A stretch of 64,000 nt of DNA, taken from the NCBI RefSeq assembly GCF_023276355.1, contig NZ_JALLPL010000001.1:992001-1056000 (forward strand), given 5' to 3'. How positions within the stretch are numbered: the first letter of the stretch is position 1; each line of letters opens with the position of its first letter. This document shows positions 1 through 64,000 of this stretch, piece after piece. The notes beneath the pieces are model-generated. The model was not told the origin of the DNA and ran no database searches. It worked only from the letters and a program-made list of their open reading frames with translations. The DNA is from Haloplanus sp. XH21 (GTDB lineage: Archaea > Halobacteriota > Halobacteria > Halobacteriales > Haloferacaceae). The position numbers and the translations under genes are program-made.

Positions 1-233
1 TGGAAGGCACGGTCGCTTCCACAGCGATGGAAAAGACGGTCGTCGTGGAGCGCGAATACGACGTTCGCGTTCCCAAATACGACCGATACATGAAACGCCG
101 GAGCCGCGTTCCGGCCCACGCACCCCCGTGCCTGGGTCTCTCGGAAGGCGACACGGTCCGGATTGCGGAGACGCGACCCCTCTCGAAGACCAAATCACAC
201 GTGGTCGTCGAGATACTGGGAGGTGACGAGTGA
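1..233 (+). CDS. rps17: Small ribosomal subunit protein uS17, 5' end outside window
   Basis: Binds 16S rRNA early in 30S assembly. The reading frame is open from base 3 and the visible 76 or so residues carry the haloarchaeal S17 C-terminus (EGTVAST, then [13 protein letters not shown] and [16 protein letters not shown]). The ATG at 27 is an internal Met and not the start, because the family has about 30 more residues before it. The TGA stop overlaps the ATG of rpl14 (TGATG), so the two are translationally coupled in the spc-type ribosomal operon. Confidence 0.95.
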
Positions 234-631
234 TGGAGGCGCTGAAGGCCGACGTCACCCGTGGTCTCGCCAAGGGATCGCTCATCAACTGTGCCGACAA
301 CACGGGGGCTCGCGAACTGAAGGTTATCAGCGTCGCGGGCTACTCCGGCACGAAGAATCGACACCCCAAAGCGGGGATCGGCGATAAGGTGACCGTCTCG
401 GTCACCAAGGGCACGCCGGAAATGCGCCGGCAGGTGCTGGAGGCGGTCGTCGTCCGCCAGCGCAAGCCCATCCGCCGCCCCAGCGGCACGCGCGTCAAAT
501 TCGAGGACAACGCCGCCGTCGTCATCGACGACATGGAGGAGCCTCGCGGGACCGAGATCAAGGGTCCCGTCGCGCGCGAAGTCGCCGAACGCTTCGGGAG
601 CATCGCATCAACCGCGACGATGATCGTATGA
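233..631 (+). CDS. rpl14: Large ribosomal subunit protein uL14
   Basis: A 132-residue protein of the 50S subunit interface. It has the typical [19 protein letters not shown] opening, the basic [18 protein letters not shown] stretch and the C-terminal [12 protein letters not shown] start at the ATG at 233, which overlaps the upstream stop; the GTG at 230 is in frame but gives only one extra residue. It lies between rps17 and rpl24, with a 4-base ATGA overlap to rpl24. Confidence 0.97.
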
Positions 632-984
632 CTCGACAGCCACACAAAGAGCGCAAACGAAAGCGAACGGCGCCCCTGCACGAGCGACACGACCAGGTTC
701 GTGCGACGCTTGCCGACGACCTCCGCGAGGAGTACGGCCAGCGCAATGTCCGCGTCAACGCGGGCGATACCGTCGAGGTGCTTCGTGGCGACCACGCCGG
801 CACGGAAGCCGAGGTCGTTGCGGTGGACCTGACGGACGAGGTCGTTCACGTCGAGGACGTGACCGTCGAGAAGGCCGACGGCGAGGAAGTGCCCCGGCCC
901 ATCGACGCGAGCAACCTTCGCGTGACCGATCTGGACCTGGAAGACGAGCGCCGGCAGGCGCGTCTGGAGGCAGATAGCGAATGA
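628..984 (+). CDS. rpl24: Large ribosomal subunit protein uL24
   Basis: A 118-residue KOW-domain protein that starts 50S assembly near the exit tunnel. It begins [19 protein letters not shown] and carries the KOW signature [18 protein letters not shown] near residues 45-62. The acidic C-terminal tail is typical of halophiles. It overlaps both neighbours by 4 bases (ATGA), which indicates coupled translation. Confidence 0.96.
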
Positions 985-1700
985 CCCGACACCAGAAACG
1001 ACTCTCAGTTCCGAAGTCCTGGCCGGTCGAGCGAAAGACCGCGACCTGGACGGTGAAAGCCGGCGCCGGTCCGCACGGCGAGGCAGGGGTTCCCCTGCTG
1101 ATCGTCCTGCGGGACGTGCTCGGCTACGCCGACTCGCGCAAGGAAGCCAACTACGCCCTCAATCAGGACAGCGTCCTCGTCAACGGGGACGCCGTCTCCG
1201 ATGTCGAGCGTCCCATCGGGATGTTCGACATCCTGACCTTCGAGGAACGCGAGGAGTCCTACCGCGTGTTCCCCGACGAGGGCGGTCGACTCGCCCTGAC
1301 GCCGATCGACGCCGAGGCGGCCCAGAGCCGCCTCGGCAAGATCGTCGGCAAGGCCCAGGTCACCGGCGGCGACTTCCAGTTCACCCTCCACGACGGGACG
1401 AACGTCCGCGTCGACGAGGACGAGGCTGGCACGTACGCCCCCGGCGACTCGCTGGTCGTCGACAACAAGACCAAAGAGATCGTCGCCCACTTCACCTACG
1501 AAGAGGGCGCGCTCGTGACGGCCGTCGCTGGCAGCCACGCCGGCGAGATCGGTCGGATCGACACGATCACCGTCACGCCCGGGAGCGGGGACAACATCGT
1601 CACCGTCACCCAGGACGACTTCGACGGCGAGGGCTTCGAAACGATCGAAGAGTACGTCGTCGTGATCGACGAGAACTTCATCGAGGGTGATGACGAATGA
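981..1700 (+). CDS. rps4e: Small ribosomal subunit protein eS4
   Basis: A 239-residue archaeal/eukaryotic-type S4e. It starts [18 protein letters not shown], has an S4-like RNA-binding segment around [17 protein letters not shown], and a C-terminal KOW region ([14 protein letters not shown]). There is no bacterial orthologue, which is part of the evidence that the organism is an archaeon. It overlaps rpl24 and rpl5 by 4 bases each. Confidence 0.96.
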
Positions 1701-2224
1701 GCGAAATCGAGACCGCTGACTTCCACGAGATGCGCGAACCGCGTATCGAGAAAGTCGTCGTCCACATGGGCGTCGGCGAAGGTGGTCGCGAACTCGCGGA
1801 CGCCGAGGACATCCTCGAGGACATCACCGGCCAACAGAGCGTGCGGACGAGTGCCAAACGCACCGTCCAGGCGTTCAACATCCGCGAGGGCGACCCGATC
1901 GGTGCGAAGGTCACGCTCCGTGGCGAGACCGCTGAAGACTTCCTTCAGACGGCGCTGCCACTGGTCGACCTCTCCGCCTCACAGTTCGACGAGACGGGGA
2001 ACGTCAGCTTCGGCGTCGAGGAACACACGGCGTTCCCGAGCCAGGAGTACGACCCGAACATCGGCATCTACGGGCTCGACGTGACGGTCAACCTGGTTCG
2101 CCCGGGTTACCGCGTGTCGAAGCGCGCCAAGGAGTCGCGCTCGATTCCGTCGGGTCACCGACTCAATGCGGATGACGCGGTCGATTTCGTCGAAGCCACC
2201 TTCGACGTGGAGGTTACCGAATGA
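1697..2224 (+). CDS. rpl5: Large ribosomal subunit protein uL5
   Basis: A 175-residue protein that binds 5S rRNA in the 50S central protuberance, together with uL18 encoded downstream. Family signatures are [13 protein letters not shown] near residue 18 and the stretch [14 protein letters not shown]. The archaeal form lacks the longer bacterial C-terminus. It overlaps rps4e and rps14 by 4 bases. Confidence 0.96.
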
Positions 2225-2421
2225 GCGAAAGTGAATCACAGTCAGGAACCCAGGACGAACGCGACGTGACCGGAGAGCACGCCACGCCCCGGACCGACGA
2301 GCGCCACGAGTGCCGTCGGTGCGGCCGCGAGCAGGGACTCGTCGGCAAGTACGACATCTACCTGTGTCGGCAGTGCTTCCGCGAGGTCGCTCGTGACATG
2401 GGATTCCGGAAGTACCGATAA
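2221..2421 (+). CDS. rps14: Small ribosomal subunit protein uS14, zinc-binding form
   Basis: A 66-residue S14 with two CxxC pairs (CRRCG and CRQCF) that form the zinc site, followed by the invariant MGFRKYR end. It has an acidic N-terminal extension of about 25 residues that the short zinc S14 proteins of non-halophiles lack. It lies two bases before rps8. Confidence 0.95.
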
Positions 2422-2423
2422 CA

Positions 2424-2816
2424 ATGGCAGGGAACGATCCCCTTTCGAGCGCACTCTCGGGACTCGATAACGCCGAGAGCGTGGGACATCTGTCCCACAC
2501 GGTACAGCCCGCCTCGAACGTGATCGGCTCCGTCCTCGAGGTCTTCTACGACCGCGGGTACATCGGCGGCTTCGAGTTCGTCGACGACGGCAAGGCCGGT
2601 CGCTTCGAGATCGAACTAAAAGGTGCGATCAACCACTGTGGCGTCGTCAAGCCCCGCTACTCCGCGGGCGCCGACGAGTACGAGAAATGGGAGAAGCGGT
2701 ACCTCCCGGCCCGCGACTACGGGGCGCTCGTCGTGACGACCAGCCACGGAGTCATGAGCCACTACGAGGCCCGCGAACAGGGCATCGGTGGTCAGGTGAT
2801 CGCGTACGTCTACTAA
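2424..2816 (+). CDS. rps8: Small ribosomal subunit protein uS8
   Basis: A 130-residue protein that binds the central domain of 16S rRNA. It has the archaeal opening [16 protein letters not shown] and the C-terminal [19 protein letters not shown], which contains the S8 signature. It lies two bases after rps14 and four bases before rpl6 in the same transcript. Confidence 0.95.
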
Positions 2817-2820
2817 GATA

Positions 2821-3357
2821 ATGAACCGAACAGAAATCGAAATTCCGGACGACGTGTCCGCCGAAACCGACCATCTCGACCTCACCGTCGAGGGACCGAA
2901 CGGGAGCGTCACGCGACGCCTCTGGTACCCCGACGTGTCGGTGAGCGTCGAGGACGACCACGTGGTCATCGAGAGCGAGGCCGACGACGCCAACACGCGC
3001 GCGACGCTCGGCACGTTCGAGAGCCACGTCGAGAACATGATCCACGGCGTGACCGAGGGCTGGGTGTACGAGATGGAGATCTTCTACGCTCACTTCCCGA
3101 TGCAGGTCACCGTCGAGGGCGACGAGGTCGTCATCGAGAATTTCCTCGGCGAACGCGCGCCGCGACGCGTGCAGATCCGCGGCGACACGGAGGTACAGGT
3201 AGACGGCGAGGAACTCACCCTCTCCGGCCCCAGCAAGGAAGATGTCGGCCAGACCGCTGCCGACATCGAGCAGTTGACGCGCGTGCCCGGCAAGGACACC
3301 CGCGTCTTCCAGGACGGCGTCTACATCACGCAGAAACCACAGGCAGGTGGGGCGTAG
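2821..3357 (+). CDS. rpl6: Large ribosomal subunit protein uL6
   Basis: A 178-residue protein near the GTPase-associated centre of the 50S subunit. It has the archaeal L6 pattern: an N-terminal IEIPDDV, the repeat-core stretch ATLGTFESHVENMIHGVTEG, and VENFLGER followed by the second L6 domain. It is directly abutted by rpl32e. Confidence 0.95.
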   Translation: MNRTEIEIPDDVSAETDHLDLTVEGPNGSVTRRLWYPDVSVSVEDDHVVIESEADDANTRATLGTFESHVENMIHGVTEGWVYEMEIFYAHFPMQVTVEGDEVVIENFLGERAPRRVQIRGDTEVQVDGEELTLSGPSKEDVGQTAADIEQLTRVPGKDTRVFQDGVYITQKPQAGGA

Positions 3358-4071
3358 ATGAGCGACGATAACGACATTCAAGAACTCGAAGACATCGGTG
3401 GCGTCGGCCCGTCGAAGGCCGACGCGCTTCGCGACGCCGGCTACGAGTCCATCGAGGACCTCAAGGCCGCGAGTCAGTCGGAACTGGCGGACATCCAGGG
3501 CGTCGGTAACGCCCTGGCGGCCCGCATCAAAGCCGACGTCGGTGGCCTCGAAGTCGCCGAGGAGACTGAGGCCGAAGTCGAAGAGGATATCGAGGAGGAA
3601 GCGGCCGAGGAAGCGGAAGCGGAGACGGAACTCCGCCCCCGCGGCCACGCCGACAAGACCCCGGACCTCGACGACGACGCCGCCCGCGCGCTGGTTCAGA
3701 AGCGCCGGGAGGGCACGCCGCAGTTCAACCGACAGGACCACCACAAGAAAAAGCGCGTCGACCCATCGTGGCGGAAGCCACGGGGTACCCTCTCGAAGCA
3801 GCGTCGCGGGATCAAAGGCAAGGGTGCGACCGTCGAAGCGGGTTACCGCTCGCCGACGGCCGCCCGAGGTCTCCATCCCAGCGGCTTCGAAGAGGTGTAC
3901 GTCCACAACACGGACGACCTCGAGGGGATCGACCCCGACACCGAGGCCGTCCGCATCGCGAGCGGTGTCGGTGGACGCAAGCGCGAACGCATCGAAGATG
4001 TCTGTGAGGACGAAGAGATCCGCGTCCTCAACCCGACGTACATCGAAGTCGAAGTGGAGGAAGCCGAATGA
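3358..4071 (+). CDS. rpl32e: Large ribosomal subunit protein eL32 with N-terminal helix-hairpin-helix extension
   Basis: The last 130 or so residues are a standard L32e ([20 protein letters not shown]-like core, [19 protein letters not shown]). The first 60 residues instead look like a helix-hairpin-helix pair ([20 protein letters not shown], then [17 protein letters not shown]), followed by an acidic Glu/Ala linker at about 65-95. At 237 residues it is clearly longer than non-halophile L32e. This extension is known in haloarchaea; its role is unclear. It overlaps rpl19e by 4 bases. Confidence 0.94.
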
Positions 4072-4526
4072 CTGATCTGCGCGCACAGAAACGGCTCGCG
4101 TCCGACGTCCTCGACGTTGGCGAAGACCGCGTCTGGTTCGATCCGGAGGCCCAGAGCGAGATCGCGGAAGCGATCACTCGCGACGACATCCGTGACCTGG
4201 TCGATCAGGGCACGATTCAAGCGAAAGACGCCTCGGGCAACTCGCGCGGTCGCGCCCGCGAACGGGCGGACAAGCGAGCCTACGGTCACCAGACCGGCGC
4301 TGGCTCCCGACGTGGGACGTCCGGCGCCCGGCAGGACAGCAAGGACGAATGGATCGATCGCATCCGCGCTCAGCGGCGTCGTCTGCGTGAGTTGCGCGAC
4401 GACGGCCCGCTCGACGCCTCGCAGTACCGCGAGCTCTACGACAAGGCGAGCGGTGGCGAGTTCGACAGCGTGGCGCGACTCGAAGCGTACATCCGCAACA
4501 ACTACGACGTAGAGGTGAACGACTAA
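4068..4526 (+). CDS. rpl19e: Large ribosomal subunit protein eL19
   Basis: A 152-residue archaeal/eukaryotic L19e that forms an intersubunit bridge. It opens [24 protein letters not shown], continues with a basic arm ([13 protein letters not shown]) and a helical C-terminus. The TAA stop shares its last base with the rpl18 ATG (TAATG). Confidence 0.95.
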
Positions 4527-5086
4527 TGGCAACAGGCCCACGATACAAGGTCCCAATGCGGCGTCGCCGCGAGGACCGAACCGACTACCACCAGCGGTTG
4601 CGCCTGCTGAAATCCGGGAAGCCGCGCCTGGCTGCTCGCGTGAGCAACAGGCACGTCAGGGCGCAGCTGATCACCCCCGGTCCGGACGGCGACGAGACCC
4701 ACGCGGCCGCCTCCTCCGAGGACCTCGCGGAGTACGGCTGGGAAGCCCCCACGGGCAATCTCCCCAGCGCGTATCTCACGGGGTATCTCGCGGGGATGCG
4801 AGCCATCGAGGCCGGCCTCACGGAGGCCGTCCTCGACATCGGTCTCAACACCGCCACACCGGGCAACAAGGTGTTCGCAGTACAGGAAGGCGCTATCGAC
4901 GCGGGACTCGACATCCCGCACAGCGAGAGCGTCCTCGCAGACTGGTCGCGAAACCGCGGCGAGCATATCGCCGCGTACGCCGAACAGCTGGACGAACCGC
5001 TGTACGGCGGCGACTTCGACGCGACGAACCTCCCCGAGCACTTCGACGAAGTGCGCGAACGACTGATGGAGGACAATGAGCAGTAA
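4526..5086 (+). CDS. rpl18: Large ribosomal subunit protein uL18
   Basis: A 186-residue 5S rRNA-binding protein that partners uL5. It shows the archaeal [20 protein letters not shown] opening, the LITPGPDGD stretch and the [16 protein letters not shown] core. Its 3' end overlaps rps5 by 11 bases, an unusually long overlap for this operon. Confidence 0.95.
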
Positions 5087-5732
5087 CGATTACGGCGACG
5101 GCTGGGAACCGCGCACGCGGCTCGGCCGCAAGGTACAGGACGGCGACATCACGTCGATGAAGGCAGCACTCGAATCCGGGCTCCCGCTGAAGGAGGCCGA
5201 AATCGTCGACCAGCTCCTGCCGGGGCTGGACGACGAGGTGCTCGACATCAACATGGTCCAGCGGATGACCGACTCCGGCCGCCGGGTGAAGTTCCGGTGT
5301 GTCGTTGCGGTCGGCAACCGCGACGGCTACCTCGGCTACGCCGAGGGCCGTGACGACCAGGTTGGCTCTGCCATCCAGAAGGCCATCGACGTGGCGAAGC
5401 TGAACATTATCGAAGTCGACCGTGGCTCCGGGTCTTGGGAGGACCGCGCCGGCGGCGTCAACTCCCTGACGCGGAAGGCGACGGGGAAGGCCGGTTCGGT
5501 GACCGTCGAGGTCATCCCGGCCCCGCAGGGGCTCGGCCTGGCGGCCGCCCCGACGGTGCGGAACATCCTCGAACTCGCGGGCGTCCAGGACGCCTGGACC
5601 AAGTCGACGGGGAACACCCGGACGACGGTCAACCTCGCGAAAGCGACGTACAACGCGCTTCAGAACGCCTCGCAGTCGCGGACGCCCGAGCGGGCGCGCC
5701 GCAAGCAGCACGAAACCGAGGTGGGCGAGTGA
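5076..5732 (+). CDS. rps5: Small ribosomal subunit protein uS5
   Basis: A 218-residue decoding-fidelity protein. The N-terminal double-stranded RNA-binding fold is visible as [21 protein letters not shown], and the C-terminal fold as [21 protein letters not shown] use the ATG at 5076, inside the end of rpl18, because it gives the haloarchaeal N-terminus ([16 protein letters not shown]). Its TGA overlaps the rpl30 ATG. Confidence 0.94.
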
Positions 5733-6196
5733 TGCAGGCGATCGTTCAGGTTCGCGGCGAGGTGAACATCTCGGGCGACGTGCAGGACACGCTCGAGATG
5801 CTCAACCTCCACGCTGTCAACCAGTGTACGCTGGTGCCCGAGCGTGACACCTACCGCGGGATGATCACGAAGGTCAACGACTACGTCGCCTACGGCGAGC
5901 CGTCGGTCGACGTGGTCGCGACGCTCATTCGTCAGCGCGCCGACGCCCTCGAAGGGGACGCGGACATCGACGACGAGTGGGTCGCAGCGCACACCGACTA
6001 CGCCGACGTGGACGCGCTGGCGGCGGCGCTGGTCGACGAGGAGACGACGCTGCGCGAGCAGGGTCTCGCCCCGTCGATTCGGCTCCACCCGCCGCGCGGC
6101 GGTCACGACGGCATCAAGCACCCGATCGTGGAGAGCGGCCAACTCGGCCGTCACACCACGGACGAGATCGACACCCTGCTGGAGGCCATGCGATGA
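5732..6196 (+). CDS. rpl30: Large ribosomal subunit protein uL30
   Basis: A 154-residue archaeal-length L30, about twice the size of bacterial L30. It starts [19 protein letters not shown] at 5732, which overlaps the rps5 stop. The conserved RLHPPRGGHDGIKHP segment near residues 117-131 confirms the family. Confidence 0.95.
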   Translation: MQAIVQVRGEVNISGDVQDTLEMLNLHAVNQCTLVPERDTYRGMITKVNDYVAYGEPSVDVVATLIRQRADALEGDADIDDEWVAAHTDYADVDALAAALVDEETTLREQGLAPSIRLHPPRGGHDGIKHPIVESGQLGRHTTDEIDTLLEAMR

Positions 6197-6687
6197 CCGA
6201 CAAGAAAAAGCGCCAACGCGGGTCCCGAACCCACGGCGGCGGCACGCACAAGAACCGGCGCGGCGCCGGGCACCGTGGCGGCCGCGGCCGCGCGGGTCGT
6301 GACAAACACGAGTTCCACAACTACGAACCGCTCGGCAAACACGGGTTCACGCGCCCCGACTCCGTCCAGGACGAGGTGCGCGAGGTGACGGTCCAGGAAC
6401 TCGACGAGAACGCGCCGCTGTACGCGGCCGAAGGTCTCGCCGAGGAGTCCGGCGACGGCTACCTGATCGACGCCCGCGACGTGGCCGACGACGGCTACGA
6501 CGCGGACGTGGTGAAGGTGCTCGGCGACGGGCAGGTCCGACACGAACTGTCCGTGGTCGCCGACGCATTCACCGCGAGCGCGGTCGAAAAGATCGAGTCC
6601 GCCGGCGGCAGCGCCGACCTCTCGGATCGCGCCGAGACGGCCGAGGAGAGCGCGGACGCCGACGCTGAGGAGTCAGACGAGGAGTAA
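6193..6687 (+). CDS. rpl15: Large ribosomal subunit protein uL15
   Basis: A 164-residue protein with the glycine- and arginine-rich RNA-binding N-terminus (RGSRTHGGGTHKNRRGAGH) and an acidic C-terminal tail. I chose the ATG at 6193 over upstream in-frame codons because it overlaps the rpl30 stop and gives the family N-terminus. It is the last ribosomal gene before secY. Confidence 0.95.
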   Translation: MTDKKKRQRGSRTHGGGTHKNRRGAGHRGGRGRAGRDKHEFHNYEPLGKHGFTRPDSVQDEVREVTVQELDENAPLYAAEGLAEESGDGYLIDARDVADDGYDADVVKVLGDGQVRHELSVVADAFTASAVEKIESAGGSADLSDRAETAEESADADAEESDEE

Positions 6688-6690
6688 TCC

Positions 6691-8160
6691 ATGGGATGGA
6701 AGGAGACCGCCGAACCGGTGCTGACGCGGATGCCGTCAGTCGCACGGCCGGAGGGGCACGTCCCCTTCCGGCGGAAGATCGGCTGGACTGCCGGCATTCT
6801 CGTGTTGTATTTCTTCCTGACGAACGTCCAGCTGTTCGGGCTGGACGCGGGCACGCAGAGCGACCTGTTCGGTCGCTTCCGCTCGATCCTCGCCGGATCG
6901 CAGGGGTCGATCCTCCAACTGGGGATCGGGCCGATCGTCACGGCGAGCATCGTGCTGCAGCTGCTCGGCGGGGCCGATCTGCTCGGTCTCGACACTGACG
7001 ACCCCCGGGATCAGGTGCTGTATCAGGGCCTCCAGAAGCTGCTGGTGGTCCTGATGATCTGTCTGACCGGGCTGCCGATGGTGTTCGCGGGGAACTTCCT
7101 GCCGGCGGATCCGGCCGTCGGCGAGGCGCTGGGGATCGGTCTCGCCGGTGTCCAAGGCCTCCTGTTCGCACAGATCGCCGTCGGTGGGATCCTCATCCTG
7201 TTCATGGACGAGATCGTCAGCAAGTGGGGCGTCGGCTCCGGCGTTGGGCTGTTCATCATCGCCGGCGTGAGCCAGCAGCTCGTCGGTGGGCTGTTCGGCT
7301 GGGAGGCGCTCAGCGGCACCTCCGGGTTCTTCCCGACGTGGTTCGCCATCCTGACCGGCCAACAGGCCATCGCGTCGCCGCTCACCGCCGAAGGGCTGCA
7401 GGCGCTCTTGCTCGGACAGGGGCAGTTGCTCGCGCTGGTGACGACGGTGCTCATCTTCTCCATCGTCGTCTACGCCGAGAGCGTCCGGGTCGAGATCCCG
7501 CTCGCGCACGCCCGCGTCAAGGGCGCCCGCGGTCGGTTCCCGGTGAAGCTCATCTACGCCAGCGTCCTACCGATGATCCTCGTTCGCGCCCTGCAGGCGA
7601 ACATCCAGTTCCTCGGGCGCATCCTCAACAGCACGTTGAGTAGTATGCCGGCGTGGCTCGGCCAGTACAGCAACGGACAGCCCGTCGCCGGGTTGTTCTA
7701 CTATCTGGCTCCGATCCAGACCCGCACTGACTGGATGTGGTGGCTCGCCGGGACGGCCGCCGAGCCCTGGCAGATCATGATCCGCGTCGGCATCGACCTG
7801 ACGGTGATGGTCATCGGCGGCGCCATCTTCGCCATCTTCTGGGTGGAGACGACGGGCATGGGCCCCGAAGCGACCGCCCAGCAGATCCAGAACTCCGGGA
7901 TGCAGATCCCCGGCTTCCGGCGGAACCCGCAGGTCATCGAGAAGGTCATGGAGCGGTACATCCCGCAGGTGACCGTCATCGGTGGCGCGCTGGTCGGACT
8001 GCTCGCGGTCGGCGCGAACATGCTCGGAACGATCGGGCAGGTCTCGGGTACGGGTCTCCTGCTCACGGTCTCCATCACGTACAAGCTCTACGAGGAGATC
8101 GCGGAAGAGCAGTTGATGGAGATGCATCCCATGATGCGCCAGATGTTCGGCTCCGAGTAA
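6691..8160 (+). CDS. secY: Protein translocase channel subunit SecY
   Basis: A 489-residue polytopic membrane protein with about ten hydrophobic helices, the pore of the Sec translocon. The N-terminal LTRMPSVARPEGHVPFRRK, the long hydrophobic plug region, and the late cytosolic GFRRNPQVIEKVMERYIPQ loop followed by the last helices match archaeal SecY. It lies four bases after the rpl15 stop, the usual archaeal order. The adenylate kinase gene that often follows secY is absent here; decayed DNA follows instead. Confidence 0.96.
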   Translation: MGWKETAEPVLTRMPSVARPEGHVPFRRKIGWTAGILVLYFFLTNVQLFGLDAGTQSDLFGRFRSILAGSQGSILQLGIGPIVTASIVLQLLGGADLLGLDTDDPRDQVLYQGLQKLLVVLMICLTGLPMVFAGNFLPADPAVGEALGIGLAGVQGLLFAQIAVGGILILFMDEIVSKWGVGSGVGLFIIAGVSQQLVGGLFGWEALSGTSGFFPTWFAILTGQQAIASPLTAEGLQALLLGQGQLLALVTTVLIFSIVVYAESVRVEIPLAHARVKGARGRFPVKLIYASVLPMILVRALQANIQFLGRILNSTLSSMPAWLGQYSNGQPVAGLFYYLAPIQTRTDWMWWLAGTAAEPWQIMIRVGIDLTVMVIGGAIFAIFWVETTGMGPEATAQQIQNSGMQIPGFRRNPQVIEKVMERYIPQVTVIGGALVGLLAVGANMLGTIGQVSGTGLLLTVSITYKLYEEIAEEQLMEMHPMMRQMFGSE

Positions 8161-8555
8161 CCGGCCCTTCCACTTCTTTCCAGTATTCACCCCTCGTGAG
8201 CGACGGCGCCGTGTCGACACGGCAGTCGCGCCCCGACGCGACGGCTCACTCTTCGACCGTACCCCGTGACCGATGGCGTTTCGCATCACGTTCTCGAAGA
8301 GTTGCCGGAGTCGGCTCGCCCCGGACTCTCCCGATGTGGCAGTGGTTATTATGGCGTCTGGAGTCGTTCGTCCTGACTGACAACGGCTGTGATCGGCTGG
8401 GTAGCAATAGACACCCCCGTCGGACAGTCCACTGAACCGGTCGCTCCAGGCGATACAGCAGTTATCGACAGGGATCACTGTCCTCGCAGCCACGCTGATG
8501 TACGCCCCCGCCCCCGTGAACGGTTCGTCTGCCCGCCTCACCGATGGCTTGACCC
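8161..8555. other. Gene-poor stretch after secY
   Basis: About 395 bases with no intact gene. The first 30 bases are pyrimidine-rich and may end the ribosomal transcript. The only recognisable content is a short histidine-kinase-like scrap on the minus strand (8264-8330). The rest shows no clear coding pattern. Confidence 0.5.
8264..8330 (-). pseudogene. Remnant of a sensor histidine kinase (N-box region)
   Basis: On the minus strand this stretch reads ASRLRQLFENVMRNAIGHG, which closely resembles the ATP-binding N-box of haloarchaeal histidine kinases (typically SRLRQLxENLxRNAxEHG). No dimerisation domain lies before it and no G-boxes follow in any frame, so it looks like a leftover of a lost gene. 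The match is short, so chance cannot be excluded. Confidence 0.35.
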
Positions 8556-9525
8556 ATGATCGCTGCCACCGTCATCATGATCGACGGTGTCGTGCTGATC
8601 GCCCTGTGTTCACAGCTATGGGGCTATCGGCTGGGTGGGGTGATGGTCGCCCGTTGCTCGCCATCTACACGTTTCGGGAGCCGCTCTCCCCCATCATCTT
8701 CGGTGTCGGCGCCGTGGCCGCGTGGCTGTCGCTCTGGGCGACACGCGAATACACGCCTCGTCAACGAACTGTTCGATCCCCACGTCGTGATCCTCGTCGA
8801 CGTCCGTCGGGACCACCAGTCTACCCTCGGGACGAACCTTTCCGACATCGTTCGCGTCTTCACGCGCACCGTCCCCGAAGATGCCTACGTCATCAGTGGG
8901 GACCGCAACGACGCCATCAACGACTATCTCGGTCGCGAGTTCGCGAAGGCGGGTCACGACTTCACCGTCGCCGAACCACCATCCGATTCCCCGTTCCAGG
9001 ACGTGTTCGGTTCGCGATCGGCGTTCGTCGTCGACGAGACGCTGCGGGCGCTCGGTCTCGACCCACTCCCGCCCGCCCGGATCGAGGACTACACCACGCG
9101 CCTCCGGGGCGAGTGGGGGTGGCAGCGTCTCGAGGGCGGCGGACTGGTCGCCAACGGGGCCATGATGAACGATATCGAATCCACGGAGCTACTCCGGCAG
9201 TTCCTCGTCGACCGCCTCCAGGACGGCGTTCTCACGCCGTTCGTCTATACGCGGCGCGACCGCGCCGGGCGGACCGCGGCGTTCGTCCACTACCTCAACT
9301 GGCTCGCGGAGAACGACCGCATCGGCCGGGTCCACGTCGCGGGATCGCACGCGCGGCTGTTAGAGCGCCGTGTCACCGCCGAGTTCGTCCACCACGACGA
9401 GTCGGCGCCCCCCGTCGATGTCCTCGACGCGTGCCTCGACGAGGGCTATCTACCTGATGGGAAACACCGTCGCCGAGTTCATGCGGGCATTCACCGCGGC
9501 AATCGACTGCCGCACCGTCGAGTGA
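8556..9525 (+). pseudogene. Frameshifted capB/pgsB-like Mur-ligase-family gene
   Basis: The middle part reads like the C-terminal half of the poly-gamma-glutamate synthase PgsB/CapB: DPHVVILVDVRRDHQSTLG, TVPEDAYVISGDRND, GGLVANGAMMNDIESTELL, then FVYTRRDRAGRTAAF. A hydrophobic N-terminus (from 8556) shifts into another frame near 8630-8755 (GDGRPLLAIYTFREPLSPII) and back. Near 9455 a further shift is needed to reach MGNTVAEFMRAFTAAIDC, matching the family's terminal GNI segment, and the TGA at 9523. The P-loop expected between helix and ligase core is missing. It is therefore broken and deleted. No capC or capA neighbour is present. Confidence 0.6.
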
Positions 9526-9584
9526 GCGTCGCGGCGGCCGAGCGGTTCGAATCGTCGGCCACATCCGTCTCCGTGGACCGCGCG

Positions 9585-9590
9585 TTTATC
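9585..9590 (+). promoter_or_regulatory. TATA box for the MBL-fold gene
   Basis: A TTTATC element about 26 bases before the ATG at 9614 fits an archaeal promoter giving a leaderless transcript. It supports the ATG at 9614 over the in-frame TTG at 9605. Confidence 0.55.
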
Positions 9591-9613
9591 TCCCGTCCGG
9601 ATCATTGCAAACC

Positions 9614-10354
9614 ATGACGCCGACGGTCACGCCCTACTGCTGTGGCTCCCTCACGATGGACGAGAGCATCCTGGTACAGGGTCGATACGGCACCGTCGAG
9701 GCGCCATCGATCGTGTTCCTCGTCGAGGCCGAGCGCACGATCCTCGTCGACACGAGTTTCGGCGCCCTCGACCTGATGGCGGAGCGCCACCCCGACTTCG
9801 ACTGCCACCGCGACGACGACCAGCGACTTGCGGCCGTCCTCGACGACGCGGGTTACGCGCCGAGCGATATCGACGCCGTCCTCCTCAGCCACCTGGACTG
9901 GGATCACTGTTACAATCTGGATCTGTTCGACGGGGAGACCGACATTTACGCCCAGCGGCGCGAACTGGAGTACGCCATCGCGCCCTATCCGATGCACGCC
10001 GAGCGCTACGACGCGAAGTCGCTGGGGCGGGACCCGCCCTGGCTGACGGTGGACGTGACGCCGCTCGACGGCGAGACGGAGCTCTGTCCCGGGGTCACGG
10101 CGGTCCCGACGCCGGGTCACACCGTGGGACACCAGTCGCTCGCGGTCGACACCGCCGACGGCACGGTGGTCGTCGCCGCCGACGCCGTGCCGACACACGA
10201 CAACGTCGACGACGATGGGACGCCACGGCGAGGGGCAGCGATGACCGAGTTCGAGTGGTGGGAGAGCGCCCACGAGGTCATTGACCGGGCCGACCGCATC
10301 CTCCCGGGCCACGAGTGGGGGATTCTGGACGCCGACCCGGCGGGGCTATGCTAG
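9614..10354 (+). CDS. MBL-fold metallohydrolase with altered metal motif
   Basis: A 246-residue metallo-beta-lactamase-fold protein, nearest in style to N-acyl-homoserine lactonase-like hydrolases. The metal motif, usually HxHxDH, is here HLDWDH (near residue 94), so the second His is Asp. Later ligands look intact: PGHTVGHQ near 168, an AADAVPTHDN segment near 192, and a C-terminal LPGHEWG. The substrate is not predictable. It converges on the SLC13 permease with a gap of only four bases. Confidence 0.8.
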   Translation: MTPTVTPYCCGSLTMDESILVQGRYGTVEAPSIVFLVEAERTILVDTSFGALDLMAERHPDFDCHRDDDQRLAAVLDDAGYAPSDIDAVLLSHLDWDHCYNLDLFDGETDIYAQRRELEYAIAPYPMHAERYDAKSLGRDPPWLTVDVTPLDGETELCPGVTAVPTPGHTVGHQSLAVDTADGTVVVAADAVPTHDNVDDDGTPRRGAAMTEFEWWESAHEVIDRADRILPGHEWGILDADPAGLC

Positions 10355-10358
10355 ACGC

Positions 10359-12335
10359 CTACGCGCCGAGCCCCCAGAAGAAGGCGATGCCGAGGACGGT
10401 GACGACCGAGAGCAGGAGTTGCAGCGGCGCGCCGAGGCGGATGTAGTCCGAGAACTTGTAGCCACCCGGGCCGTAGACGAAGAGGTTCGTCTGGTAGCCG
10501 ACGGGCGTGAGGAAGGCCGTCGAGGCCGCGAACGTCACGGCGAGGACGAACGCGAAGGGGCTCGCATCGATCTGTGTCGCGGTTTCGATGGCGACCGGGA
10601 GCATCAACACGACGCTCGCGTTGTTGGAGATGACGCCGGTGATGAGCCCCGTCGCGAGGTAGAACACCCAGAGGACGCCGAGCGTGGGGAGGACGGTCGC
10701 CGTCGTGGCGACGAGCGTCCCGAGGAGGTCGGCCCCGCCGGTCTGTTCGAGCGCCATCCCGAGCGGGATGATGCCGGCCAGGAGGAAGATGACGTCCCAC
10801 TCGACGGCGTCGTACAGTTCCGTCGGCTTGATGACGCCGGCCGCGACCATCGCGACGACGCCGGCGAGCGCCGTCAGCAGGATCGGCAGCGAGAGCGCGG
10901 AGAGCGCCTCGAAGGCGGCGACGCCGGTGACACCGGCGAGCGCCCCGCCGATGGTGCCCCAAGGAATCGCGGCCAACCCGACGACGCCGGCCATGATCGC
11001 GGCGGCGTGGGGGATCTTCTCGGTCCGGTAGTCCGGTTCGTCCGGTTCGTGGGCGACGATGAAGTCGTCGTTCTGTGAGAGGCGGTCGATGCTGTCCGGC
11101 GGCGCCTGGATCAGGAGCGTGTCGCCGACGCGGAGCGGTCGCCGGTCCATGTGGGTACGGACGGTCTCGCCCCGACTCCGGAAGGCGAGGACATTCGCGT
11201 CGTACCGCTGGCGGAACGTCGAACTCGCGAGGGATTCGCCGACCAGATACGAGCCGCGGGGGATGACGACTTCGACGAGCGTCTGTGACGACTCGGTGTC
11301 CGGTTCCAGTTCGGCCTCGGTCTGGGGTGGGCTCCCGGTGAGGGTGAGCGTCTCCCGGTCGACGAGCTGCCGGACGGTGTCGCGGTCGGCCCGGAGTCGA
11401 AGGATGTCGCCCGCCTGGATCCCCATCTTTCCGGGTTCGAGGAACTCCTCGCCGTCGCGGACGACCTGCAGGATGTCGGCGTCCAGGTCGATGTCCTCGA
11501 TAGCCTTCCGGACCGGTTGCCCCACGAGCGGGGAGTCCTCGTCGACGACGACTTCGGTCAGGTACTCCTCGATGGCGTACTCGCGGACGTAGTCCTCCTC
11601 GATGGGCACGCGGTCGGGGAGCAGTCGCGGTCCCAGAATCATCAGATAGAGACTACCGACCAAGAGGACGACGACGCCGAGTTTGGTGAACTCGAACATC
11701 GAGAACGGGTGACCGAGCAGGCGCGCCGAGACGTCGCTCGCGAGGATGTTCGTCGACGTGCCGATGAGCGTGAGCATCCCGCCGAACATCGAGGCGTAGG
11801 AGAGCGGGAGGAGGAGTTTCGAGGGGGAGGTCTTGCCCGCGTGGGCGAGGTCGCTGATGACAGGGACGAGGATGGCGACGACGGGAGTGTTGTTGATGAA
11901 CCCCGAGACGGGACCGGCGACGCCGATGGTCGCGAGCAGCTGTCGGTCGCGGTTCTCGCCCGCGAAGGCGGCCATCTTGCCGCCGAGGATCTGGACGAGT
12001 CCCGTCCGGCTGATCCCCGAACTGAGGATGAGCATCGCCAGGACGGTGATCGTCGCCGAGTTCGAGAAGCCGGAGACGCCCTCCGTGGTGGAGATATGCG
12101 TGAAGTTCACCACGCCGTCGGTGCCGAGGAGCATCAGCAACACCATGACGAGGATGGCCGTCACGTCGATGGGGAGTAGCTCGGTCACGAACAGCACGAG
12201 CGTCAGCACGACGATGCCGAACACGACGAGGACGTCCGGCGTCAACGAGAGCGACCCGGCGGCGTCGACGGCGCGTGCCGCCGACCCCGCGACTGCCGTC
12301 GCGTCGGTCGCCGCGAGGGGAGCCGGAGTCGTCAC
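10359..12335 (-). CDS. SLC13-family (DASS) permease with two central RCK_C domains
   Basis: A 658-residue membrane carrier of the divalent anion:Na+ symporter superfamily. The two membrane halves hold the inverted-repeat motifs: FINNTPVVAILVP and GTSTNILASD in the first, VISNNASVVLMLP and PVGYQTNLFVYGPGGYKF in the second. Between them, at about 250-440, two soluble TrkA-C (RCK_C) domains (EDSPLVGQPVRK; GSYLVGESLASSTF) probably sense a ligand. The substrate could be sulfate or dicarboxylate. The N-terminus carries a low-complexity Ala-rich stretch before the first helix, so the true start could be somewhat downstream. Confidence 0.85.
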   Translation of the reverse strand: MTTPAPLAATDATAVAGSAARAVDAAGSLSLTPDVLVVFGIVVLTLVLFVTELLPIDVTAILVMVLLMLLGTDGVVNFTHISTTEGVSGFSNSATITVLAMLILSSGISRTGLVQILGGKMAAFAGENRDRQLLATIGVAGPVSGFINNTPVVAILVPVISDLAHAGKTSPSKLLLPLSYASMFGGMLTLIGTSTNILASDVSARLLGHPFSMFEFTKLGVVVLLVGSLYLMILGPRLLPDRVPIEEDYVREYAIEEYLTEVVVDEDSPLVGQPVRKAIEDIDLDADILQVVRDGEEFLEPGKMGIQAGDILRLRADRDTVRQLVDRETLTLTGSPPQTEAELEPDTESSQTLVEVVIPRGSYLVGESLASSTFRQRYDANVLAFRSRGETVRTHMDRRPLRVGDTLLIQAPPDSIDRLSQNDDFIVAHEPDEPDYRTEKIPHAAAIMAGVVGLAAIPWGTIGGALAGVTGVAAFEALSALSLPILLTALAGVVAMVAAGVIKPTELYDAVEWDVIFLLAGIIPLGMALEQTGGADLLGTLVATTATVLPTLGVLWVFYLATGLITGVISNNASVVLMLPVAIETATQIDASPFAFVLAVTFAASTAFLTPVGYQTNLFVYGPGGYKFSDYIRLGAPLQLLLSVVTVLGIAFFWGLGA

Positions 12336-12559
12336 AACTGCGTGGACCGAAGCGCCGGTTCGGTTTCAAAATACCGAAGGCCCGATCAGCGTCCTGGTGT
12401 GCCAGACGCTCTCAGTCGATGGTTTCCAACGATCATGAAGGTTTATTATGGATGGGCGCTATGGTGTATTCACGATGCAACGCGTCGTACTCGTATGCTG
12501 ATCGCGGTCAGATGACGCAGTGCCGCTCACCAACCGACCCAGCATACGACACACATCCA

Positions 12560-12757
12560 ATGAGCACGTCCCGACGCACGACTCGGAAGAACCGATCGAC
12601 GATCACCATCGACCCCGTCATCCCGCTGCAACCCCGTTCGGGGAACACCCCGACGACCGACCGGCGGCGTGACCGCCCCGAACCGGAGCCCGAGCCGGCG
12701 ACGATGATTCCGATGATCGACCGCGGTGGTCTCGGCCCGAAGCCCGGCGCCGACTGA
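12560..12757 (+). CDS. Hypothetical small basic protein
   Basis: A 65-residue reading frame from an ATG at 12560: an Arg/Thr-rich start (STSRRTTRKNRSTITID), a PEPEPEP run and the end RGGLGPKPGAD. A TTTATTA promoter-like element lies at 12442, and the frame is open further upstream to an ATG at 12461, so a 98-residue form is possible. I recognise no family. It may not be a gene. Confidence 0.35.
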   Translation: MSTSRRTTRKNRSTITIDPVIPLQPRSGNTPTTDRRRDRPEPEPEPATMIPMIDRGGLGPKPGAD

Positions 12758-12848
12758 TCGCGCTCCGACTGGTTCCGTTATTTCCCGTATCGCGTAGCGC
12801 CGCCGATCCGGCAAGGGTTTTGTCCGCCCAGACCAAACACGACACACG

Positions 12849-13193
12849 ATGGACGAATCCGAACTGGAGGAGGAACTGCGGAACTTCGGGCTCGATGTCC
12901 ACGATGTCGAGGCCGTCGACCCGGTCGAACTGTCGTATATCACGGCCTATCCGGGCGAGGAGGTCAACCACATGGAGATGGGGAAGGCGCTGAACGCCTT
13001 CCTCGATATGGCGCGCGACGACGACTGGGAACCCACCCGCGTCGAGGCGACGGTCCTTCGCTTCGATGACGAGGCGATGAACACCTGGTACGCGAAAACC
13101 GAGTGGTTCGAGGGCTTGCTCGAATACCGGCTCTCCGAGACCGAGTTCTCGACGCGCGTCCTCGAGACGCTCGACGAGGACCTGGACGACTGA
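12849..13193 (+). CDS. Conserved haloarchaeal protein of unknown function
   Basis: A 114-residue acidic soluble protein (ELEEELRNFGLDVHDVEAV, a central MEMGKALNAFLDMARDDDWEP, and a LEYRLSETEFSTRVLETLDED end). Codon use is that of the chromosome and the downstream hydrolase starts two bases after its stop, so the two are likely co-transcribed. No catalytic motif is visible and I do not recognise a named domain. Confidence 0.75.
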   Translation: MDESELEEELRNFGLDVHDVEAVDPVELSYITAYPGEEVNHMEMGKALNAFLDMARDDDWEPTRVEATVLRFDDEAMNTWYAKTEWFEGLLEYRLSETEFSTRVLETLDEDLDD

Positions 13194-13194
13194 G

Positions 13195-14106
13195 ATGCCC
13201 GCGGCGACCACGACTCGTCGGACGTTCGAGTTCGCAACGACGACCTTGACCTTCGAGAGCGCGGGCGAGACGTGTCGCGGTCGCCTCTACCGACCGGACC
13301 GCCCGGCGACGCCGCCGGTCGTCGTGATGGGGCCGGATTTCGCGGCCGAACGCACCTTCGGCTACCCTCGCTACGTCGAGGCGTTCGCCCGCGCGGGCTA
13401 CGCCGCCTTTCTCTTCGACTATCGTGGCTCCGGCGCGAGTGAGGGCACCCCTCGAAATCTCGTTGCCCCCGTAGCGCAGGTGGCCGACTGGCACGCGGCG
13501 CTCGATCGGGTTCGCCGTCTCGACGGCATCGACCACCGGCGGATCGCGCTCTGGGGGTACGGCCTCGGCGGCGGACACGTCGTGCGGGTCGCGGCCGAAT
13601 CACGCGCCGTCGCCGCCGCCGTCGCGGTCGCCCCGATTCTCGACGGACGCGCGTTCGCCCGCGCCCGGTCGCCGCGCTATCTCGCTACCGCCGTTCGGGC
13701 GGGCCTGCATGACCGTCTTCTCGCTCGGCTTGGCCGGTCTCACGCCGTCCCCGTCGTCGGCGGTCCCGAGGAGTTCGGCGTTTTGCCACGCGACCCGACC
13801 GGCACCGCCTATCTCGACTGCATCCCGTCCGTAAGCGACTGGCAGAACCGGACTCCGGCGCGGTCGCTCCTGTCGCTGTTTCGGTATCGCCCCCTGACCG
13901 ACGCCAGCGACGTGGCCTGTCCGACGCTGTGCATCGCCGCCGGTGACGGCGATCTGGTCCCCGCCGAGACGGTTGCGACGGCTGCCGACCGCCTTGACGA
14001 CGCGACGTTCCTGCGGCTGCCGATGCGGCAGATGGACGCCCTCGGCGACGCCGCGAGCGAGGCTGCCGCACACCAACTCGCGTTTCTCGACGGCGTGTTC
14101 GGGTAG
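13195..14106 (+). CDS. Alpha/beta-hydrolase-fold protein lacking the nucleophile serine
   Basis: A 303-residue protein of the dienelactone-hydrolase-like fold. The N-terminal beta strands, the oxyanion region (VVVMGPDFAAER) and FDYRGSGASEGTPR are typical. The nucleophile elbow, GxSxG in active enzymes, reads WGYGLGGGHV (near residues 122-131), with Gly in place of Ser. The acid is kept (GDGDLVPAET), while the usual final His region reads MRQMDALGD and has no His. It is probably not a hydrolase any more, or uses another chemistry. It is likely co-transcribed with the preceding gene. Confidence 0.8.
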   Translation: MPAATTTRRTFEFATTTLTFESAGETCRGRLYRPDRPATPPVVVMGPDFAAERTFGYPRYVEAFARAGYAAFLFDYRGSGASEGTPRNLVAPVAQVADWHAALDRVRRLDGIDHRRIALWGYGLGGGHVVRVAAESRAVAAAVAVAPILDGRAFARARSPRYLATAVRAGLHDRLLARLGRSHAVPVVGGPEEFGVLPRDPTGTAYLDCIPSVSDWQNRTPARSLLSLFRYRPLTDASDVACPTLCIAAGDGDLVPAETVATAADRLDDATFLRLPMRQMDALGDAASEAAAHQLAFLDGVFG

Positions 14107-14120
14107 CGAGGGTCGCTAGC

Positions 14121-14381
14121 CTACTCCAGAGGCACGACGGCGACGGGACGCGATGTCTTCAGGAGCACTTCCTGCGCGGTGCTTCCGAAGATCGTCTTTC
14201 CGGTCGGATTCCGCTCGTGGACGCCGATGACGAGTTCGTCTACGTCCCTCTCCTCGGCGAACACGAGGAGGTCGTCCGCGGGGTCGTTGTCGCGGACGAA
14301 CTGGTGTGGTTCGACCGTCGCGTCGATCGCGTCCTCGCCGGCGCGGGCGTCGCCGCCTCGGAGGGAGTTGACCGCGTACAC
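14121..14381 (-). pseudogene. Truncated UspA-like universal stress protein
   Basis: The readable C-terminal half (TVYAVNSLRGGDA, VEPHQFVRDNDPADDLLVF, DVDELVIGVHERNPTGKTIFG, then STAQEVLLKTSRPVAVVPLE) is a clear haloarchaeal UspA, including the ATP-binding G-x(2)-G-x(9)-G-S/T style end. Family members have about 30-50 more residues before this. In this frame the sequence stays open back to a stop at 14472-14474 but offers no ATG; only a GTG at 14381 is available. I regard it as a truncated or decayed copy, although a short functional protein from the GTG cannot be ruled out. Confidence 0.6.
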
Positions 14382-14636
14382 CGTCTCTCCGGCCTCGATC
14401 CGCTCCTCGGGATACTCACAGAGGGCGACGCTCGTCTGCTCCGTGTCGGTCCCTATAGTCGCCTTTGTAAGTCAGCGCACACCGGATCGCCAGACAGCGT
14501 GCGATCAGGTATGCACACAGTTCCAAACGCTACTATCGCAGGTCGCTTCGCATACCCCGTCGATCGGTCGCCCGAAAGATAAACGTCCGTTTGACTTTCC
14601 CCAAAGCATTTGCGGGTACCGCGAGTCCTTCCGTCT

Positions 14637-15656
14637 ATGCGCCGCGAAACAGCGCTGGCCGTGGGTGCGGCCGGCGTCGTCGTCCTCGCTGCCCTCACCG
14701 CCGTGCTCGCGCCCGGTGCCCTGGCTGATCCGACCGACGATCGGCCGGTGCGTCCGGGACCGGTGGACATCACACAGATGGACATCTCGGCCGGCGACGT
14801 GACGGGCGATACGGTCACGCTGAACGTGGAGACGCGCCTCTCGCACCGCGGCCCACCGGCACGAAACGTCAGCCTGCGCGTGCAGGCCATCGACGCGGAG
14901 TCGGGGCTGGTCGCGACGACCCGGTCCGTTTCCGTCGGCAACCTCTCCGAAGAGCAGGAGGTGGCGGTGCCGACGAACCTGACCGTCGAGCGGGAGGGTG
15001 GCTACCGCATCCAGGCGGTCGTCTACCGCGACGGGCAGCGGATCGATAGCGGCGGGCGCGAACTCCAGGGACTCGCGGCCCTCCAGCCGCCCTACGCCCG
15101 GAGTGATGTCGCGTTCGCCAGCGCGGACGCGCTGCCGCCCGTCTCCTTCTCCATTGTGGAGACGAACGACAACCGGACGACGCTCGCCGTGCAGGCCGCC
15201 CTGACCAACGACGGCGACGAACAGCCGGAGAACCTCCGCGTCACGCTGACGCTCCGCCAGGCCGACTCCAACATCGTCGCTGATCAGACCTCCGTTCCGG
15301 TCGGCTCGATCCGTCCCGGTCGCACGGAGACCGTCGAGGCGCAGTCGACCGTCCCGTCGAACTACAACTACTACATCGACGCGGTGCTCTGGAAGGACGG
15401 CGTCGTCATCGACAGCGTTCGCGGGACGGCGAATCTGGACCCGACGGAGACCATCAGCGTCAACGAGACGCGACGCGATGTCGAACTCCAGGTCAGCGAC
15501 TTCAGCCGCGACGGCGGTGACGGCGGCGCCGGCGATCGACCGGTGCCCGCGGAGACGGGCATTCCGACCGAAAGCGCCGGTCCCGGCTTCGGCGCGCTCG
15601 TCGCCGCCCTCGCCGTCGTCGCCGCCGCGCTTCTCGCCCGGAGGAGGATCCCATGA
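14637..15656 (+). CDS. Surface protein with two repeated beta domains and PGF-CTERM anchor
   Basis: A 339-residue secreted protein. Residues 1-30 form a Sec signal peptide (RRETALAVGAAGVVVLAAL). Two similar beta-sandwich domains follow, about 40-150 (ending YRIQAVVYRDGQRIDSGGRE) and 165-290 (ending YYIDAVLWKDGVVIDSVRG), suggesting an internal duplication. The C-terminus has a low-complexity linker, then GPGFGALVAALAVVAAALL and basic residues: a PGF-CTERM sorting signal processed by archaeosortase A. I start at ATG 14637, giving a clean signal peptide. The stop overlaps the next ATG by 4 bases. Confidence 0.8.
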   Translation: MRRETALAVGAAGVVVLAALTAVLAPGALADPTDDRPVRPGPVDITQMDISAGDVTGDTVTLNVETRLSHRGPPARNVSLRVQAIDAESGLVATTRSVSVGNLSEEQEVAVPTNLTVEREGGYRIQAVVYRDGQRIDSGGRELQGLAALQPPYARSDVAFASADALPPVSFSIVETNDNRTTLAVQAALTNDGDEQPENLRVTLTLRQADSNIVADQTSVPVGSIRPGRTETVEAQSTVPSNYNYYIDAVLWKDGVVIDSVRGTANLDPTETISVNETRRDVELQVSDFSRDGGDGGAGDRPVPAETGIPTESAGPGFGALVAALAVVAAALLARRRIP

Positions 15657-15940
15657 GTGACACTACCCCAACCCCCGATTCGAGCACCGAGACGGAGGAG
15701 CCCACCGACGAGAGCACCGACCACTCTCGCGTCCGGCGATACGCGAACTACGCCGCCCTGCTCCTGCTGGGCTTGCTCGCGTTCATCGCCGTGATACGGC
15801 TGTATCTCAGCATCTCCAACGCCATCACGACGTGGATCACCCACGAGTACCGGTCGCTGTTTCAGGCGGCGTTCAACCTCATCGTGTTGCTGCTGGCGGG
15901 CGTCGGCATCACCTATCAGCTTCGCCGGCTGTACGGCTGA
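15653..15940 (+). CDS. Small membrane protein of unknown function
   Basis: A 95-residue protein with an acidic Thr/Glu-rich N-terminus (about 1-28) and two transmembrane helices (NYAALLLLGLLAFIAVIRLY and AAFNLIVLLLAGVGITYQL). It overlaps the PGF-CTERM gene by 4 bases, so the two are almost certainly one operon and may work together at the cell surface. No named function is recognisable. Confidence 0.75.
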   Translation: MSDTTPTPDSSTETEEPTDESTDHSRVRRYANYAALLLLGLLAFIAVIRLYLSISNAITTWITHEYRSLFQAAFNLIVLLLAGVGITYQLRRLYG

Positions 15941-15991
15941 CGCTGCTAGCTGCTCGCTTTCGGAGTGGTGAGTGTCGTACGGGTCGAGCGC

Positions 15992-16813
15992 CTACGACAG
16001 CGCGAGCCAGGCGACGAACACGGCGACGCCGCCGAGCGCGGTGCTGACGACGGCGTGCGTTCGGAGGCGGTCCAGCAGGGCGTGGGCGTCGCCGGACACT
16101 CTCAGCAGGTCGTGGACATCGCTCCCGATCTCACACCGCGGCAGGAAGTCCATCGCAACGTGGAGGAAGATGCCGGCGGCGAACCCGAAGACGATCCCGC
16201 GGACCGACGGCGCGGCCGGGAGGCTGACGAGGCTAGCGCCGATGGCCGCGATGCCGACGCCGGCGGCGGGGACGAGCAACACCGACGGATCGCGCCCGTT
16301 CGAGACGAGTCGCCGGGCCGCCGCGTAGCCCGCCGGTCCCTTGTGCGAGACGATGGCGAGGCCGAGCAGCGGGCCGAGGTCGGGCATGTTGCCGTAGACG
16401 ATGCCGATGATGAGGCCCGCGGAGAAGGCGTGCGCGGAGAGTTCGGCGACGGTGCGATCGACAGGCAGGTCGAGATGCGCGAGGCGGTGACCGGCCGTGT
16501 GGCTCGCGAAGCCGACGAGCAAGCCGAGCGCGACGCCGAACCCACCGAAACTCGCGTCGTGAGCGATGGCCTGCGGGATCAGGAACACTGCGGCGCTCGT
16601 CACCATCGCACCGCTCGCGAGGCCGTACCCCCACACCAGCGCCCACGGGCGGCCGCCGAACGACCGCTTGCCGAGCGGGATGCCGAGCGCCATCGCGGCG
16701 AACGCGACCCACGAGATACCCAGTAGTTTCCAGGCCCCGATGGTCGCCGCGAACCCGGACAGCACCGCGAAGACGCCCGTTGCGATCCCGCCAGCAGGGG
16801 AGAGACGAGTCAT
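15992..16813 (-). CDS. ZIP-family-like membrane transporter
   Basis: A 273-residue protein with about eight transmembrane helices, resembling ZIP (ZupT/GufA) divalent metal carriers. The two metal-site helices are divergent: AHAFSAGLIIGIVYG in place of HNxPEG, and SHKGPAGYAAARRL in place of HExPEG, so the expected Glu residues are Ala. A late HVAMDFLPRCE segment supplies further possible ligands. I start at 16813 (MTRLSPAGG); a longer reading frame exists but runs through the divergent promoter region. Confidence 0.7.
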   Translation of the reverse strand: MTRLSPAGGIATGVFAVLSGFAATIGAWKLLGISWVAFAAMALGIPLGKRSFGGRPWALVWGYGLASGAMVTSAAVFLIPQAIAHDASFGGFGVALGLLVGFASHTAGHRLAHLDLPVDRTVAELSAHAFSAGLIIGIVYGNMPDLGPLLGLAIVSHKGPAGYAAARRLVSNGRDPSVLLVPAAGVGIAAIGASLVSLPAAPSVRGIVFGFAAGIFLHVAMDFLPRCEIGSDVHDLLRVSGDAHALLDRLRTHAVVSTALGGVAVFVAWLALS

Positions 16814-16913
16814 ATTAACAAAGAGAATAACGTAATTAATAACACGTTCGGTTCGTCCCGTCGGCGGCGCGGCTTCGTGACCGTTTTTTAGGTGTCCGTT
16901 CTCGACATAGGGG
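16814..16913. promoter_or_regulatory. Divergent promoter with inverted repeat
   Basis: This 100-base gap separates two divergent genes. An AT-rich segment (TTATTAAT on the minus strand near 16834-16843) sits about 27 bases before the ZIP-like ATG, and TTTTTTAGG near 16884-16892 about 27 bases before the ATG at 16914. An inverted repeat (AACGT at 16829-16833, ACGTT at 16844-16848) overlaps the minus-strand TATA box and could be an operator, perhaps for a metal-responsive repressor. Confidence 0.5.
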
Positions 16914-17360
16914 ATGAACGTTAGCGATTTCGATCCGATCCACCTGATTACGGTCCACCTCGCCGTTCTCGTCGCGGTGATCCACCTGGCGCTCGGCGTC
17001 AGCAACTGGCTGACGTATCTCCAGGGCGGCGTCCTCTTCCCACCCGACCTGCGGTGGCCGCTGTTCGTCGTGTCGGGTCTCGCTATCGTCGGTGGAGTGG
17101 TCGCCGCGATCGCGGGCGCGTATCGCCGCCCGCTCTACATCGCCGGCATCGCGCTCATGGTCGTCTACGTCGTCGGCTACTTCGGCTGGCACGTGAGCGG
17201 CCACCGTCCCCTGTTTTTCGTCGGTCCCGGGACGCACCACCACGGCTCGACGCTCTCCTATCTCCTCGCCCACGTCTTCGCGGGCCCCGCCGAGTTCCTC
17301 GCGCTCGCCTCCGAGACGGCGCTCGCGGGGATGCTCGGCTATCTGCTCTACCGGGAGTGA
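16914..17360 (+). CDS. Four-helix membrane protein of unknown function
   Basis: A 148-residue hydrophobic protein with four predicted helices starting LITVHLAVLVAVIHLALGV. Between helices 3 and 4 lies a His cluster (GWHVSGHRPLFFVGPGTHHH), which could bind metal or face the membrane surface. It is divergent from the ZIP-like transporter, so both may answer to the same regulator. No named family recognised. Confidence 0.7.
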   Translation: MNVSDFDPIHLITVHLAVLVAVIHLALGVSNWLTYLQGGVLFPPDLRWPLFVVSGLAIVGGVVAAIAGAYRRPLYIAGIALMVVYVVGYFGWHVSGHRPLFFVGPGTHHHGSTLSYLLAHVFAGPAEFLALASETALAGMLGYLLYRE

Positions 17361-17483
17361 GACGGTTTCTTGGACGTCATTACCGGTGGCTCGCTGGGAC
17401 GGTCCAGCGAATCACCGGTAAACAGTTCCACTAATCCGTATGAGCCGGCGCACGCTTTTCCCGCTGCCGCGTGACCTGCCCTC

Positions 17484-18905
17484 ATGAACCGTGATCCGTT
17501 CGTCGTCGTCGGCGGCGATGCCGCGGGTCTGAGCGCGGCGAGCAAGTTCCGCCGCGAGCAACCGGACCGAGACGTCGTCGTCTTCGAGCAGGGGCAGTGG
17601 GTGTCGTACGCCCACTGCGGGCTGCCGTACTTCATCGAGGGCACCGTCGACCGGCTGACCGACTTGCTGTCGCTCTCACCGACGGATGTCGCGGAGCGGG
17701 GGATCGACCTGCGCCGTGGCCACGAAGTCGTGTCCGTCTCGCCGACGGAGCGGACGGTGACCGTCCGGAGCGAGGGCGAGCGATTCGATCAGCCCTACAG
17801 CGAACTCCTCGTCGCGACCGGCGCCCGAGCGACCACCCGGTCGTTCGACGCCACCCTGGATGGCGTGTTCACCGTCCACGGGCTAGATTCGGCGGCCGCT
17901 ATCGACGCCTACCTCGCCGCTCCCGGTGAGTACGACAGGAACCGCCTCGGCGACGGCCCCGTCGATCGGGGGCGCGTCGACCACAACGCCGCACTCGCCC
18001 CGCCGGAGCGGGCCGCCATCGTCGGCGGCGGGTACGTCGGTGTCGAGATGGCGGAGGCGCTCGTCGCCCGAGGGCTCGATGTCCACCTGTTCCAGCGGTC
18101 GAGCCACCTCCTGCCACCGTTCGGCGAGGCCGTCGCCGAGCGGGTGGCGGCCCACCTCGGCGAGCGGGGCGTCGCTGTCCACACCGACACGCCCGTCGAG
18201 CGGCTCGTCGGCGACGGTCGCATCGAGGCAATCGCGTTCGACGACGACCGCCTCTCGGTTGAGATGGCGGTCCTCGGCGTCGGCATCGAGCCGAACGCCG
18301 GCCTCCTCGACGGCACCGGCGTCGACCGGGGGCCGAACGGTGCGCTTCACGTCGACGACTACGGGCGAACCAGCCTCCCGGCGATATACGCCGCGGGCGA
18401 CGTGGCGACGTCGCGTCACACGGTGATGGGACGGTCGACGTGGATGCCGCTGGGGCTGACGGCGAATCGCGCGGGGCGGGCCGTGGGTGCGACGGTGGCT
18501 GGCGACCCGACGCCCGTCGGTGACGTGGCCGGGACGGCCGTGGTGAAGGCGTTCGACCTGGAGTGTGGCCGCGTCGGACTCGTCGACGGCGACGAGGCGA
18601 CCGACGCCGGCTTCGATCCCGTCCGGGAGACGATCACCGCCGAATCGCGCTCGGGCTACTACCCCGGCGCCGCCGATACCACGGTCACGCTCGTCGCCGA
18701 CCGCGGGAGCAGGCGGGTGCTCGGCGGAACCATCGTCGGCAGCGACCGCGCGGCGATCCGCATCGACACGCTGGCGACGGCGCTCGATGCGAACCTGCGA
18801 GTCGACGAACTCGAACGCCTCGATCTGGCGTATGCGCCGCCGTTCAGTCCCGTCTGGGATCCGATCCTCGTCGCCGCGAAAGTCCTGAACGGCCGACTCG
18901 CGTGA
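17484..18905 (+). CDS. CoA-disulfide reductase / NADH-oxidase-type flavoprotein
   Basis: A 473-residue FAD- and NAD(P)H-dependent pyridine nucleotide-disulfide oxidoreductase. Residues 6-20 (FVVVGGDAAGLSAASKF) bind FAD. YAHCGLPYFIEG near 44-55 holds the single conserved Cys that separates CoA-disulfide reductases and NADH oxidases from two-Cys reductases. IVGGGYVGVEMAEAL near 179 binds NAD(P)H. The C-terminal AYAPPFSPVWDPILVAAKVL belongs to the dimerisation domain. Choosing between CoA-disulfide reductase, NADH oxidase and peroxidase is not possible by eye. Confidence 0.85.
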   Translation: MNRDPFVVVGGDAAGLSAASKFRREQPDRDVVVFEQGQWVSYAHCGLPYFIEGTVDRLTDLLSLSPTDVAERGIDLRRGHEVVSVSPTERTVTVRSEGERFDQPYSELLVATGARATTRSFDATLDGVFTVHGLDSAAAIDAYLAAPGEYDRNRLGDGPVDRGRVDHNAALAPPERAAIVGGGYVGVEMAEALVARGLDVHLFQRSSHLLPPFGEAVAERVAAHLGERGVAVHTDTPVERLVGDGRIEAIAFDDDRLSVEMAVLGVGIEPNAGLLDGTGVDRGPNGALHVDDYGRTSLPAIYAAGDVATSRHTVMGRSTWMPLGLTANRAGRAVGATVAGDPTPVGDVAGTAVVKAFDLECGRVGLVDGDEATDAGFDPVRETITAESRSGYYPGAADTTVTLVADRGSRRVLGGTIVGSDRAAIRIDTLATALDANLRVDELERLDLAYAPPFSPVWDPILVAAKVLNGRLA

Positions 18906-18967
18906 GGTGTGGCACCGTCACACGCGATTGCCGACAGTATATACGGATCACGGTCCAACGGGGGGTC

Positions 18968-20461
18968 ATGAATGCATCCCCGCCGGCCGATGACCTCGAC
19001 GAATCGGTCGTCGTCGTCGTCGGCAGCGGTTTCGGCGGCCTCTCGACGGCGTGCTATCTGGCCGATGCCGGCGCCGACGTGACGGTTCTGGAGAAAAACG
19101 AACAGCTCGGCGGTCGGGCGAGTCGCCTCCACGCCGAGGGGTTCCGGTTCGACATGGGCCCGTCCTGGTATCTGATGCCCGACGTCTTCGAGGACTTCTT
19201 CGGCGATTTCGGCCGCTCGCCCGAGCAGTATTACGGGCTCGAACGCCTCGACCCACACTACCGCATCTTCTTCAAAGACGGCGATCAGGTCGACCTCGTC
19301 CCCGACCTGGAGACCAACCGCGACCTGTTCGAGTCGTACGAACCCGGCGCCGGCGACGCGCTCGACGCGTATCTCGATCAGGCCGCCTACACCTACGACG
19401 TGGGGATGCAGCAGTTCGTCTACGAGGACCGCTCTCGCCTCCGCGAGTTCGTCGACCCGGACGTGCTTCGGTACGCTCGCGGTCTCTCCCTGCTCGGGAC
19501 GATGCAGGGCCACGTCGAGGACTACTTCGATCACCCCAAACTCCAGCAGATCGTCCAGTATTCGCTGGTCTTTCTCGGCGGCGCGCCCGACAACACGCCC
19601 GCACTGTACAACCTGATGAGCCACGTCGATTTCAATCTGGGCGTCTACTACCCCGAGAACGGCATGGGTGGCGTCGTCGACGGCATCGTCGCGATGGCCG
19701 AGGAACTGGGCGTGGAGTTCCGCACCGACCATCCCGTCTCGGAAATCCGAGGTCGGGAGGGTGCCTTCGCTGTCCGCACCGAGGACGGCCGCGAGTTCTT
19801 CCCCGACCGCGTCGTCTCCGACGCCGACTACGCCCACACCGAACAGGAGTTGCTCGTCCCCGACGACCGCCAGTACGACGCCGACTACTGGAACTCCCGC
19901 ACCTACGCGCCCTCCGCGTTCCTGCTCTATCTCGGCGTCGAGGGCTCGGTCGAACCGCTGGCCCACCACTCGCTCGTCCTCCCGACCGACTGGGACGCCC
20001 ACTTCGACACCATCTTCGGCGACCCCACGTGGCCCGAGGACCCCGCCTACTACCTCTGTGTTCCCTCGAAGACCGACGACACCGTCGCACCCGAGGGCCA
20101 CAGCAACCTCTTTGCGCTCGTACCCATCGCGCCCGGCCTCGACGACACGCCGGAGCGCCGCGCGGCGTTTCGCGACCTGGTGCTCGACGACATCGCCGAA
20201 CACACCGGGGTCGACCTCCGGGACCGCATCGTCTTCGAGGAAATCTTCTCCGTCTCGGAGTTCGCGGACCGATACAACAGCACCCAGGGCTCCGCGCTCG
20301 GCCTCGCGCACACCCTCCGACAGACTTCGCTGCTCCGCCCGCCCCACGACTCGGACGCGGTTGACGGCCTCTACTTCACTGGCTCCTACACCACCCCCGG
20401 TATCGGCGTCCCGATGTGTCTCATCAGCGGCCGCCTCACGGTCGAGGCCATGATGGAATGA
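18968..20461 (+). CDS. crtD: Carotenoid 3,4-desaturase / phytoene-desaturase family
   Basis: A 497-residue FAD-dependent desaturase of the CrtI/CrtD family. The dinucleotide fold is VVVVVGSGFGGLSTACYLADAG (near 14-35); the C-terminal GLYFTGSYTTPGIGVPMCL is the family end motif. It is followed by lyeJ and cruF, the order in which the 3,4-desaturase CrtD lies in characterised haloarchaeal bacterioruberin clusters, so I favour CrtD over phytoene desaturase CrtI. The stop overlaps the lyeJ ATG by 4 bases. I start at ATG 18968; a longer frame only reads through the upstream gene. Confidence 0.85.
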   Translation: MNASPPADDLDESVVVVVGSGFGGLSTACYLADAGADVTVLEKNEQLGGRASRLHAEGFRFDMGPSWYLMPDVFEDFFGDFGRSPEQYYGLERLDPHYRIFFKDGDQVDLVPDLETNRDLFESYEPGAGDALDAYLDQAAYTYDVGMQQFVYEDRSRLREFVDPDVLRYARGLSLLGTMQGHVEDYFDHPKLQQIVQYSLVFLGGAPDNTPALYNLMSHVDFNLGVYYPENGMGGVVDGIVAMAEELGVEFRTDHPVSEIRGREGAFAVRTEDGREFFPDRVVSDADYAHTEQELLVPDDRQYDADYWNSRTYAPSAFLLYLGVEGSVEPLAHHSLVLPTDWDAHFDTIFGDPTWPEDPAYYLCVPSKTDDTVAPEGHSNLFALVPIAPGLDDTPERRAAFRDLVLDDIAEHTGVDLRDRIVFEEIFSVSEFADRYNSTQGSALGLAHTLRQTSLLRPPHDSDAVDGLYFTGSYTTPGIGVPMCLISGRLTVEAMME

Positions 20462-21288
20462 GCCTCGCGTATCTGGTCCGTCTCTCCCGACCTCGGTTCT
20501 GGCTCTATCTCGCCGGTCCCGTGGCCGTGGGCGTCGTCTACGGCGCCACGGCGCCAGCCGACCTGCTCACGCCAGCGACGCTCGTCCTCTTCGCGTACTT
20601 CCTTCTGCCCGCGAACGTCCTGCTGTACGGCGTCAACGACATCTTCGACGCCGATATCGACGCGGAGAACCCGAAAAAAGAGGGTCGCGAGGTGCGCTAC
20701 GGCGGCGGGCGTCTCGTCCCCATCGCGGTCACGGTGAGCGCGCTGCTCGCCTTCCCCCCTCTCGCCGTGACGCCGACGCGGGCGTGGCCGTGGCTCCTCG
20801 GATTCCTCGCTCTCGGCGTCGCGTACAGCGCCCCGCCGCTCCGCCTGAAGACCCGGCCGCCCCTCGATTCGCTCTCGAACGGGCTCTACATCCTGCCCGG
20901 CGTCGCGGCCTACGTCACCGTCGCCGGCGCGCAGCCACCCGTCCTCGCCGTCGGCGGCGGCTGGGTGTGGTCGATGGCGATGCATACGTTCTCCGCGATT
21001 CCGGATATCGACCCGGACCGCGCGGCCGGCATCGAGACGACGGCGACCCGCCTCGGCGAGCGGCGGGCGTACGCCTACTGCGCCGGATGCTGGGCGCTCG
21101 CCGCCATCGCCTTCGGCCTGCTCGACCCGCGTCTCGGCGCGCTCATGGCCGTCTATCCGGTCGCCGTCGTCCTCGTCGCCCGCGCCGACATCTCCGTCTC
21201 GCGGGCCTACTGGTGGTATCCGGCCGTGAACACCGTCGTCGGCGCCCTGTTCACGATGGGCGGCCTCTGGAGGGTGTTCTATGGGTGA
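20458..21288 (+). CDS. lyeJ: Lycopene elongase / 1,2-hydratase (UbiA prenyltransferase)
   Basis: A 276-residue membrane prenyltransferase with about eight helices that adds C5 units to lycopene on the way from C40 to C50 bacterioruberin. Both Asp-rich, Mg-diphosphate-binding motifs are visible: NDIFDADID at 60-68 and DIDPDRAAGIETTATRL at 184-200. Translationally coupled to crtD upstream and cruF downstream (overlaps of 4 and 8 bases). Confidence 0.9.
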   Translation: MSLAYLVRLSRPRFWLYLAGPVAVGVVYGATAPADLLTPATLVLFAYFLLPANVLLYGVNDIFDADIDAENPKKEGREVRYGGGRLVPIAVTVSALLAFPPLAVTPTRAWPWLLGFLALGVAYSAPPLRLKTRPPLDSLSNGLYILPGVAAYVTVAGAQPPVLAVGGGWVWSMAMHTFSAIPDIDPDRAAGIETTATRLGERRAYAYCAGCWALAAIAFGLLDPRLGALMAVYPVAVVLVARADISVSRAYWWYPAVNTVVGALFTMGGLWRVFYG

Positions 21289-22141
21289 GACCGACGACGG
21301 GTCCGTCGTGCCGGCGGCCCCCTCGACGCGCGCCGCCATCCAGGCGCGCCTCGACGCCCTCGTCCGCGAGAACCGGTTCACCATCGCGGTGGTCTTCCCC
21401 GCCGTCGGCGCCGTCCTCCTCGTCGCGAGCGCGGAGGCGCTACTGCCGGCGCCGTTCGCGTTCGACCCCTTGTTGCTCCTGTTCGGCACGCTCGTCATGC
21501 GGTCGCCGCTGCTCGTCGGCATGGCGCCCCTGATCGACCGCCGGGCCGCGATCGGCGTCGCCCTCCTCGCGGCCTACGCCTACGCCATCGAGTTCGTCGG
21601 CCTCCGGACCGGCCTGCCCTACGGCGAGTTCCACTACGCCATCGACCTCGGTCCCACGCTCGCGGGCGTGCCGGTCGGCCTCCCCGTCTTCTTCCTGCCG
21701 CTCGTCTGTAACGCCTACTTGCTCTGTCTCCTCCTCCTCGGTGACCGAGCGCAGGCTCCCCAGGTTCGGCTCCCGACCGTCATCGCGGCGGTCGTGGGCA
21801 TGGACGTCGTTCTCGACCCCGGCGCCGTCGCGCTCGGGTTCTGGACCTATCCCGCCGGCGGCCCCGTCTACGGCGTCCCGCTCTCGAACTTCGCTGGCTG
21901 GATCCTGTCGGCGACGGTCACCGTCCTCGTCCTCGACGCCGTCCTCGACCGGACGGCGGTGCTGACCCGTCTCGACTCCTGTGCCTTCGCCCTCGACGAC
22001 CTGGTGAGTTTCGTGGTGCTCTGGAGTGCGATCAACGTCTGGTTCGGCAACTGGGGAGCGGCGGCCGTCGGCGCCCTGTTCGGCGTCGGCTTGCTCCGCA
22101 CCGAGCGCTTCGACTCGGCGCCGTTTCTGCCCTGGCGGTAG
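21281..22141 (+). CDS. cruF: Bisanhydrobacterioruberin hydratase
   Basis: A 286-residue, largely hydrophobic protein of the CruF carotenoid hydratase family, which adds water to the ends of bisanhydrobacterioruberin to give bacterioruberin. Typical stretches are EFVGLRTGLPYGEFHYA, PVFFLPLVCNAYLLC and DVVLDPGAVALGFW near the middle. Its position directly after lyeJ matches known haloarchaeal clusters. Confidence 0.88.
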   Translation: MGETDDGSVVPAAPSTRAAIQARLDALVRENRFTIAVVFPAVGAVLLVASAEALLPAPFAFDPLLLLFGTLVMRSPLLVGMAPLIDRRAAIGVALLAAYAYAIEFVGLRTGLPYGEFHYAIDLGPTLAGVPVGLPVFFLPLVCNAYLLCLLLLGDRAQAPQVRLPTVIAAVVGMDVVLDPGAVALGFWTYPAGGPVYGVPLSNFAGWILSATVTVLVLDAVLDRTAVLTRLDSCAFALDDLVSFVVLWSAINVWFGNWGAAAVGALFGVGLLRTERFDSAPFLPWR

Positions 22142-22214
22142 GCGTATCGTCCCCGTCGAGAGGTTCTCGCTGGATCGTCTGGCGAGGACGAGACCGACTG
22201 CTGACTGCCGACGC

Positions 22215-23198
22215 CTAGTTGAGGCGCCGGAGGCTGTCCACCGCGCCGCGGAGCAGGCGGCGACCGATGCCGGGGGTCGGGACGGCGTCCCTGGCTCCAT
22301 CCGGAACGGCGCTCACCCGCCGGAACACCGTTTCGGGGTCGCGGTTCCACGCCCAGTGCCAGCGGGTTCGTGCCACGAGCGCGAGTTTGCGGCGCGTGCT
22401 GATCGCCGGCGTCTCGGACAGCACGTCGTAGTTTCGCTCGCGGATCAGGCGATGGTGGTCGGCGTAGAGGACCGCGGCGACGAGGACGGGAAACTGGCAG
22501 TCTGCGGGCAGATACTCGATGCCGGCGACGCCCTCGCGGTAGAGCGCCTCCGTCCGCCGGAGTTCGTGTGCCATCGCCCGCCGGAACTCCTCGGTCACCT
22601 CGAAGTTCCGCAGATCGGCCTCGCTGACGCCGTACGCGCCGAGCGTCTCCCGTGGCAGGTAGAGCCGGTCGCGTTCCACGATGTCCTCGCGCACGTCGCG
22701 CAGGAAGTTCGAGAGCTGGAACGCCTCGCCGAGCGCCGTCGCGTGGGGGCGCGCCCGTTCCGGCCGCTCGGGGGCCATCACGTCGGTCATCATTCGCCCC
22801 ACAGCCGACGCCGACCCGTCCATGTACGCCCGCAGTTCGTCGAACGTCTCGTAGCGGCTCTTCGTCACGTCGGTCAGCATGGCGTCGACGAACGTGTGCA
22901 CGTCCGCGTCGTCGATGCCGTGGCGCTCGCGAAGGTCGGCGAAGGCGGCGAGCACCGGGTCGTCGGTCGGCTCCTCGTCGAGCGCGGCGGCGCGTAACCG
23001 TTCGAGTTCGGCCCGCTGTTCCTCGGGCGGGACCCCGTCCGCGTCGTCCACCACTTCGTCGGCGACGCGGAAGAACGCATAGAGAACGTACGTCGGTTCG
23101 CGGACGCGGTCGGGCAGCAGGCGCGTGGCGAGATGGAACGTCTTGCCGGTCCGGCGCTGGATCGCCCTCCCCCGAGCGATGCCGTCGTCACTCACCAT
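22215..23198 (-). CDS. crtB: Phytoene synthase
   Basis: A 327-residue head-to-head prenyl synthase that makes phytoene from two geranylgeranyl diphosphates, the first committed carotenoid step. The two Asp-rich motifs are RVADEVVDDAD near 44-54 and NFLRDVREDIVERDRLYLP near 164-182. It converges on cruF, so all carotenoid genes here are adjacent though not in one operon. The usual phytoene desaturase crtI is not seen in the window unless crtD takes that role. Confidence 0.93.
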   Translation of the reverse strand: MVSDDGIARGRAIQRRTGKTFHLATRLLPDRVREPTYVLYAFFRVADEVVDDADGVPPEEQRAELERLRAAALDEEPTDDPVLAAFADLRERHGIDDADVHTFVDAMLTDVTKSRYETFDELRAYMDGSASAVGRMMTDVMAPERPERARPHATALGEAFQLSNFLRDVREDIVERDRLYLPRETLGAYGVSEADLRNFEVTEEFRRAMAHELRRTEALYREGVAGIEYLPADCQFPVLVAAVLYADHHRLIRERNYDVLSETPAISTRRKLALVARTRWHWAWNRDPETVFRRVSAVPDGARDAVPTPGIGRRLLRGAVDSLRRLN

Positions 23199-23252
23199 TC
23201 GGTAGTCTCCCCCGCGTTCCCGGCGCTGCCGGCTGGATCGAATCCGCTCATG

Positions 23253-23372
23253 TCACCAGAACGTGTCGCTGCAGTCGTAGACGACCCCGTGGTTCGGACA
23301 GACGTATTTACAGTGACGGCGCCGCATCGCCGTCTCACAGCGGGGGCACGGTCGACCGCCTGACGATGACAT
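23253..23372 (-). CDS. Small HVO_2523-type zinc finger protein
   Basis: A 39-residue protein reading RPCPRCETAMRRRHCKYVCPNH and ending YDCSDTFW. The CPRC, CKYVC and YDC cysteines form a likely zinc site and the sequence matches the tiny haloarchaeal HVO_2523 family as I remember it. I use the ATG at 23372; an upstream in-frame ATG at 23399 would add nine residues. Function unknown; this class of micro-protein is common in haloarchaea. Confidence 0.7.
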   Translation of the reverse strand: MSSSGGRPCPRCETAMRRRHCKYVCPNHGVVYDCSDTFW

Positions 23373-23677
23373 GCCCCGGCGTGGGGTCCACACCGACATG
23401 ACTGTTCCGCCGGCGTGGGTTTGTCTGCCCGGATGCAAACGTTCGTGCCGTATCGTTGGGTAGTTCGGCACGATACCGTTCTCAGGATGGCCGAATCATT
23501 ATTGTCTGTCGCGATAACTGCGTATCTCGGGTGTCGGAGAACTCATGGCGTGAATCCGGCGCCCACCGCGGGCGATCATCGTGTGAGGCCGGTTCGGACG
23601 GACCGTCGTGAACTATTTCCGACGGTCGCTCATCGCCGAGGCGACGACCGCCGGGACGCGGTTCTAACGGATCCGTC
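23373..23677. other. Non-coding gap between zinc protein and RNR
   Basis: About 305 bases without a supported gene on either strand. It holds the upstream region of the small zinc protein and the 3' flank of the ribonucleotide reductase gene. I see no RNA gene or repeat in it. Confidence 0.4.
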
Positions 23678-26600
23678 TCAGCACTCGGACCAGCCACACG
23701 ACTCGCAGGTCTTGCAGCCCTCGGAGTAGTAGAGGTTCATCGTCCCGCATTCGGGACACTCGGGGCTCTCGCCCGCTTCGAGGAGTTCGGCCGTGTCGTC
23801 GCTGACGCCGGCCTGCGCACCGCCGTCGGCCTCGGGTGCGTCACCGCCTTCCATCGCCTGCTTTTCGGCCTGTTCGAGTTCGGTCAGGTTCTGCTGTTTC
23901 GGGTACGGCTTGTCGATCTCGCCGTCGAGGTAGCGGCGCATCGCCGTGCCGATGGCGTCCGGGATGGAGTTGATCTGTTCGCCCTTGTCCCAGGCGACTT
24001 TCGGCGACCGGATGCCCTGCAGTTCGGAGGCGATTTCGCGGGGGTCGACGCCCGAGCGGAGCGCCGTCGAGATGGTCTTCGCCAGCGCCTCGGTGAAGGA
24101 GGCGGTGAAGCCACCGGAGTTGCCGATGTTGGCGAAGAGTTCGAACGGCCGCCCGTCGTCGTCCTCGTTGATGTTGACGTAGAGTTTCCCGTAGCCCGTG
24201 TCGATGCGCTGGGTGACGCCGTGGAGGACATCGGGTCGCGGGCGCTTGGTACCGAGTTCGCGTTCGCCGTCCGCGGCCGCGAGCATGTCTTCCATCTGGC
24301 TGTCGAGGGCGGCGCGGACGTCCTCGTTCTCGAGGAAGCCCTCGATGCCGCCGAACACGTCCTCGATCTGCTCGACCAGCGCCTCCGCGGCCTCGCTCTC
24401 GTCGGCGAACTCCGCGTTCTGGGCGCGAGTGGTCAACACCTGTTTCGAGCGCGTGCCGTCGCGGTAGACGGTGACGCCCTTCCCGCCGTGTTCGTAGATG
24501 TAGCGGTACACCTCGTCCATGTCCTCCATGGATGCGGAGTTGGGGAAGTTACAGGTCTTCGAGATGGCGGAGTCGACGCCCTCCTGACACGCACACTGGA
24601 CGGCGGCGTGCTGTTTCCCGGAGAGGTCGCCGGTGACGACGAACAGTTCGCCGATGGCGTCCGGCACCGTCTCCAGGCCTTCGACGCCGTCGAACGCGTT
24701 GTCGGCCATCTGCTCTTGGGCCTCGCGTTTCACCGCGTCGATGTCGAGGTCGTTCGCCTCCAGCGTCCGCAGGAAGTAGTCGTCGAACTCGACGAGCATC
24801 TCGTCGCCCTGGACGTCGTCGGAGACGTTCTTGTAGTAGGCGACGTTGTAAATCGGCTCACAGCCACCGGTGGTGTTGCCGACCATCGAGGTGGTGCCCG
24901 TCGGGGCGATGGTGGTCGTGTTGTGGTTGCGGATGGGGAAGCCGTCCGCCCACTCGTCGGCGTCCAGGCCGGTGTGGTGCTCGAACCACTCGCGGTAGTC
25001 GGTCGGGTTGGCGTATTTCGACTCGTTCCAGTCCTCGAAGGAGCCGCGGTCCTCGGCGAGTTCGTGGGACGCCCACTTCGACTCGTGGTTGATGTGGGTC
25101 ATCACCTGCTGGGCGACCTCGTTGCCGACGTCGCTCCCGTAGCGGATGCCGAGCTGGACGTACAGTTGCGCCAGGCCCATGACGCCCAGTCCGATTTTGC
25201 GCATCTCGCGGACCTTCTGCTCGATGTCGTCGACGGGGAAGTCCGACATCGTGACGACGTTTTCGAGGAAGCGGGTGCCGTACTCGATGCGATGGTCGAA
25301 CTCATCCCAGTCGATCGCGTCAGCGAGGAAGGCGTCGACGGCCTCGTCCATCGAATCGTACTCGTCGCCGTGTTCCTGGGTCCAGACGCGCCAGTCGGGC
25401 GCGTCCCGGGCGGCGAGCGTCGAGAGGTTGATGTGGCCGAGGTTGCAGGCCTCGTACTCTTCGAGCGGCTGTTCTCCGCAGTTGTGGACCACGAGCCCGT
25501 TCGCGACGAACGAGCTGGTATCCGGCTCGGTCAGATCGTACACGGCTTGGTGACCGTCGTTCTCGATAGACTCGACGGTGGCCTCGAATCGCTCGCTGTC
25601 CGGTCCACGGTCGTAGGTATCGAGCCGCTGATCGAGCGCCTCGTTCTTGTAGTCGAGCAGGAACCCAATCTCGTCTCGGAACCGTTCCAGATTGTCCTTG
25701 ACGATGACGAGTTCGTGTTGTGCCTGCGTCTCGTACTCCGCCGTTCCGCCACGGCCGTCGGCGAGCTCCCTCGTTCCTGCGTCCTTGCGGTTCTCGTACA
25801 CCTTGCTTGCGATGCCGAAGTTCAAGAGGAGCTGCTGTACGTCACCGAGCAAGTCGGCGTCGGCGCTCCAGAGGCGAACCGAGACGCCCTTCTCGACGGA
25901 GCCTTGCACGCTGCCATCGGCGGTGAACAACGCTCGAAGGAAGCCACGTGCCATCTCCTCGCTCCCCCGCATAATCGCGTCGGGGACACTGAGTTTGTCC
26001 TTGACGAGACCGGCCTCCTCGGCGTACTCGTAGAGACGGGTCGAACGGATCCGCTGTTCGATCGCCTGCGCGCCGCGGTCGTCGTCGCTCCGAGCGATAT
26101 CGTTGACTCCGACTTCGTAGTCGGCGTTGCCGAGCGGTTCGCGGACGATTTCGTTCACGTCGTCCGCGAACGCCTCCGACACCGACGCGTCTTCGTCGTA
26201 GAAGTTGAGGACGGCCCGCTCTTCGCCGTGTTTCAGGTGGCCGTCACCGACGAGCCAGCCGAGAACACGCCCCTCTTCGGCGGAGCCGTGTTGGCCGAAC
26301 CCGCCTTTGCGGTTCTGGATATGGACCGTGTCGCCAGCCGTTAGCTCGCCTGCTTCCGTCCAGCCGTCGTCCGTCCTGACGCGGTGGTCGGCGGTTAGCC
26401 GAAGCTCGTATCCCTCCTCGGTCGTGAGCCGGCACACGTCTTTCTCGCCGGTCTTGTAGACGCTACTGGCCTCCTTGACCGGCTCCTCGCTCAGACGCCC
26501 GTCGACAACGACATCCGTCGAAACACCCTGATCGTACAGTTCCTCGGCAGGCACCAGGCCGTTATCGGTGCTGATGAGCGTCTCACCCGTAACACAGGGG

Positions 26601-27895
26601 TTCGTCGCGAGGATGCGGTGGTCCGGATGCTCCTCCACGTCGAACGAATGCTGCTTGTTCACCCGTTCGAGGTAGATGACACCGGGTTCGCCGTTTTCGT
26701 GGGCGCCCTCGACGATGTCCTCCCAGATGACCTCCGCGGGCATCGAGAGCTCCTCGCCGACTTCGACGTAGTCGCCGAGGCCGAACATGTCGTACAGTTC
26801 CTTGGTCTCGGGGGTGGCGATGTGGGGGTCACCGGTGCGCGGGTTGGTGAAGGTGAACTCCTCGCCCGCCTGCAGGGACTCCATGAAGTCGTCGGTGATG
26901 CCGACGGAGATATTGAAATTCGAGAGGTGGCCCTCGACGGCGTTGCGGAGGTGTTTCGGTACCTTCCCTTCGTCGTCGATGAGTTCGCGGGCCTCCTCCA
27001 GGGCGTCAGCGAAGGAGTTGTGCGTGAAGTCGTCCGGGTCGTTGAGGCGGAGCGTATGCGCCAGCGAGACGTCCTTGTTCTTCGCGTGGATGAACTGGAT
27101 GACGTCGGGGTGAGAGATGCGCATGACGCCCATCTGGGCGCCCCGGCGGGCGCCACCTTGGGCGATGGTCTCGCACATCTGGTCGAACGTCCGCATGAAC
27201 GTGATGGGGCCGGAGGCGATGCCGCCCGTCGAGCCGACGGGGTCGCCGTACGGGCGGAGTCGCCAGAACGCATAGCCCATACCGCCGCCGGACTGGAACA
27301 CCTGGGCCGCCTCCTTGGCGGTCTGGTGGATGTCGTCGATGTCGTCCTCCGGTGAGTCGACGAAACACGCCGACAGCTGCTGGAGTTCGTCGCCCGCGTT
27401 CATCAGGGTGGGCGAGTTCGGCATGAAGGAGAGGTCCTCCATCAGCGTCTCGAACTCGTCGCGGGTCTCCTCGACGACGGTCCGGACGTCCTCGGGGAGT
27501 GCCGGGACGACCGTCTCGTAGGCGAATTTGTTGACGTTGTGGGCCGAAAGCGCCGTCTCGACGTCGTCGTCGGCGGTGGTCCCCGTTCCGAACACCTCGG
27601 CGGCGAGTTCGTCACGGCGCGGGTGGTCGGGTTTCAACTGGTCGGGCGTGACCGTGATTTCGGTGTCCTGCTTGCGCGCCTCGAACACCGCTTCCGCGAG
27701 GGCGATGTTTTTCGCCACGCGCGGGAAGAGATCCTCTTGATCCTCGATCAGTTCACCGTCCGCGTCCTTCCGGAGGTAGCGGGCGGGCAGGATGTTGTGG
27801 TACGCGTTGTCGGTGAGTCGCTCTTCGAGCGTCTCGCCGTCCGTGCGCTTGATCGGTAACTCCACGTCGTCGGTCTCTATGTCGTACGTACTCAT
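23678..27895 (-). CDS. nrdJ: Adenosylcobalamin-dependent (class II) ribonucleotide reductase with intein
   Basis: A 1405-residue precursor that splices to about 1033 residues. It reduces ribonucleotides to deoxyribonucleotides for DNA synthesis. Class II features: NSPTLMNAG at 160-168, the first redox Cys in SACF near 177, GGGMGYAFW near 203, and GSTGGIASGPITFM. The active-site N-x-C-x-E motif is split: N432-P433, then the intein (434-805), then C806-G-E808. The C-terminus has a zinc-ribbon-like set of six cysteines (CPECG, CKTCESCGWSEC) that likely carry reducing equivalents or metal. No small subunit is nearby, as expected for class II. Confidence 0.93.
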   Translation of the reverse strand: MSTYDIETDDVELPIKRTDGETLEERLTDNAYHNILPARYLRKDADGELIEDQEDLFPRVAKNIALAEAVFEARKQDTEITVTPDQLKPDHPRRDELAAEVFGTGTTADDDVETALSAHNVNKFAYETVVPALPEDVRTVVEETRDEFETLMEDLSFMPNSPTLMNAGDELQQLSACFVDSPEDDIDDIHQTAKEAAQVFQSGGGMGYAFWRLRPYGDPVGSTGGIASGPITFMRTFDQMCETIAQGGARRGAQMGVMRISHPDVIQFIHAKNKDVSLAHTLRLNDPDDFTHNSFADALEEARELIDDEGKVPKHLRNAVEGHLSNFNISVGITDDFMESLQAGEEFTFTNPRTGDPHIATPETKELYDMFGLGDYVEVGEELSMPAEVIWEDIVEGAHENGEPGVIYLERVNKQHSFDVEEHPDHRILATNPCVTGETLISTDNGLVPAEELYDQGVSTDVVVDGRLSEEPVKEASSVYKTGEKDVCRLTTEEGYELRLTADHRVRTDDGWTEAGELTAGDTVHIQNRKGGFGQHGSAEEGRVLGWLVGDGHLKHGEERAVLNFYDEDASVSEAFADDVNEIVREPLGNADYEVGVNDIARSDDDRGAQAIEQRIRSTRLYEYAEEAGLVKDKLSVPDAIMRGSEEMARGFLRALFTADGSVQGSVEKGVSVRLWSADADLLGDVQQLLLNFGIASKVYENRKDAGTRELADGRGGTAEYETQAQHELVIVKDNLERFRDEIGFLLDYKNEALDQRLDTYDRGPDSERFEATVESIENDGHQAVYDLTEPDTSSFVANGLVVHNCGEQPLEEYEACNLGHINLSTLAARDAPDWRVWTQEHGDEYDSMDEAVDAFLADAIDWDEFDHRIEYGTRFLENVVTMSDFPVDDIEQKVREMRKIGLGVMGLAQLYVQLGIRYGSDVGNEVAQQVMTHINHESKWASHELAEDRGSFEDWNESKYANPTDYREWFEHHTGLDADEWADGFPIRNHNTTTIAPTGTTSMVGNTTGGCEPIYNVAYYKNVSDDVQGDEMLVEFDDYFLRTLEANDLDIDAVKREAQEQMADNAFDGVEGLETVPDAIGELFVVTGDLSGKQHAAVQCACQEGVDSAISKTCNFPNSASMEDMDEVYRYIYEHGGKGVTVYRDGTRSKQVLTTRAQNAEFADESEAAEALVEQIEDVFGGIEGFLENEDVRAALDSQMEDMLAAADGERELGTKRPRPDVLHGVTQRIDTGYGKLYVNINEDDDGRPFELFANIGNSGGFTASFTEALAKTISTALRSGVDPREIASELQGIRSPKVAWDKGEQINSIPDAIGTAMRRYLDGEIDKPYPKQQNLTELEQAEKQAMEGGDAPEADGGAQAGVSDDTAELLEAGESPECPECGTMNLYYSEGCKTCESCGWSEC
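25481..26596 (-). mobile_element. Intein with LAGLIDADG homing endonuclease in nrdJ
   Basis: A 372-residue in-frame insertion. Splicing blocks: Cys1 in CVTGETLISTDNG, block B TADHRV near precursor residues 501-506, and the C-terminal NGLVVHN ending in Asn with Cys as the +1 residue. A dodecapeptide endonuclease lies between: VLGWLVGDGH at 544-553 and FLRALFTADG at 652-661, both with their Asp, so homing may still work. The insertion point is the conserved NP/CGEQ of RNR, so the catalytic thiyl-radical Cys doubles as the splicing nucleophile. Confidence 0.92.
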
Positions 27896-28478
27896 GTATC
27901 GGTCATCGTGTTGATCGGTGCGGGGGTCCCCCTCCTTCGGTTCGACCGGACGCTGGCAGGTCCGGTGGCTGACTCGGATCGGCTCATCGCTGACTGTTGG
28001 TGTACGGGGAATCGGGGTAAAGGCGTTGGTTCGGGTTTCGATAGCGCAAACCTATCCGATTCCTGTCTATTCTGTGCCGGCGATATCGGTACTGTGTCTG
28101 CGTACGCTTTCCATATTCAGACTCGACGTATATAACGATGTCCAGACCGAAGTGAAAGTGTAATCGAACGGCGAAAATCGGGGCACATGGTGGGGCTTCC
28201 AGCTGAATAGAAGGGGTCTCGATGGCGACGCGGACACTGCACCATGACAGCATTTCTGTCGCTGATCGCCGTCGATTCCGTCGCCGCCAGCGAACGATTC
28301 CGCCGCATCTACCTGGCTCTTGATATGAATATGATCGCGTGACGGTGGCGGGGTGGCGCCCACAGACTTATACTGTCGGCTGTAACTGTTTCAAGATCTC
28401 CGTCCTCCTGGGCTGACGGATCGCTTGATTGACTTCCAGCCGGCAGTATTATGCGTTCGCTGTGAGTTTGTGTCCAGC
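27896..28478. other. Long non-coding region upstream of RNR
   Basis: About 580 bases with no convincing protein gene. It is less GC-rich than the flanks and contains a strong TATA-like GTATATAAC near 28130 that precedes only a five-codon frame. Its left part must hold the nrdJ promoter on the minus strand. No tRNA and no strong riboswitch-like fold is evident by eye, although a cobalamin-linked control of nrdJ could reside here. Confidence 0.4.
28446..28453 (+). promoter_or_regulatory. TATA box for small membrane protein gene
   Basis: An AGTATTAT element about 29 bases before the ATG at 28479. It supports that ATG over the in-frame codon at 28425, which lies before the box. Confidence 0.5.
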
Positions 28479-28676
28479 ATGTCGCTCACGCTCCAGACGG
28501 CTCTCCAGTTCGGTGGGCTCCTCGGTAGCCAGCTCGGACAGTTACTGCTCGCCATCGTCGCCGTGGGCGTCGTCATTCTGGTCGGGCGCGTCGTCCTGAA
28601 AGTCGCCTGGCGACTGGTGACGATCGCCGCCGTCGTCGTCGGTCTCGTGCTGTTGGCGTCGCTGTTTCTCGGCTAG
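28479..28676 (+). CDS. Small two-helix membrane protein
   Basis: A 65-residue hydrophobic protein: a short N-terminal segment, then helices around LLLAIVAVGVVILVGRVVL and VTIAAVVVGLVLLASLFLG. Function unknown. It converges on trpG and their stop codons overlap. The start at 28479 follows a TATA-like element at the right distance. Confidence 0.65.
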   Translation: MSLTLQTALQFGGLLGSQLGQLLLAIVAVGVVILVGRVVLKVAWRLVTIAAVVVGLVLLASLFLG

Positions 28677-29320
28677 GCGTCGACCCGGTCCGTCGACCGG
28701 GCGCCCTGCAGGAAGTTGTCGATGATGTCGTGTCCGGCGGCGGTCAGGACGCTCTCCGGGTGGAACTGTACGCATTCGAGTGGATACTCGCGGTGGCGGA
28801 TGCCCATGACGAGTTCGTGGTCAGTTCCGTCGACGGTGTGGGTCGTCGTCGCCGACACGGTGAACTCGTCGGGGACGCTCGTCGCGACCAGGGAGTGATA
28901 CCGACCGGCGCGGATGTCCGGATCGAGCCCCGCGAAGACGCCCTCGCCGTCGTGGTCGACGGGGGACGCCTTCCCGTGGATGGGTTCCGGCGCGTGGCCG
29001 ACGGCGCCGCCGTAGGCGTAGACGGCGGCTTCGAGGCCGAGACAGACCCCGAGCGTCGGCACCGCGGGACTCACCTCTCGGAGGACGGCGTTCGTCACCC
29101 CCACGTCGCGGTCGTTTTTCGGGTGGCCGGGCCCGGGACTGATGACGATGGCATCGGGGTCGAGTTCCCGGACCGTTTCGAGCGAAATCGTGTTCTTGCG
29201 CACCTCGACCCGGATCGGTTCGCCCGTCGCCGGGTCGGGATGATCGGAGATGTACTCGACCAGATTGTAGGTGAAGGAGTCGAAGTTGTCGATCACCAGC
29301 ACCGTCATACCGCCGGTCAT
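28673..29320 (-). CDS. trpG: Anthranilate synthase glutamine amidotransferase subunit
   Basis: A 215-residue class I glutamine amidotransferase that supplies ammonia to TrpE. IDNFDSFTYNLVEYI opens the protein; ISPGPGHP is the oxyanion segment; the catalytic Cys is in GVCLGLEA and the His-Glu pair in FHPES. The usual CLGHQ is CLGLE here, a local variation. The ATG overlaps the trpE stop (ATGA). It is the last gene of the trpDFEG operon. Confidence 0.93.
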   Translation of the reverse strand: MTGGMTVLVIDNFDSFTYNLVEYISDHPDPATGEPIRVEVRKNTISLETVRELDPDAIVISPGPGHPKNDRDVGVTNAVLREVSPAVPTLGVCLGLEAAVYAYGGAVGHAPEPIHGKASPVDHDGEGVFAGLDPDIRAGRYHSLVATSVPDEFTVSATTTHTVDGTDHELVMGIRHREYPLECVQFHPESVLTAAGHDIIDNFLQGARSTDRVDA

Positions 29321-30939
29321 CGTGTCGCCTCCGTTCGCGTCGTCTCGATGCGGCCGAGGGCGTCGAGCACGCCGCCCATCTTCTGTTCGGTCTCCTCGTA
29401 CTCGCTCGCGGGGTCGCTGTCGGCGACGATTCCCGCCCCCGCCTGGACGGTGATGCGGTCCTCGGCGCCGTGGTCGACCGTCGCCGTCCGGATGACGATG
29501 GCGAACTCGGCGTCGCCGGACCACGAGTAGTAGCCGACTCCCCCGCCGTAGACGCCGCGCGGGTCCGCTTCGAGGGCGTCGATGATCTCCATCGCGCGCA
29601 CTTTCGGCGCGCCGGTGAGCGTCCCCGCGGGGAAGGTCGCCCGGGTGGCGTCGAAGGCGTCGAACGGTGGGGAGCGCTCGTCCCCAGCGCTCGGATCATC
29701 ACCCGTCGCGAGCGTCCCCGTCACCGTCGACTCGATGTGCTGGACGTGGGAGTATTTCAGTACGTTCATGAACTCCTCGACGCGGATCGATCCGGGTTCG
29801 GAGACGCGACGGACGTCGTTGCGCGCCAGGTCGACCAGCATCGTATGCTCCGCACGCTCCTTCCCGTCGGCGAGCATCTCGCCGGCGAGGCGGCGGTCCT
29901 CGACGGGACCGGACCCCCGGGGACAGGTGCCTGCGATGGGGTTCGAGACCACCCGATCGCCCTGGACCGAGACCAGCGTCTCGGGGCTTGCGCCGACGAT
30001 GGTGCGGTCGCCGTGGCGCAGGAGATACATGTACGGCGAAGGGTTGACATCACGGAGGGATTCGTACAGGCCCAGCGGGTCGATGTCGCCGGTGAGTTCC
30101 CGTTTGCGCGAGATGACGCTCTGGTAGATGTCGCCGTCGAGGACGTGTTCCTTGGCCTGCCGGACCGCGTCTTCGTAGGCCTCGCGCGGCCCGGCGGTGG
30201 CGCCGGTGCGTTCGAACCCGCCCGTCTCGGGCGCGCTGGCCACCGCGAGCGTCTCCTCGATCTTGATCGCCTCGTCGAGCAGGTCGTCGTAGACGGCGCC
30301 GGGGTCGGTGTCCGGCGTGAGCACCGGCGTGAACACGAGCTGTATCGTTCCGTCGGCGTGGTCGAACGCCACCGTTCGCGTCGTCAACACGAACTCCGCG
30401 TCGGGCACGATCGGATCGGGGCGTTCGACGCCCACCTCGTCCAGCCAGAGGTCGTAGACCGCATCGTACGCCAGGAAGCCGACCAGACCGCCGTCGAGTT
30501 GCTGGCGGTCGCCCGGCGGGAAGCCGACGCGGTCGAGATCGGGAAGCGTGGTTCGGAGCGCATCGAGTACGTCGGCGTCCGTGTCGTCGACGCCGGCGGT
30601 CGCGGCGACCAGTTCGGCCGCCGGTCCGCCGAGGGACTCGACGGCGATGTCGGTCCCCGTCACGGAGACGACGGCCTCGGGGTCGTAGCCGACGAAGGAG
30701 TACCGGGCGTGGCGGTCGGTCCCCTCGTCGGACTGGGTGAAGGCGCCCTCGGGGTCGCTCGACGGCGTCTTCTCCGCGCTCTCCAGCAGGAAGCCGTAGT
30801 CGCTGCGGTCGTCCAGCGCCGCGTACGCCGAGAGCGGCGTCGTCTCGGCGTCGAGCGTGACGGCGAGGCGGGCGACGACTGGGGCTGTCCGACCGTCGAG
30901 GTCGGTCACGAAGGTGTCGCGGTCGCGGTCGGGCGTCAC
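29317..30939 (-). CDS. trpE: Anthranilate synthase component I
   Basis: A 540-residue chorismate-binding enzyme that makes anthranilate with TrpG. The N-terminal LLESAEKTPSSDPEG segment resembles the tryptophan feedback site (LLES). The catalytic half has IYQSVISRKRELTG, NPSPYMYLL, SPETLVSVQGDRVVSNPIAGT, and PAGTLTGAPKVRAMEIID followed by YGGGVGYYSWSGDAEFAI. It overlaps trpG and trpF by 4 bases each. Confidence 0.95.
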   Translation of the reverse strand: MTPDRDRDTFVTDLDGRTAPVVARLAVTLDAETTPLSAYAALDDRSDYGFLLESAEKTPSSDPEGAFTQSDEGTDRHARYSFVGYDPEAVVSVTGTDIAVESLGGPAAELVAATAGVDDTDADVLDALRTTLPDLDRVGFPPGDRQQLDGGLVGFLAYDAVYDLWLDEVGVERPDPIVPDAEFVLTTRTVAFDHADGTIQLVFTPVLTPDTDPGAVYDDLLDEAIKIEETLAVASAPETGGFERTGATAGPREAYEDAVRQAKEHVLDGDIYQSVISRKRELTGDIDPLGLYESLRDVNPSPYMYLLRHGDRTIVGASPETLVSVQGDRVVSNPIAGTCPRGSGPVEDRRLAGEMLADGKERAEHTMLVDLARNDVRRVSEPGSIRVEEFMNVLKYSHVQHIESTVTGTLATGDDPSAGDERSPPFDAFDATRATFPAGTLTGAPKVRAMEIIDALEADPRGVYGGGVGYYSWSGDAEFAIVIRTATVDHGAEDRITVQAGAGIVADSDPASEYEETEQKMGGVLDALGRIETTRTEATR

Positions 30940-31577
30940 ACCGGCACCTCCCGGCGCGCGTTCCGGACGAACGTCTCGACCGCTTCGTGGTCCTTCCGCC
31001 CGCCAGTCCGTTCGACGCCGCTGGAGACGTCGACGGCGTAGGGACCGACCGTGTGAACCGCCTCGGCGACGTTCGCTGGCGTCAGTCCGCCCGCGAGGAC
31101 GACGGGCGTCTCGAGGTCGTCAGCGAGCGAGCGCGTGGCTTCCCAGTCGTGTGTCTCTCCGGTGCCGCCCGCGCCCGACTCAGTCGTCGAATCGACGAGG
31201 ATGGCGTCCGCGACGCCGTCGTGGGCGCGGGCGCGGTCGGTGTCGTCGGCGTCGACGGCGGTGATCACGTCCGCGCGCGCCTCGCGGCGGATATACCGGA
31301 CTTCGTCGGCGCCGAAGTCACCGTGCAGTTGGACGGCGTCGGGAGCGACGGCGCCCGCGAGCCCGACCGCCCGCGCCGCCGAGTCGGGCATCGACACCAG
31401 CACCGTCGAGAGGAAGGGTGGGGCGGCGGCAACCAGATCGGCCGCCTTGTCCGGCTCCACCTCTCGGGGCGTGTCGACGTCGACTTCGGTGAGGATGCCG
31501 ACGGCGTCGGCGCCGGCGTCGACGACGGCCTGCAGGTCCGCCTCGGTGGTCACACCACAGATCTTCACGCGCGCCAT
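30936..31577 (-). CDS. trpF: Phosphoribosylanthranilate isomerase
   Basis: A 213-residue TIM-barrel enzyme of tryptophan synthesis. It opens with VKICGVTTEADLQAVVDAGADAVG, which includes the catalytic Cys, and ends with the phosphate-binding AGGLTPANVAEAV and AVDVSSGVERTGGRKD. It directly abuts trpD and overlaps trpE by 4 bases. Confidence 0.95.
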   Translation of the reverse strand: MARVKICGVTTEADLQAVVDAGADAVGILTEVDVDTPREVEPDKAADLVAAAPPFLSTVLVSMPDSAARAVGLAGAVAPDAVQLHGDFGADEVRYIRREARADVITAVDADDTDRARAHDGVADAILVDSTTESGAGGTGETHDWEATRSLADDLETPVVLAGGLTPANVAEAVHTVGPYAVDVSSGVERTGGRKDHEAVETFVRNARREVPV

Positions 31578-32573
31578 TCAGGCACCCCGCAGGTCGTCGA
31601 ACTTCGCGGCGGCGGCGCCCGAGTCGATGGCCTCCCGAGCGGCGTCGACGCCACCCGCCAGGTCGTCGGCGACGCCCGCGACGTAGATGGCCGCGCCCGC
31701 GTTCGCCAGGATGATGTCGCGTTTTGGTCCCGTCACCTCACCGGTGACGATCCTCCGGAGGTCCGCCGCATTCGCCTCGGGGTCGCCGCCGGCGACGGCC
31801 TCGATCGGTGCTCGCTCCAGGCCCAGATCGGCTGGCATGAGCGTGTACTCCGTCACGTCCTCCCCCTTGACTTCGGCGACCGTCGTGGCGTCGTGGAGCG
31901 CGATCTCGTCCATCCCGGAGCCGTGGACGACCATCGCGCGGCCGATGTCCATCCGCGCGAGCGAGCGGGCGAGGACGGGCACGAGGTCGGGGTCGTAAAC
32001 GCCGACCACCTGCGCGTCGGCTCCGGCGGGATTGGTCAGCGGGCCGAGCACGTTGAATATCGTCCGCATCCCGAGTTCCTTCCGCGGGCCGATGACGGCC
32101 TTCATCGCGGGGTGGAAGACGGGCGCGAGCATGAAGCCGATGCCGTCGCGATCGATGGCCTCTTCGACCGCCGGGGGTTCGGCCTCGACGTCGACGCCCG
32201 CCACTTCCAGCACGTCCGCACTCCCGGAGGTAGAGGACACGGAGTAGTTGCCGTGTTTGGCGACGGCGATGTCCGCGCCCGCGGCGACGATGGCGCTCGT
32301 CGTCGAGACGTTGATCGTGTCGTAGTCGTCGCCGCCGGTGCCGCAGGTGTCGACCAGCGGCGTCCGGTCGGGGTCGATGGTCCGCGCGGCGTCGCGCATC
32401 CCCTCGGCGAACCCCGCGATTTCGGTCTCGGTCTCGCCTTTCGCCCGGAGCGCCGCCAGCAGCGCCCCGATCTGGGCCTCGGTCGCTTCCTCGAAGACGG
32501 CGCGGGCGGCGTCCCGTGCCTCCTCCTGGGTCAAGTCCTCACCGTCGGTGACGCGCTCGATATGATCCTGCAT
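31578..32573 (-). CDS. trpD: Anthranilate phosphoribosyltransferase
   Basis: A 331-residue enzyme that joins anthranilate to PRPP. The family motifs are DTCGTGGDDYDTINVST near residue 78, KHGNYSVSSTSGSADVLE, and GPLTNPAGADAQVVGVY. It is the first gene of the minus-strand trpDFEG operon; trpCBA is elsewhere, as is usual in haloarchaea. The 5' flank has TATA-like stretches near 32590 and 32615 but I cannot decide between them. Confidence 0.95.
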   Translation of the reverse strand: MQDHIERVTDGEDLTQEEARDAARAVFEEATEAQIGALLAALRAKGETETEIAGFAEGMRDAARTIDPDRTPLVDTCGTGGDDYDTINVSTTSAIVAAGADIAVAKHGNYSVSSTSGSADVLEVAGVDVEAEPPAVEEAIDRDGIGFMLAPVFHPAMKAVIGPRKELGMRTIFNVLGPLTNPAGADAQVVGVYDPDLVPVLARSLARMDIGRAMVVHGSGMDEIALHDATTVAEVKGEDVTEYTLMPADLGLERAPIEAVAGGDPEANAADLRRIVTGEVTGPKRDIILANAGAAIYVAGVADDLAGGVDAAREAIDSGAAAAKFDDLRGA

Positions 32574-32810
32574 GGATGGACACCAGTGTATTAGTTCGGG
32601 TTGTAATGAACAAATCTATACATCAACTTAACGCTGTCGCAACAGGAGACCGGCCGAGACGGCGCCTCGACCGCCGGACTGCAGCCGATTCTCGGGGCAG
32701 TCGCGGCCGCCCGTATAATCCTCTCGAAACTGTGGCGCGGGCCGGTGTTCCGAAAGGTTCAATTACTGGCCGGCGGTACGTGGTGATGCGTTCGAAAGCA
32801 AGCCAGAACC

Positions 32811-32885
32811 GGGTTGGTGGTCTAGTCAGGTTATGACACCTCCTTGACATGGAGGAGGCCGGCGATTCAAATTCGCCCCAACCCA
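32811..32885 (+). tRNA. tRNA-Val (anticodon GAC)
   Basis: A full cloverleaf: acceptor GGGTTGG paired with CCAACCC, anticodon stem CCTCC/GGAGG with loop TTGACAT (anticodon GAC), T stem GGCGA/TCGCC with loop TTCAAAT, and discriminator A. CCA is not encoded, as is normal in haloarchaea. Its last 14 bases plus two following bases are repeated at 35738, marking it as the attachment site of an integrated element. Confidence 0.95.
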
Positions 32886-32887
32886 CT
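32872..32887 (+). repeat. Putative att site, left copy (tRNA-Val 3' end)
   Basis: The 16 bases TTCGCCCCAACCCACT cover the 3' part of the tRNA-Val T stem, the acceptor strand, the discriminator and two following bases. An exact copy lies at 35738-35753. A tRNA 3' end duplicated some 2.9 kb away is the usual trace of tyrosine-recombinase integration. Confidence 0.7.
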
Positions 32888-32944
32888 TCCTTTTACAGGT
32901 GATTTCGGGGACAGTAGCCACTTCGTTTTAACAGAGGTGGTTGC

Positions 32945-33116
32945 ATGAGCCGAGAGGTCCGCGAACCGGACCTCGGTTCGAGGCGATATCGAGAGCATCC
33001 TCGTGACCGACCTCGAACTCGCCGATGTCGACGATCTCGAAGAGCGGACGGTCGCGACGGTCGTCGAGACCCCCGAGCGCGGTCCTCGAATCGTCGGTCG
33101 TACGATCACCTGGTAG
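32945..33116 (+). pseudogene. Broken small gene next to tRNA-Val
   Basis: An ATG at 32945 follows a TTTTAAC promoter-like stretch and begins MSREVREPDLGS. About ten codons later the coding quality moves to another frame, which reads GDIESILVTDLELADVDDLE, then ERTVATVVETPERGPRIVG and stops at 33116. Together these would make a protein of about 56 residues with one frameshift. Alternatively the short GTG frame from 33003 is used. Family not recognised; the typical chromosome codon use suggests a former haloarchaeal gene. Confidence 0.4.
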
Positions 33117-33417
33117 CGCGGCGACTGGTGAGTGACAACACCGTCTCGTAGTATTGTTCTTCATATACTAACCTTCCCAACCCCGCTTTCTGGTGGAGCG
33201 ATAAAATCGCCGAATTCCTTTCTTTCGGACCGTCCCGCCACGAATCTGCGCGGATCGTTACCGGCCGCCGGGAACATCCCCTTAGGGAGTGTTCGTAAAA
33301 GGACAGACTCCGAAAATCCCCCGCCAGCTTTGGCTGTTCCACCTGATGCACGAGAAAGGGAGGTCCTTCACTTCTGTCACGGAGCACCACAAGAAACAAT
33401 CGTGTATGTGAGGATGA
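33117..33417. other. Gene-free segment of the island
   Basis: About 300 bases with no supported gene. Several frames are open for 60-100 codons on both strands, but none shows a consistent codon pattern or a recognisable motif. It may contain decayed coding sequence. Confidence 0.35.
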
Positions 33418-33756
33418 GTGCTTGTGTTCCTCCTTAATGGGATTGCTGTTCGTCGGGAAGGGTTCAAATTAGTTGTTGCTGGCATCCCTGAAAAATGGCA
33501 TGATAGATTCAAATTAATGGGCTGGATTCGAGTTATTATTGAATCTATCTTGGCTATTATCGGAATTGTTTCTGTATTTTCCGGATTCGCTTACAGTCTC
33601 CCGATAATCACCTTAATACTCTCAATTCTCGTGTTTCTTGAACTTGGACGCCCTGATATAGAGTATAAATATCAAGTGTCATACTATACTACCCAGCAGA
33701 AGATGGGTTCGGATGGATCCCTCAGCTGGGGATTTGATCCCCACTTACTACATTAA
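33418..33756 (+). CDS. Hypothetical membrane protein of the island
   Basis: A 112-residue frame from a GTG at 33418. The centre is hydrophobic with probably two helices (RVIIESILAIIGIVSVFSG and SLPIITLILSILVFLEL), flanked by charged soluble ends. Base composition is clearly AT-rich compared with the rest of the window, which points to horizontal origin. The start is uncertain and no family is recognised. Confidence 0.5.
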   Translation: MLVFLLNGIAVRREGFKLVVAGIPEKWHDRFKLMGWIRVIIESILAIIGIVSVFSGFAYSLPIITLILSILVFLELGRPDIEYKYQVSYYTTQQKMGSDGSLSWGFDPHLLH

Positions 33757-33767
33757 TACACTACTAC

Positions 33768-33974
33768 TTGGACAATGAGAATGAGCGAATATCAAACGAA
33801 GAGTTAGGGCTGTATGGAAGCGAACACTTGGAATTACAACTTCCACCCCAATATATTGAAAATTTGGGCGAAAGTGTCGAATCCATCAATATGACTTTAC
33901 CATTTCCTGCAAGGTCGTTAACCATTAAGAAGGAATCTGAGGCACAATTCCAAGAACGAACGTCTACTGAATAA
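33768..33974 (+). CDS. Hypothetical short acidic protein of the island
   Basis: A 68-residue frame that would need a TTG start at 33768: an acidic start (DNENERISNEELGLYG), a central LELQLPPQYIENLGESVESI, then a short basic stretch. AT-rich like its neighbour, from which it is separated by 11 bases. The lack of an ATG or GTG start makes it a weak call; it could be a fragment. Confidence 0.35.
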   Translation: MDNENERISNEELGLYGSEHLELQLPPQYIENLGESVESINMTLPFPARSLTIKKESEAQFQERTSTE

Positions 33975-34170
33975 CTTGCTCTATACTGATTACCAAGAAC
34001 GCGACACAGTCTTCACGACACCCTTCTTTGAGGCCTTGGATTACGATGTTTAGAATACTCTCTCATGCCATTAGTGGTATGCGTTGGTTTGTGGGAACGA
34101 CGCAATTTACTACGATACTGAATGACTCTGCCCCAGTACGTTTAGGTGGCGGGGCGTCCCGCATGGCAGT

Positions 34171-34431
34171 GTGTCACGCCCCGACCGCCTTGGAGAACTG
34201 CTGGATGCAGACGCTCTTCTCGCCCGTGTGGCCGGGTTCTGGCTCACGATCGGCATCCAGACAATCGCGGTCGGACTCGTCACGATACCGTTGGGAGTGT
34301 TGCTGGCAACGTTTATTGGTCCGCTTCACCTTTCGCCGTGGCCACCAGATGGCTCTGTCTGGGTCTTTGTCGGACCGATTCATCTCACCCTGACTGTCGC
34401 CTTTGGACAATGGGCAGCCCGAATGCCCTAA
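34171..34431 (+). CDS. Hypothetical membrane protein of the island
   Basis: An 86-residue frame from a GTG at 34171 (SRPDRLGELLDADALLARVA) with two predicted helices, roughly FWLTIGIQTIAVGLVTIPLG and VWVFVGPIHLTLTVAFGQW. Its codon use is closer to the chromosome than that of the two preceding frames. It converges on and overlaps the next gene by 4 bases. Unknown function. Confidence 0.5.
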   Translation: MSRPDRLGELLDADALLARVAGFWLTIGIQTIAVGLVTIPLGVLLATFIGPLHLSPWPPDGSVWVFVGPIHLTLTVAFGQWAARMP

Positions 34432-34973
34432 ATCCGCGGTCGCAGGCGATCACCGAGAACCGGCAGTTGATCTATCGCACTGCGCCGGATAACCCCAGCG
34501 ACCACCAGCCCTATCGCGATTACCAGGACGCCAATCGCCGCTGGTGAGATGCCGGTTTCGCGGAACAGCAGATTGTCGGCGAACGGAATCACGACGGCTG
34601 TGAGGAGGGCCGGCGCAGTAACCCCACCGCCGAGCAGCGTCGCGACCCAGACTGTCCCGAACAGCAACGTCGTCAGATACGCGACGAACAAGATACCCGC
34701 CACCACGACCTCGATCGGGCGGAGACTAAGCTCATCAGCAGCCTCGAACCGGCCCAGCTTCGCATCCCGAAAGGCGAGCGCGGAGAGCTGCATGACGACG
34801 CCGACGAACGTCACCGCTACCAGCGCGCTTGATCCGATGTCAGTAAGCGCGAGCAGCAACAGACCCGGAGATCCGAAGACTGCAACACTAACTGTCAGCA
34901 ACAGCAGTGCCGCTCCGAGCCCGCGATAGAACTCGCCGACGCGGCTTGGGAGCGTCTCGGCTGTGATAGACAT
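34428..34973 (-). CDS. Five-helix membrane protein of the island
   Basis: A 181-residue protein with about five hydrophobic helices (GLGAALLLLTVSVAVFG, SSALVAVTFVGVVMQLSAL, VVVAGILFVAYLTTLLFG, and a last AAIGVLVIAIGLVVAGVI) and short charged loops. No functional motif is visible. One copy of the 59-base repeat lies directly upstream of its start and could carry regulatory signals. Confidence 0.6.
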   Translation of the reverse strand: MSITAETLPSRVGEFYRGLGAALLLLTVSVAVFGSPGLLLLALTDIGSSALVAVTFVGVVMQLSALAFRDAKLGRFEAADELSLRPIEVVVAGILFVAYLTTLLFGTVWVATLLGGGVTAPALLTAVVIPFADNLLFRETGISPAAIGVLVIAIGLVVAGVIRRSAIDQLPVLGDRLRPRI

Positions 34974-34990
34974 AATGCGGTTTCTATAAG

Positions 34991-35049
34991 ACGCTATAAC
35001 CTCCGCGGTTGTAAGTGTGGCTCTCGATATCGCCTTTTCTCGCTGCTGA
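34991..35049 (+). repeat. 59-base direct repeat, copy 1
   Basis: Shares the core CGCGGTTGT..GTGTGGCTCTCG followed by CCTTTTCTCGCTGCTGA with the copy at 35651, at a spacing of exactly 660 bases. Both begin with a CTATAA-type stretch that resembles a TATA box. It sits just upstream of the minus-strand membrane gene. Confidence 0.65.
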
Positions 35050-35207
35050 AAACACCGGCGAGAAAGGGTGGTTCCAGCGTATCACCCTAGTTATAAACCC
35101 AATCGGTTGTCACTACGTAACAAGACAGCACGTGTAGGATGGGGCACGCACCTGAGCCGTTGTTCGCGATGACTGTAGGTAAACCCTCGCCTGCTGTCGC
35201 TCAGACC

Positions 35208-35402
35208 ATGTTCGGAAGCAACGACGTGAGCGACCTTCAGCAAGAGATTGTCCAGACCTACGATCGCAACCCCGACGCCGACGCGAAGGCGATTGCACAG
35301 ATGTGCGACTGTTCGGCGTCATACGTTCGCGAGACCATTGACGAGTATCGCGGTGGGTTCGGTAGTGGAGGTGGTCTCGGCGGTAGCGGCGGGTTTCTCT
35401 GA
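35208..35402 (+). CDS. Small helix-turn-helix-type protein
   Basis: A 64-residue protein from ATG 35208: FGSNDVSDLQQEIVQTYDR, then DAKAIAQMCDCSASYVRETI, which fits a helix-turn-helix, and a Gly-rich tail. An upstream in-frame ATG at 35139 would add 23 residues without family character. It probably binds DNA. Its 3' end overlaps the following membrane frame by 38 bases. Confidence 0.55.
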   Translation: MFGSNDVSDLQQEIVQTYDRNPDADAKAIAQMCDCSASYVRETIDEYRGGFGSGGGLGGSGGFL

Positions 35403-35595
35403 ACCCACACAGACCAGCCAGCCCGCGCAGGGCCAGCTGGATGCCGATCTCGGCGAGACGCTCGCTCAACTCGATGAGGGATCACGGATCGAGCAGGCGA
35501 TTGCGACACTACTCCGGTTATTCCTTCTCGGAGTCATGCTGTATATCCTCGCGCGACTGGTAGAGATCCTCTTCGGGATCCCGATCCCATTCTGA
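35365..35595 (+). CDS. Small tail-helix membrane protein overlapping the HTH gene
   Basis: A 76-residue frame from a GTG at 35365: a soluble Gln- and Asp-rich part (TQTSQPAQGQLDADLGETLA) and a C-terminal transmembrane helix (ATLLRLFLLGVMLYILARL, ending FGIPIPF). Its start lies inside the Gly-rich tail of the HTH gene in another frame. Together they could form a DNA-binding and membrane-anchored pair, or one ancestral protein separated by a frameshift. Confidence 0.45.
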   Translation: MEVVSAVAAGFSEPTQTSQPAQGQLDADLGETLAQLDEGSRIEQAIATLLRLFLLGVMLYILARLVEILFGIPIPF

Positions 35596-35650
35596 ACGAC
35601 AATTCCTGGGTGTACTTACACTGGATTCTCGTACAACCGCGCCTTGCTTA

Positions 35651-35709
35651 CGACCTATAAAATCGCGGTTGTCGGTGTGGCTCTCGCCGATCCCTTTTCT
35701 CGCTGCTGA
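35651..35709 (+). repeat. 59-base direct repeat, copy 2
   Basis: The second copy of the 34991 repeat, lying between the HTH/membrane pair and the right att copy. The strongest identity is the GTGTGGCTCTCG core and the CTTTTCTCGCTGCTGA end; the middle differs by several bases. Confidence 0.65.
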
Positions 35710-35737
35710 CCGTCGCGTACACCCTCCTAGCCGAGGC

Positions 35738-35753
35738 TTCGCCCCAACCCACT
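35738..35753 (+). repeat. Putative att site, right copy
   Basis: An exact 16-base copy of the tRNA-Val 3' end (TTCGCCCCAACCCACT). It touches the stop codon of the following minus-strand gene, so the element ends almost flush with a chromosomal gene. Confidence 0.7.
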
Positions 35754-36235
35754 CACCCCGCTCGATAGTCGCCCAACCGATCCGAGACGCGACGGTTCAT
35801 CGGAATCGCGGTCGGTGGACCGAGGAGCAGGGCGCCGAACAGCCCCAGCGCCACGAGGAGCGCGACTGGCACCCCGACTCCCGTTCCGAGGACCGCGAGC
35901 GCGGCGAGCGCGAAGCCGACGCCGATGACGAGCAGTAACCGCTGTCCGAGCGCGTGGCAGAACACGACGCCCGCGCTGGCGTGTTCGATCCCGTAGTCGG
36001 CCAGAAACCGTCTGGTGTCGGCGACGGCGGCGAGCAGGTGAACGACTCCGTATCCCGAGAGGACCGTGGCGCCGGTCCACCACGAGAGCGTCAGCATGGC
36101 CTCGCTCGGCGTGAACGGCCCGCGAACGAGGGCGACGAAGGGCGCGAACACGCCCGTGCTGGCGATAGCAACTGCGACGACTACCGTGTTCGCGTCTCGG
36201 AGTCGACGAGCGCGTTCGAACGCGGATCGGCTCAT
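35753..36235 (-). CDS. Four-helix membrane protein of unknown function
   Basis: A 160-residue protein with hydrophobic stretches NTVVVAVAIASTGVFAPFVA, TGATVLSGYGVVHLLAAVA, LLLVIGVGFALAALAVLGTG and ALLVALGLFGALLLGP. No catalytic motif is seen. Both this gene and the next minus-strand gene have chromosomal codon use, which places the island boundary before them. Confidence 0.65.
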   Translation of the reverse strand: MSRSAFERARRLRDANTVVVAVAIASTGVFAPFVALVRGPFTPSEAMLTLSWWTGATVLSGYGVVHLLAAVADTRRFLADYGIEHASAGVVFCHALGQRLLLVIGVGFALAALAVLGTGVGVPVALLVALGLFGALLLGPPTAIPMNRRVSDRLGDYRAG

Positions 36236-36280
36236 CGCCCGAGTGGCAGTCGGTCGATCCCATTAACTCTACGTGCTAGA

Positions 36281-37153
36281 TCACTGCCACGGTCCCGAAC
36301 TCACCCGACGAACGACCTCGGCCCGGCGCAGACCGTATTCGACGCCCGCGGCCACCAGGAGTACGCCGAGAAAGAGGAACCAGCCGCCGAAGTACAGCGC
36401 GTGTGGGTCGTCGACGCTCGCCGAGAACTCGGCTCGAACGTCGCGCAGGACGAACGCGGTCAGCCCCGTGGCTGGCGCGACGAGCCGATGCCGAACCAGC
36501 AGATACAGCGGGACGGCGGCGAGCAGCCACATGCCGACGACGCTCGCGCCGTACAGCAGCCACGCCGAGCCGCCGGACACCGTCACCCCGAGCCGGACGG
36601 CGAACCACGTCATGACGACGGTGTGGAGGACACCGCCGCCGGTGGCGACGGCGGCCGCTCGCCGCCGAGACGCGGGGATCGGGAGCCACGACCACGGCGT
36701 GGGCACCGCCGGCAGCCAGTCCCGGGTCGACCGGACGGCGTACTCGACCACCCCGAGAAAGAGAAACCCGACCGTCCAGACCGACGCGTTCACCATGTAC
36801 CGGACGATGAACAGCCCGTCCTCGACGACCGTGATACCCGTCGGTTCCGGGAGCCGTTCGAGCGTTGCGACGTCCCGAAAGGTCGGCCCGGGCGGCGTGA
36901 GTTCCATGCCGAGCACGTAGCCGGTCGTCAGGGCCATCGCGAGCAGGGGTGTGACGATCCGACAGCGGATCGCGAGCCAGGCCGGGACCGCCGCAACGAC
37001 GACGAGGCCGCCGTATCGCCACGCCATCCCGGGCACCGAGTACGCCGATGGTCCGACCGTGTAGCCGAGGTCGAGCGCGACGACGAGGAGCCCCGTCGCG
37101 TGCAACAGCCCGGTCAGGAGGCTGATCGTGACCGCTCGTGTGGAGGGCATCAC
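36281..37153 (-). CDS. Polytopic membrane protein of unknown function
   Basis: A 290-residue protein with about seven hydrophobic segments (for example GLLHATGLLVVALDLGYTVG and GGLVVVAAVPAWLAIRC). It lies 45 bases upstream of the previous minus-strand gene and may form an operon with it. The family is not recognised; a DUF-type haloarchaeal membrane protein is likely. Confidence 0.65.
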   Translation of the reverse strand: MMPSTRAVTISLLTGLLHATGLLVVALDLGYTVGPSAYSVPGMAWRYGGLVVVAAVPAWLAIRCRIVTPLLAMALTTGYVLGMELTPPGPTFRDVATLERLPEPTGITVVEDGLFIVRYMVNASVWTVGFLFLGVVEYAVRSTRDWLPAVPTPWSWLPIPASRRRAAAVATGGGVLHTVVMTWFAVRLGVTVSGGSAWLLYGASVVGMWLLAAVPLYLLVRHRLVAPATGLTAFVLRDVRAEFSASVDDPHALYFGGWFLFLGVLLVAAGVEYGLRRAEVVRRVSSGPWQ

Positions 37154-37287
37154 CGAGTCCTGTGTCCGCCAGCCGTTTTGGTGTTGCCCCGCCCGCCGTC
37201 TCCCCGTTCGGAACTACGTATCGGAGGTGTTTTGTGACGCTGCCGAGAAGTGGATAGTAGACGGCACGGTGGGTCAGCCCCTTTCAG

Positions 37288-37308
37288 TCCACGTGGTCGA
37301 CACGTGGA
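37288..37308. repeat. Inverted repeat in intergenic region
   Basis: TCCACGT and ACGTGGA form perfect 7-base arms around a 7-base spacer. It lies in the 265-base gap between two minus-strand genes, where no gene is supported. It could be an operator for a dimeric regulator. Confidence 0.4.
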
Positions 37309-37419
37309 TTCCGCTGACCGACCTACCCCGTCTTTCTACTACCCACGAGCGACCGCTGGAGCGTCGCATACACTGACCGATGTTCGAGAGCGGATGCCGG
37401 CGATTCGGTCTCCCCGATA

Positions 37420-38172
37420 TCACCACTGCTCCGACACCAACTCGCCGCCTGCGACTTCGGGGATGATCACCTCGTCGGCGCCGGCGTGCCGAGCGACGGA
37501 TTCGTAGGTTTCGTCGCCAACGCGGACGACGACGGTGAGGTCCGGCGCCAGTTGCGTCGCGAGGAGGGCGATCTGGATGTTCACGTTCGAGTCGTCGATG
37601 GCGGCGACGAGGACATCCGCTCGCTCGACCCCGGCGTCCCGCAGGTCGCCCTCCCGCCGCGCGTCGCCTTCGACGCCGAGGACGTCGGCGTCGAGCACTC
37701 GGTTGTACTGGGCGTCGTTTCGCTCGATGACGACGACCTCCCGTCCGCGTTCCCGCGACCGTTCGGCGACGGTCCGGCCGAACATCCCGTAGCCACAGAT
37801 GATGATGTGATCACTGGTCGACGCTCGTTCTCGCTGGTTTCTCACGCGTCTGAGTTCCTCCTGGATCTGCCCGCCGAACGTCGCCGTCAGCGCCGTCTCG
37901 CCCGTCCAGACCATCGCACCGACGAGGGCGACGCGCACGACGATGGCGAACGTCTTCACGCGGTCGACCGGGCCGGACGCGGTCTGGTAGTAGAGTTCGA
38001 TACTCGACGGATCGAGCAGCCAGAACGCCGCTTCGACGGTGCTGACGCCACCGAGGTGGACGAATCCGGCGATGCCGACGACGATGACGCCCAGGAGCGT
38101 CCCGACCGGTCGGGCGACGCGCCGGAGCAACCATCGGTTCGCCACGATCGGGACGTTCGAACGGGTCACCAC
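37420..38172 (-). CDS. TrkA-N (RCK) domain protein with two membrane helices
   Basis: A 250-residue protein. Two hydrophobic helices lie at about 20-45 and 75-100, followed by an RCK/TrkA-N domain with an NAD-type fold IICGYGMFGRTVAERSRERG (near 127-146), an acidic VIERND ligand region and a LVAAIDDSNVNI segment. It looks like a potassium-channel homologue, but the pore loop between the helices (DPSSIELYYQTASGP) has no TVGYGD selectivity filter. It may regulate a partner channel or carry ions in another way. Confidence 0.75.
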   Translation of the reverse strand: MVTRSNVPIVANRWLLRRVARPVGTLLGVIVVGIAGFVHLGGVSTVEAAFWLLDPSSIELYYQTASGPVDRVKTFAIVVRVALVGAMVWTGETALTATFGGQIQEELRRVRNQRERASTSDHIIICGYGMFGRTVAERSRERGREVVVIERNDAQYNRVLDADVLGVEGDARREGDLRDAGVERADVLVAAIDDSNVNIQIALLATQLAPDLTVVVRVGDETYESVARHAGADEVIIPEVAGGELVSEQW

Positions 38173-38292
38173 CGCCCGGTGACCGCATCCGGGTAAAACG
38201 CTGTTTGTCGGCGCAAAAGTCGCCGACGCGACGTGTTACCGCACATCTGGGAAAGAGGCAACTTTCAAGCCGTCTGCAACCACAGTAGCAGT

Positions 38293-39435
38293 ATGGATAT
38301 CTCTGATATTGCGACTCAAGAGTACATCGAGGTCGACGCGGGCGAGCGCCTCGGAAAGGTTCGCTCTATTTTCGACCGCGAGAACCCGAAGGGCCTCATC
38401 GTCACGGAAGACGGTGAGTACGCGGGTGTCATCGGCGAACGCGACCTGGTCCGCTCCCGGATCGAGGACGGGACCAAGGCCAGCGTCGTGATGAAATCCG
38501 CACCGCGGGTCGACCGCCACGAGGATGTCCGCGAGGTAGCGCGCGTCCTCGTCGAGGGTGGCACCAAGGTTGCCCCCGTCTACGAGGGAGAGAACCTCTG
38601 GGGTATCGTCACCGCCGACGCCATCCTCGAAGCGGTGCTCGACAGTCTCGACGCCCTCACGGTCGAGCAGATCCAGACGGAGGACGTAGTGACCGTCACC
38701 GAGGACGACCACATCGGGCAGGCGATCAACCGCCTCCGCGAAAACGGCGTCTCCCGTCTCCCTGTCGTTGACGACGACGACTCCCTCGTCGGCGTGCTCA
38801 CGACTCACGATATCGTCGACTTCGTGGTCCGGGACGCCGACCGCCAGGGCCGGGGCGACCGCCGTGGTGACCTCGACCGGATGCTCGACCTCCCCGTGTA
38901 CGACCTGATGTCCAGCCCCGTGGTGACGACCACGGAGGACGAAACCGTCGAGGACGCCGTGCGCCGCATGCTCGACAACGATATTTCGGGGTTGGTCGTC
39001 ACGCCGAGCGAGGACGACGAGACCATTACGGGCGTGCTCACCAAGACCGACGTGCTCCGCGCGCTCACCTTCACCGAGGAAGGGCAGATGGACGTTCAGA
39101 TCACCAACGTCGCCCTGCTCGACACCATCTCTCGCGAGGAAATCGTCGAGGGGATCACCAGCATCGCGGACAAGTATCAGGAGATGCAGGTCCACCACGC
39201 CCACGTTCGGTTCCACGAACACAAGGAGAAACTCCGCGGGACGCCCCTGATCCAGTGTCAGATCCGCCTGCGGACCAACCGCGGTCAGGTCGCCGGGACG
39301 GGCGAGGGCTACGGCGCCGACCACGCGTTCCACGTCGCGGCCGACACGCTCGAACGCAACGTGCTCGAACTGAAAGGACTGATCGCCGACGAGCAGTACC
39401 GCGGCCAGCTGCTCCGAAAACTCGGCGAGCTATAA
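38293..39435 (+). CDS. Four CBS domains fused to a ribosome-hibernation-factor-like domain
   Basis: A 380-residue soluble protein. Four CBS motifs run in tandem over about 8-270 (LIVTEDGEYAGVIGERDLV; VAPVYEGENLWGIVTADAI; RLPVVDDDDSLVGVLTTHD; GLVVTPSEDDETITGVLTK). From about 274 the chain becomes MDVQITNVALLDTISREEI and ends near FHVAADTLERNVLELKG, the pattern of the HPF/sigma-54-modulation fold that binds the 30S decoding site. It may couple adenine-nucleotide status to ribosome dormancy. Its stop overlaps that of radB. Confidence 0.8.
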   Translation: MDISDIATQEYIEVDAGERLGKVRSIFDRENPKGLIVTEDGEYAGVIGERDLVRSRIEDGTKASVVMKSAPRVDRHEDVREVARVLVEGGTKVAPVYEGENLWGIVTADAILEAVLDSLDALTVEQIQTEDVVTVTEDDHIGQAINRLRENGVSRLPVVDDDDSLVGVLTTHDIVDFVVRDADRQGRGDRRGDLDRMLDLPVYDLMSSPVVTTTEDETVEDAVRRMLDNDISGLVVTPSEDDETITGVLTKTDVLRALTFTEEGQMDVQITNVALLDTISREEIVEGITSIADKYQEMQVHHAHVRFHEHKEKLRGTPLIQCQIRLRTNRGQVAGTGEGYGADHAFHVAADTLERNVLELKGLIADEQYRGQLLRKLGEL

Positions 39436-40125
39436 ACTCTCCTCGCCGCCGGCCAACCCCTCGCCGGTGATGCGGAAGGCTGCCGTCTCACCCGCGGGCT
39501 TCGATCGGTGTTTCTCCAGCGTCGCCCGTCGGTTGCCGCCACGGAACCGATCCAGTCTGAGCACGGTCCCCGTCCAGTGTTCGAGCGTGTGGCCGCCGAG
39601 TGCCCGCACCCGGTCGGCGTCGGGGTCCGAAAACACCTGGTTCGTCACGACGACTGCGAGGTCATGTTTGCGCGCTAGCGACAGGAGATGGGTCACCTGC
39701 CGGCCCACGCGGCGCAGCGTCTCGCCCTCGTCGTCGTCGTGGCGTTCGAGTCGGTAGAAGCCAGTTGCGCTGTCGAGGACGATCAACTCCGCTCGTGGGG
39801 CGAACTCCGCGACGTCGCGGACGGCCTCCTCCTGTTCGGCGAAGTCGTGGGCCTCGGTCACGATGAGTTGCGAGGTGATCGACTCCAGGTCCGTGTCGTC
39901 GGTCGCGGCGTCGGCGAGTTGCCGAAACCGATCGAGTGAGAGCCCTTCGGTGTCGATAAACACCGCCGTCTCGCCCGCGACGGCGACCTGGACGGCCGCC
40001 GAGAGCGCGAGATTCGTCTTCCCGGCGGCGGACGGGCCGTACACCTGCGTGACGGTCCCGCGCTCGAACCCGCCGCCCAGCAGGTCGTCGATCGGGGCAC
40101 AGCCGGTGGGTACTGGCTCTGACAC
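39430..40125 (-). CDS. radB: DNA repair and recombination protein RadB
   Basis: A 231-residue RecA-fold paralogue of archaeal RadA. Walker A is GPSAAGKT at 30-37; the Walker B strand is ELIVLDSATGF; the C-terminal region HTLEHWTGTVLRLDRF fits the family, as does the lack of the RadA N-terminal helix-hairpin-helix. I use the GTG at 40125 because the short N-terminus (SEPVPTGCAPIDDLLGGG) is typical of RadB; the longer frame has no family character. It is divergent from the next gene. Confidence 0.9.
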   Translation of the reverse strand: MSEPVPTGCAPIDDLLGGGFERGTVTQVYGPSAAGKTNLALSAAVQVAVAGETAVFIDTEGLSLDRFRQLADAATDDTDLESITSQLIVTEAHDFAEQEEAVRDVAEFAPRAELIVLDSATGFYRLERHDDDEGETLRRVGRQVTHLLSLARKHDLAVVVTNQVFSDPDADRVRALGGHTLEHWTGTVLRLDRFRGGNRRATLEKHRSKPAGETAAFRITGEGLAGGEESL

Positions 40126-40207
40126 GCTCCCATCTGGGTCGCTCCGGGTGATAAACCCTCGACACCGAGCACGACACGCTTTACCGCGATGGGGACGAAC
40201 CGGGACT

Positions 40208-40939
40208 GTGATCGTCGTCGCCACCGCCGATTTCGAACTGTACCACGAGGTCGTCGACCTGCTCCGCGACCGTGGCGTGGCGTTCACCACGGTCGAACCG
40301 GGCAGCGACCTGCCCGAGAACGCCTCGGTCGTCATCGCCGCGCCGGACGATCGCACCGGCGACGACGCCGACGTCGACCGGGTGACGGCCACGGCCGAGG
40401 CACCACGCCGCGCCGTCGACGAGGCGCTGGCGCTCCTGCGCGGCGGCGAGGGTCGGACCGTCGTCGGCGTGGATCCCGGCACTCGCCCCGGCGTCGCCGT
40501 CCTCGCTGGCGAGACGGTCGTCGCGGCCTTTCACGTCCCGCTCACCGACGCTGTCGAGACGATTCGTCGGGAAGTCGACGACGCGGTGGATCCGCTCGTC
40601 CGCGTCGGCGACGGCGCCCGTCTCCAGGGCGCCCGCCTCGTCAACGACCTCGACGACGTGACGGTCGAACTCGTCGACGAGACGGGGACGACGCCGTATC
40701 TCGGCACCGGCGCTCGGGGGATGGGCGACGTGCTCGCCGCCGTCAACATCGCCCGTTTGGAGGGCGAGCGCGTCGAATCGCGAGACATCGAGCCGACGGC
40801 CGGCGAACTCCAGCGCATCAAGGATCGGTCCCGGCGCGTCTCGACCGACGACCGGACCATCGACGACGCCCTCGCCCGGCGGGTCGCGGCCGGCGACCTC
40901 ACCGTCGAGGAGGCGCTTGCCGAACACCGCGAGTCCTAA
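40208..40939 (+). CDS. Conserved archaeal protein with RuvC/RNase H-like fold
   Basis: A 243-residue protein from a GTG at 40208. The N-terminal 75 residues are of unknown fold; then TVVGVDPGTRPGVAVLAGETVV (near 85-104), the acidic first strand of a RuvC-type nuclease, appears with D89. An ELVDETGTTPYL segment and a GDVLAAVNIARLEGER helix follow. It lies divergent from radB, which fits a role in recombination, though nuclease activity is inferred and not shown. Confidence 0.7.
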   Translation: MIVVATADFELYHEVVDLLRDRGVAFTTVEPGSDLPENASVVIAAPDDRTGDDADVDRVTATAEAPRRAVDEALALLRGGEGRTVVGVDPGTRPGVAVLAGETVVAAFHVPLTDAVETIRREVDDAVDPLVRVGDGARLQGARLVNDLDDVTVELVDETGTTPYLGTGARGMGDVLAAVNIARLEGERVESRDIEPTAGELQRIKDRSRRVSTDDRTIDDALARRVAAGDLTVEEALAEHRES

Positions 40940-42252
40940 TCTTCGAACGCCGTTTCCGCGCGTCGGAGCACCTCGCGCACCGGCAGGTCGGTCTCGCTCG
41001 CCACCGCCGCAGCGTCGTCGTACTCCGCGCTGACGTCGTACACCTCGCCGTCGGCGTCGGTGGCGACTTTCACCGTCACGTCGTGGCGCTCGCCGGCCAC
41101 GTCGAGCGTCACCGTCTCGAACGACCGGTCGGCCACCCAGCGGTGACTGGCACCGCCCTCGCGGACGCCGAGCGTCCCCGTCTCGGCGGCGAGTCGCCGG
41201 GCCACCCGCTCGGCGTCCGCGGGGTCGACGATCACTGTAACCACATGCCCTGGACGCGATTTCTTCATCGTCGTCGGGACGATAGACACGTCGTGGGCGC
41301 CCGCATCCGCGAGCGTCTCCTGCAACCCGCCCAGCACCTCCGGCGTCGCGTCGTCGAGGGTGGTCTCCAGCACCGTGATCGGTTCGCGCCGGAGCCCGCC
41401 GCATCCCGTGCCCGCGATCGCCCGGAGGACGTTCGGCTGGTGGGCCACGTCGGCGTCGCCCGCGCCGTAGCCGGTGGCGTCGATGTCGAGCGTGGGCAGG
41501 GTCTCGACGCCCGTGGCGATTTCGGCGAGGATGGCGGCCCCGGTGGGGGTGAGGAGTTCGCGGTCGACCGGCCCGCCCCGGATCGACCAGTCCGCGTCGG
41601 CCACGAGTTCGGTCACGGCCGGCGTTGGCACTGGGTAGTCGCCGTGGCTCATCGAGACGGTGCCGCCGCCGGTCGAGACGGGCGTCGTGACCACGCGCTC
41701 GACGCCGAGATCCGCCAGCAGGAGCGTCGCGCCGACCACGTCGGCGATGGCGTCGTCGGCCCCGACCTCGTGGAAGTGGGTCGATTCGAGGTCGGTGCCG
41801 TGGACGGTCGCCTCCGCCTCACCGAGGCGACGGAAGACCGCGAGCGCGGTCCGTTCGGCGACCGACGGAAGGTCCATTTCGCGGACGATGTCGACGACCT
41901 CCGCGTACGTGCGATTGGGGCCGCCGCCTTCCGCGTGGTCGTGGTGTTCGTCGCTAGCGTGGTCGTGGGTATGATCGTGGTCGTGATCGTCGTGGTCGTG
42001 GCTGTGCCCCTGCTCGCGCTCGGCATGATCGCGGTCGTGATCGCCCGTTTCAGCCCCGCTGTCCTCGTCCAGCACCACGTCGACGGTCGTCGATGCAATG
42101 CCGGCCTTGGTCGTCGACCCGACCACGTACCGAACGTCGAGGGCATCCTCCACGGGGTCGAGGACGGACGGATCGGCGCCGACGGCGAGTAGCGTCGCAC
42201 AGAGCATGTCGCCGCTCGCCCCCATGCGGGCGTCGAACGCGAGCGTGTTCAT
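40936..42252 (-). CDS. larC: Nickel insertion protein LarC (pyridinium bis-thiocarboxylate nickel-pincer assembly)
   Basis: A 438-residue LarC-type protein that inserts nickel into the pincer cofactor of lactate racemase-like enzymes. The start reads NTLAFDARMGASGDMLCATLL; later THFHEVGADDAIADVVGA, LLTPTGAAILAEIA and ETTLDDATPEVLGGLQE are family motifs. A His/Asp-rich loop (HDHDDHDHDHTHDHASDEHH) near 80-105 may hold metal. Larger than split LarC1/LarC2 pairs: both halves are in one frame. The larB and larE partners are not in the window. Confidence 0.88.
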   Translation of the reverse strand: MNTLAFDARMGASGDMLCATLLAVGADPSVLDPVEDALDVRYVVGSTTKAGIASTTVDVVLDEDSGAETGDHDRDHAEREQGHSHDHDDHDHDHTHDHASDEHHDHAEGGGPNRTYAEVVDIVREMDLPSVAERTALAVFRRLGEAEATVHGTDLESTHFHEVGADDAIADVVGATLLLADLGVERVVTTPVSTGGGTVSMSHGDYPVPTPAVTELVADADWSIRGGPVDRELLTPTGAAILAEIATGVETLPTLDIDATGYGAGDADVAHQPNVLRAIAGTGCGGLRREPITVLETTLDDATPEVLGGLQETLADAGAHDVSIVPTTMKKSRPGHVVTVIVDPADAERVARRLAAETGTLGVREGGASHRWVADRSFETVTLDVAGERHDVTVKVATDADGEVYDVSAEYDDAAAVASETDLPVREVLRRAETAFED

Positions 42253-42436
42253 GCTCGCTCGCTCGCGGCCCAGCGCCAAACGGCTTGCGACCGCTCCCGG
42301 ATCGGCAGGGGTTTGTACGTCCAGGGTTGTGTTACAGTATGACACGGATCACGGCCAGACGCGATCGTGTCGTTCCGGCTAACAACAAACTTATGCCGCG
42401 CCACTCCCCAGTTTCGACCATCTTCGCGGGTATATC

Positions 42437-44668
42437 ATGAACGAAGTGCAACTCGAAGTGGCGAAGGCGTACCCGAACGATTCGGGACGCGGTATCGCCC
42501 GTCTCGATCCCGACACGTTGCTCCACCTGAAGCTCTCTCCAGGGGATATCATCGAAATCGAGGGGGCCGAGACGACGGCGGCGAAGGTGTGGCGCGCCGA
42601 CCGGCAGGACTGGAACACCGACACCGTTCGGATCGACGGGTTCACGCGGCAGAACGCCGATGTCGGCATCGGCGAGCGTGTCACGATCCGCAAGGCCGAA
42701 GCGACGAAAGCCGAGAAACTCGTGCTCGCGCCGCCGGAGGAGGCGAGCGTCCAGTTCGGCTCCGACGCCGCGGGCATGGTCAAACGCCAGATCCTCAAGC
42801 GCCCGGTCGTCGAGCGCGACATCGTGCCCGTGATGAGCAGCACGAACCACCCGTTCATGCGCTCGCCGGGACAGGCCATCCCGCTCATCGCCGTCGAGAC
42901 GGAGCCCGACGGCGTCTGTCTGGTCACCGAAGACACCGAGGTCGAACTCCGCGAGGAGCCGATCTCCGGGTTCGAGAAGACGGGTGGCGGCATCACCTAC
43001 GAGGACATCGGCGGCCTCCAGAGCGAGATCCAGCGGGTCCGGGAGATGGTCGAACTCCCGATGAAGCATCCGCAGATCTTCAAGAAACTCGGCATCGAGC
43101 CCCCGCAGGGTGTCCTCCTGCACGGGCCGCCGGGAACGGGGAAGACCCTCCTCGCCAAAGCGGTCGCCAACGAGACGTCGGCGAGTTTCTTCTCCATCGC
43201 CGGTCCCGAGATCATCTCGAAATACTACGGCGAGTCCGAACAGCAGTTGCGCGAAATCTTCGAGGACGCCAAAGACGAGTCGCCCTCGATCATCTTCATC
43301 GACGAACTCGACTCCATCGCGCCGAAACGCGAGGACGTGACCGGCGAGGTCGAGCGCCGGGTCGTCGCCCAGCTGCTGACGATGATGGACGGCCTCGAAA
43401 CCCGCGGCCAGGTTATCGTCATCGCGGCGACCAACCGCGTCGACTCGGTCGACCCCGCGCTACGGCGGCCGGGCCGATTCGACCGCGAGATCGAAATCGG
43501 CGTCCCGGACGAAGGAGGGCGGAAAGAGATCCTTCAGATCCACACGCGTGGCATGCCGCTCTCGGACGACGTGAGTCTGGATCACCTCGCCGACGAGACC
43601 CACGGCTTCGTCGGTGCCGACATCGAGAGTCTCACCAAGGAGGCGGCGATGAAGGCGCTCCGGCGCTACCTCCCCGAGATCGACCTCGACGAGGAGGACA
43701 TTCCGCCGAGTCTCATCGACCGAATGATCGTCAAGCGCGACGACTTCGGCGGCGCGCTGAACGAGGTGGAGCCGTCGGCCATGCGCGAGGTGCTGGTCGA
43801 ACTTCCGAAGATCACGTGGGACGACGTGGGCGGTCTCGACGACCCCAAACAGAAGGTCAAAGAGGCGGTCGAGTGGCCGCTCTCCTCGCCGGAGAAGTTC
43901 GACCGCATGGGCGTCGACCCGCCGAAAGGCGTCCTCCTGTACGGCCCGCCCGGCACGGGGAAGACGCTGATGGCGAAGGCCGTCGCCAACGAGACCAACG
44001 CCAACTTCATCTCGGTGCGGGGTCCGCAGCTCCTCTCGAAATGGGTCGGTGAAAGCGAGAAGGCGATCCGGCAGACCTTCCGGAAGGCCCGGCAGGTGTC
44101 GCCGACCGTCATCTTCTTCGACGAACTCGACTCGCTCGCGCCCTCGCGCGGGAACGAGGTCGGCAACAACGTCTCCGAGCGGGTCGTCAACCAGCTCCTG
44201 ACCGAACTCGACGGGCTGGAGGACATGGAGGACGTGATGGTGATCGCGGCGACCAACCGGCCGGATATGATCGACCCCGCGCTCCTGCGCTCCGGGCGCT
44301 TCGACCGCCTGGTGTTCATCGGCGAACCCGAACAGGAGGGTCGCGAGCAGATCCTGAAGATCCACACGCGCGATTCGCCGCTCGCGCCCGACGTGAGCCT
44401 GCGCGAAATCGCGGAGATCACCGGCGGCTACGTCGGCTCCGACCTGGAGAGCATCGCCCGCGAGGCGGCGATGGTTGCGCTCCGCGAGGACGACGACGCC
44501 GAACACGTCGAGATGCGCCACTTCCGGCAGGCGATGGAGAACGTCCGGCCCACGATCACCGACGAGATCATGGAGTACTACGAGCAGGTCGAAGAGCAGT
44601 TCAAGGGCGGCGGTGGCGGCGAGGGACTCGCCGGTCGCGGTGGCGGCGGTCGCATCGGATTCCAGTAA
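42437..44668 (+). CDS. cdc48: Cdc48/VCP-type AAA+ ATPase, paralogue 1
   Basis: A 743-residue unfoldase that acts with the archaeal proteasome and on ubiquitin-like SAMP targets. The N-domain (1-180) opens [20 protein letters not shown]. The D1 Walker A GPPGTGKT is at 230-237 with DELDS after it; the D2 Walker A is at 503-510 with FFDELDS. Both arginine-finger regions ([25 protein letters not shown]) are intact. The tail is Gly-rich ([19 protein letters not shown]). Confidence 0.95.
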
Positions 44669-44743
44669 CGCCGCCGTCGCGGCGGCCACTCCCGCGTTCT
44701 CGGTAGCCAACGCGTGTTAGTGATTCCTGGGCGTACGGTCGAT

Positions 44744-44868
44744 GGAAGGGTGGCTCAGTGGTAGAGTGTTCTCCGTCGACTGGCGGCGCGGTCGCCGTCG
44801 GTCCGATGGGGAGACGACCGACCGATGGTCGGCAGCGGCTTCGCGTGGTTCGAATCCCGCCCCTTCCA
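44744..44868 (+). tRNA. tRNA-like gene with 50-base excess, identity unclear
   Basis: The ends form a tRNA: acceptor GGAAGGG pairs with CCCTTCC, discriminator A, D arm GCTC-AGTGGTA-GAGT, and a TTCGAAT T loop. At 125 bases it is about 50 bases too long. The middle contains an 11-base-pair hairpin (44778-44803, loop CGGT) and a CCGACC/GGTCGG hairpin, and no unambiguous anticodon arm. The T stem GCGTGG/CCCGC has one bulged T. It is either a tRNA with one or more introns or a decayed tRNA with insertions. A CCG anticodon (Arg) after intron removal is the best guess. Confidence 0.45.
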
Positions 44869-44875
44869 TCCGGTG

Positions 44876-45028
44876 TTAGCGCGGCGACCGAGCGTCGCGC
44901 ACGTCGCCACCGTCGCGGACCAGGTCATCACAGCGGGGACAGACCCGGGGTTCGTCGACGCCAGTCGGCGTGAACACCCGGGCGTAATCACGGGTGACGA
45001 ACGAGCCACAGTTCTGACACTCGGGCAT
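44876..45028 (-). CDS. Small zinc-ribbon protein (DUF7563-like)
   Basis: A 50-residue protein reading PECQNCGSFVTRDYARVFTP, then GVDEPRVCPRCDDLVRDGG. Two CxxC pairs (residues 4-7 and 30-33) make a zinc ribbon. It matches a widespread haloarchaeal micro-protein family as I recall it; function unknown. The start is the only ATG and the frame ends just after the tRNA-like gene on the opposite strand. Confidence 0.8.
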   Translation of the reverse strand: MPECQNCGSFVTRDYARVFTPTGVDEPRVCPRCDDLVRDGGDVRDARSPR

Positions 45029-45182
45029 ACGGGTCGAGATACCCCTCAGATTTCACATAAGTCTTTGGGCCACTCCCGGAGATTCATTAGTCTGGCTGTC
45101 ACCCGGTTTACCATGAACGCCCGCCGCCGATTGACGCGGACCGCTCGCCGAACCGACACGTGCGAACGGGGGACGGCGTGAG

Positions 45183-46028
45183 ATGTGGTATCTCGCCCGA
45201 ACGGCTGACGGCCGTCCCTTCGTCGGCGATGACGACGGGTTCGTCCCGCTCGAATCCGCCTACAGGGGTGCGTCGAATGTTCGCGACGCGCTCTCGCGGG
45301 TGGCCGACGAGCGCCCCGAAATCGACGCTGCCAGCGCCACCCGCTCCCCAGCTGAAGGGTTCGCGTTCGGCCCGTTTCTCGCCCGCCCGGGCAAACTGTT
45401 CGGCATCGGCCTCAACTACGCCGACCACGCCGCGGACCTGTCGGAGCAGCGCCCGGACGAACCGGCGAGTTTCTTCAAACCGGCCACGGCCGCGACGGGG
45501 CCCGGCGGCCCGATTCGACTCCCGCCGACCGACGAATCGTCTCGGGTCACGGCGGAGGCGGAACTCGCCGTCGTCATCGGGCGGACGTGTCGAAACGTCC
45601 GCGCCGAGGACGCCGCCGATGTCGTTGCGGGCTACGCCCCCGTCATCGATATGACCGCGGAGGACGTGCTCCAGCGGAATCCACGCTTTCTCACGCGGGC
45701 GAAAAGCTACGACACCTTTCTCGTCCTCGGACCACACATCGCTGTGCCCGAGGCGGACACGACGCTCGACGACATCGAGGTGCGGACCGTCGTGAACGGA
45801 ACCGTTCGCGCAAACAACACTGTCGACAACATGCATTTCTCGCCGCGCGAACTCGTCGCCGTTCACTCCCGTGTGATGACGCTGGAACCCGGTGATGTCA
45901 TCTTCACGGGGACGCCCGGCGCGCATCGAATCGAACCGGGCGACCGGGTGCGCGCGGAAATCGACCGGATCGGCTCGGTGGGCGCGGACGTGGTCCGCCC
46001 CGACACCGACCGGGGTCGGCAAGCGTAA
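45183..46028 (+). CDS. Fumarylacetoacetate hydrolase family protein
   Basis: A 281-residue enzyme of the FAH superfamily (hydrolases, isomerases or decarboxylases of beta-keto or aromatic-breakdown acids). Core motifs: KLFGIGLNYADHAADL, the metal-binding AEAELAVVIGRTCRNV and GYAPVIDMTAEDVLQ, then GDVIFTGTPGAHRIEPGD near the end. The substrate cannot be decided. It runs the same way as the second cdc48, starting 25 bases before it. Confidence 0.88.
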   Translation: MWYLARTADGRPFVGDDDGFVPLESAYRGASNVRDALSRVADERPEIDAASATRSPAEGFAFGPFLARPGKLFGIGLNYADHAADLSEQRPDEPASFFKPATAATGPGGPIRLPPTDESSRVTAEAELAVVIGRTCRNVRAEDAADVVAGYAPVIDMTAEDVLQRNPRFLTRAKSYDTFLVLGPHIAVPEADTTLDDIEVRTVVNGTVRANNTVDNMHFSPRELVAVHSRVMTLEPGDVIFTGTPGAHRIEPGDRVRAEIDRIGSVGADVVRPDTDRGRQA

Positions 46029-46053
46029 GGGTCGGCCACCCCTAGCACCGCCG

Positions 46054-48285
46054 ATGAACGGGAGCGACGGTGACACCGGTATCCGTCTCACGGTCCGGAG
46101 CGCCGAGAAGCGAGACGCGGGCCGCGGAATCGCGCGCTTGCCCGAGGCCGCCCGGAAGCGACTCGGCGTGTTGAGCGGCGACGCCATCGTCGTCGAGGGC
46201 GACCGTACGACCGTTGCGAAACTCTGGCCGGCCCGGGCCGGCATCTCGGAGGACGCCATCCTCATCGACGCCGGCACCCGCGCCAACGCCGGCGTGGCCG
46301 TCGGCGACACGGTACAGGTGCGGACCGCCGATGTCGCCGACGCCGAGTCGGTCACGCTCGCCCCGCCGCCAGGTGTCGACGCCGACAGTGAAGCCGTCCC
46401 TCGAGAACTCCGCCGGACGCTCGACGGCCGGCCGTTCCGTGCCGGCGACCGCGTCCACGTCGAGAGCCTCGGTGACGAGCCGTTCGTGGTCCGGTCGGTG
46501 CGCCCGGAGGGTGCGGTCCGGCTCACCGACGGCACCGACCTTCGGCTCGTGGGTGGCAACGCTTCGTCCGGCCGGTCCGACGCCGGAACGACGGGCGGCG
46601 CCACGCGTCCCGATCGATCGACCGACGCCGATACGTCGTCGCCGACGCCCAGCGTCGACGCCGAACCGGTCGATCACCCCGTCACGGGCGCCACCTACGA
46701 GGACATCGGCGGTCTCGACGACGAACTCGATCTGGTGCGGGAGATGATCGAACTCCCGCTGGCGGAACCGGACCTGTTCACCCGTCTGGGCGTCGATCCG
46801 CCGAAGGGCGTCCTGCTCTACGGCCCGCCCGGGACGGGCAAGACGCTGATCGCCCGCGCCGTCGCCAACGAGGTCGACGCCACCTTCATCTCCGTCTCCG
46901 GCCCGGAAATCGTCTCGAAGTACAAGGGCGACAGCGAGGAGCGCCTCCGGAGCGTGTTCGAACACGCCCGCGAGGCGTCGCCGTCGATCATCTTCTTCGA
47001 CGAAATCGACTCCGTCGCGCCCAAGCGCGAGGACAGCGACGGCATGGAGGACCGCATCGTCGGGCAGTTGCTCTCGCTGATGGACGGCCTGGAGGCTCGC
47101 GGCGAGGTCATCGTCATCGGTGCGACCAACCGCGTCGACGACCTGGACCCCGCGCTCCGCCGCGGCGGCCGCTTCGACCGCGAGATCGAGATCGGCGTCC
47201 CCGGCGAGGCGGGGCGGCGCGAAATCCTCGACGTCCACACGCGCCGGATGCCGATGGCGGCGGGCGTCGACCTCGACCGTCTCGCCGGGCGGACCCACGG
47301 CTTCGTCGGCGCCGACCTCGAATCCCTGGTGACCGAGGCCGCCATGTCGGCGCTCCGTCGCGCCCGGCGCGAGGAGACGCCGGCCGAGGACATCAGGGTC
47401 ACCCGCGACGACTTCGAGGCGGCGATGGCGGCGGTCGACCCCAGTGCCATGCGCGAGTACGTCTCCGAGGCGCCGACCCAGGGGTTCGAATCGGTCGGCG
47501 GCCTCGACGACGCGAAGGCGACCCTCGAACGCGCGGTCACGTGGCCGCTCACGTACGGACCGCTGTTCGAGGCGGCCGACGCCGACCCGCCCTCCGGCGT
47601 CCTGCTCTACGGCCCGCCGGGAACGGGCAAGACGCTGCTCGCGCGGGCCATCGCCGCCGAGAGCGGCGTCAACTTCGTGCGCGTCCAGGGACCAGAACTC
47701 CTGGATCGCTACGTCGGCGAGAGCGAGAAAGCCGTTCGCGAGGTGTTCGACCGTGCCCGACAGACCGCGCCCGCCATCGTCTTTTTCGACGAAATCGACG
47801 CCGTCGCGACGGACCGCTCCGCCGGCGACAACGCGGTGACCGAGCGCGTCGTCTCCCAGTTGCTGACGGAGTTCGACGCCGTCGCCGACAACCCCAACGT
47901 CGTCGTTCTCGCGGCCACCAACCGGAAAGAGGTCATCGATCCGGCGCTGCTCCGGGCTGGCCGCCTCGAAACCCACGTCGAGGTGCCGGCGCCCGACGAG
48001 ACTGCACGGCGGGCCATCCTCGACGTTCACACGCAGGACAAGCCCCTCGCCGCCGACGTGGATCTGGACGCTGTCGCCCGGCGAACCGGCAGCTACACCG
48101 GCGCCGACCTCGCCGCCGTCTGCCGCGAGGCCGCGGTGCTCGCGGTCGAAGCGGTGGCCGACGCCTACCCCGGCCCCGAGGCCAACGAGCACGCCGACGA
48201 GGTGTGCCTGACGGCCGCTCACTTCGACGCCGCGCTCGAGACGGTGGCGCCGTCGCTCGGGGGCGCGGGTCAGAAATCGACGTGA
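46054..48285 (+). CDS. Cdc48-like AAA+ ATPase, paralogue 2
   Basis: A 743-residue AAA+ protein. It has a divergent N-domain (RLTVRSAEKRDAGRGIARLP), then a Ser/Thr/Asp-rich linker at about 165-205 that paralogue 1 lacks. Walker A motifs are at 257-264 and 520-527, with FFDEIDS and FFDEIDAVATD Walker B segments. In the second ATPase domain the arginine-finger stretch reads RAGRLETHVEVPAPD and is less conserved. Likely a specialised unfoldase. I start at ATG 46054, which gives the best N-terminus. Confidence 0.92.
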   Translation: MNGSDGDTGIRLTVRSAEKRDAGRGIARLPEAARKRLGVLSGDAIVVEGDRTTVAKLWPARAGISEDAILIDAGTRANAGVAVGDTVQVRTADVADAESVTLAPPPGVDADSEAVPRELRRTLDGRPFRAGDRVHVESLGDEPFVVRSVRPEGAVRLTDGTDLRLVGGNASSGRSDAGTTGGATRPDRSTDADTSSPTPSVDAEPVDHPVTGATYEDIGGLDDELDLVREMIELPLAEPDLFTRLGVDPPKGVLLYGPPGTGKTLIARAVANEVDATFISVSGPEIVSKYKGDSEERLRSVFEHAREASPSIIFFDEIDSVAPKREDSDGMEDRIVGQLLSLMDGLEARGEVIVIGATNRVDDLDPALRRGGRFDREIEIGVPGEAGRREILDVHTRRMPMAAGVDLDRLAGRTHGFVGADLESLVTEAAMSALRRARREETPAEDIRVTRDDFEAAMAAVDPSAMREYVSEAPTQGFESVGGLDDAKATLERAVTWPLTYGPLFEAADADPPSGVLLYGPPGTGKTLLARAIAAESGVNFVRVQGPELLDRYVGESEKAVREVFDRARQTAPAIVFFDEIDAVATDRSAGDNAVTERVVSQLLTEFDAVADNPNVVVLAATNRKEVIDPALLRAGRLETHVEVPAPDETARRAILDVHTQDKPLAADVDLDAVARRTGSYTGADLAAVCREAAVLAVEAVADAYPGPEANEHADEVCLTAAHFDAALETVAPSLGGAGQKST

Positions 48286-48298
48286 GCCGAGTGGCTCC

Positions 48299-51139
48299 CT
48301 AATCCCAGAACGACTGCGTCCGGGCATACTGGCGCTCCTGTTCGAGGATGTCGCGGTAGAAGTCGTCCTCGTCCTCGCGGAGCTTGGCGATGATGCGGGC
48401 GGCGTTGTGCGGGCCGACGCCGCGGGCGGCCATCGCGATGACCGCCTGCTTGCCGTGGCTCTGGACCAGGTTCGCGGAGCGGTACGCGCGTTCGGTCAGG
48501 CGCTCCTGTTCCTCGTCCTTCTCGGGCGCCCGGACGGCTTTCACCGCCTCCTCGTCCCACGGATTGAGCGCGGCGATGCGCGTCGACTCACACTCCGGAC
48601 ACTGGGGCTGGTCGGGGACGCGTTTCACCTTGGTCTTGCGCGTCCAGTCCGTGCAGTGGAGACAGGCGAGGATGACGCGGTCGTTCCGAATCCGGTCTTT
48701 CAGCGTCTCGACGACGCTCGCGTCGGCGTTCTCGGGAACGAGGAGTTCCCGCCCGCTGCTCCGCCCGCCCGTCCCGATGGGGGTGTGTTCCCGTGCGGTC
48801 ACCACCTCGATATCGCCCGACTGGACCCGTTTCAGGACGGACGCCGCGCCGTCGATGTCGAGGTCGCGGTGGAACACCTCGCGAACGGCCTCGTCGTAGA
48901 CGGGTGTCTCCTCAAGGGCGGCCAGCAGGCGGTCGGCGCCGAAGCGGCCCGAGCCCTGATACCGCTTCAGGGCGCCGAACTTCGCGGCCACCTGCGCGAG
49001 CGTGAACTTCAGCGTCTGTGAGTTTTTCAGGGCGAGTTCGAGCAGTCCCTCGACGTGGTCCGGGTCCGTACTTTCGAGCACCTCGACCACGTCGCTCGGC
49101 CCCGCCCGGCCCGGCACTTCGAGTTCGATGCGGTAGGGGTCGACTTCCAGGCCGACGGACGATCCGGTCTGCTGGCCGATGAGCGCCGAACACAGGCGGC
49201 CGAGCGTCTCGTTCACCTCGTGGCCGAAGGGCGCGTTGAGCACGATGCCGCGGCCCTGGCCTTCGACGACGAGGCGGTCGGCGGTGGGCGTCGGCGCGTC
49301 GGCCTCCACCTGACGCTCGATGGGGTCGAGCGCCTCGCGCACGGTGCGTTCGTCGACGGGGTACCGGGCGCGGATGTCGCTGGCGACGGCCGTGCGGTCG
49401 GCGCCGCGGTCGAACTGGGACGCGGCGACGCCGCGCAACTCCCCGACTTCGCCGGCGACGGCCGACGGTACCGGTATTTCCTGGCCTGTCCACGACGGCA
49501 CCTCGCCCGCCGGATTCTCGATGGGCGTCACCTCGACCCGCGTCTCGTCCTCGTCGACCTCCGTGATGCGCCACATCTCGCCGCGCTGGATGAACACCTC
49601 GCCCGGCGTGGCGAAGTTGAGGACGAACCGCTCGTCCAGAGTGCCGATGGTCTTCCGCGAGGAGAGGTCGTACACCTCGTAGGTCTCCTCGTCCGGAATC
49701 ATCGAGAGGTTGGCGTAGAAATACTGCCACGTCCCGCCCGATTTCTCCAGGCGGTCGGCGTCCTCCTCCAGCCACAGCAGGCGATTCGCGTCGAGTTCCC
49801 GTACCACGTCACGGAACCGCTCTTCCGAGAGGTCGCGGAAGGGGTACGCCCGCGTCAGCGTCTCGTAGGCGTCGCGGGCGGCGATTTCGCCGTGGTCCAT
49901 CACGAGGCCGACGACCTGATTCGCGACCACGTCCAGACTGCCGTGGTGGATGGTCGCGGGTTCGACCTCGCCGGCGACGGCTCGTCGGGCGATTGCCAGT
50001 GCCTCCAGCGTGTCGTCCGGGTGGTCCGTGAGGACGGTCCCCTGTGAGACGGCGTCGCGACGGTGGCCCGCGCGGCCGACGCGCTGGAGCAGGCGAGCCA
50101 CCTCCCGAGGGCTTCCGTACTGGACGACGTGATCGACGCGCCCCACGTCGATACCGAGTTCCATCGACGACGTACAGATGAGACCGTCGAGTTCGCCCGA
50201 CTTGAACGCCTCTTCCACGTCGATGCGGGCCTCCGTCGAGAGCGACCCGTGGTGGACGCCGATGGGTTCCTCCAGGCGCTTGAACCGCGAGCCGAGCGCC
50301 TCCGCCGTCTGCCGTGTGTTGACGAACACCAGCGTCGATTCGTTGTCGCGGACGACATCTCTGATCGCGCGGACGTGGCTCGCCACTGCCGTATCGGTCG
50401 CGAGTTCGCCCGCGAGCGCCTCGTCTTCGGCCGTCGGTTCGGGATTGCGAACCTCGAACTCGACGTTCGTCCCCGCGTCGACTTCGACGAGCGTACAGCC
50501 GCGGTCGCCGGTCAGGAACTTCCCAACCTCCTCTGGCGACCCGACGGTCGCCGAGAGGCCGATGCGCTGGAAGGGCCCCGCCAGGTCGCGCAGGCGTTCG
50601 AGGCCGACCGTCAACTGCGCGCCCCGCTTGGCCGACGCGAGTTCGTGCACCTCGTCGACGACGACGTGGTCGACGTCGGAGAGCGCCGTGCGGAGTTTCT
50701 TCCCCGTCAGCATCGCCTGGAGCGTCTCCGGCGTCGTCACGAGGACGTCCGGCGGGTCGTCGGCCTGCTTGCTCCGCTGATACTGTGTGGTGTCGCCGTG
50801 GCGCACGTCCACGTCGATGTCGAGATACTCGCCCCACCAGTCGAGGCGGTCACGCATGTCGCGGTTGAGCGCGCGCAGCGGCGTGATGTAGAGCACCGAG
50901 ATGCCGAACTGCTCCTCGCGCCGGTCGACGGCGTCGAGCACCGGCAGCATCGCCGTCTCCGTCTTGCCCGTCCCCGTCGGCGCGAGGACGAGCGCGTTCT
51001 CGCCGGCCGCGAGCGGCGGAATCGCTCGGCGCTGTGGTTCGGTCGGCGTCGAGAACCCCCGCTCGGAGAGCGCGGCCCGCACCCGCTCCCCGAGGTGGGT
51101 GAAGGCGTCCATCCCCTCGCGAACCTCCCGTTCTGCCAT
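48299..51139 (-). CDS. lhr: ATP-dependent helicase Lhr
   Basis: A 946-residue superfamily 2 helicase of the Lhr-core group acting in DNA repair. Walker A APTGTGKTE (53-61), TPLRALNRDM, DEVHELAS (162-169), GLSATVGSPEE and the second RecA domain (FVNTRQTAEALG; CTSSMELGIDVGRVD; QRVGRAGHR) are all visible. A winged-helix and Lhr-specific C-terminal part follow, with a CxxC pair near CPECESTRIA. It follows rpe after a 55-base gap and is probably transcribed with the rpa1 operon. Confidence 0.93.
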   Translation of the reverse strand: MAEREVREGMDAFTHLGERVRAALSERGFSTPTEPQRRAIPPLAAGENALVLAPTGTGKTETAMLPVLDAVDRREEQFGISVLYITPLRALNRDMRDRLDWWGEYLDIDVDVRHGDTTQYQRSKQADDPPDVLVTTPETLQAMLTGKKLRTALSDVDHVVVDEVHELASAKRGAQLTVGLERLRDLAGPFQRIGLSATVGSPEEVGKFLTGDRGCTLVEVDAGTNVEFEVRNPEPTAEDEALAGELATDTAVASHVRAIRDVVRDNESTLVFVNTRQTAEALGSRFKRLEEPIGVHHGSLSTEARIDVEEAFKSGELDGLICTSSMELGIDVGRVDHVVQYGSPREVARLLQRVGRAGHRRDAVSQGTVLTDHPDDTLEALAIARRAVAGEVEPATIHHGSLDVVANQVVGLVMDHGEIAARDAYETLTRAYPFRDLSEERFRDVVRELDANRLLWLEEDADRLEKSGGTWQYFYANLSMIPDEETYEVYDLSSRKTIGTLDERFVLNFATPGEVFIQRGEMWRITEVDEDETRVEVTPIENPAGEVPSWTGQEIPVPSAVAGEVGELRGVAASQFDRGADRTAVASDIRARYPVDERTVREALDPIERQVEADAPTPTADRLVVEGQGRGIVLNAPFGHEVNETLGRLCSALIGQQTGSSVGLEVDPYRIELEVPGRAGPSDVVEVLESTDPDHVEGLLELALKNSQTLKFTLAQVAAKFGALKRYQGSGRFGADRLLAALEETPVYDEAVREVFHRDLDIDGAASVLKRVQSGDIEVVTAREHTPIGTGGRSSGRELLVPENADASVVETLKDRIRNDRVILACLHCTDWTRKTKVKRVPDQPQCPECESTRIAALNPWDEEAVKAVRAPEKDEEQERLTERAYRSANLVQSHGKQAVIAMAARGVGPHNAARIIAKLREDEDDFYRDILEQERQYARTQSFWD

Positions 51140-51194
51140 CGGCCCCGCTAGCGGTGCGAGCCGATTAAGGTCACCGTTCCGCGGTGATGCTGGG

Positions 51195-51962
51195 CTACGC
51201 CCGCCGATACGCGCCGAGGCGCGTCCCGTCGAGCAGGTAGGCTTCGCCGCCGCCGAGGGCGTCGGGGAGGAACGGGGAGAGGAACTCCTGATTCTCGACG
51301 TTGATCCACGTCCCCCCCGAGCGGTCGTTGAACGCGGGGAAGACCACGAGGTCGGGCGTCGACCACGCCAACGCCTCGGGGCCGACGCCCAGGTGGTCGG
51401 CGAAGGGGGCGAGACGGAGGTCGCCCCGGAGCCACGCCTTCTCGGCGCGGCCGACGCCGACCTCGTCTTCGAGACGGACCTGCGGGTGTTCGTGCCCCAT
51501 ACAGACAGTCTCGGCGCCGAGGACAGCCCGGTTCGGCCACGTGTGTCCGTGGACGAATCCCACGTCGCCGCGGCGGTGACCCTCCGGGTCCGCCACCTCC
51601 ATCCGGTCGCCGTAGGCGTCGGCGACGCCGCCGTCGTGGTTGCCGGGGACGAGCGTCAGCGGCACCCCGCGAGCGTCGAGGGCGTCGAGCAGGGCGTCCA
51701 CTTCGTCGCGTTCGCCGGTGCCGGGGTCGCCGATTCGGTGGACGAGGTCACCCAGGACGACCACTCGGTCCGCCTCGACACGCTCGCAGAGCGCCAGCAG
51801 ACGCTCGCGGCGAGTGTCGGCGGCGCTCCGGAGTTCGACCCCGCGTTCGTATCGGAGGCCGACCTCGATGCCGGCGTGGTAGTCGGCGACGACGAGTGCG
51901 CGCTCGTCGCCGCAGTCCGCGGTCGCAGCGGGGGCGTCCGGGACCGGTTCCACGAGCGCCAT
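51195..51962 (-). CDS. rpe: RPA-associated metallophosphoesterase
   Basis: A 255-residue calcineurin-like phosphoesterase. Metal motifs: ADYHAG at 26-31, GDLVH at 71-75, GNHDGG from 107 and, further on, VHGHTWP and GHEHPQ. Its ATG overlaps the rpap1 stop (TGATG). The order rpa1-rpap1-rpe is that described for the Haloferax volcanii RPA1 operon, so the name follows from context. Members may process DNA ends. Confidence 0.85.
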   Translation of the reverse strand: MALVEPVPDAPAATADCGDERALVVADYHAGIEVGLRYERGVELRSAADTRRERLLALCERVEADRVVVLGDLVHRIGDPGTGERDEVDALLDALDARGVPLTLVPGNHDGGVADAYGDRMEVADPEGHRRGDVGFVHGHTWPNRAVLGAETVCMGHEHPQVRLEDEVGVGRAEKAWLRGDLRLAPFADHLGVGPEALAWSTPDLVVFPAFNDRSGGTWINVENQEFLSPFLPDALGGGEAYLLDGTRLGAYRRA

Positions 51963-53524
51963 CAGATCGCTTTCAGGCGGTCCTCGCTCGGTTCGTAACA
52001 CCGCCCGTTCATGAGGGCGTCCTCGATGGCGTCGGCGACGACGCCCGGATCGGCGCCGTACTCGTCGACGACGGCCGCGACGACCGCCTCGCGGTCCGCC
52101 CCGTCGCCGTCATCGAGTTCGTCCATCACCTCGATGGCGGCCGTTTCGAGGTTGATGTCCTCGGCGCTGGCGTCAGTATCGGCGCTCGAATCGTCTTCGT
52201 CCCCGGACTCGGCTTCGGCCTCGGTGTCTGCCGCCGCCGCGGCGTCCGTCTCGTCGCTGTCGTCGACGCCCTCTTCGAGGTCCTCCGGCCCGGGAACGTC
52301 GATGTCGGCTTCGCCGGGGTCGCCGACTTCGGCCCCGCTCTCGAAGCCGACATCGAATGACTCCTCCACTTCGCGGCGCTCCTCCTCGTCGAGTTCGTAG
52401 AGGTCGTCCTCGTCGAAGTCGCCGAGGTCGCCGTCCGGCGTCGTGGTGCCCGTCGCCTCGTCCGCATCCGCCGCCCCGTCGACTGACGAATCGTCGCTGT
52501 CCGTCTCGGCGTCCGCGTCGACCGCACTGCGTTCGGCGGACGGTTCGTCGGCCGCCGTTGCGTCTACCCCGCTCTCCTCGTCGATCGTGGCGTCGGTCGT
52601 CGTCCCTTCGACCGTCGTGGCTTCCGTCGCCGACTCCTCGTCGGCCGTCGTTGCCGCGCTCGCTTCCGACGCCGAGGCGACGGGTTCCGTCTCTTCGTCG
52701 CTCGTTGCCGTCGCGGTGGCGTCACTGCGTTCTCCACCGGTCGCACTCGTCTCGGCGGCGGTCGTCGCTCGCTCGGCCGTCACCGCGTCGGGAAGCGGCC
52801 CGAGCGACGTGGTGCCCTCGTCGTCGGGGGCCGTATCGAGCGCGCGCACCGCATCCCGGTCGCCGGCGACGACTTCCAGCGCGTCGAGCGCGACCTGGCG
52901 CACGGCGTCGAGATACGCCGTCGTCGTCCCGTAGCGTTCGAGGGCGATTGGGATGCCGGCCGCGAGCGACTCGTCGTAGCCGCGGTCGGCGAGTACTGCT
53001 TGCAGGTCGTCGCCCGTGGCGTCGATCGATCGGGCGTCGGCCACCGCCGCGACGCGGCGGAGCGTCGCCTCGGCGGCCGACACCGTCCACCGGTCGCGCG
53101 TGTCGGTGTCGACTTCCGCGACGCTCTCGGGGCGAACGGAGGTGTAGATGCGGTCGCCGTCGTCCGGTTCGAACGTCCGGGCCTTGCCCGTGAGCGCGAC
53201 GAACGCCGGCGTCTCGGCCCGTTCGAAGAACGCGGCCGCGTCCGGCTGATACTGGCCGGCGTAGGAGACGAAGGCGCCCGTCGGGTCGACCACCCGCGCT
53301 CGGAGGACGTCGTCGTTGACCGACTCCACTTCCGTCAGGACGCCGACGGCGAACAGGCGGTTCACTCGCGCGCCCGTCGGCGTGACGACGTATTTCGGCG
53401 CGCGCTCCTCGTCGCTCTCGGCGTAGGAGACGGTGGCGTCGTCGAACTCCGCGGCGAAGAGGCGGTGGGCCACCTCGCGGCGGCCGGGTCCGCTGTCGCC
53501 GTCATCGTCGCCGTCGGCGCTCAT
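51962..53524 (-). CDS. rpap1: RPA-associated protein (RPAP)
   Basis: A 520-residue acidic protein. The first 220 residues hold an OB-like domain (REVAHRLFAAEFDDATVSY, YVVTPTGARVNRLFAVGVLT) as in haloarchaeal RPAP. Residues 240-400 are a low-complexity Thr/Ser/Glu/Asp-rich stretch, probably disordered. The C-terminus (EVMDELDDGDGADREAVVA, AIEDALMNGRCYEPSEDRLK) looks like a winged-helix. It overlaps both rpa1 and rpe, and likely forms a complex with RPA1. Confidence 0.85.
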   Translation of the reverse strand: MSADGDDDGDSGPGRREVAHRLFAAEFDDATVSYAESDEERAPKYVVTPTGARVNRLFAVGVLTEVESVNDDVLRARVVDPTGAFVSYAGQYQPDAAAFFERAETPAFVALTGKARTFEPDDGDRIYTSVRPESVAEVDTDTRDRWTVSAAEATLRRVAAVADARSIDATGDDLQAVLADRGYDESLAAGIPIALERYGTTTAYLDAVRQVALDALEVVAGDRDAVRALDTAPDDEGTTSLGPLPDAVTAERATTAAETSATGGERSDATATATSDEETEPVASASEASAATTADEESATEATTVEGTTTDATIDEESGVDATAADEPSAERSAVDADAETDSDDSSVDGAADADEATGTTTPDGDLGDFDEDDLYELDEEERREVEESFDVGFESGAEVGDPGEADIDVPGPEDLEEGVDDSDETDAAAAADTEAEAESGDEDDSSADTDASAEDINLETAAIEVMDELDDGDGADREAVVAAVVDEYGADPGVVADAIEDALMNGRCYEPSEDRLKAI

Positions 53525-54792
53525 CGCGCCACCCCCGCGAGCAGTTCGCTGGCACGGTCGGCGGGGTCGTCACTGCTCTCGACGAACTCGTCGGCGTCGA
53601 GGTTGGCGCCGTACTCGTCGACGGAGAGCGACCCCCGAACGCGGTACTCGCGGCCGACGATCCGGTCGCGGATGGCGTCGGCTACCACCTCGCGGTCCAT
53701 CGCGTCGCGGGCCGCCTCCTTCGCGTCCTCGATGTCGCCGCCGTACACCTCGGCCGTCCGCTCCGAGTCGAGCACGACCGTCACCGTCCCCGTGCCGTCG
53801 TCGAGGATGGCCTTCACGCGCAGGTCGTCCTCGCCGTCCACGTCGCCGTGGGCGCGACACTGGCCGTTCTGGACGACGCGCCCGCAGTCGGGACAGCGTT
53901 CGATGAGGCCGGAGCCATCGCGCACTTCGATGACGTTGCCGGTGAGTTCGATGTCGAACAGGCCGCCCGTCGCGACGGCCTCGCCCACGGCCATCCGCGG
54001 GGCCGAGGCCGGCGGTTCGATCTCGCGGTCGAGGCGCTTGATCGTCGAGAACGCGGTGACGTTCACCTGTGGGACGCCCCGATACTCGCGGACGTAGACG
54101 TCTTCGAGGCGGAGCGACGCGCCCTCCGCCAGTTCGTCGTGTGGGTCCCAGTCGGTGATCGGCAGGCGCGCGCTCTCGTCGGCGACGACGCCCGAGAGAA
54201 TCTCCGTCTCGCCGTCGCGGCCGTCGATGGTCCGGGTTTCGATCTCGAGCACCGTCACCTCGACGTTGCGGCCGCGGTCGCCGGGTTCGAGGTCGATGAG
54301 GTCCCGGTCGCCGCCCACCTCATGCGGCGTCTCGACGGGGTCCGAGGCGACCGCGATGGTCGTGTTCGCGCCGAGGTTGAGTTCGGGGCTGCCTTCCCAC
54401 TCTCGGACGTTCGCGTTGCCGATGGTGACCGTATCGCCGGGTTCGGCGTCGAACGCTTCCCACGCGGTGTAGGCGAGGCGACCGCTCTCGTCGGCGATTT
54501 CCCCTTCGCGGATGACGCGGTCTTCGCCCTGATACCGGATGGATCGCGTCCCCTTCGTCAGCACTCTGACGGTCACCGTCACGGACCCGTCGTCGGTCGA
54601 CACGTCCGCGATGGATTTGGCCGTCGGCGTCGCCGACGACCCGTCGTCACCGCCGTGTTTTCGGCGGATGCTCTGTTTGGCTTCCTCGACGGGAACGCTG
54701 TATTCGAGCAGGCTCTCCAGATCCTCTTTGACCTCCGCTTTGTCTACGCCGAGGTCGGAGGCGAGATCCTCGGCATGATCGTCGAGTTGCAT
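53521..54792 (-). CDS. rpa1: Replication protein A, single-stranded DNA-binding protein
   Basis: A 423-residue ssDNA-binding protein with several OB folds: TVTVRVLTKGTRSIRYQG, NVEVTVLEIETRTIDGRDGE and, near the end, a zinc-finger OB region (RCPDCGRVVQNGQCRAHGD). Length and layout match H. volcanii RPA1. I start at ATG 54792, because a TATA box at 54814-54823 lies 27 bases upstream and would exclude the longer frame from 54834. Its stop overlaps the rpap1 start (ATGA). Confidence 0.92.
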   Translation of the reverse strand: MQLDDHAEDLASDLGVDKAEVKEDLESLLEYSVPVEEAKQSIRRKHGGDDGSSATPTAKSIADVSTDDGSVTVTVRVLTKGTRSIRYQGEDRVIREGEIADESGRLAYTAWEAFDAEPGDTVTIGNANVREWEGSPELNLGANTTIAVASDPVETPHEVGGDRDLIDLEPGDRGRNVEVTVLEIETRTIDGRDGETEILSGVVADESARLPITDWDPHDELAEGASLRLEDVYVREYRGVPQVNVTAFSTIKRLDREIEPPASAPRMAVGEAVATGGLFDIELTGNVIEVRDGSGLIERCPDCGRVVQNGQCRAHGDVDGEDDLRVKAILDDGTGTVTVVLDSERTAEVYGGDIEDAKEAARDAMDREVVADAIRDRIVGREYRVRGSLSVDEYGANLDADEFVESSDDPADRASELLAGVAR

Positions 54793-54813
54793 CACCCCGT
54801 AGTTCGGCGTGCA

Positions 54814-54823
54814 GTAATAAAAA
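54814..54823 (-). promoter_or_regulatory. TATA box of the rpa1 operon
   Basis: TTTTTATTAC on the minus strand, centred 27 bases before the rpa1 ATG. It fits a leaderless archaeal promoter and decides the rpa1 start. Confidence 0.75.
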
Positions 54824-54969
54824 GCGTCGCACACCGACCTTTTGCTGCGGTCGGCGCCTTCGGCGCCTCCCTGGCAAAAGCTCGACCAAAAGCCTGCGCG
54901 CCTCCCTCCGGTCGGCGCTTGGCCCGCTCACTCGCTCCGCTCGTTCGCGGTTCGACTCCTGACCTCCGC

Positions 54970-55017
54970 CACCGCAACAACCCCGCGACCGCCCCACCGC
55001 AACAACCCCGCGACCGC
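54970..55017. repeat. Two-copy tandem repeat
   Basis: The 23-base unit CACCGCAACAACCCCGCGACCGC occurs at 54970-54992 and 54995-55017 with no mismatch. It lies in the 275-base gap between rpa1 and the riboflavin gene, which also holds a CTCACTCGCTCCGCTCG stretch of the kind often seen between haloarchaeal genes. Confidence 0.75.
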
Positions 55018-55067
55018 TCCCTCAACCCCACCGAAAGCGGTTTCTCTCCCCGTCCGAACGGAAGCGT

Positions 55068-55742
55068 ATGGAAGTCGTCGTGAACGCGGCGACGAGCGTG
55101 GACGGCAAACTCTCGACGCGAGAGCGCCGCCAGGTTCGCATCTCGGGCGACGAGGATTTCGACCGCGTCGATCGCCTACGGGCGGCCGCCGACGCCGTCC
55201 TCGTCGGCGTCGGAACCGTCCTCGCCGACGACCCGCATCTCGGCGTCAAATCCGAGTCGCGGCGGGTGGAGCGCCTGCGGAACGGCCGGGACGCCAACCC
55301 GGCTCGCGTGGTCGCGGACTCCCGCGGCCGGACGCCGCTCGATGCGACGGTCCTCGACGACGGCGCCGACACCTGCGTTCTCGTCTCGGAGGCGGCCCCC
55401 GAGGAGCGCCGTGACGCCCTCCGTGACGCGGGCGCGACGGTCATCGTCGCCGGCGCGGAGCGGGTCGACCTCGCCGCCGCCTTCGCGGCACTCGAACGCG
55501 AGGGCGTCGACCGACTCCTCGCCGAAGGGGGTGGCGAACTCATCTACTCGCTCTTTGCCGCCGGCCTCGTCGACGAACTCAGCGTGTTCGTGGGATCGCT
55601 CGTCATCGGCGGCCGGGACGCCCCGACCCTCGCCGACGGCGAGGGGTTCGTCGAGGATTTCCCGTCGCTCGAACTGGTCGCCGTCGACCGCCTCGACGAC
55701 GGCGTCGTGTTGCAGTACCGGGTTCGCGACGCGGCCGACTGA
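55068..55742 (+). CDS. 2,5-diamino-6-ribosylamino-pyrimidinone 5'-phosphate reductase
   Basis: A 224-residue NAD(P)H-dependent reductase of archaeal riboflavin and F420 synthesis, related to the RibD C-terminal domain. VVVNAATSVDGKLSTRER opens the protein and ADAVLVGVGTVLADDPHL near residue 46 is the family signature; RLLAEGGGELIYSLFAAGL forms the later cofactor site. Length and motifs match the archaeal single-domain enzyme. Confidence 0.9.
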   Translation: MEVVVNAATSVDGKLSTRERRQVRISGDEDFDRVDRLRAAADAVLVGVGTVLADDPHLGVKSESRRVERLRNGRDANPARVVADSRGRTPLDATVLDDGADTCVLVSEAAPEERRDALRDAGATVIVAGAERVDLAAAFAALEREGVDRLLAEGGGELIYSLFAAGLVDELSVFVGSLVIGGRDAPTLADGEGFVEDFPSLELVAVDRLDDGVVLQYRVRDAAD

Positions 55743-55805
55743 CGGTCGTGCGTCCCGTCGGTCACGCGACTCAACCGTTAAGGGCTTCGCGTCGCTAGTT
55801 CGAGT

Positions 55806-56144
55806 ATGAGCGAATCGACCGCGGAACGATCGGAGCCGATTCACGTCGAAGACGCCGACCACCTGGACGAACTCGTCGCGGCAAACGACATCGTCCTCGT
55901 CGACTACTACGCCGACTGGTGTGGCCCCTGCAAGATGCTGGAGCCGACGGTCGAGGAGATCGCGGCCGAAACCGACGCGGTCGTCCTGAAAGTCGACATC
56001 GACGCACTACAGGAACTCGCCCAGGACCGCGGCATCCGGAGCGTCCCGACCCTCGAGTTCTACGCGAACGGCGAGCAGGCCGAACGGCTCATCGGCGTCC
56101 AGGACAAGGCCGATCTGGTGTCGATAATCGACGACCTCTCCTGA
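55806..56144 (+). CDS. Thioredoxin
   Basis: A 112-residue thioredoxin that reduces disulfides. The active site is WCGPC at 38-42 within [16 protein letters not shown]; the cis-Pro loop is [17 protein letters not shown] promoter element near 55778 lies 27 bases before the ATG. It could supply electrons to ribonucleotide reductase or other targets. Confidence 0.95.
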
Positions 56145-56179
56145 TCGTCCCGCGGTGGGGCGCTGTCGTTGGCCGAGAG

Positions 56180-56186
56180 TATAAAT
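56180..56186 (+). promoter_or_regulatory. TATA box of the SBDS gene
   Basis: TATAAAT centred 27 bases before the ATG at 56210. It gives a leaderless transcript and fixes the start against a longer frame that reads through the thioredoxin gene. Confidence 0.75.
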
Positions 56187-56209
56187 CACCGGAGGCTGTA
56201 GTCCGGCGT

Positions 56210-56935
56210 ATGATATCGCTCGACGAGGCCGTCACCGCGCGCCTCGAATCCCACGGCTCACGGTTCGAGGTACTGATCGATCCCGACGCGGCGCTGGCGA
56301 TCCAGCGCGACGAGTTCGACGGGGATCTGGAGGATGTCATCGCCGCGGAGGATGTCTTCGAGAACGCCTCGCGCGGCGACCGGCCCGCCGAGGAGGACCT
56401 CGAAGAGGTGTTCGGCACGACCGACCCGATGGAGATCATCCCGGAGGTCGTCAAACGCGGCGAGATACAGATCACCGCCGAGCAGCGCCGCGAGATGCAA
56501 GAACAGAAGCGCAAACAGTTGATCAACCGGATCGCGCGCAACGCCGTCAACCCGCAGATGGACGACGCGCCCCACCCGCCGGAACGCATCGAGCGCGCGC
56601 TCGAAGAGGCGGGGTTCAAGATCGACCCGATGGAGCGCGTCGAAACGCAGGTCGACGACGCGCTCGACGCGCTCCGGCCCGTCATTCCGATCCGCTTTGC
56701 CGAAGTGACCGTCGCGGTCCACGTCCCGCCGGAGTACGCCGGAAGCGCGCAGTCACGCATCCGCGAGTTCGGCGACCTCGACCGCGAGGAGTGGCAGGCC
56801 GACGGCTCCTGGGTCGGCGTCCTCACCTTCCCCGCAGGGATGCAAAACGAGTTCTACGACCTGGTGAACGAAGTGACGAGCGGCGAGGCCGAGACGCGGA
56901 TCGTCAAAGACGAAGACGACCTCAACGTCCGCTAG
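56210..56935 (+). CDS. Ribosome maturation factor SBDS
   Basis: A 241-residue homologue of the Shwachman-Bodian-Diamond syndrome protein, which releases the eIF6 anti-association factor during 50S maturation. [18 protein letters not shown] belongs to the first domain, [19 protein letters not shown] to the central helical one, and [19 protein letters not shown] to the last. A regular three-domain length, converging on the FUN14 gene. Confidence 0.93.
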
Positions 56936-57268
56936 CTATCCGCGCCGGAAGCCGAGCAGGAATCCGCCGGCGAACCCCGCCGACACCGACAGCGTCGAGA
57001 GGATGCTCGACACCCATCCGGGCGGCCCGTCCGCTGCGCTCTCGCCGGTTTTCAACACGCCCGCCGACAGCGCCGCCCAGTCGACGCTGATGATCTCCCG
57101 CGATTCGAGGAACTTGAACAGCGCGAGCTCGAGGCCGACGATGATGGCGATGATCTTGGCCACCTTCTTGGCCGCGAAACCGATGATGCCGCCGATCACC
57201 GCCCCGCTCCCGAACTCGATGCCGAGTTGCTGGGGGTCGATTCCCAGTTGCAAGACGAACGGGTCCAT
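56936..57268 (-). CDS. FUN14-family membrane protein
   Basis: A 110-residue protein with three predicted helices. GSGAVIGGIIGFAAKKVAKI and VSAGFAGGFLLGFRRG are characteristic of the FUN14 family, and the charged LFKFLESREIISVDW lies between helices. In archaea the function is unknown. The stop codons of this gene and SBDS are adjacent. Confidence 0.85.
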   Translation of the reverse strand: MDPFVLQLGIDPQQLGIEFGSGAVIGGIIGFAAKKVAKIIAIIVGLELALFKFLESREIISVDWAALSAGVLKTGESAADGPPGWVSSILSTLSVSAGFAGGFLLGFRRG

Positions 57269-57466
57269 ACCGCTTTTCCGACGCTTGCGGTTAAGTCGCT
57301 TGTGGCGGTGGGGTTGGCCCGACGGTCTCGCCCGCTGACGCCGACAGATGGGTCCGTCGGCGCGCTCCGAGCGTATCCGCGAGGCTGAGACAAATCCACC
57401 GATACCGAGCCGAACGGGACCCTCGCGGCCCGACGCTTCTCATTTCGCCGCGCCAACCCCCCGACC

Positions 57467-57685
57467 ATGTTCGGATTGCCCTCCGCGGCGCTGTCGTGGC
57501 TCGGTGCCGGCGTCCTCCTCCTGATCCTCGGGAGCCTGATCCGGTTTCGGGAGTGGACGGTTCCCATCGCGGGCTACGACGAGACATCGCCGGTTCCGGC
57601 GGCGGTGGCCGCCGACGCCGTCGGGAGCACTGTCCTCCGTATGATATATCGGCTGCGGACGTACACGCCGTCGGAGACGACGTGA
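57467..57685 (+). CDS. Small single-helix membrane protein
   Basis: A 72-residue protein: a transmembrane helix SAALSWLGAGVLLLILGSLI, then RFREWTVPIAGYDETSPVP, whose GY after a helix recalls DUF3784-like proteins, and an amphipathic end. Function unknown. It runs in the same direction as hflX, 50 bases upstream of it. Confidence 0.65.
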   Translation: MFGLPSAALSWLGAGVLLLILGSLIRFREWTVPIAGYDETSPVPAAVAADAVGSTVLRMIYRLRTYTPSETT

Positions 57686-57735
57686 TGGGGGGCGAGCGGA
57701 GTTTAAGTGGTTCGAGCGCCTACTTCCGGTAGATC

Positions 57736-59070
57736 GTGCAGAGAACGAACGCGTCCGCTGACGGGGAGCACGCGACGACCGCCGTCGTCGCCAAGCGGGT
57801 CGACCACGGATCGGTCGACCTGAGCGAGATCAAGGACCTCGCCCGTGCCGCGGGCTACGACGTCGTCGGAGAACTCACCCAGATCCGGACGGAAGACGCC
57901 GCCTACGCGTTCGGTGAGGGGAAAGCCGAGGAACTGGCACAGCTGGCGGTCCGGACGGACGCCGACGCGGTGATCGTCGACAACCGTCTCGGCCCGTACC
58001 AGACGTACAACATCGGTGGCAAACTTCCCGAGGGGACCGAGGTCATCGACCGATTCACGCTCATCCTCGACATCTTCGGTCAGCGGGCACAGACACGCAA
58101 GGCCCAGTTACAGGTCGAACTCGCGGAACTCAGATACGAACTCCCGCGCGCCGAGGCGAAAACCAGCCTCGCCAAACGCGACGAGCGCCCCGGCTTCATG
58201 GGTCTCGGCGAGTACGACGAGAGCCGCGAACGCGACATCAAAAACCAGATCGCGGACATCAAGCGCGAACTGGACGCCATCGCGGAGAAAGAGCAGGACC
58301 GCCGGGAGCAGCGCCGCGAATCCGGCTTCGACCTCGTCGCCCTCGCGGGCTACACCAACGCCGGCAAGTCGACGCTGATGCGCCGACTCGCCGCCGAACT
58401 CGATATCGACGAGAACGAGGACCGCCACCCCGACCTCGCCACCACCGCCGAGAGCGAGGACCGCCTCTTCACCACCCTTGGAACCACCACACGCCGTGCG
58501 GATACGGGGCAGCGTGATGTCCTCCTCACCGACACCGTCGGATTCGTTTCGGATCTGCCCCACTGGCTCGTGGAGTCCTTCGAGTCGACGCTCGACTCCG
58601 TCTACCGCGCGGATCTCGTCCTCCTCGTCGTCGACGCCAGCGAATCCGTCGCGGAGATGCGCGAGAAACTCGTCACCTGCCACGACACGCTGTACGAGCG
58701 CAACGAGGCGCCCATCGTCACCGTATTGAACAAGGTCGACCGCGTGGACGACGACGAACTCGCGGAGAAACGTGAGGCCCTCTCGGCGCTCGCGCCCAAC
58801 CCCGTCACCGTCTCCGGACTGACCGGTGAACGCGTCGACGACCTCCGGGACCGCATCGAGCAGGAACTCCCCGACTGGGAGTCCGAACGGCTCGTCCTCC
58901 CCATGACTGACGACACCATGAGCCTCGTCTCCTGGGTGTACGACCACGCCAACGTCGAACGCGAGGAGTACGACGACGATCAGGTCCTCTTGGAGTTCGA
59001 GGCGCGACCGTCGATCATCGAGCGCGCCCGCGCTCGAGCGGGCGACCTCGCGACCGTCGAATCAGTTTAA
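57736..59070 (+). CDS. hflX: GTPase HflX
   Basis: A 444-residue ribosome-associated GTPase that splits stalled or dormant ribosomes. The N-terminal HflX domain has GEGKAEELAQL and LDIFGQRAQTRKAQLQVEL; the G domain has GYTNAGKS at 205-212, DTVGFVSDLP and NKVD. The start is GTG 57736, with a TTTAAG element about 30 bases upstream. In the same window as an HPF-like domain protein, it may act in the reverse step of ribosome hibernation. Confidence 0.93.
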   Translation: MQRTNASADGEHATTAVVAKRVDHGSVDLSEIKDLARAAGYDVVGELTQIRTEDAAYAFGEGKAEELAQLAVRTDADAVIVDNRLGPYQTYNIGGKLPEGTEVIDRFTLILDIFGQRAQTRKAQLQVELAELRYELPRAEAKTSLAKRDERPGFMGLGEYDESRERDIKNQIADIKRELDAIAEKEQDRREQRRESGFDLVALAGYTNAGKSTLMRRLAAELDIDENEDRHPDLATTAESEDRLFTTLGTTTRRADTGQRDVLLTDTVGFVSDLPHWLVESFESTLDSVYRADLVLLVVDASESVAEMREKLVTCHDTLYERNEAPIVTVLNKVDRVDDDELAEKREALSALAPNPVTVSGLTGERVDDLRDRIEQELPDWESERLVLPMTDDTMSLVSWVYDHANVEREEYDDDQVLLEFEARPSIIERARARAGDLATVESV

Positions 59071-59559
59071 CCGACGTTTCGTCTTCTCGACGACCCGCAC
59101 GCCGGTGAGTTCGGTCGCGGGGTACTCCCCGTCTTCGTCTTTCTCCGCCGCTTTCACCATGTCCCAGACGACGTTCAGCCCCGTCGTCACACCTTCGAGC
59201 GCCTCCATCTCACAGCCGGTTTTCCCCGTCGTCTCGACGGCGACGGTCACCTCGACGCGGTCGTCGCCCACGTCGAACGATGTCTCGACGTTCGTGATGG
59301 GGATCTGGTGGCACATGGGGATCGTCTCCCAGGTGTGTTTCACGGCCTGAACGGCGCCGATGCGGGCCGTCGCCAGCACGTCGCCCTTGCCGATTTCGTC
59401 GGCGCGAATCGCCTCGATGGTCGACGGCTGGAGGTGAATCTCGCCGCGCGCGACCGCCCGGCGCGACGTGTCGGGCTTGTCGCCCACGTCCACCATCTGG
59501 ACGTTCCCGGACTCGTCGGTGTGGGTGAGGTCGTCCTGCGGTGTCTCCTCGTCAGACAT
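59062..59559 (-). CDS. moaC: Cyclic pyranopterin monophosphate synthase accessory protein
   Basis: A 165-residue MoaC for molybdenum cofactor synthesis. Conserved regions: ATARIGAVQAVKHTWETIP, CHQIPITNVE, and KTGCEMEALEGVTTGLNVVW. I start at ATG 59559, which overlaps the end of nnr by 8 bases; an in-frame GTG three codons upstream is less likely. It converges with hflX with a 9-base overlap. Confidence 0.94.
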   Translation of the reverse strand: MSDEETPQDDLTHTDESGNVQMVDVGDKPDTSRRAVARGEIHLQPSTIEAIRADEIGKGDVLATARIGAVQAVKHTWETIPMCHQIPITNVETSFDVGDDRVEVTVAVETTGKTGCEMEALEGVTTGLNVVWDMVKAAEKDEDGEYPATELTGVRVVEKTKRRLN

Positions 59560-60997
59560 CGACACCACCCCACAGGGCCGCGGGCAGTTCAGGCAAGAGG
59601 TCGCTCGCCAGCAGGCCGTAGCCTCGGTCCTCGACGATGCGGTCGCCGGCGAGGCCGTTGGCGTAGGCCGCGAGCGATCCGGCGTCGACGGGAGGAAGCG
59701 ACGCCAGCAACGCCCCCGCGGCGCCCGCGAGGACGTCGCCGGTTCCGCCGACGGTCATCCCCGGATTCCCGGTGCGACTCACGCGCTCGCGCTCGCCGTC
59801 GGTCACCACGTCGTCCGGGCCTTTCACCAGCAGCGCGTGGCCGGTGTCGGCGGCGAACGCGGCCACCTGTTCCAGTCGCTCCCGCCAGTCGGCGCCGGTC
59901 ACGTCGGGCCCGCCCATCGCCCGGAGTTCGCCGGCGTGGGGCGTACACAGGAGCGTCGCGTCGGTGTCGACGTCGGGGACGACGGCGAGGGCGTCGGCGT
60001 CGACGACGACCCGCCCCGTGTAGTCGGCGAGGAACTCGCGGACGGCCGCGAGCGTCGCGTCGTCGTCGCCGAGGCCCGGGCCGAAGACGACGGTGTCGTG
60101 ATCGGCCGCCAGCGTCCGAACGTGGTCGAGGTGGTCGGGTGTGAGTCGATCGCCGTCGAACGGGCGGACGATGAGACCCTCCTCGAACGCCTGCACCTCG
60201 CGGGCGACGCTGCGGGGACAGGCCACGCGAACCAGGTCGGCGCCGGCGCGCATCGCGGCCTGGCCGGCGAGCGCGGGGGCGCCGGTGTAGGGGCCGCCGC
60301 CGACGACGAGCACCTCGCCGAACGCGCCCTTGTGGGCGTCGGCGGGCCGCGAGAGCAGGCGCCGGTCGCCGGGGCCGACGAACAGCTCCGCCGTCTCGGG
60401 GATGCCGATGTCGGCGACGGTCACCTCCGCGTCCAGCGCGTCGAGACCGGGTTTGGCGTCGTGGAAGGTGACGACGTGGTCGGCGTCGACGGCGACGCCC
60501 GCGGCCTCGCCGGTGGCGGCGTCGACGCCCGAGGGCACGTCGACGGCGACCACCGGCGCGTCGTGCGCGTTGATGCGCTGGGCGGCGTGGCGTTCGGGGT
60601 CGCGGAGCGCGCCCGTCACGCCCGTTCCGAGCATTGCGTCGACGACGATGTCGGGGTCGCCGAGGTCGAAGGCCCGGGAGTCGCGGACGACCCGCGTCTC
60701 GATGGCGGCGCGTTCCAGCGCGTCCCAGTTCTCCCGCGCGATGTCGGTGATGATGGTCTCAGGTCGGCCGAGCAGGTGGACGGTCACGTCGTGGTCGTCG
60801 AGAAAGCGGGCGGCGACGAAGGCGTCGCCGCCGTTGTTGCCGCGGCCACAGACGAGGGCGACGGTGGCGCCGGGAGCCGCGACTTCGCGCACCGCGTCGG
60901 CGACGGCGTTACCGCTCGACTCCATCAACTGTTTGCGCGGGACGCCGAGCGCGGCCGCGTTCTCGTCGACGGCCGCCATCCGGTCGGGCGTGATCAT
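59552..60997 (-). CDS. nnr: Bifunctional NAD(P)H-hydrate repair enzyme
   Basis: A 481-residue fusion that repairs damaged NAD(P)H hydrate. The N-terminal epimerase half has LMESSGNAVADAVREV and CGRGNNGGDAFVAARFL. The C-terminal ADP-dependent dehydratase half has GDRRLLSRPADAHKGAFG, GPGLGDDDATLAA and GTGDVLAGAAGALLAS. The coupling to moaC is common in haloarchaea. Confidence 0.93.
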   Translation of the reverse strand: MITPDRMAAVDENAAALGVPRKQLMESSGNAVADAVREVAAPGATVALVCGRGNNGGDAFVAARFLDDHDVTVHLLGRPETIITDIARENWDALERAAIETRVVRDSRAFDLGDPDIVVDAMLGTGVTGALRDPERHAAQRINAHDAPVVAVDVPSGVDAATGEAAGVAVDADHVVTFHDAKPGLDALDAEVTVADIGIPETAELFVGPGDRRLLSRPADAHKGAFGEVLVVGGGPYTGAPALAGQAAMRAGADLVRVACPRSVAREVQAFEEGLIVRPFDGDRLTPDHLDHVRTLAADHDTVVFGPGLGDDDATLAAVREFLADYTGRVVVDADALAVVPDVDTDATLLCTPHAGELRAMGGPDVTGADWRERLEQVAAFAADTGHALLVKGPDDVVTDGERERVSRTGNPGMTVGGTGDVLAGAAGALLASLPPVDAGSLAAYANGLAGDRIVEDRGYGLLASDLLPELPAALWGGVDV

Positions 60998-61021
60998 GGG
61001 CGCGCTTCGCTCCCCCGGCCG

Positions 61022-61029
61022 TTATACTA
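61022..61029 (+). promoter_or_regulatory. TATA box of the MFS gene
   Basis: TTATACTA about 27 bases before a GTG at 61053. It favours that GTG over the next in-frame GTG at 61080 as the start of the MFS gene, if the transcript is leaderless. Confidence 0.5.
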
Positions 61030-61052
61030 TTCGCTGTCGGAGCGCAACGCTT

Positions 61053-62240
61053 GTGCCCGCCCCGGTCGAACCCCGGACCGTGACGCGACGGCTCTTCGGC
61101 ACGCTCTGTGGCCTGGTGTTCTGTGTCAACTTCGGCCGCGTCGCGTTCGCGCCGTTGCTGGAGACGTTCCGCACCACCTTCGGCGCCGGCACGGGCGCAC
61201 TCGGCCTCGTGACGACGCTCGTCTGGGTCGGCACGGCCGTCCCGCGGATTCCGGTCGGATATCTCGTCACGCGCGTCGCTCGCGGACGCATCGTCCTCGG
61301 CGCGGGCGTCCTCCTCACCGCGGCGTCGGCGCTGACCGCCGTGACGACGTCGCTCCCGCTCCTGCAGGTCGGCGCCTTCGCCATCGGCGTCGCCTCCGGT
61401 GCCTACTACGCGTCGGCCGTCCCGCTGATCGGCGATCTCTACCCCGAACGCGTGGGACAGTTCGTGGGCATCCACGGCACGGCGGCCCAGATGGCCGCCG
61501 TCGTCGCGCCGACGCTCGCGGTGGCGCTCGTCGCCACCGTCTCGTGGCGGGCGGTCTTCTGGCTCCTCACGGCGATCGGCGCGACGCTGACGCTCGCCCT
61601 CCTGCTCGTCGCCCGGCAGCGCGAAGGCGGCGTTCCCCACGGGGCCGACCGCGACTTTCGCGCGGCGCTCGCCCACTGGCGGATCATCCTCGCGGCCGTC
61701 GCGCTCATCGGCGGCGCTGGCTTCGTCTGGCAGGGTGTGTTCAACTTCTACGTCACGTATCTCGTGACGGCGAAGGGACTGGCTCCCGGCCCTGCGGGCA
61801 CGCTGCTGACGGTCGCCTTCGTCGCCGGCCTGCCAGCGTTCTGGCTCGGCGGGAGCCTCGCCGACCGCCTGCCCCGCGTGCCATATATCCTCGCGCTCGG
61901 CACGGGCGTCGCCGCCTGCGTCGCGGTGCTGACGGTCGTCGACTCCCTCCTCGGCCTCGTCGCGGTGAGCGTCGCGCTCGGCCTCGTCGTCCACGGCCTC
62001 TTCCCCGCGCTCGACGCGTACGTCCTCGGGACGATCCCGGACAACCGTGGCAGCGCCTACGCCGTCTACGGCGGCCTCGCCCTGTTCGTGCAGGCAATGG
62101 GGAGCGGCACCGTCGGCGTGCTCGGCGAGCATTACGCGTTCGACGCCATCTTCCGCGGGTTCGCTGGCGGCCTCTTCGCGCTCGTGGCCCTCCTCGCCGG
62201 ACTCTATCTCGCGGGCATTTTCCAGACGCCTGCGGAGTGA
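61053..62240 (+). CDS. Major facilitator superfamily transporter
   Basis: A 395-residue carrier with about twelve transmembrane helices. Typical features are the first-helix GLVFCVNFGRVAFAPLL, the motif-A-like PRIPVGYLVTRVARGRIV between helices 2 and 3, and its repeat ADRLPRVPYILAL in the second half. The substrate is unknown. The start is GTG 61053 by promoter distance; GTG 61080, giving TRRLFGTLCGL, is nearly as likely. Confidence 0.85.
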   Translation: MPAPVEPRTVTRRLFGTLCGLVFCVNFGRVAFAPLLETFRTTFGAGTGALGLVTTLVWVGTAVPRIPVGYLVTRVARGRIVLGAGVLLTAASALTAVTTSLPLLQVGAFAIGVASGAYYASAVPLIGDLYPERVGQFVGIHGTAAQMAAVVAPTLAVALVATVSWRAVFWLLTAIGATLTLALLLVARQREGGVPHGADRDFRAALAHWRIILAAVALIGGAGFVWQGVFNFYVTYLVTAKGLAPGPAGTLLTVAFVAGLPAFWLGGSLADRLPRVPYILALGTGVAACVAVLTVVDSLLGLVAVSVALGLVVHGLFPALDAYVLGTIPDNRGSAYAVYGGLALFVQAMGSGTVGVLGEHYAFDAIFRGFAGGLFALVALLAGLYLAGIFQTPAE

Positions 62241-62316
62241 CCTTCACCTGTCAACTCGTTTACTGAAGCACATTCTGGCGAAGGGTTTTCCATCTGGATT
62301 CGAAACCCACGGCGTG

Positions 62317-62682
62317 ATGCCAGAGCTGTTCCGATCCCAATCGACGGGGGACGCGGCGTCGGAGGAGGGTGAAGTCCGCGTCCTGTCCCTGACGGACGAC
62401 GACGCCGAACAGCTCATCGGCTCGCTCTCGTCGGAGACGGCCCGTTCCATCGTGACCGCGCTGGAAGCGCGCCCCGCGACGGCCTCGGAACTCGCCGAGT
62501 CGGTTTCGACGTCCCTCCAGAACGTCCGTCACCACCTCGGCAACCTCGAAGAGGCGGGGCTGGTCGACGTGGCCGACACGCGCTACTCGGTGAAAGGCCG
62601 CGAGATGACGGTGTACGCCGCGACCCAGGATTCCCTCGTCGTCTGTGTCGGGGCCGACACGGAGGAGTTCTCGACGCCGTAG
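62317..62682 (+). CDS. ArsR-type winged-helix transcription regulator
   Basis: A 121-residue protein. Residues 40-95 form a winged-helix: LIGSLSSETARSIVTALEA, ATASELAESVSTSLQNVRHH, LGNLEEAGLVDV, and a wing TRYSVKGREMTVY. No clear metal-binding Cys set. This is the haloarchaeal ArsR-like group that often controls nearby carriers, so the upstream MFS gene is a possible target. Confidence 0.85.
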   Translation: MPELFRSQSTGDAASEEGEVRVLSLTDDDAEQLIGSLSSETARSIVTALEARPATASELAESVSTSLQNVRHHLGNLEEAGLVDVADTRYSVKGREMTVYAATQDSLVVCVGADTEEFSTP

Positions 62683-62790
62683 TCACCCGTGTCACGGCAG
62701 GGAAACTGGCATGGTGACGCGACGCGAAGCTATCGCCATGCTGCTGACTGAGCGGGATGCGCCGAGTCGGTCTGCCCGAGCGGTGGCGCA

Positions 62791-63186
62791 ATGACCGCCA
62801 AGCCGCTGGATTCGACGGCCATCAACTCCCGGATCGAGGAGTACTGGGACTGGATCACCGTCGCGCTCTTCCTCCTGCTGACCGTCGATCTACTCACGAC
62901 GCTCGCGGCGGCCCGGCTGGTCGGCACCGGCGCCGAGAGCAACCCACTGATGCGGTGGCTCCTGGGACGGAGCCTCGCCGTCGTGGTCGGCGCACACCTG
63001 CTCGTCGCCGTCGTGGTCGCTGTCGGGTTTCGCCTGCTCGTCGAGCGCCTGCGGCGGACGCCCCCGCCGGCGAACCGCTATTTCGCCGCGCTGATCGAGG
63101 TGTGGCTCGGCGTCCTCGTCGCCGCCGGTCTCCTCGTGTTCGCCAACAACCTCGCGGTGATCGTTCTCGGCGAGAGTCTGCTGTAA
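62791..63186 (+). CDS. DUF5658-like four-helix membrane protein
   Basis: A 131-residue membrane protein with about four helices. TVDLLTTLAAARLVGTGAE followed by SNPLMRWLLG is the typical D-x(2)-TT ... G-x-E-x-NP pattern of the family. Function unknown; chromosomal codon use. Its start is preceded by the end of the regulator gene with a gap of about 110 bases that shows no gene. Confidence 0.75.
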   Translation: MTAKPLDSTAINSRIEEYWDWITVALFLLLTVDLLTTLAAARLVGTGAESNPLMRWLLGRSLAVVVGAHLLVAVVVAVGFRLLVERLRRTPPPANRYFAALIEVWLGVLVAAGLLVFANNLAVIVLGESLL

Positions 63187-63232
63187 TCGCGACAGAGACG
63201 GACCCGCTTCTCGGCGTTCCGCCGAGCCGAGC

Positions 63233-63240
63233 TTTTTATC
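63233..63240 (+). promoter_or_regulatory. TATA box of the helicase gene
   Basis: TTTTTATC about 31 bases before the ATG at 63268, as expected for a haloarchaeal promoter. Confidence 0.6.
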
Positions 63241-63267
63241 CGAGGACGTCGCCAGTCTCTGGATAAC

Positions 63268-64000
63268 ATGGGGGAGACGTGGCGGGCGATTTTCGGCCAC
63301 GACGAGCCGTACGCGGAGCAGGCCGATGGCATCGAGACGGCCATCGAGACGGCCGACCGCGACGGCTTCGCCGTCATCGAAGGCGCCTGCGGGACGGGCA
63401 AGACCATGCTCGCGCTGACCGCGGGTCTCGACCGAGTGCGCGATCCCGACTCGTCGTTCGAGCGGGTGGTGGTGCTCACGAGCGTCAAACAGCAACTGCG
63501 GCAGTTCGAGGCGGACGTGCGCACCATCAACGACAACCTGCCCGACGACTGGCGCCCTCTCTCGGCGCTGACGCTCGTCGGCAAGGCCGACATCTGCCCG
63601 TACAGCCGCGAGCGAACGGGTAACATCGACGAGACGACCGTCTACGACCGCTGTGAAGGGCTGCGCGAGCGGACGCGCAACCTGACGGGGAGCGACGGGC
63701 CGACGACGGCCGCCGCGCTGGCGGACGAGGCGCGCCGCGCCCAGACCGGTCTCCTGAACACTGGCTCCGGCGGGTCGGCGGGTGCCGACTACCTGGAGAC
63801 GGCGGGCGAGACGACGCCGTATCTTCCGGACACCGCCGAGTTCGAGGACACCGAATACTGTCCGTTCTACGCCCAGTATCTGGAGGACCTGCCCGAGGAC
63901 GGCGACCCCGTCGAGGCCGTCCCCTTCGACGTCGAGGACCGTGGCCTCCTCGACACCGAGGAACTGGTGGGTCTCGCGGCCAGCCACGGCACTTGCCCTC
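63268..64000 (+). CDS. XPD/Rad3-family Fe-S DNA helicase, 3' end outside window
   Basis: The first 244 residues of a superfamily 2 helicase. It opens WRAIFGHDEPYAEQADGIE; Walker A is GACGTGKT at 39-46; motif Ia is VVVLTSVKQQLRQFE. Cysteines at 110, 129, 198 and 243 have the spacing of the iron-sulfur cluster of XPD-family helicases. Likely acts in nucleotide excision repair or another 5'-to-3' unwinding step. The DEAH box and second RecA domain lie beyond the window. Confidence 0.9.
   Translation, partial: MGETWRAIFGHDEPYAEQADGIETAIETADRDGFAVIEGACGTGKTMLALTAGLDRVRDPDSSFERVVVLTSVKQQLRQFEADVRTINDNLPDDWRPLSALTLVGKADICPYSRERTGNIDETTVYDRCEGLRERTRNLTGSDGPTTAAALADEARRAQTGLLNTGSGGSAGADYLETAGETTPYLPDTAEFEDTEYCPFYAQYLEDLPEDGDPVEAVPFDVEDRGLLDTEELVGLAASHGTCP

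Follow-up and report, generated by a model that had tools for sequence, protein, structure and literature searches.

A 2.87-kb block downstream of the tRNA-Val(GAC) gene of Haloplanus sp. XH21 is most likely a decayed integrated virus or plasmid. It is probably the remnant of an SNJ2- or pleolipovirus-type element that was integrated at this tRNA gene by a short-core tyrosine integrase. The window, i.e. the whole 64,000-nucleotide stretch of DNA analysed, contains the following features at this locus:

32811-32886, forward strand: intact tRNA-Val(GAC) (ARAGORN; Rfam match at 32811-32885, 62.7 bits)
32872-32887, forward strand: proximal copy of the 16-mer TTCGCCCCAACCCACT, on the tRNA side, attL-like
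33105-33363, forward strand: end of a DUF7845-family gene, its body missing, with the last codons and the 3' flank retained (DNA identity)
33418-33974, forward strand: pseudogene of a membrane protein of about 279 aa, 3' part missing, in two frames (33418-33756 and 33768-33974)
34171-34431, forward strand: orphan 86-aa ORF, membrane segments predicted by eye, relatives not found
34428-34973, reverse strand: 181-aa predicted membrane protein with very distant relatives (26% in G111; 47% over 55 aa in G030)
35004-35049, forward strand: copy 1 of a direct repeat (46-57 bp), ahead of the helix-turn-helix (HTH) gene
35139-35402, forward strand: 87-aa helix-turn-helix protein, weak HTH_23 match
35365-35595, forward strand: single-span membrane protein of about 76 aa, in another frame and overlapping the HTH gene, relatives not found
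35664-35709, forward strand: copy 2 of the direct repeat (46-57 bp), 28 bp ahead of the distal 16-mer
35738-35753, forward strand: distal copy of the 16-mer, attR-like, upstream hairpin arm absent
35753-36235, reverse strand: 160-aa membrane protein, intact flank gene, full length against its relatives in G072 (63-64%) and G280 (45-46%)
38233-39435, forward strand: CBS-domain gene (domain named by eye), the conserved downstream anchor that delimits the hotspot

The two 16-mer copies are identical and are spaced 2,866 bp apart, which verifies the tRNA-Val duplication claimed in the earlier note. The 16-mer covers the 3' strands of the T and acceptor stems as well as the discriminator A, and extends two bases further. 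The tRNA gene is intact and its 3' end is repeated directly at either border, as in tRNA-targeting integrative elements with a tyrosine integrase. In the whole 2.94-Mb genome only these two exact copies were found, both at this locus; the earlier note had named commonness of the 16-mer elsewhere as a refutation, and this was not observed. Between the copies the G+C content is 54%, compared with 67% for the window; it drops to 37-43% in a core at about 33.5-34.1 kb, in agreement with the partly AT-rich interval described before. Recurrence of the 16-mer by chance amid ordinary gene turnover is scarcely credible, with 9e-7 copies expected per 3 kb under a first-order Markov model; the repeat, found at no other place in the genome, reproduces exactly a tRNA 3' end and the two bases that follow it. 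Other 16-mers also recur in the window, inside coding sequence, and the whole interval between the tRNA and the CBS-domain gene is variable, which is what such a coincidence has in its favour.

The upstream block and tRNA-Val are present in 11 of 11 same-genus genomes, and the CBS-domain gene lies downstream of tRNA-Val in most of them (CBS and TrkA labels were assigned by eye; the comparison genomes represent one per species). The distance from the tRNA to the CBS-domain gene is 304 bp in G009, 0.8-2.3 kb in G004, G005, G003 and G002, and 5.35 kb in Haloplanus sp. XH21. The interval is called a hotspot because this gap ranges from 0.3 to 5.3 kb within the genus. Its fillings differ between congeners, and the gene at 37420 is also kept in three of them. 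The 2.87-kb block is absent from all 11 same-genus genomes, so that the same 2.9 kb shared by every relative, which would have spoken for vertical descent, was not encountered. When 292 genomes of the class were searched at the DNA level, no full relative came up either. The block is therefore lineage-specific DNA inside a tRNA hotspot.

An exact empty site, defined as tRNA-Val ending in CCCACT and joined directly to CACCCCGCTCGATAG with a single 16-mer, was not found among the relatives examined. The gap of G009 is just 304 bp, yet the sequence after its tRNA does not match the window from 35754 onwards. The alignment proposed earlier with relatives carrying tRNA-Val directly ahead of the 160-aa gene yielded none: this gene occurs at the tRNA-Val locus in 0 of 11 congeners, and the gene at 36281 is likewise not conserved there. 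The stop codon of the 160-aa gene and the distal 16-mer share one base, the last of the 16-mer. Cutting of the 160-aa gene by the insertion was considered and rejected on account of its full-length relatives in both genomes.

Among the contents of the block, the segment 33105-33363 is 71% identical in DNA, over 266 columns (E 2e-22), to the same position after an intact DUF7845 gene of G292. It also matches the end and 3' flank of an intact DUF7845 gene in G105 (70%), with a partial match in G044; the assignment rests mainly on the 3' flank and includes few codons. Proteins of the DUF7845 family are encoded by the betapleolipoviruses SNJ2, HRPV-3/9/10-13, HHPV-3/4 and HGPV-1, also by Harhisp1, as well as by PL6-size Haloquadratum plasmids and larger haloarchaeal plasmids. 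The two frames of the pseudogene are 48% and 39% identical to two successive stretches of one 279-aa protein of G238; among 291 further genomes of the class, G238 alone has a relative. Plasmid pCBA1220-02 encodes a 73% relative of this G238 protein.

A pair of 57-bp direct repeats with 84% identity brackets the HTH and 76-aa membrane protein genes. The core of the first repeat (35020-35035) recurs in inverted orientation at 32981-32996, perfect over 16 bp. Searches of the small element proteins against Pfam and PHROGs gave a weak HTH match only, with no match to spike, VP3-like or ATPase genes. The HTH protein had no match among viral contigs; with plasmids and phages it shares the HTH domain alone (38-50% identity). 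Searches with the 181-aa and the 76-aa proteins gave no informative relatives. Similarity of element proteins to SNJ2 proteins was not found, and the DNA of the whole element matched no plasmid. Thus, the short genes of unclear kin that had been described are indeed present as the 86-aa, 181-aa and HTH/76-aa ORFs. The accompanying view that the interior matches no known system holds for these genes and gives way for the DUF7845 remnant and for the pseudogene, the relatives of which are borne on a plasmid and in a tRNA-tail array.

A Pfam search of the element ORFs gave no integrase domain, and none of the ten Phage_integrase matches of the genome falls inside the window, the nearest one (C1:984298) lying 7 kb before the window start. 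The block is therefore termed a remnant rather than an element. The earlier note had likewise seen no integrase and had offered a remnant or dependence on an outside recombinase; the decayed genes agree with the former. The search for a partner integrase that it proposed yielded these ten matches, none of which could be paired with the tRNA-Val site. A satellite-type element still mobile in trans through another integrase of the genome, for which the ten matches might provide, is highly improbable: the genes are decayed, the element is absent from the other genomes and plasmids searched, and no integrase can be paired with it.

A different origin of tRNA-end repeats has to be considered in haloarchaea. 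Tandem units, usually of about 100-130 bp, follow tRNA genes, and each unit ends in a copy of the 3' end of its own tRNA. The tail copies lie in hairpins, the opposite arm of which matches the same tRNA. In the genome of Haloplanus sp. XH21, 12 tRNA genes besides the one in the window have copies of their 3' 16-mer within about 60-280 bp downstream (the raw count was 15 of 57 ARAGORN calls, of which one is doubtful as a tRNA and another is a second count of the same tRNA-Pro array). In G238 such copies were found behind 15 of 38 tRNA genes, among those listed. The control with reversed 16-mers gave 0 in both genomes. In the two genomes examined, the share of tRNA genes followed by tail copies therefore lies between roughly one quarter and 40%, the counts being taken without preselection of loci. 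Related hairpin cores are shared by different tRNA genes, and two congeners have different numbers of units at orthologous tRNAs.

A search pattern (AGCGRAGCGA, 5-30 bases, GGTTCGAATC), built from units of congener tRNA-Val and of G238, matched in 106 of 194 haloarchaeal genomes, with 0 matches of the reversed control; a tRNA gene was close upstream in 29 of the first 30 pattern loci. The units number 219, from 141 tRNA loci; the T-loop is copied as well in 182 of them, a family with a median unit length of 118 bp. In this family, the inverted T-loop in the unit body matches the local tRNA at 9.04 of 11 positions versus 7.51 for other tRNAs and 6.60 for shuffled bodies; the local match was above the others in 163 units and below in 13. 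The units fold strongly (mean z -3.7, n=60). Pattern-selected loci supplied most of the 219 units; this biases the unit statistics and leaves the two-genome counts unaffected. Similar units stand behind tRNAs in contigs of Omnitrophota, Elusimicrobia and Parcubacteria. No Rfam family exists for them. Literature searches on GAGCGAAGCGAG, tail arrays, haloarchaeal integrons or attC and tyrT repeats found nothing about the arrays, with most subscription journals outside the search, and the tail-hairpin arrays appear to be undescribed so far.

In haloarchaea, a duplicated tRNA 3' end alone thus does not prove integration. The earlier note had taken it, together with the interval, as the usual signature of site-specific integration. 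This stands as far as foreign lineage-specific DNA lies at the tRNA 3' end, and is insufficient alone, as the 3' ends of 12 other tRNA genes are duplicated, in hairpin units, with no integrated gene. The distal 16-mer could be the relic of a tail-hairpin array, with unrelated mobile debris piled up in between and the hairpin decayed. Tail-hairpin units do stand behind tRNA-Val in G001, G002 and G008, with a decayed one in G003, and G008 has units behind tRNA-Val(CAC) as well. In the tRNA-Ser array of G238, the first unit is gene-less (119 bp) and a later one of 1,172 bp, keeping a hairpin half, carries the homologue of the window pseudogene; a related gene inside a tail array speaks for the array origin, which is nevertheless unlikely. 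Behind other tRNAs of the genome the tail copy makes up the 3' side of a hairpin. In the window, an inverted arm ahead of the distal copy is no better than in shuffles and the fold reaches z -1.1 only; the window copy was rejected as a tail-hairpin unit on these grounds. The distal copy also lacks the T-loop that most units retain. Furthermore, it has the T-stem variant of its own species (TTCGCC; CTGCC or CCGCC in congeners) and is therefore regarded as recent.

Integration is favoured since the window copy lies outside any hairpin, the content is foreign and decayed, and a gene remnant of pleolipovirus or plasmid type is present. The intact 160-aa neighbour, ending exactly at the distal copy, agrees with it; the lack of a precise empty site and of a relative with the whole element and integrase, as well as of viral relatives of the remaining genes, argues against it. 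A mobile element carrying a DUF7845 gene of betapleolipovirus or PL6 type would have entered the 3' end of tRNA-Val(GAC) by means of a tyrosine integrase with a core site of about 14-16 bp, in the manner of SNJ2. The tRNA would have been restored on one side, with the displaced 3' end staying on the other. The integrase and most genes may later have been lost and other debris gathered, namely the frameshifted membrane-protein gene and the HTH/membrane pair between the 57-bp repeats, leaving an immobile 2.87-kb remnant in the tRNA hotspot. We infer which type of integrase acted, how large the element once was, and that the duplication arose by integration and not in some other way. The 16-mer could also predate the inserted DNA, since tail duplications with no cargo are common in the clade.

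The element itself is one more decayed integration at a tRNA site and shows pleolipovirus-type debris at tRNA-Val. The tail-array finding outweighs it in importance: since duplicated tRNA ends often belong to tail-hairpin arrays, the calling of islands by tRNA-end repeats needs a hairpin test. It is conceivable, albeit quite unlikely, that haloarchaeal tRNA genes are platforms on which genes are captured between tail copies in a cassette-like system with bacterial counterparts. Such capture would have taken place in the tRNA-Ser array of G238 and, now decayed, in this window. A 1,418-bp gene-sized unit of G238 (L347) after tRNA-Gly(CCC) was not counted as a cassette, because its tRNA copy of about 42 nt (by eye) looks like a classical att site.

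Of the known systems, SNJ2 and the temperate betapleolipoviruses share with the window element the short att core at the tRNA 3' end, 13-14 bp in SNJ2-type sites (PMC8371274), and the DUF7845 family, of which the window element retains the last codons and 3' flank of a gene. Unlike the 17-kb SNJ2, the 2.9-kb element at tRNA-Val has no integrase, accessory proteins, structural genes or Orc1/Cdc6. The 6.7-kb tRNA-Thr remnant of Haloquadratum (PMC3119063) is similarly integrase-less and bounded by a partial tRNA copy; this copy has 57 nt with 5 mismatches, versus 16 exact nt in the window, and the likeness concerns the border copy and the missing integrase. Integron attC sites resemble the tail-hairpin units in general layout only. 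The 178-bp repeats of the E. coli tyrTV-tpr-rttR locus have the same layout as the haloarchaeal tail arrays, with exact 16-nt copies at +178, +356 and +534 and the inverted GGGGAAGGAT upstream, whereas the distal copy in the window is hairpin-less and 2.87 kb away. Because the arrays look like E. coli tyrT/rttR in architecture, it is possible to test directly how they spread, whether they are transcribed and what they do.

Many haloarchaeal tRNA genes are followed by tandem hairpin units with a median length of about 118 bp, as found in the genome that carries the window, in the second haloarchaeon G238 and at loci across the class. These tail-hairpin units end in copies of the 3' end of the adjoining tRNA, and an inverted T-loop arm inside them matches the sequence of that same tRNA. 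Rfam holds no family for the haloarchaeal units, and no description of them was found in the literature searched.

Haloarchaeal tail-hairpin loci
Own genome: L309, L311, L314, L318, L321, L326, L327, L328, L337, L338, L342, L345
G238: L347-L373 and L119
Class-wide: L124-L153, L156-L275

At the tRNA-Ser locus of G238 (L119, 1133-2425), the sole gene of a 1,172-bp unit is a homologue of the membrane-protein pseudogene at window 33418-33974. This unit has tail copies on both sides and retains only the 3' half of its hairpin core.

The HTH/membrane pair in the window is flanked by 57-bp direct repeats with 84% identity (34994-35049 and 35655-35709). A perfect, inverted 16-bp copy of the repeat core lies at 32981-32996, close to the tRNA-proximal end of the element.

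In the congeneric G008 (L032, L039), tRNA-Val(CAC) and its three-unit array are followed by the CBS-gene block, which is located about 82 kb away from tRNA-Val(GAC); this suggests rearrangement between the two tRNA-Val loci. In genome G000, tRNA genes are densely clustered at C1:1776562-1780649 and C3:89218-91261. Several tRNA scores match between these clusters, which hints at a virus/provirus or plasmid pair rich in tRNA genes.

Bacteria also have units built like the haloarchaeal ones, 157-178 bp long.

Bacterial tail units
L168: Omnitrophota MAG
L179: Elusimicrobia MAG
L216: Parcubacteria MAG
L394: E. coli tyrTV

A GCGAAGC stretch and an inverted tail are likewise present in the E. coli tyrT/rttR repeats.
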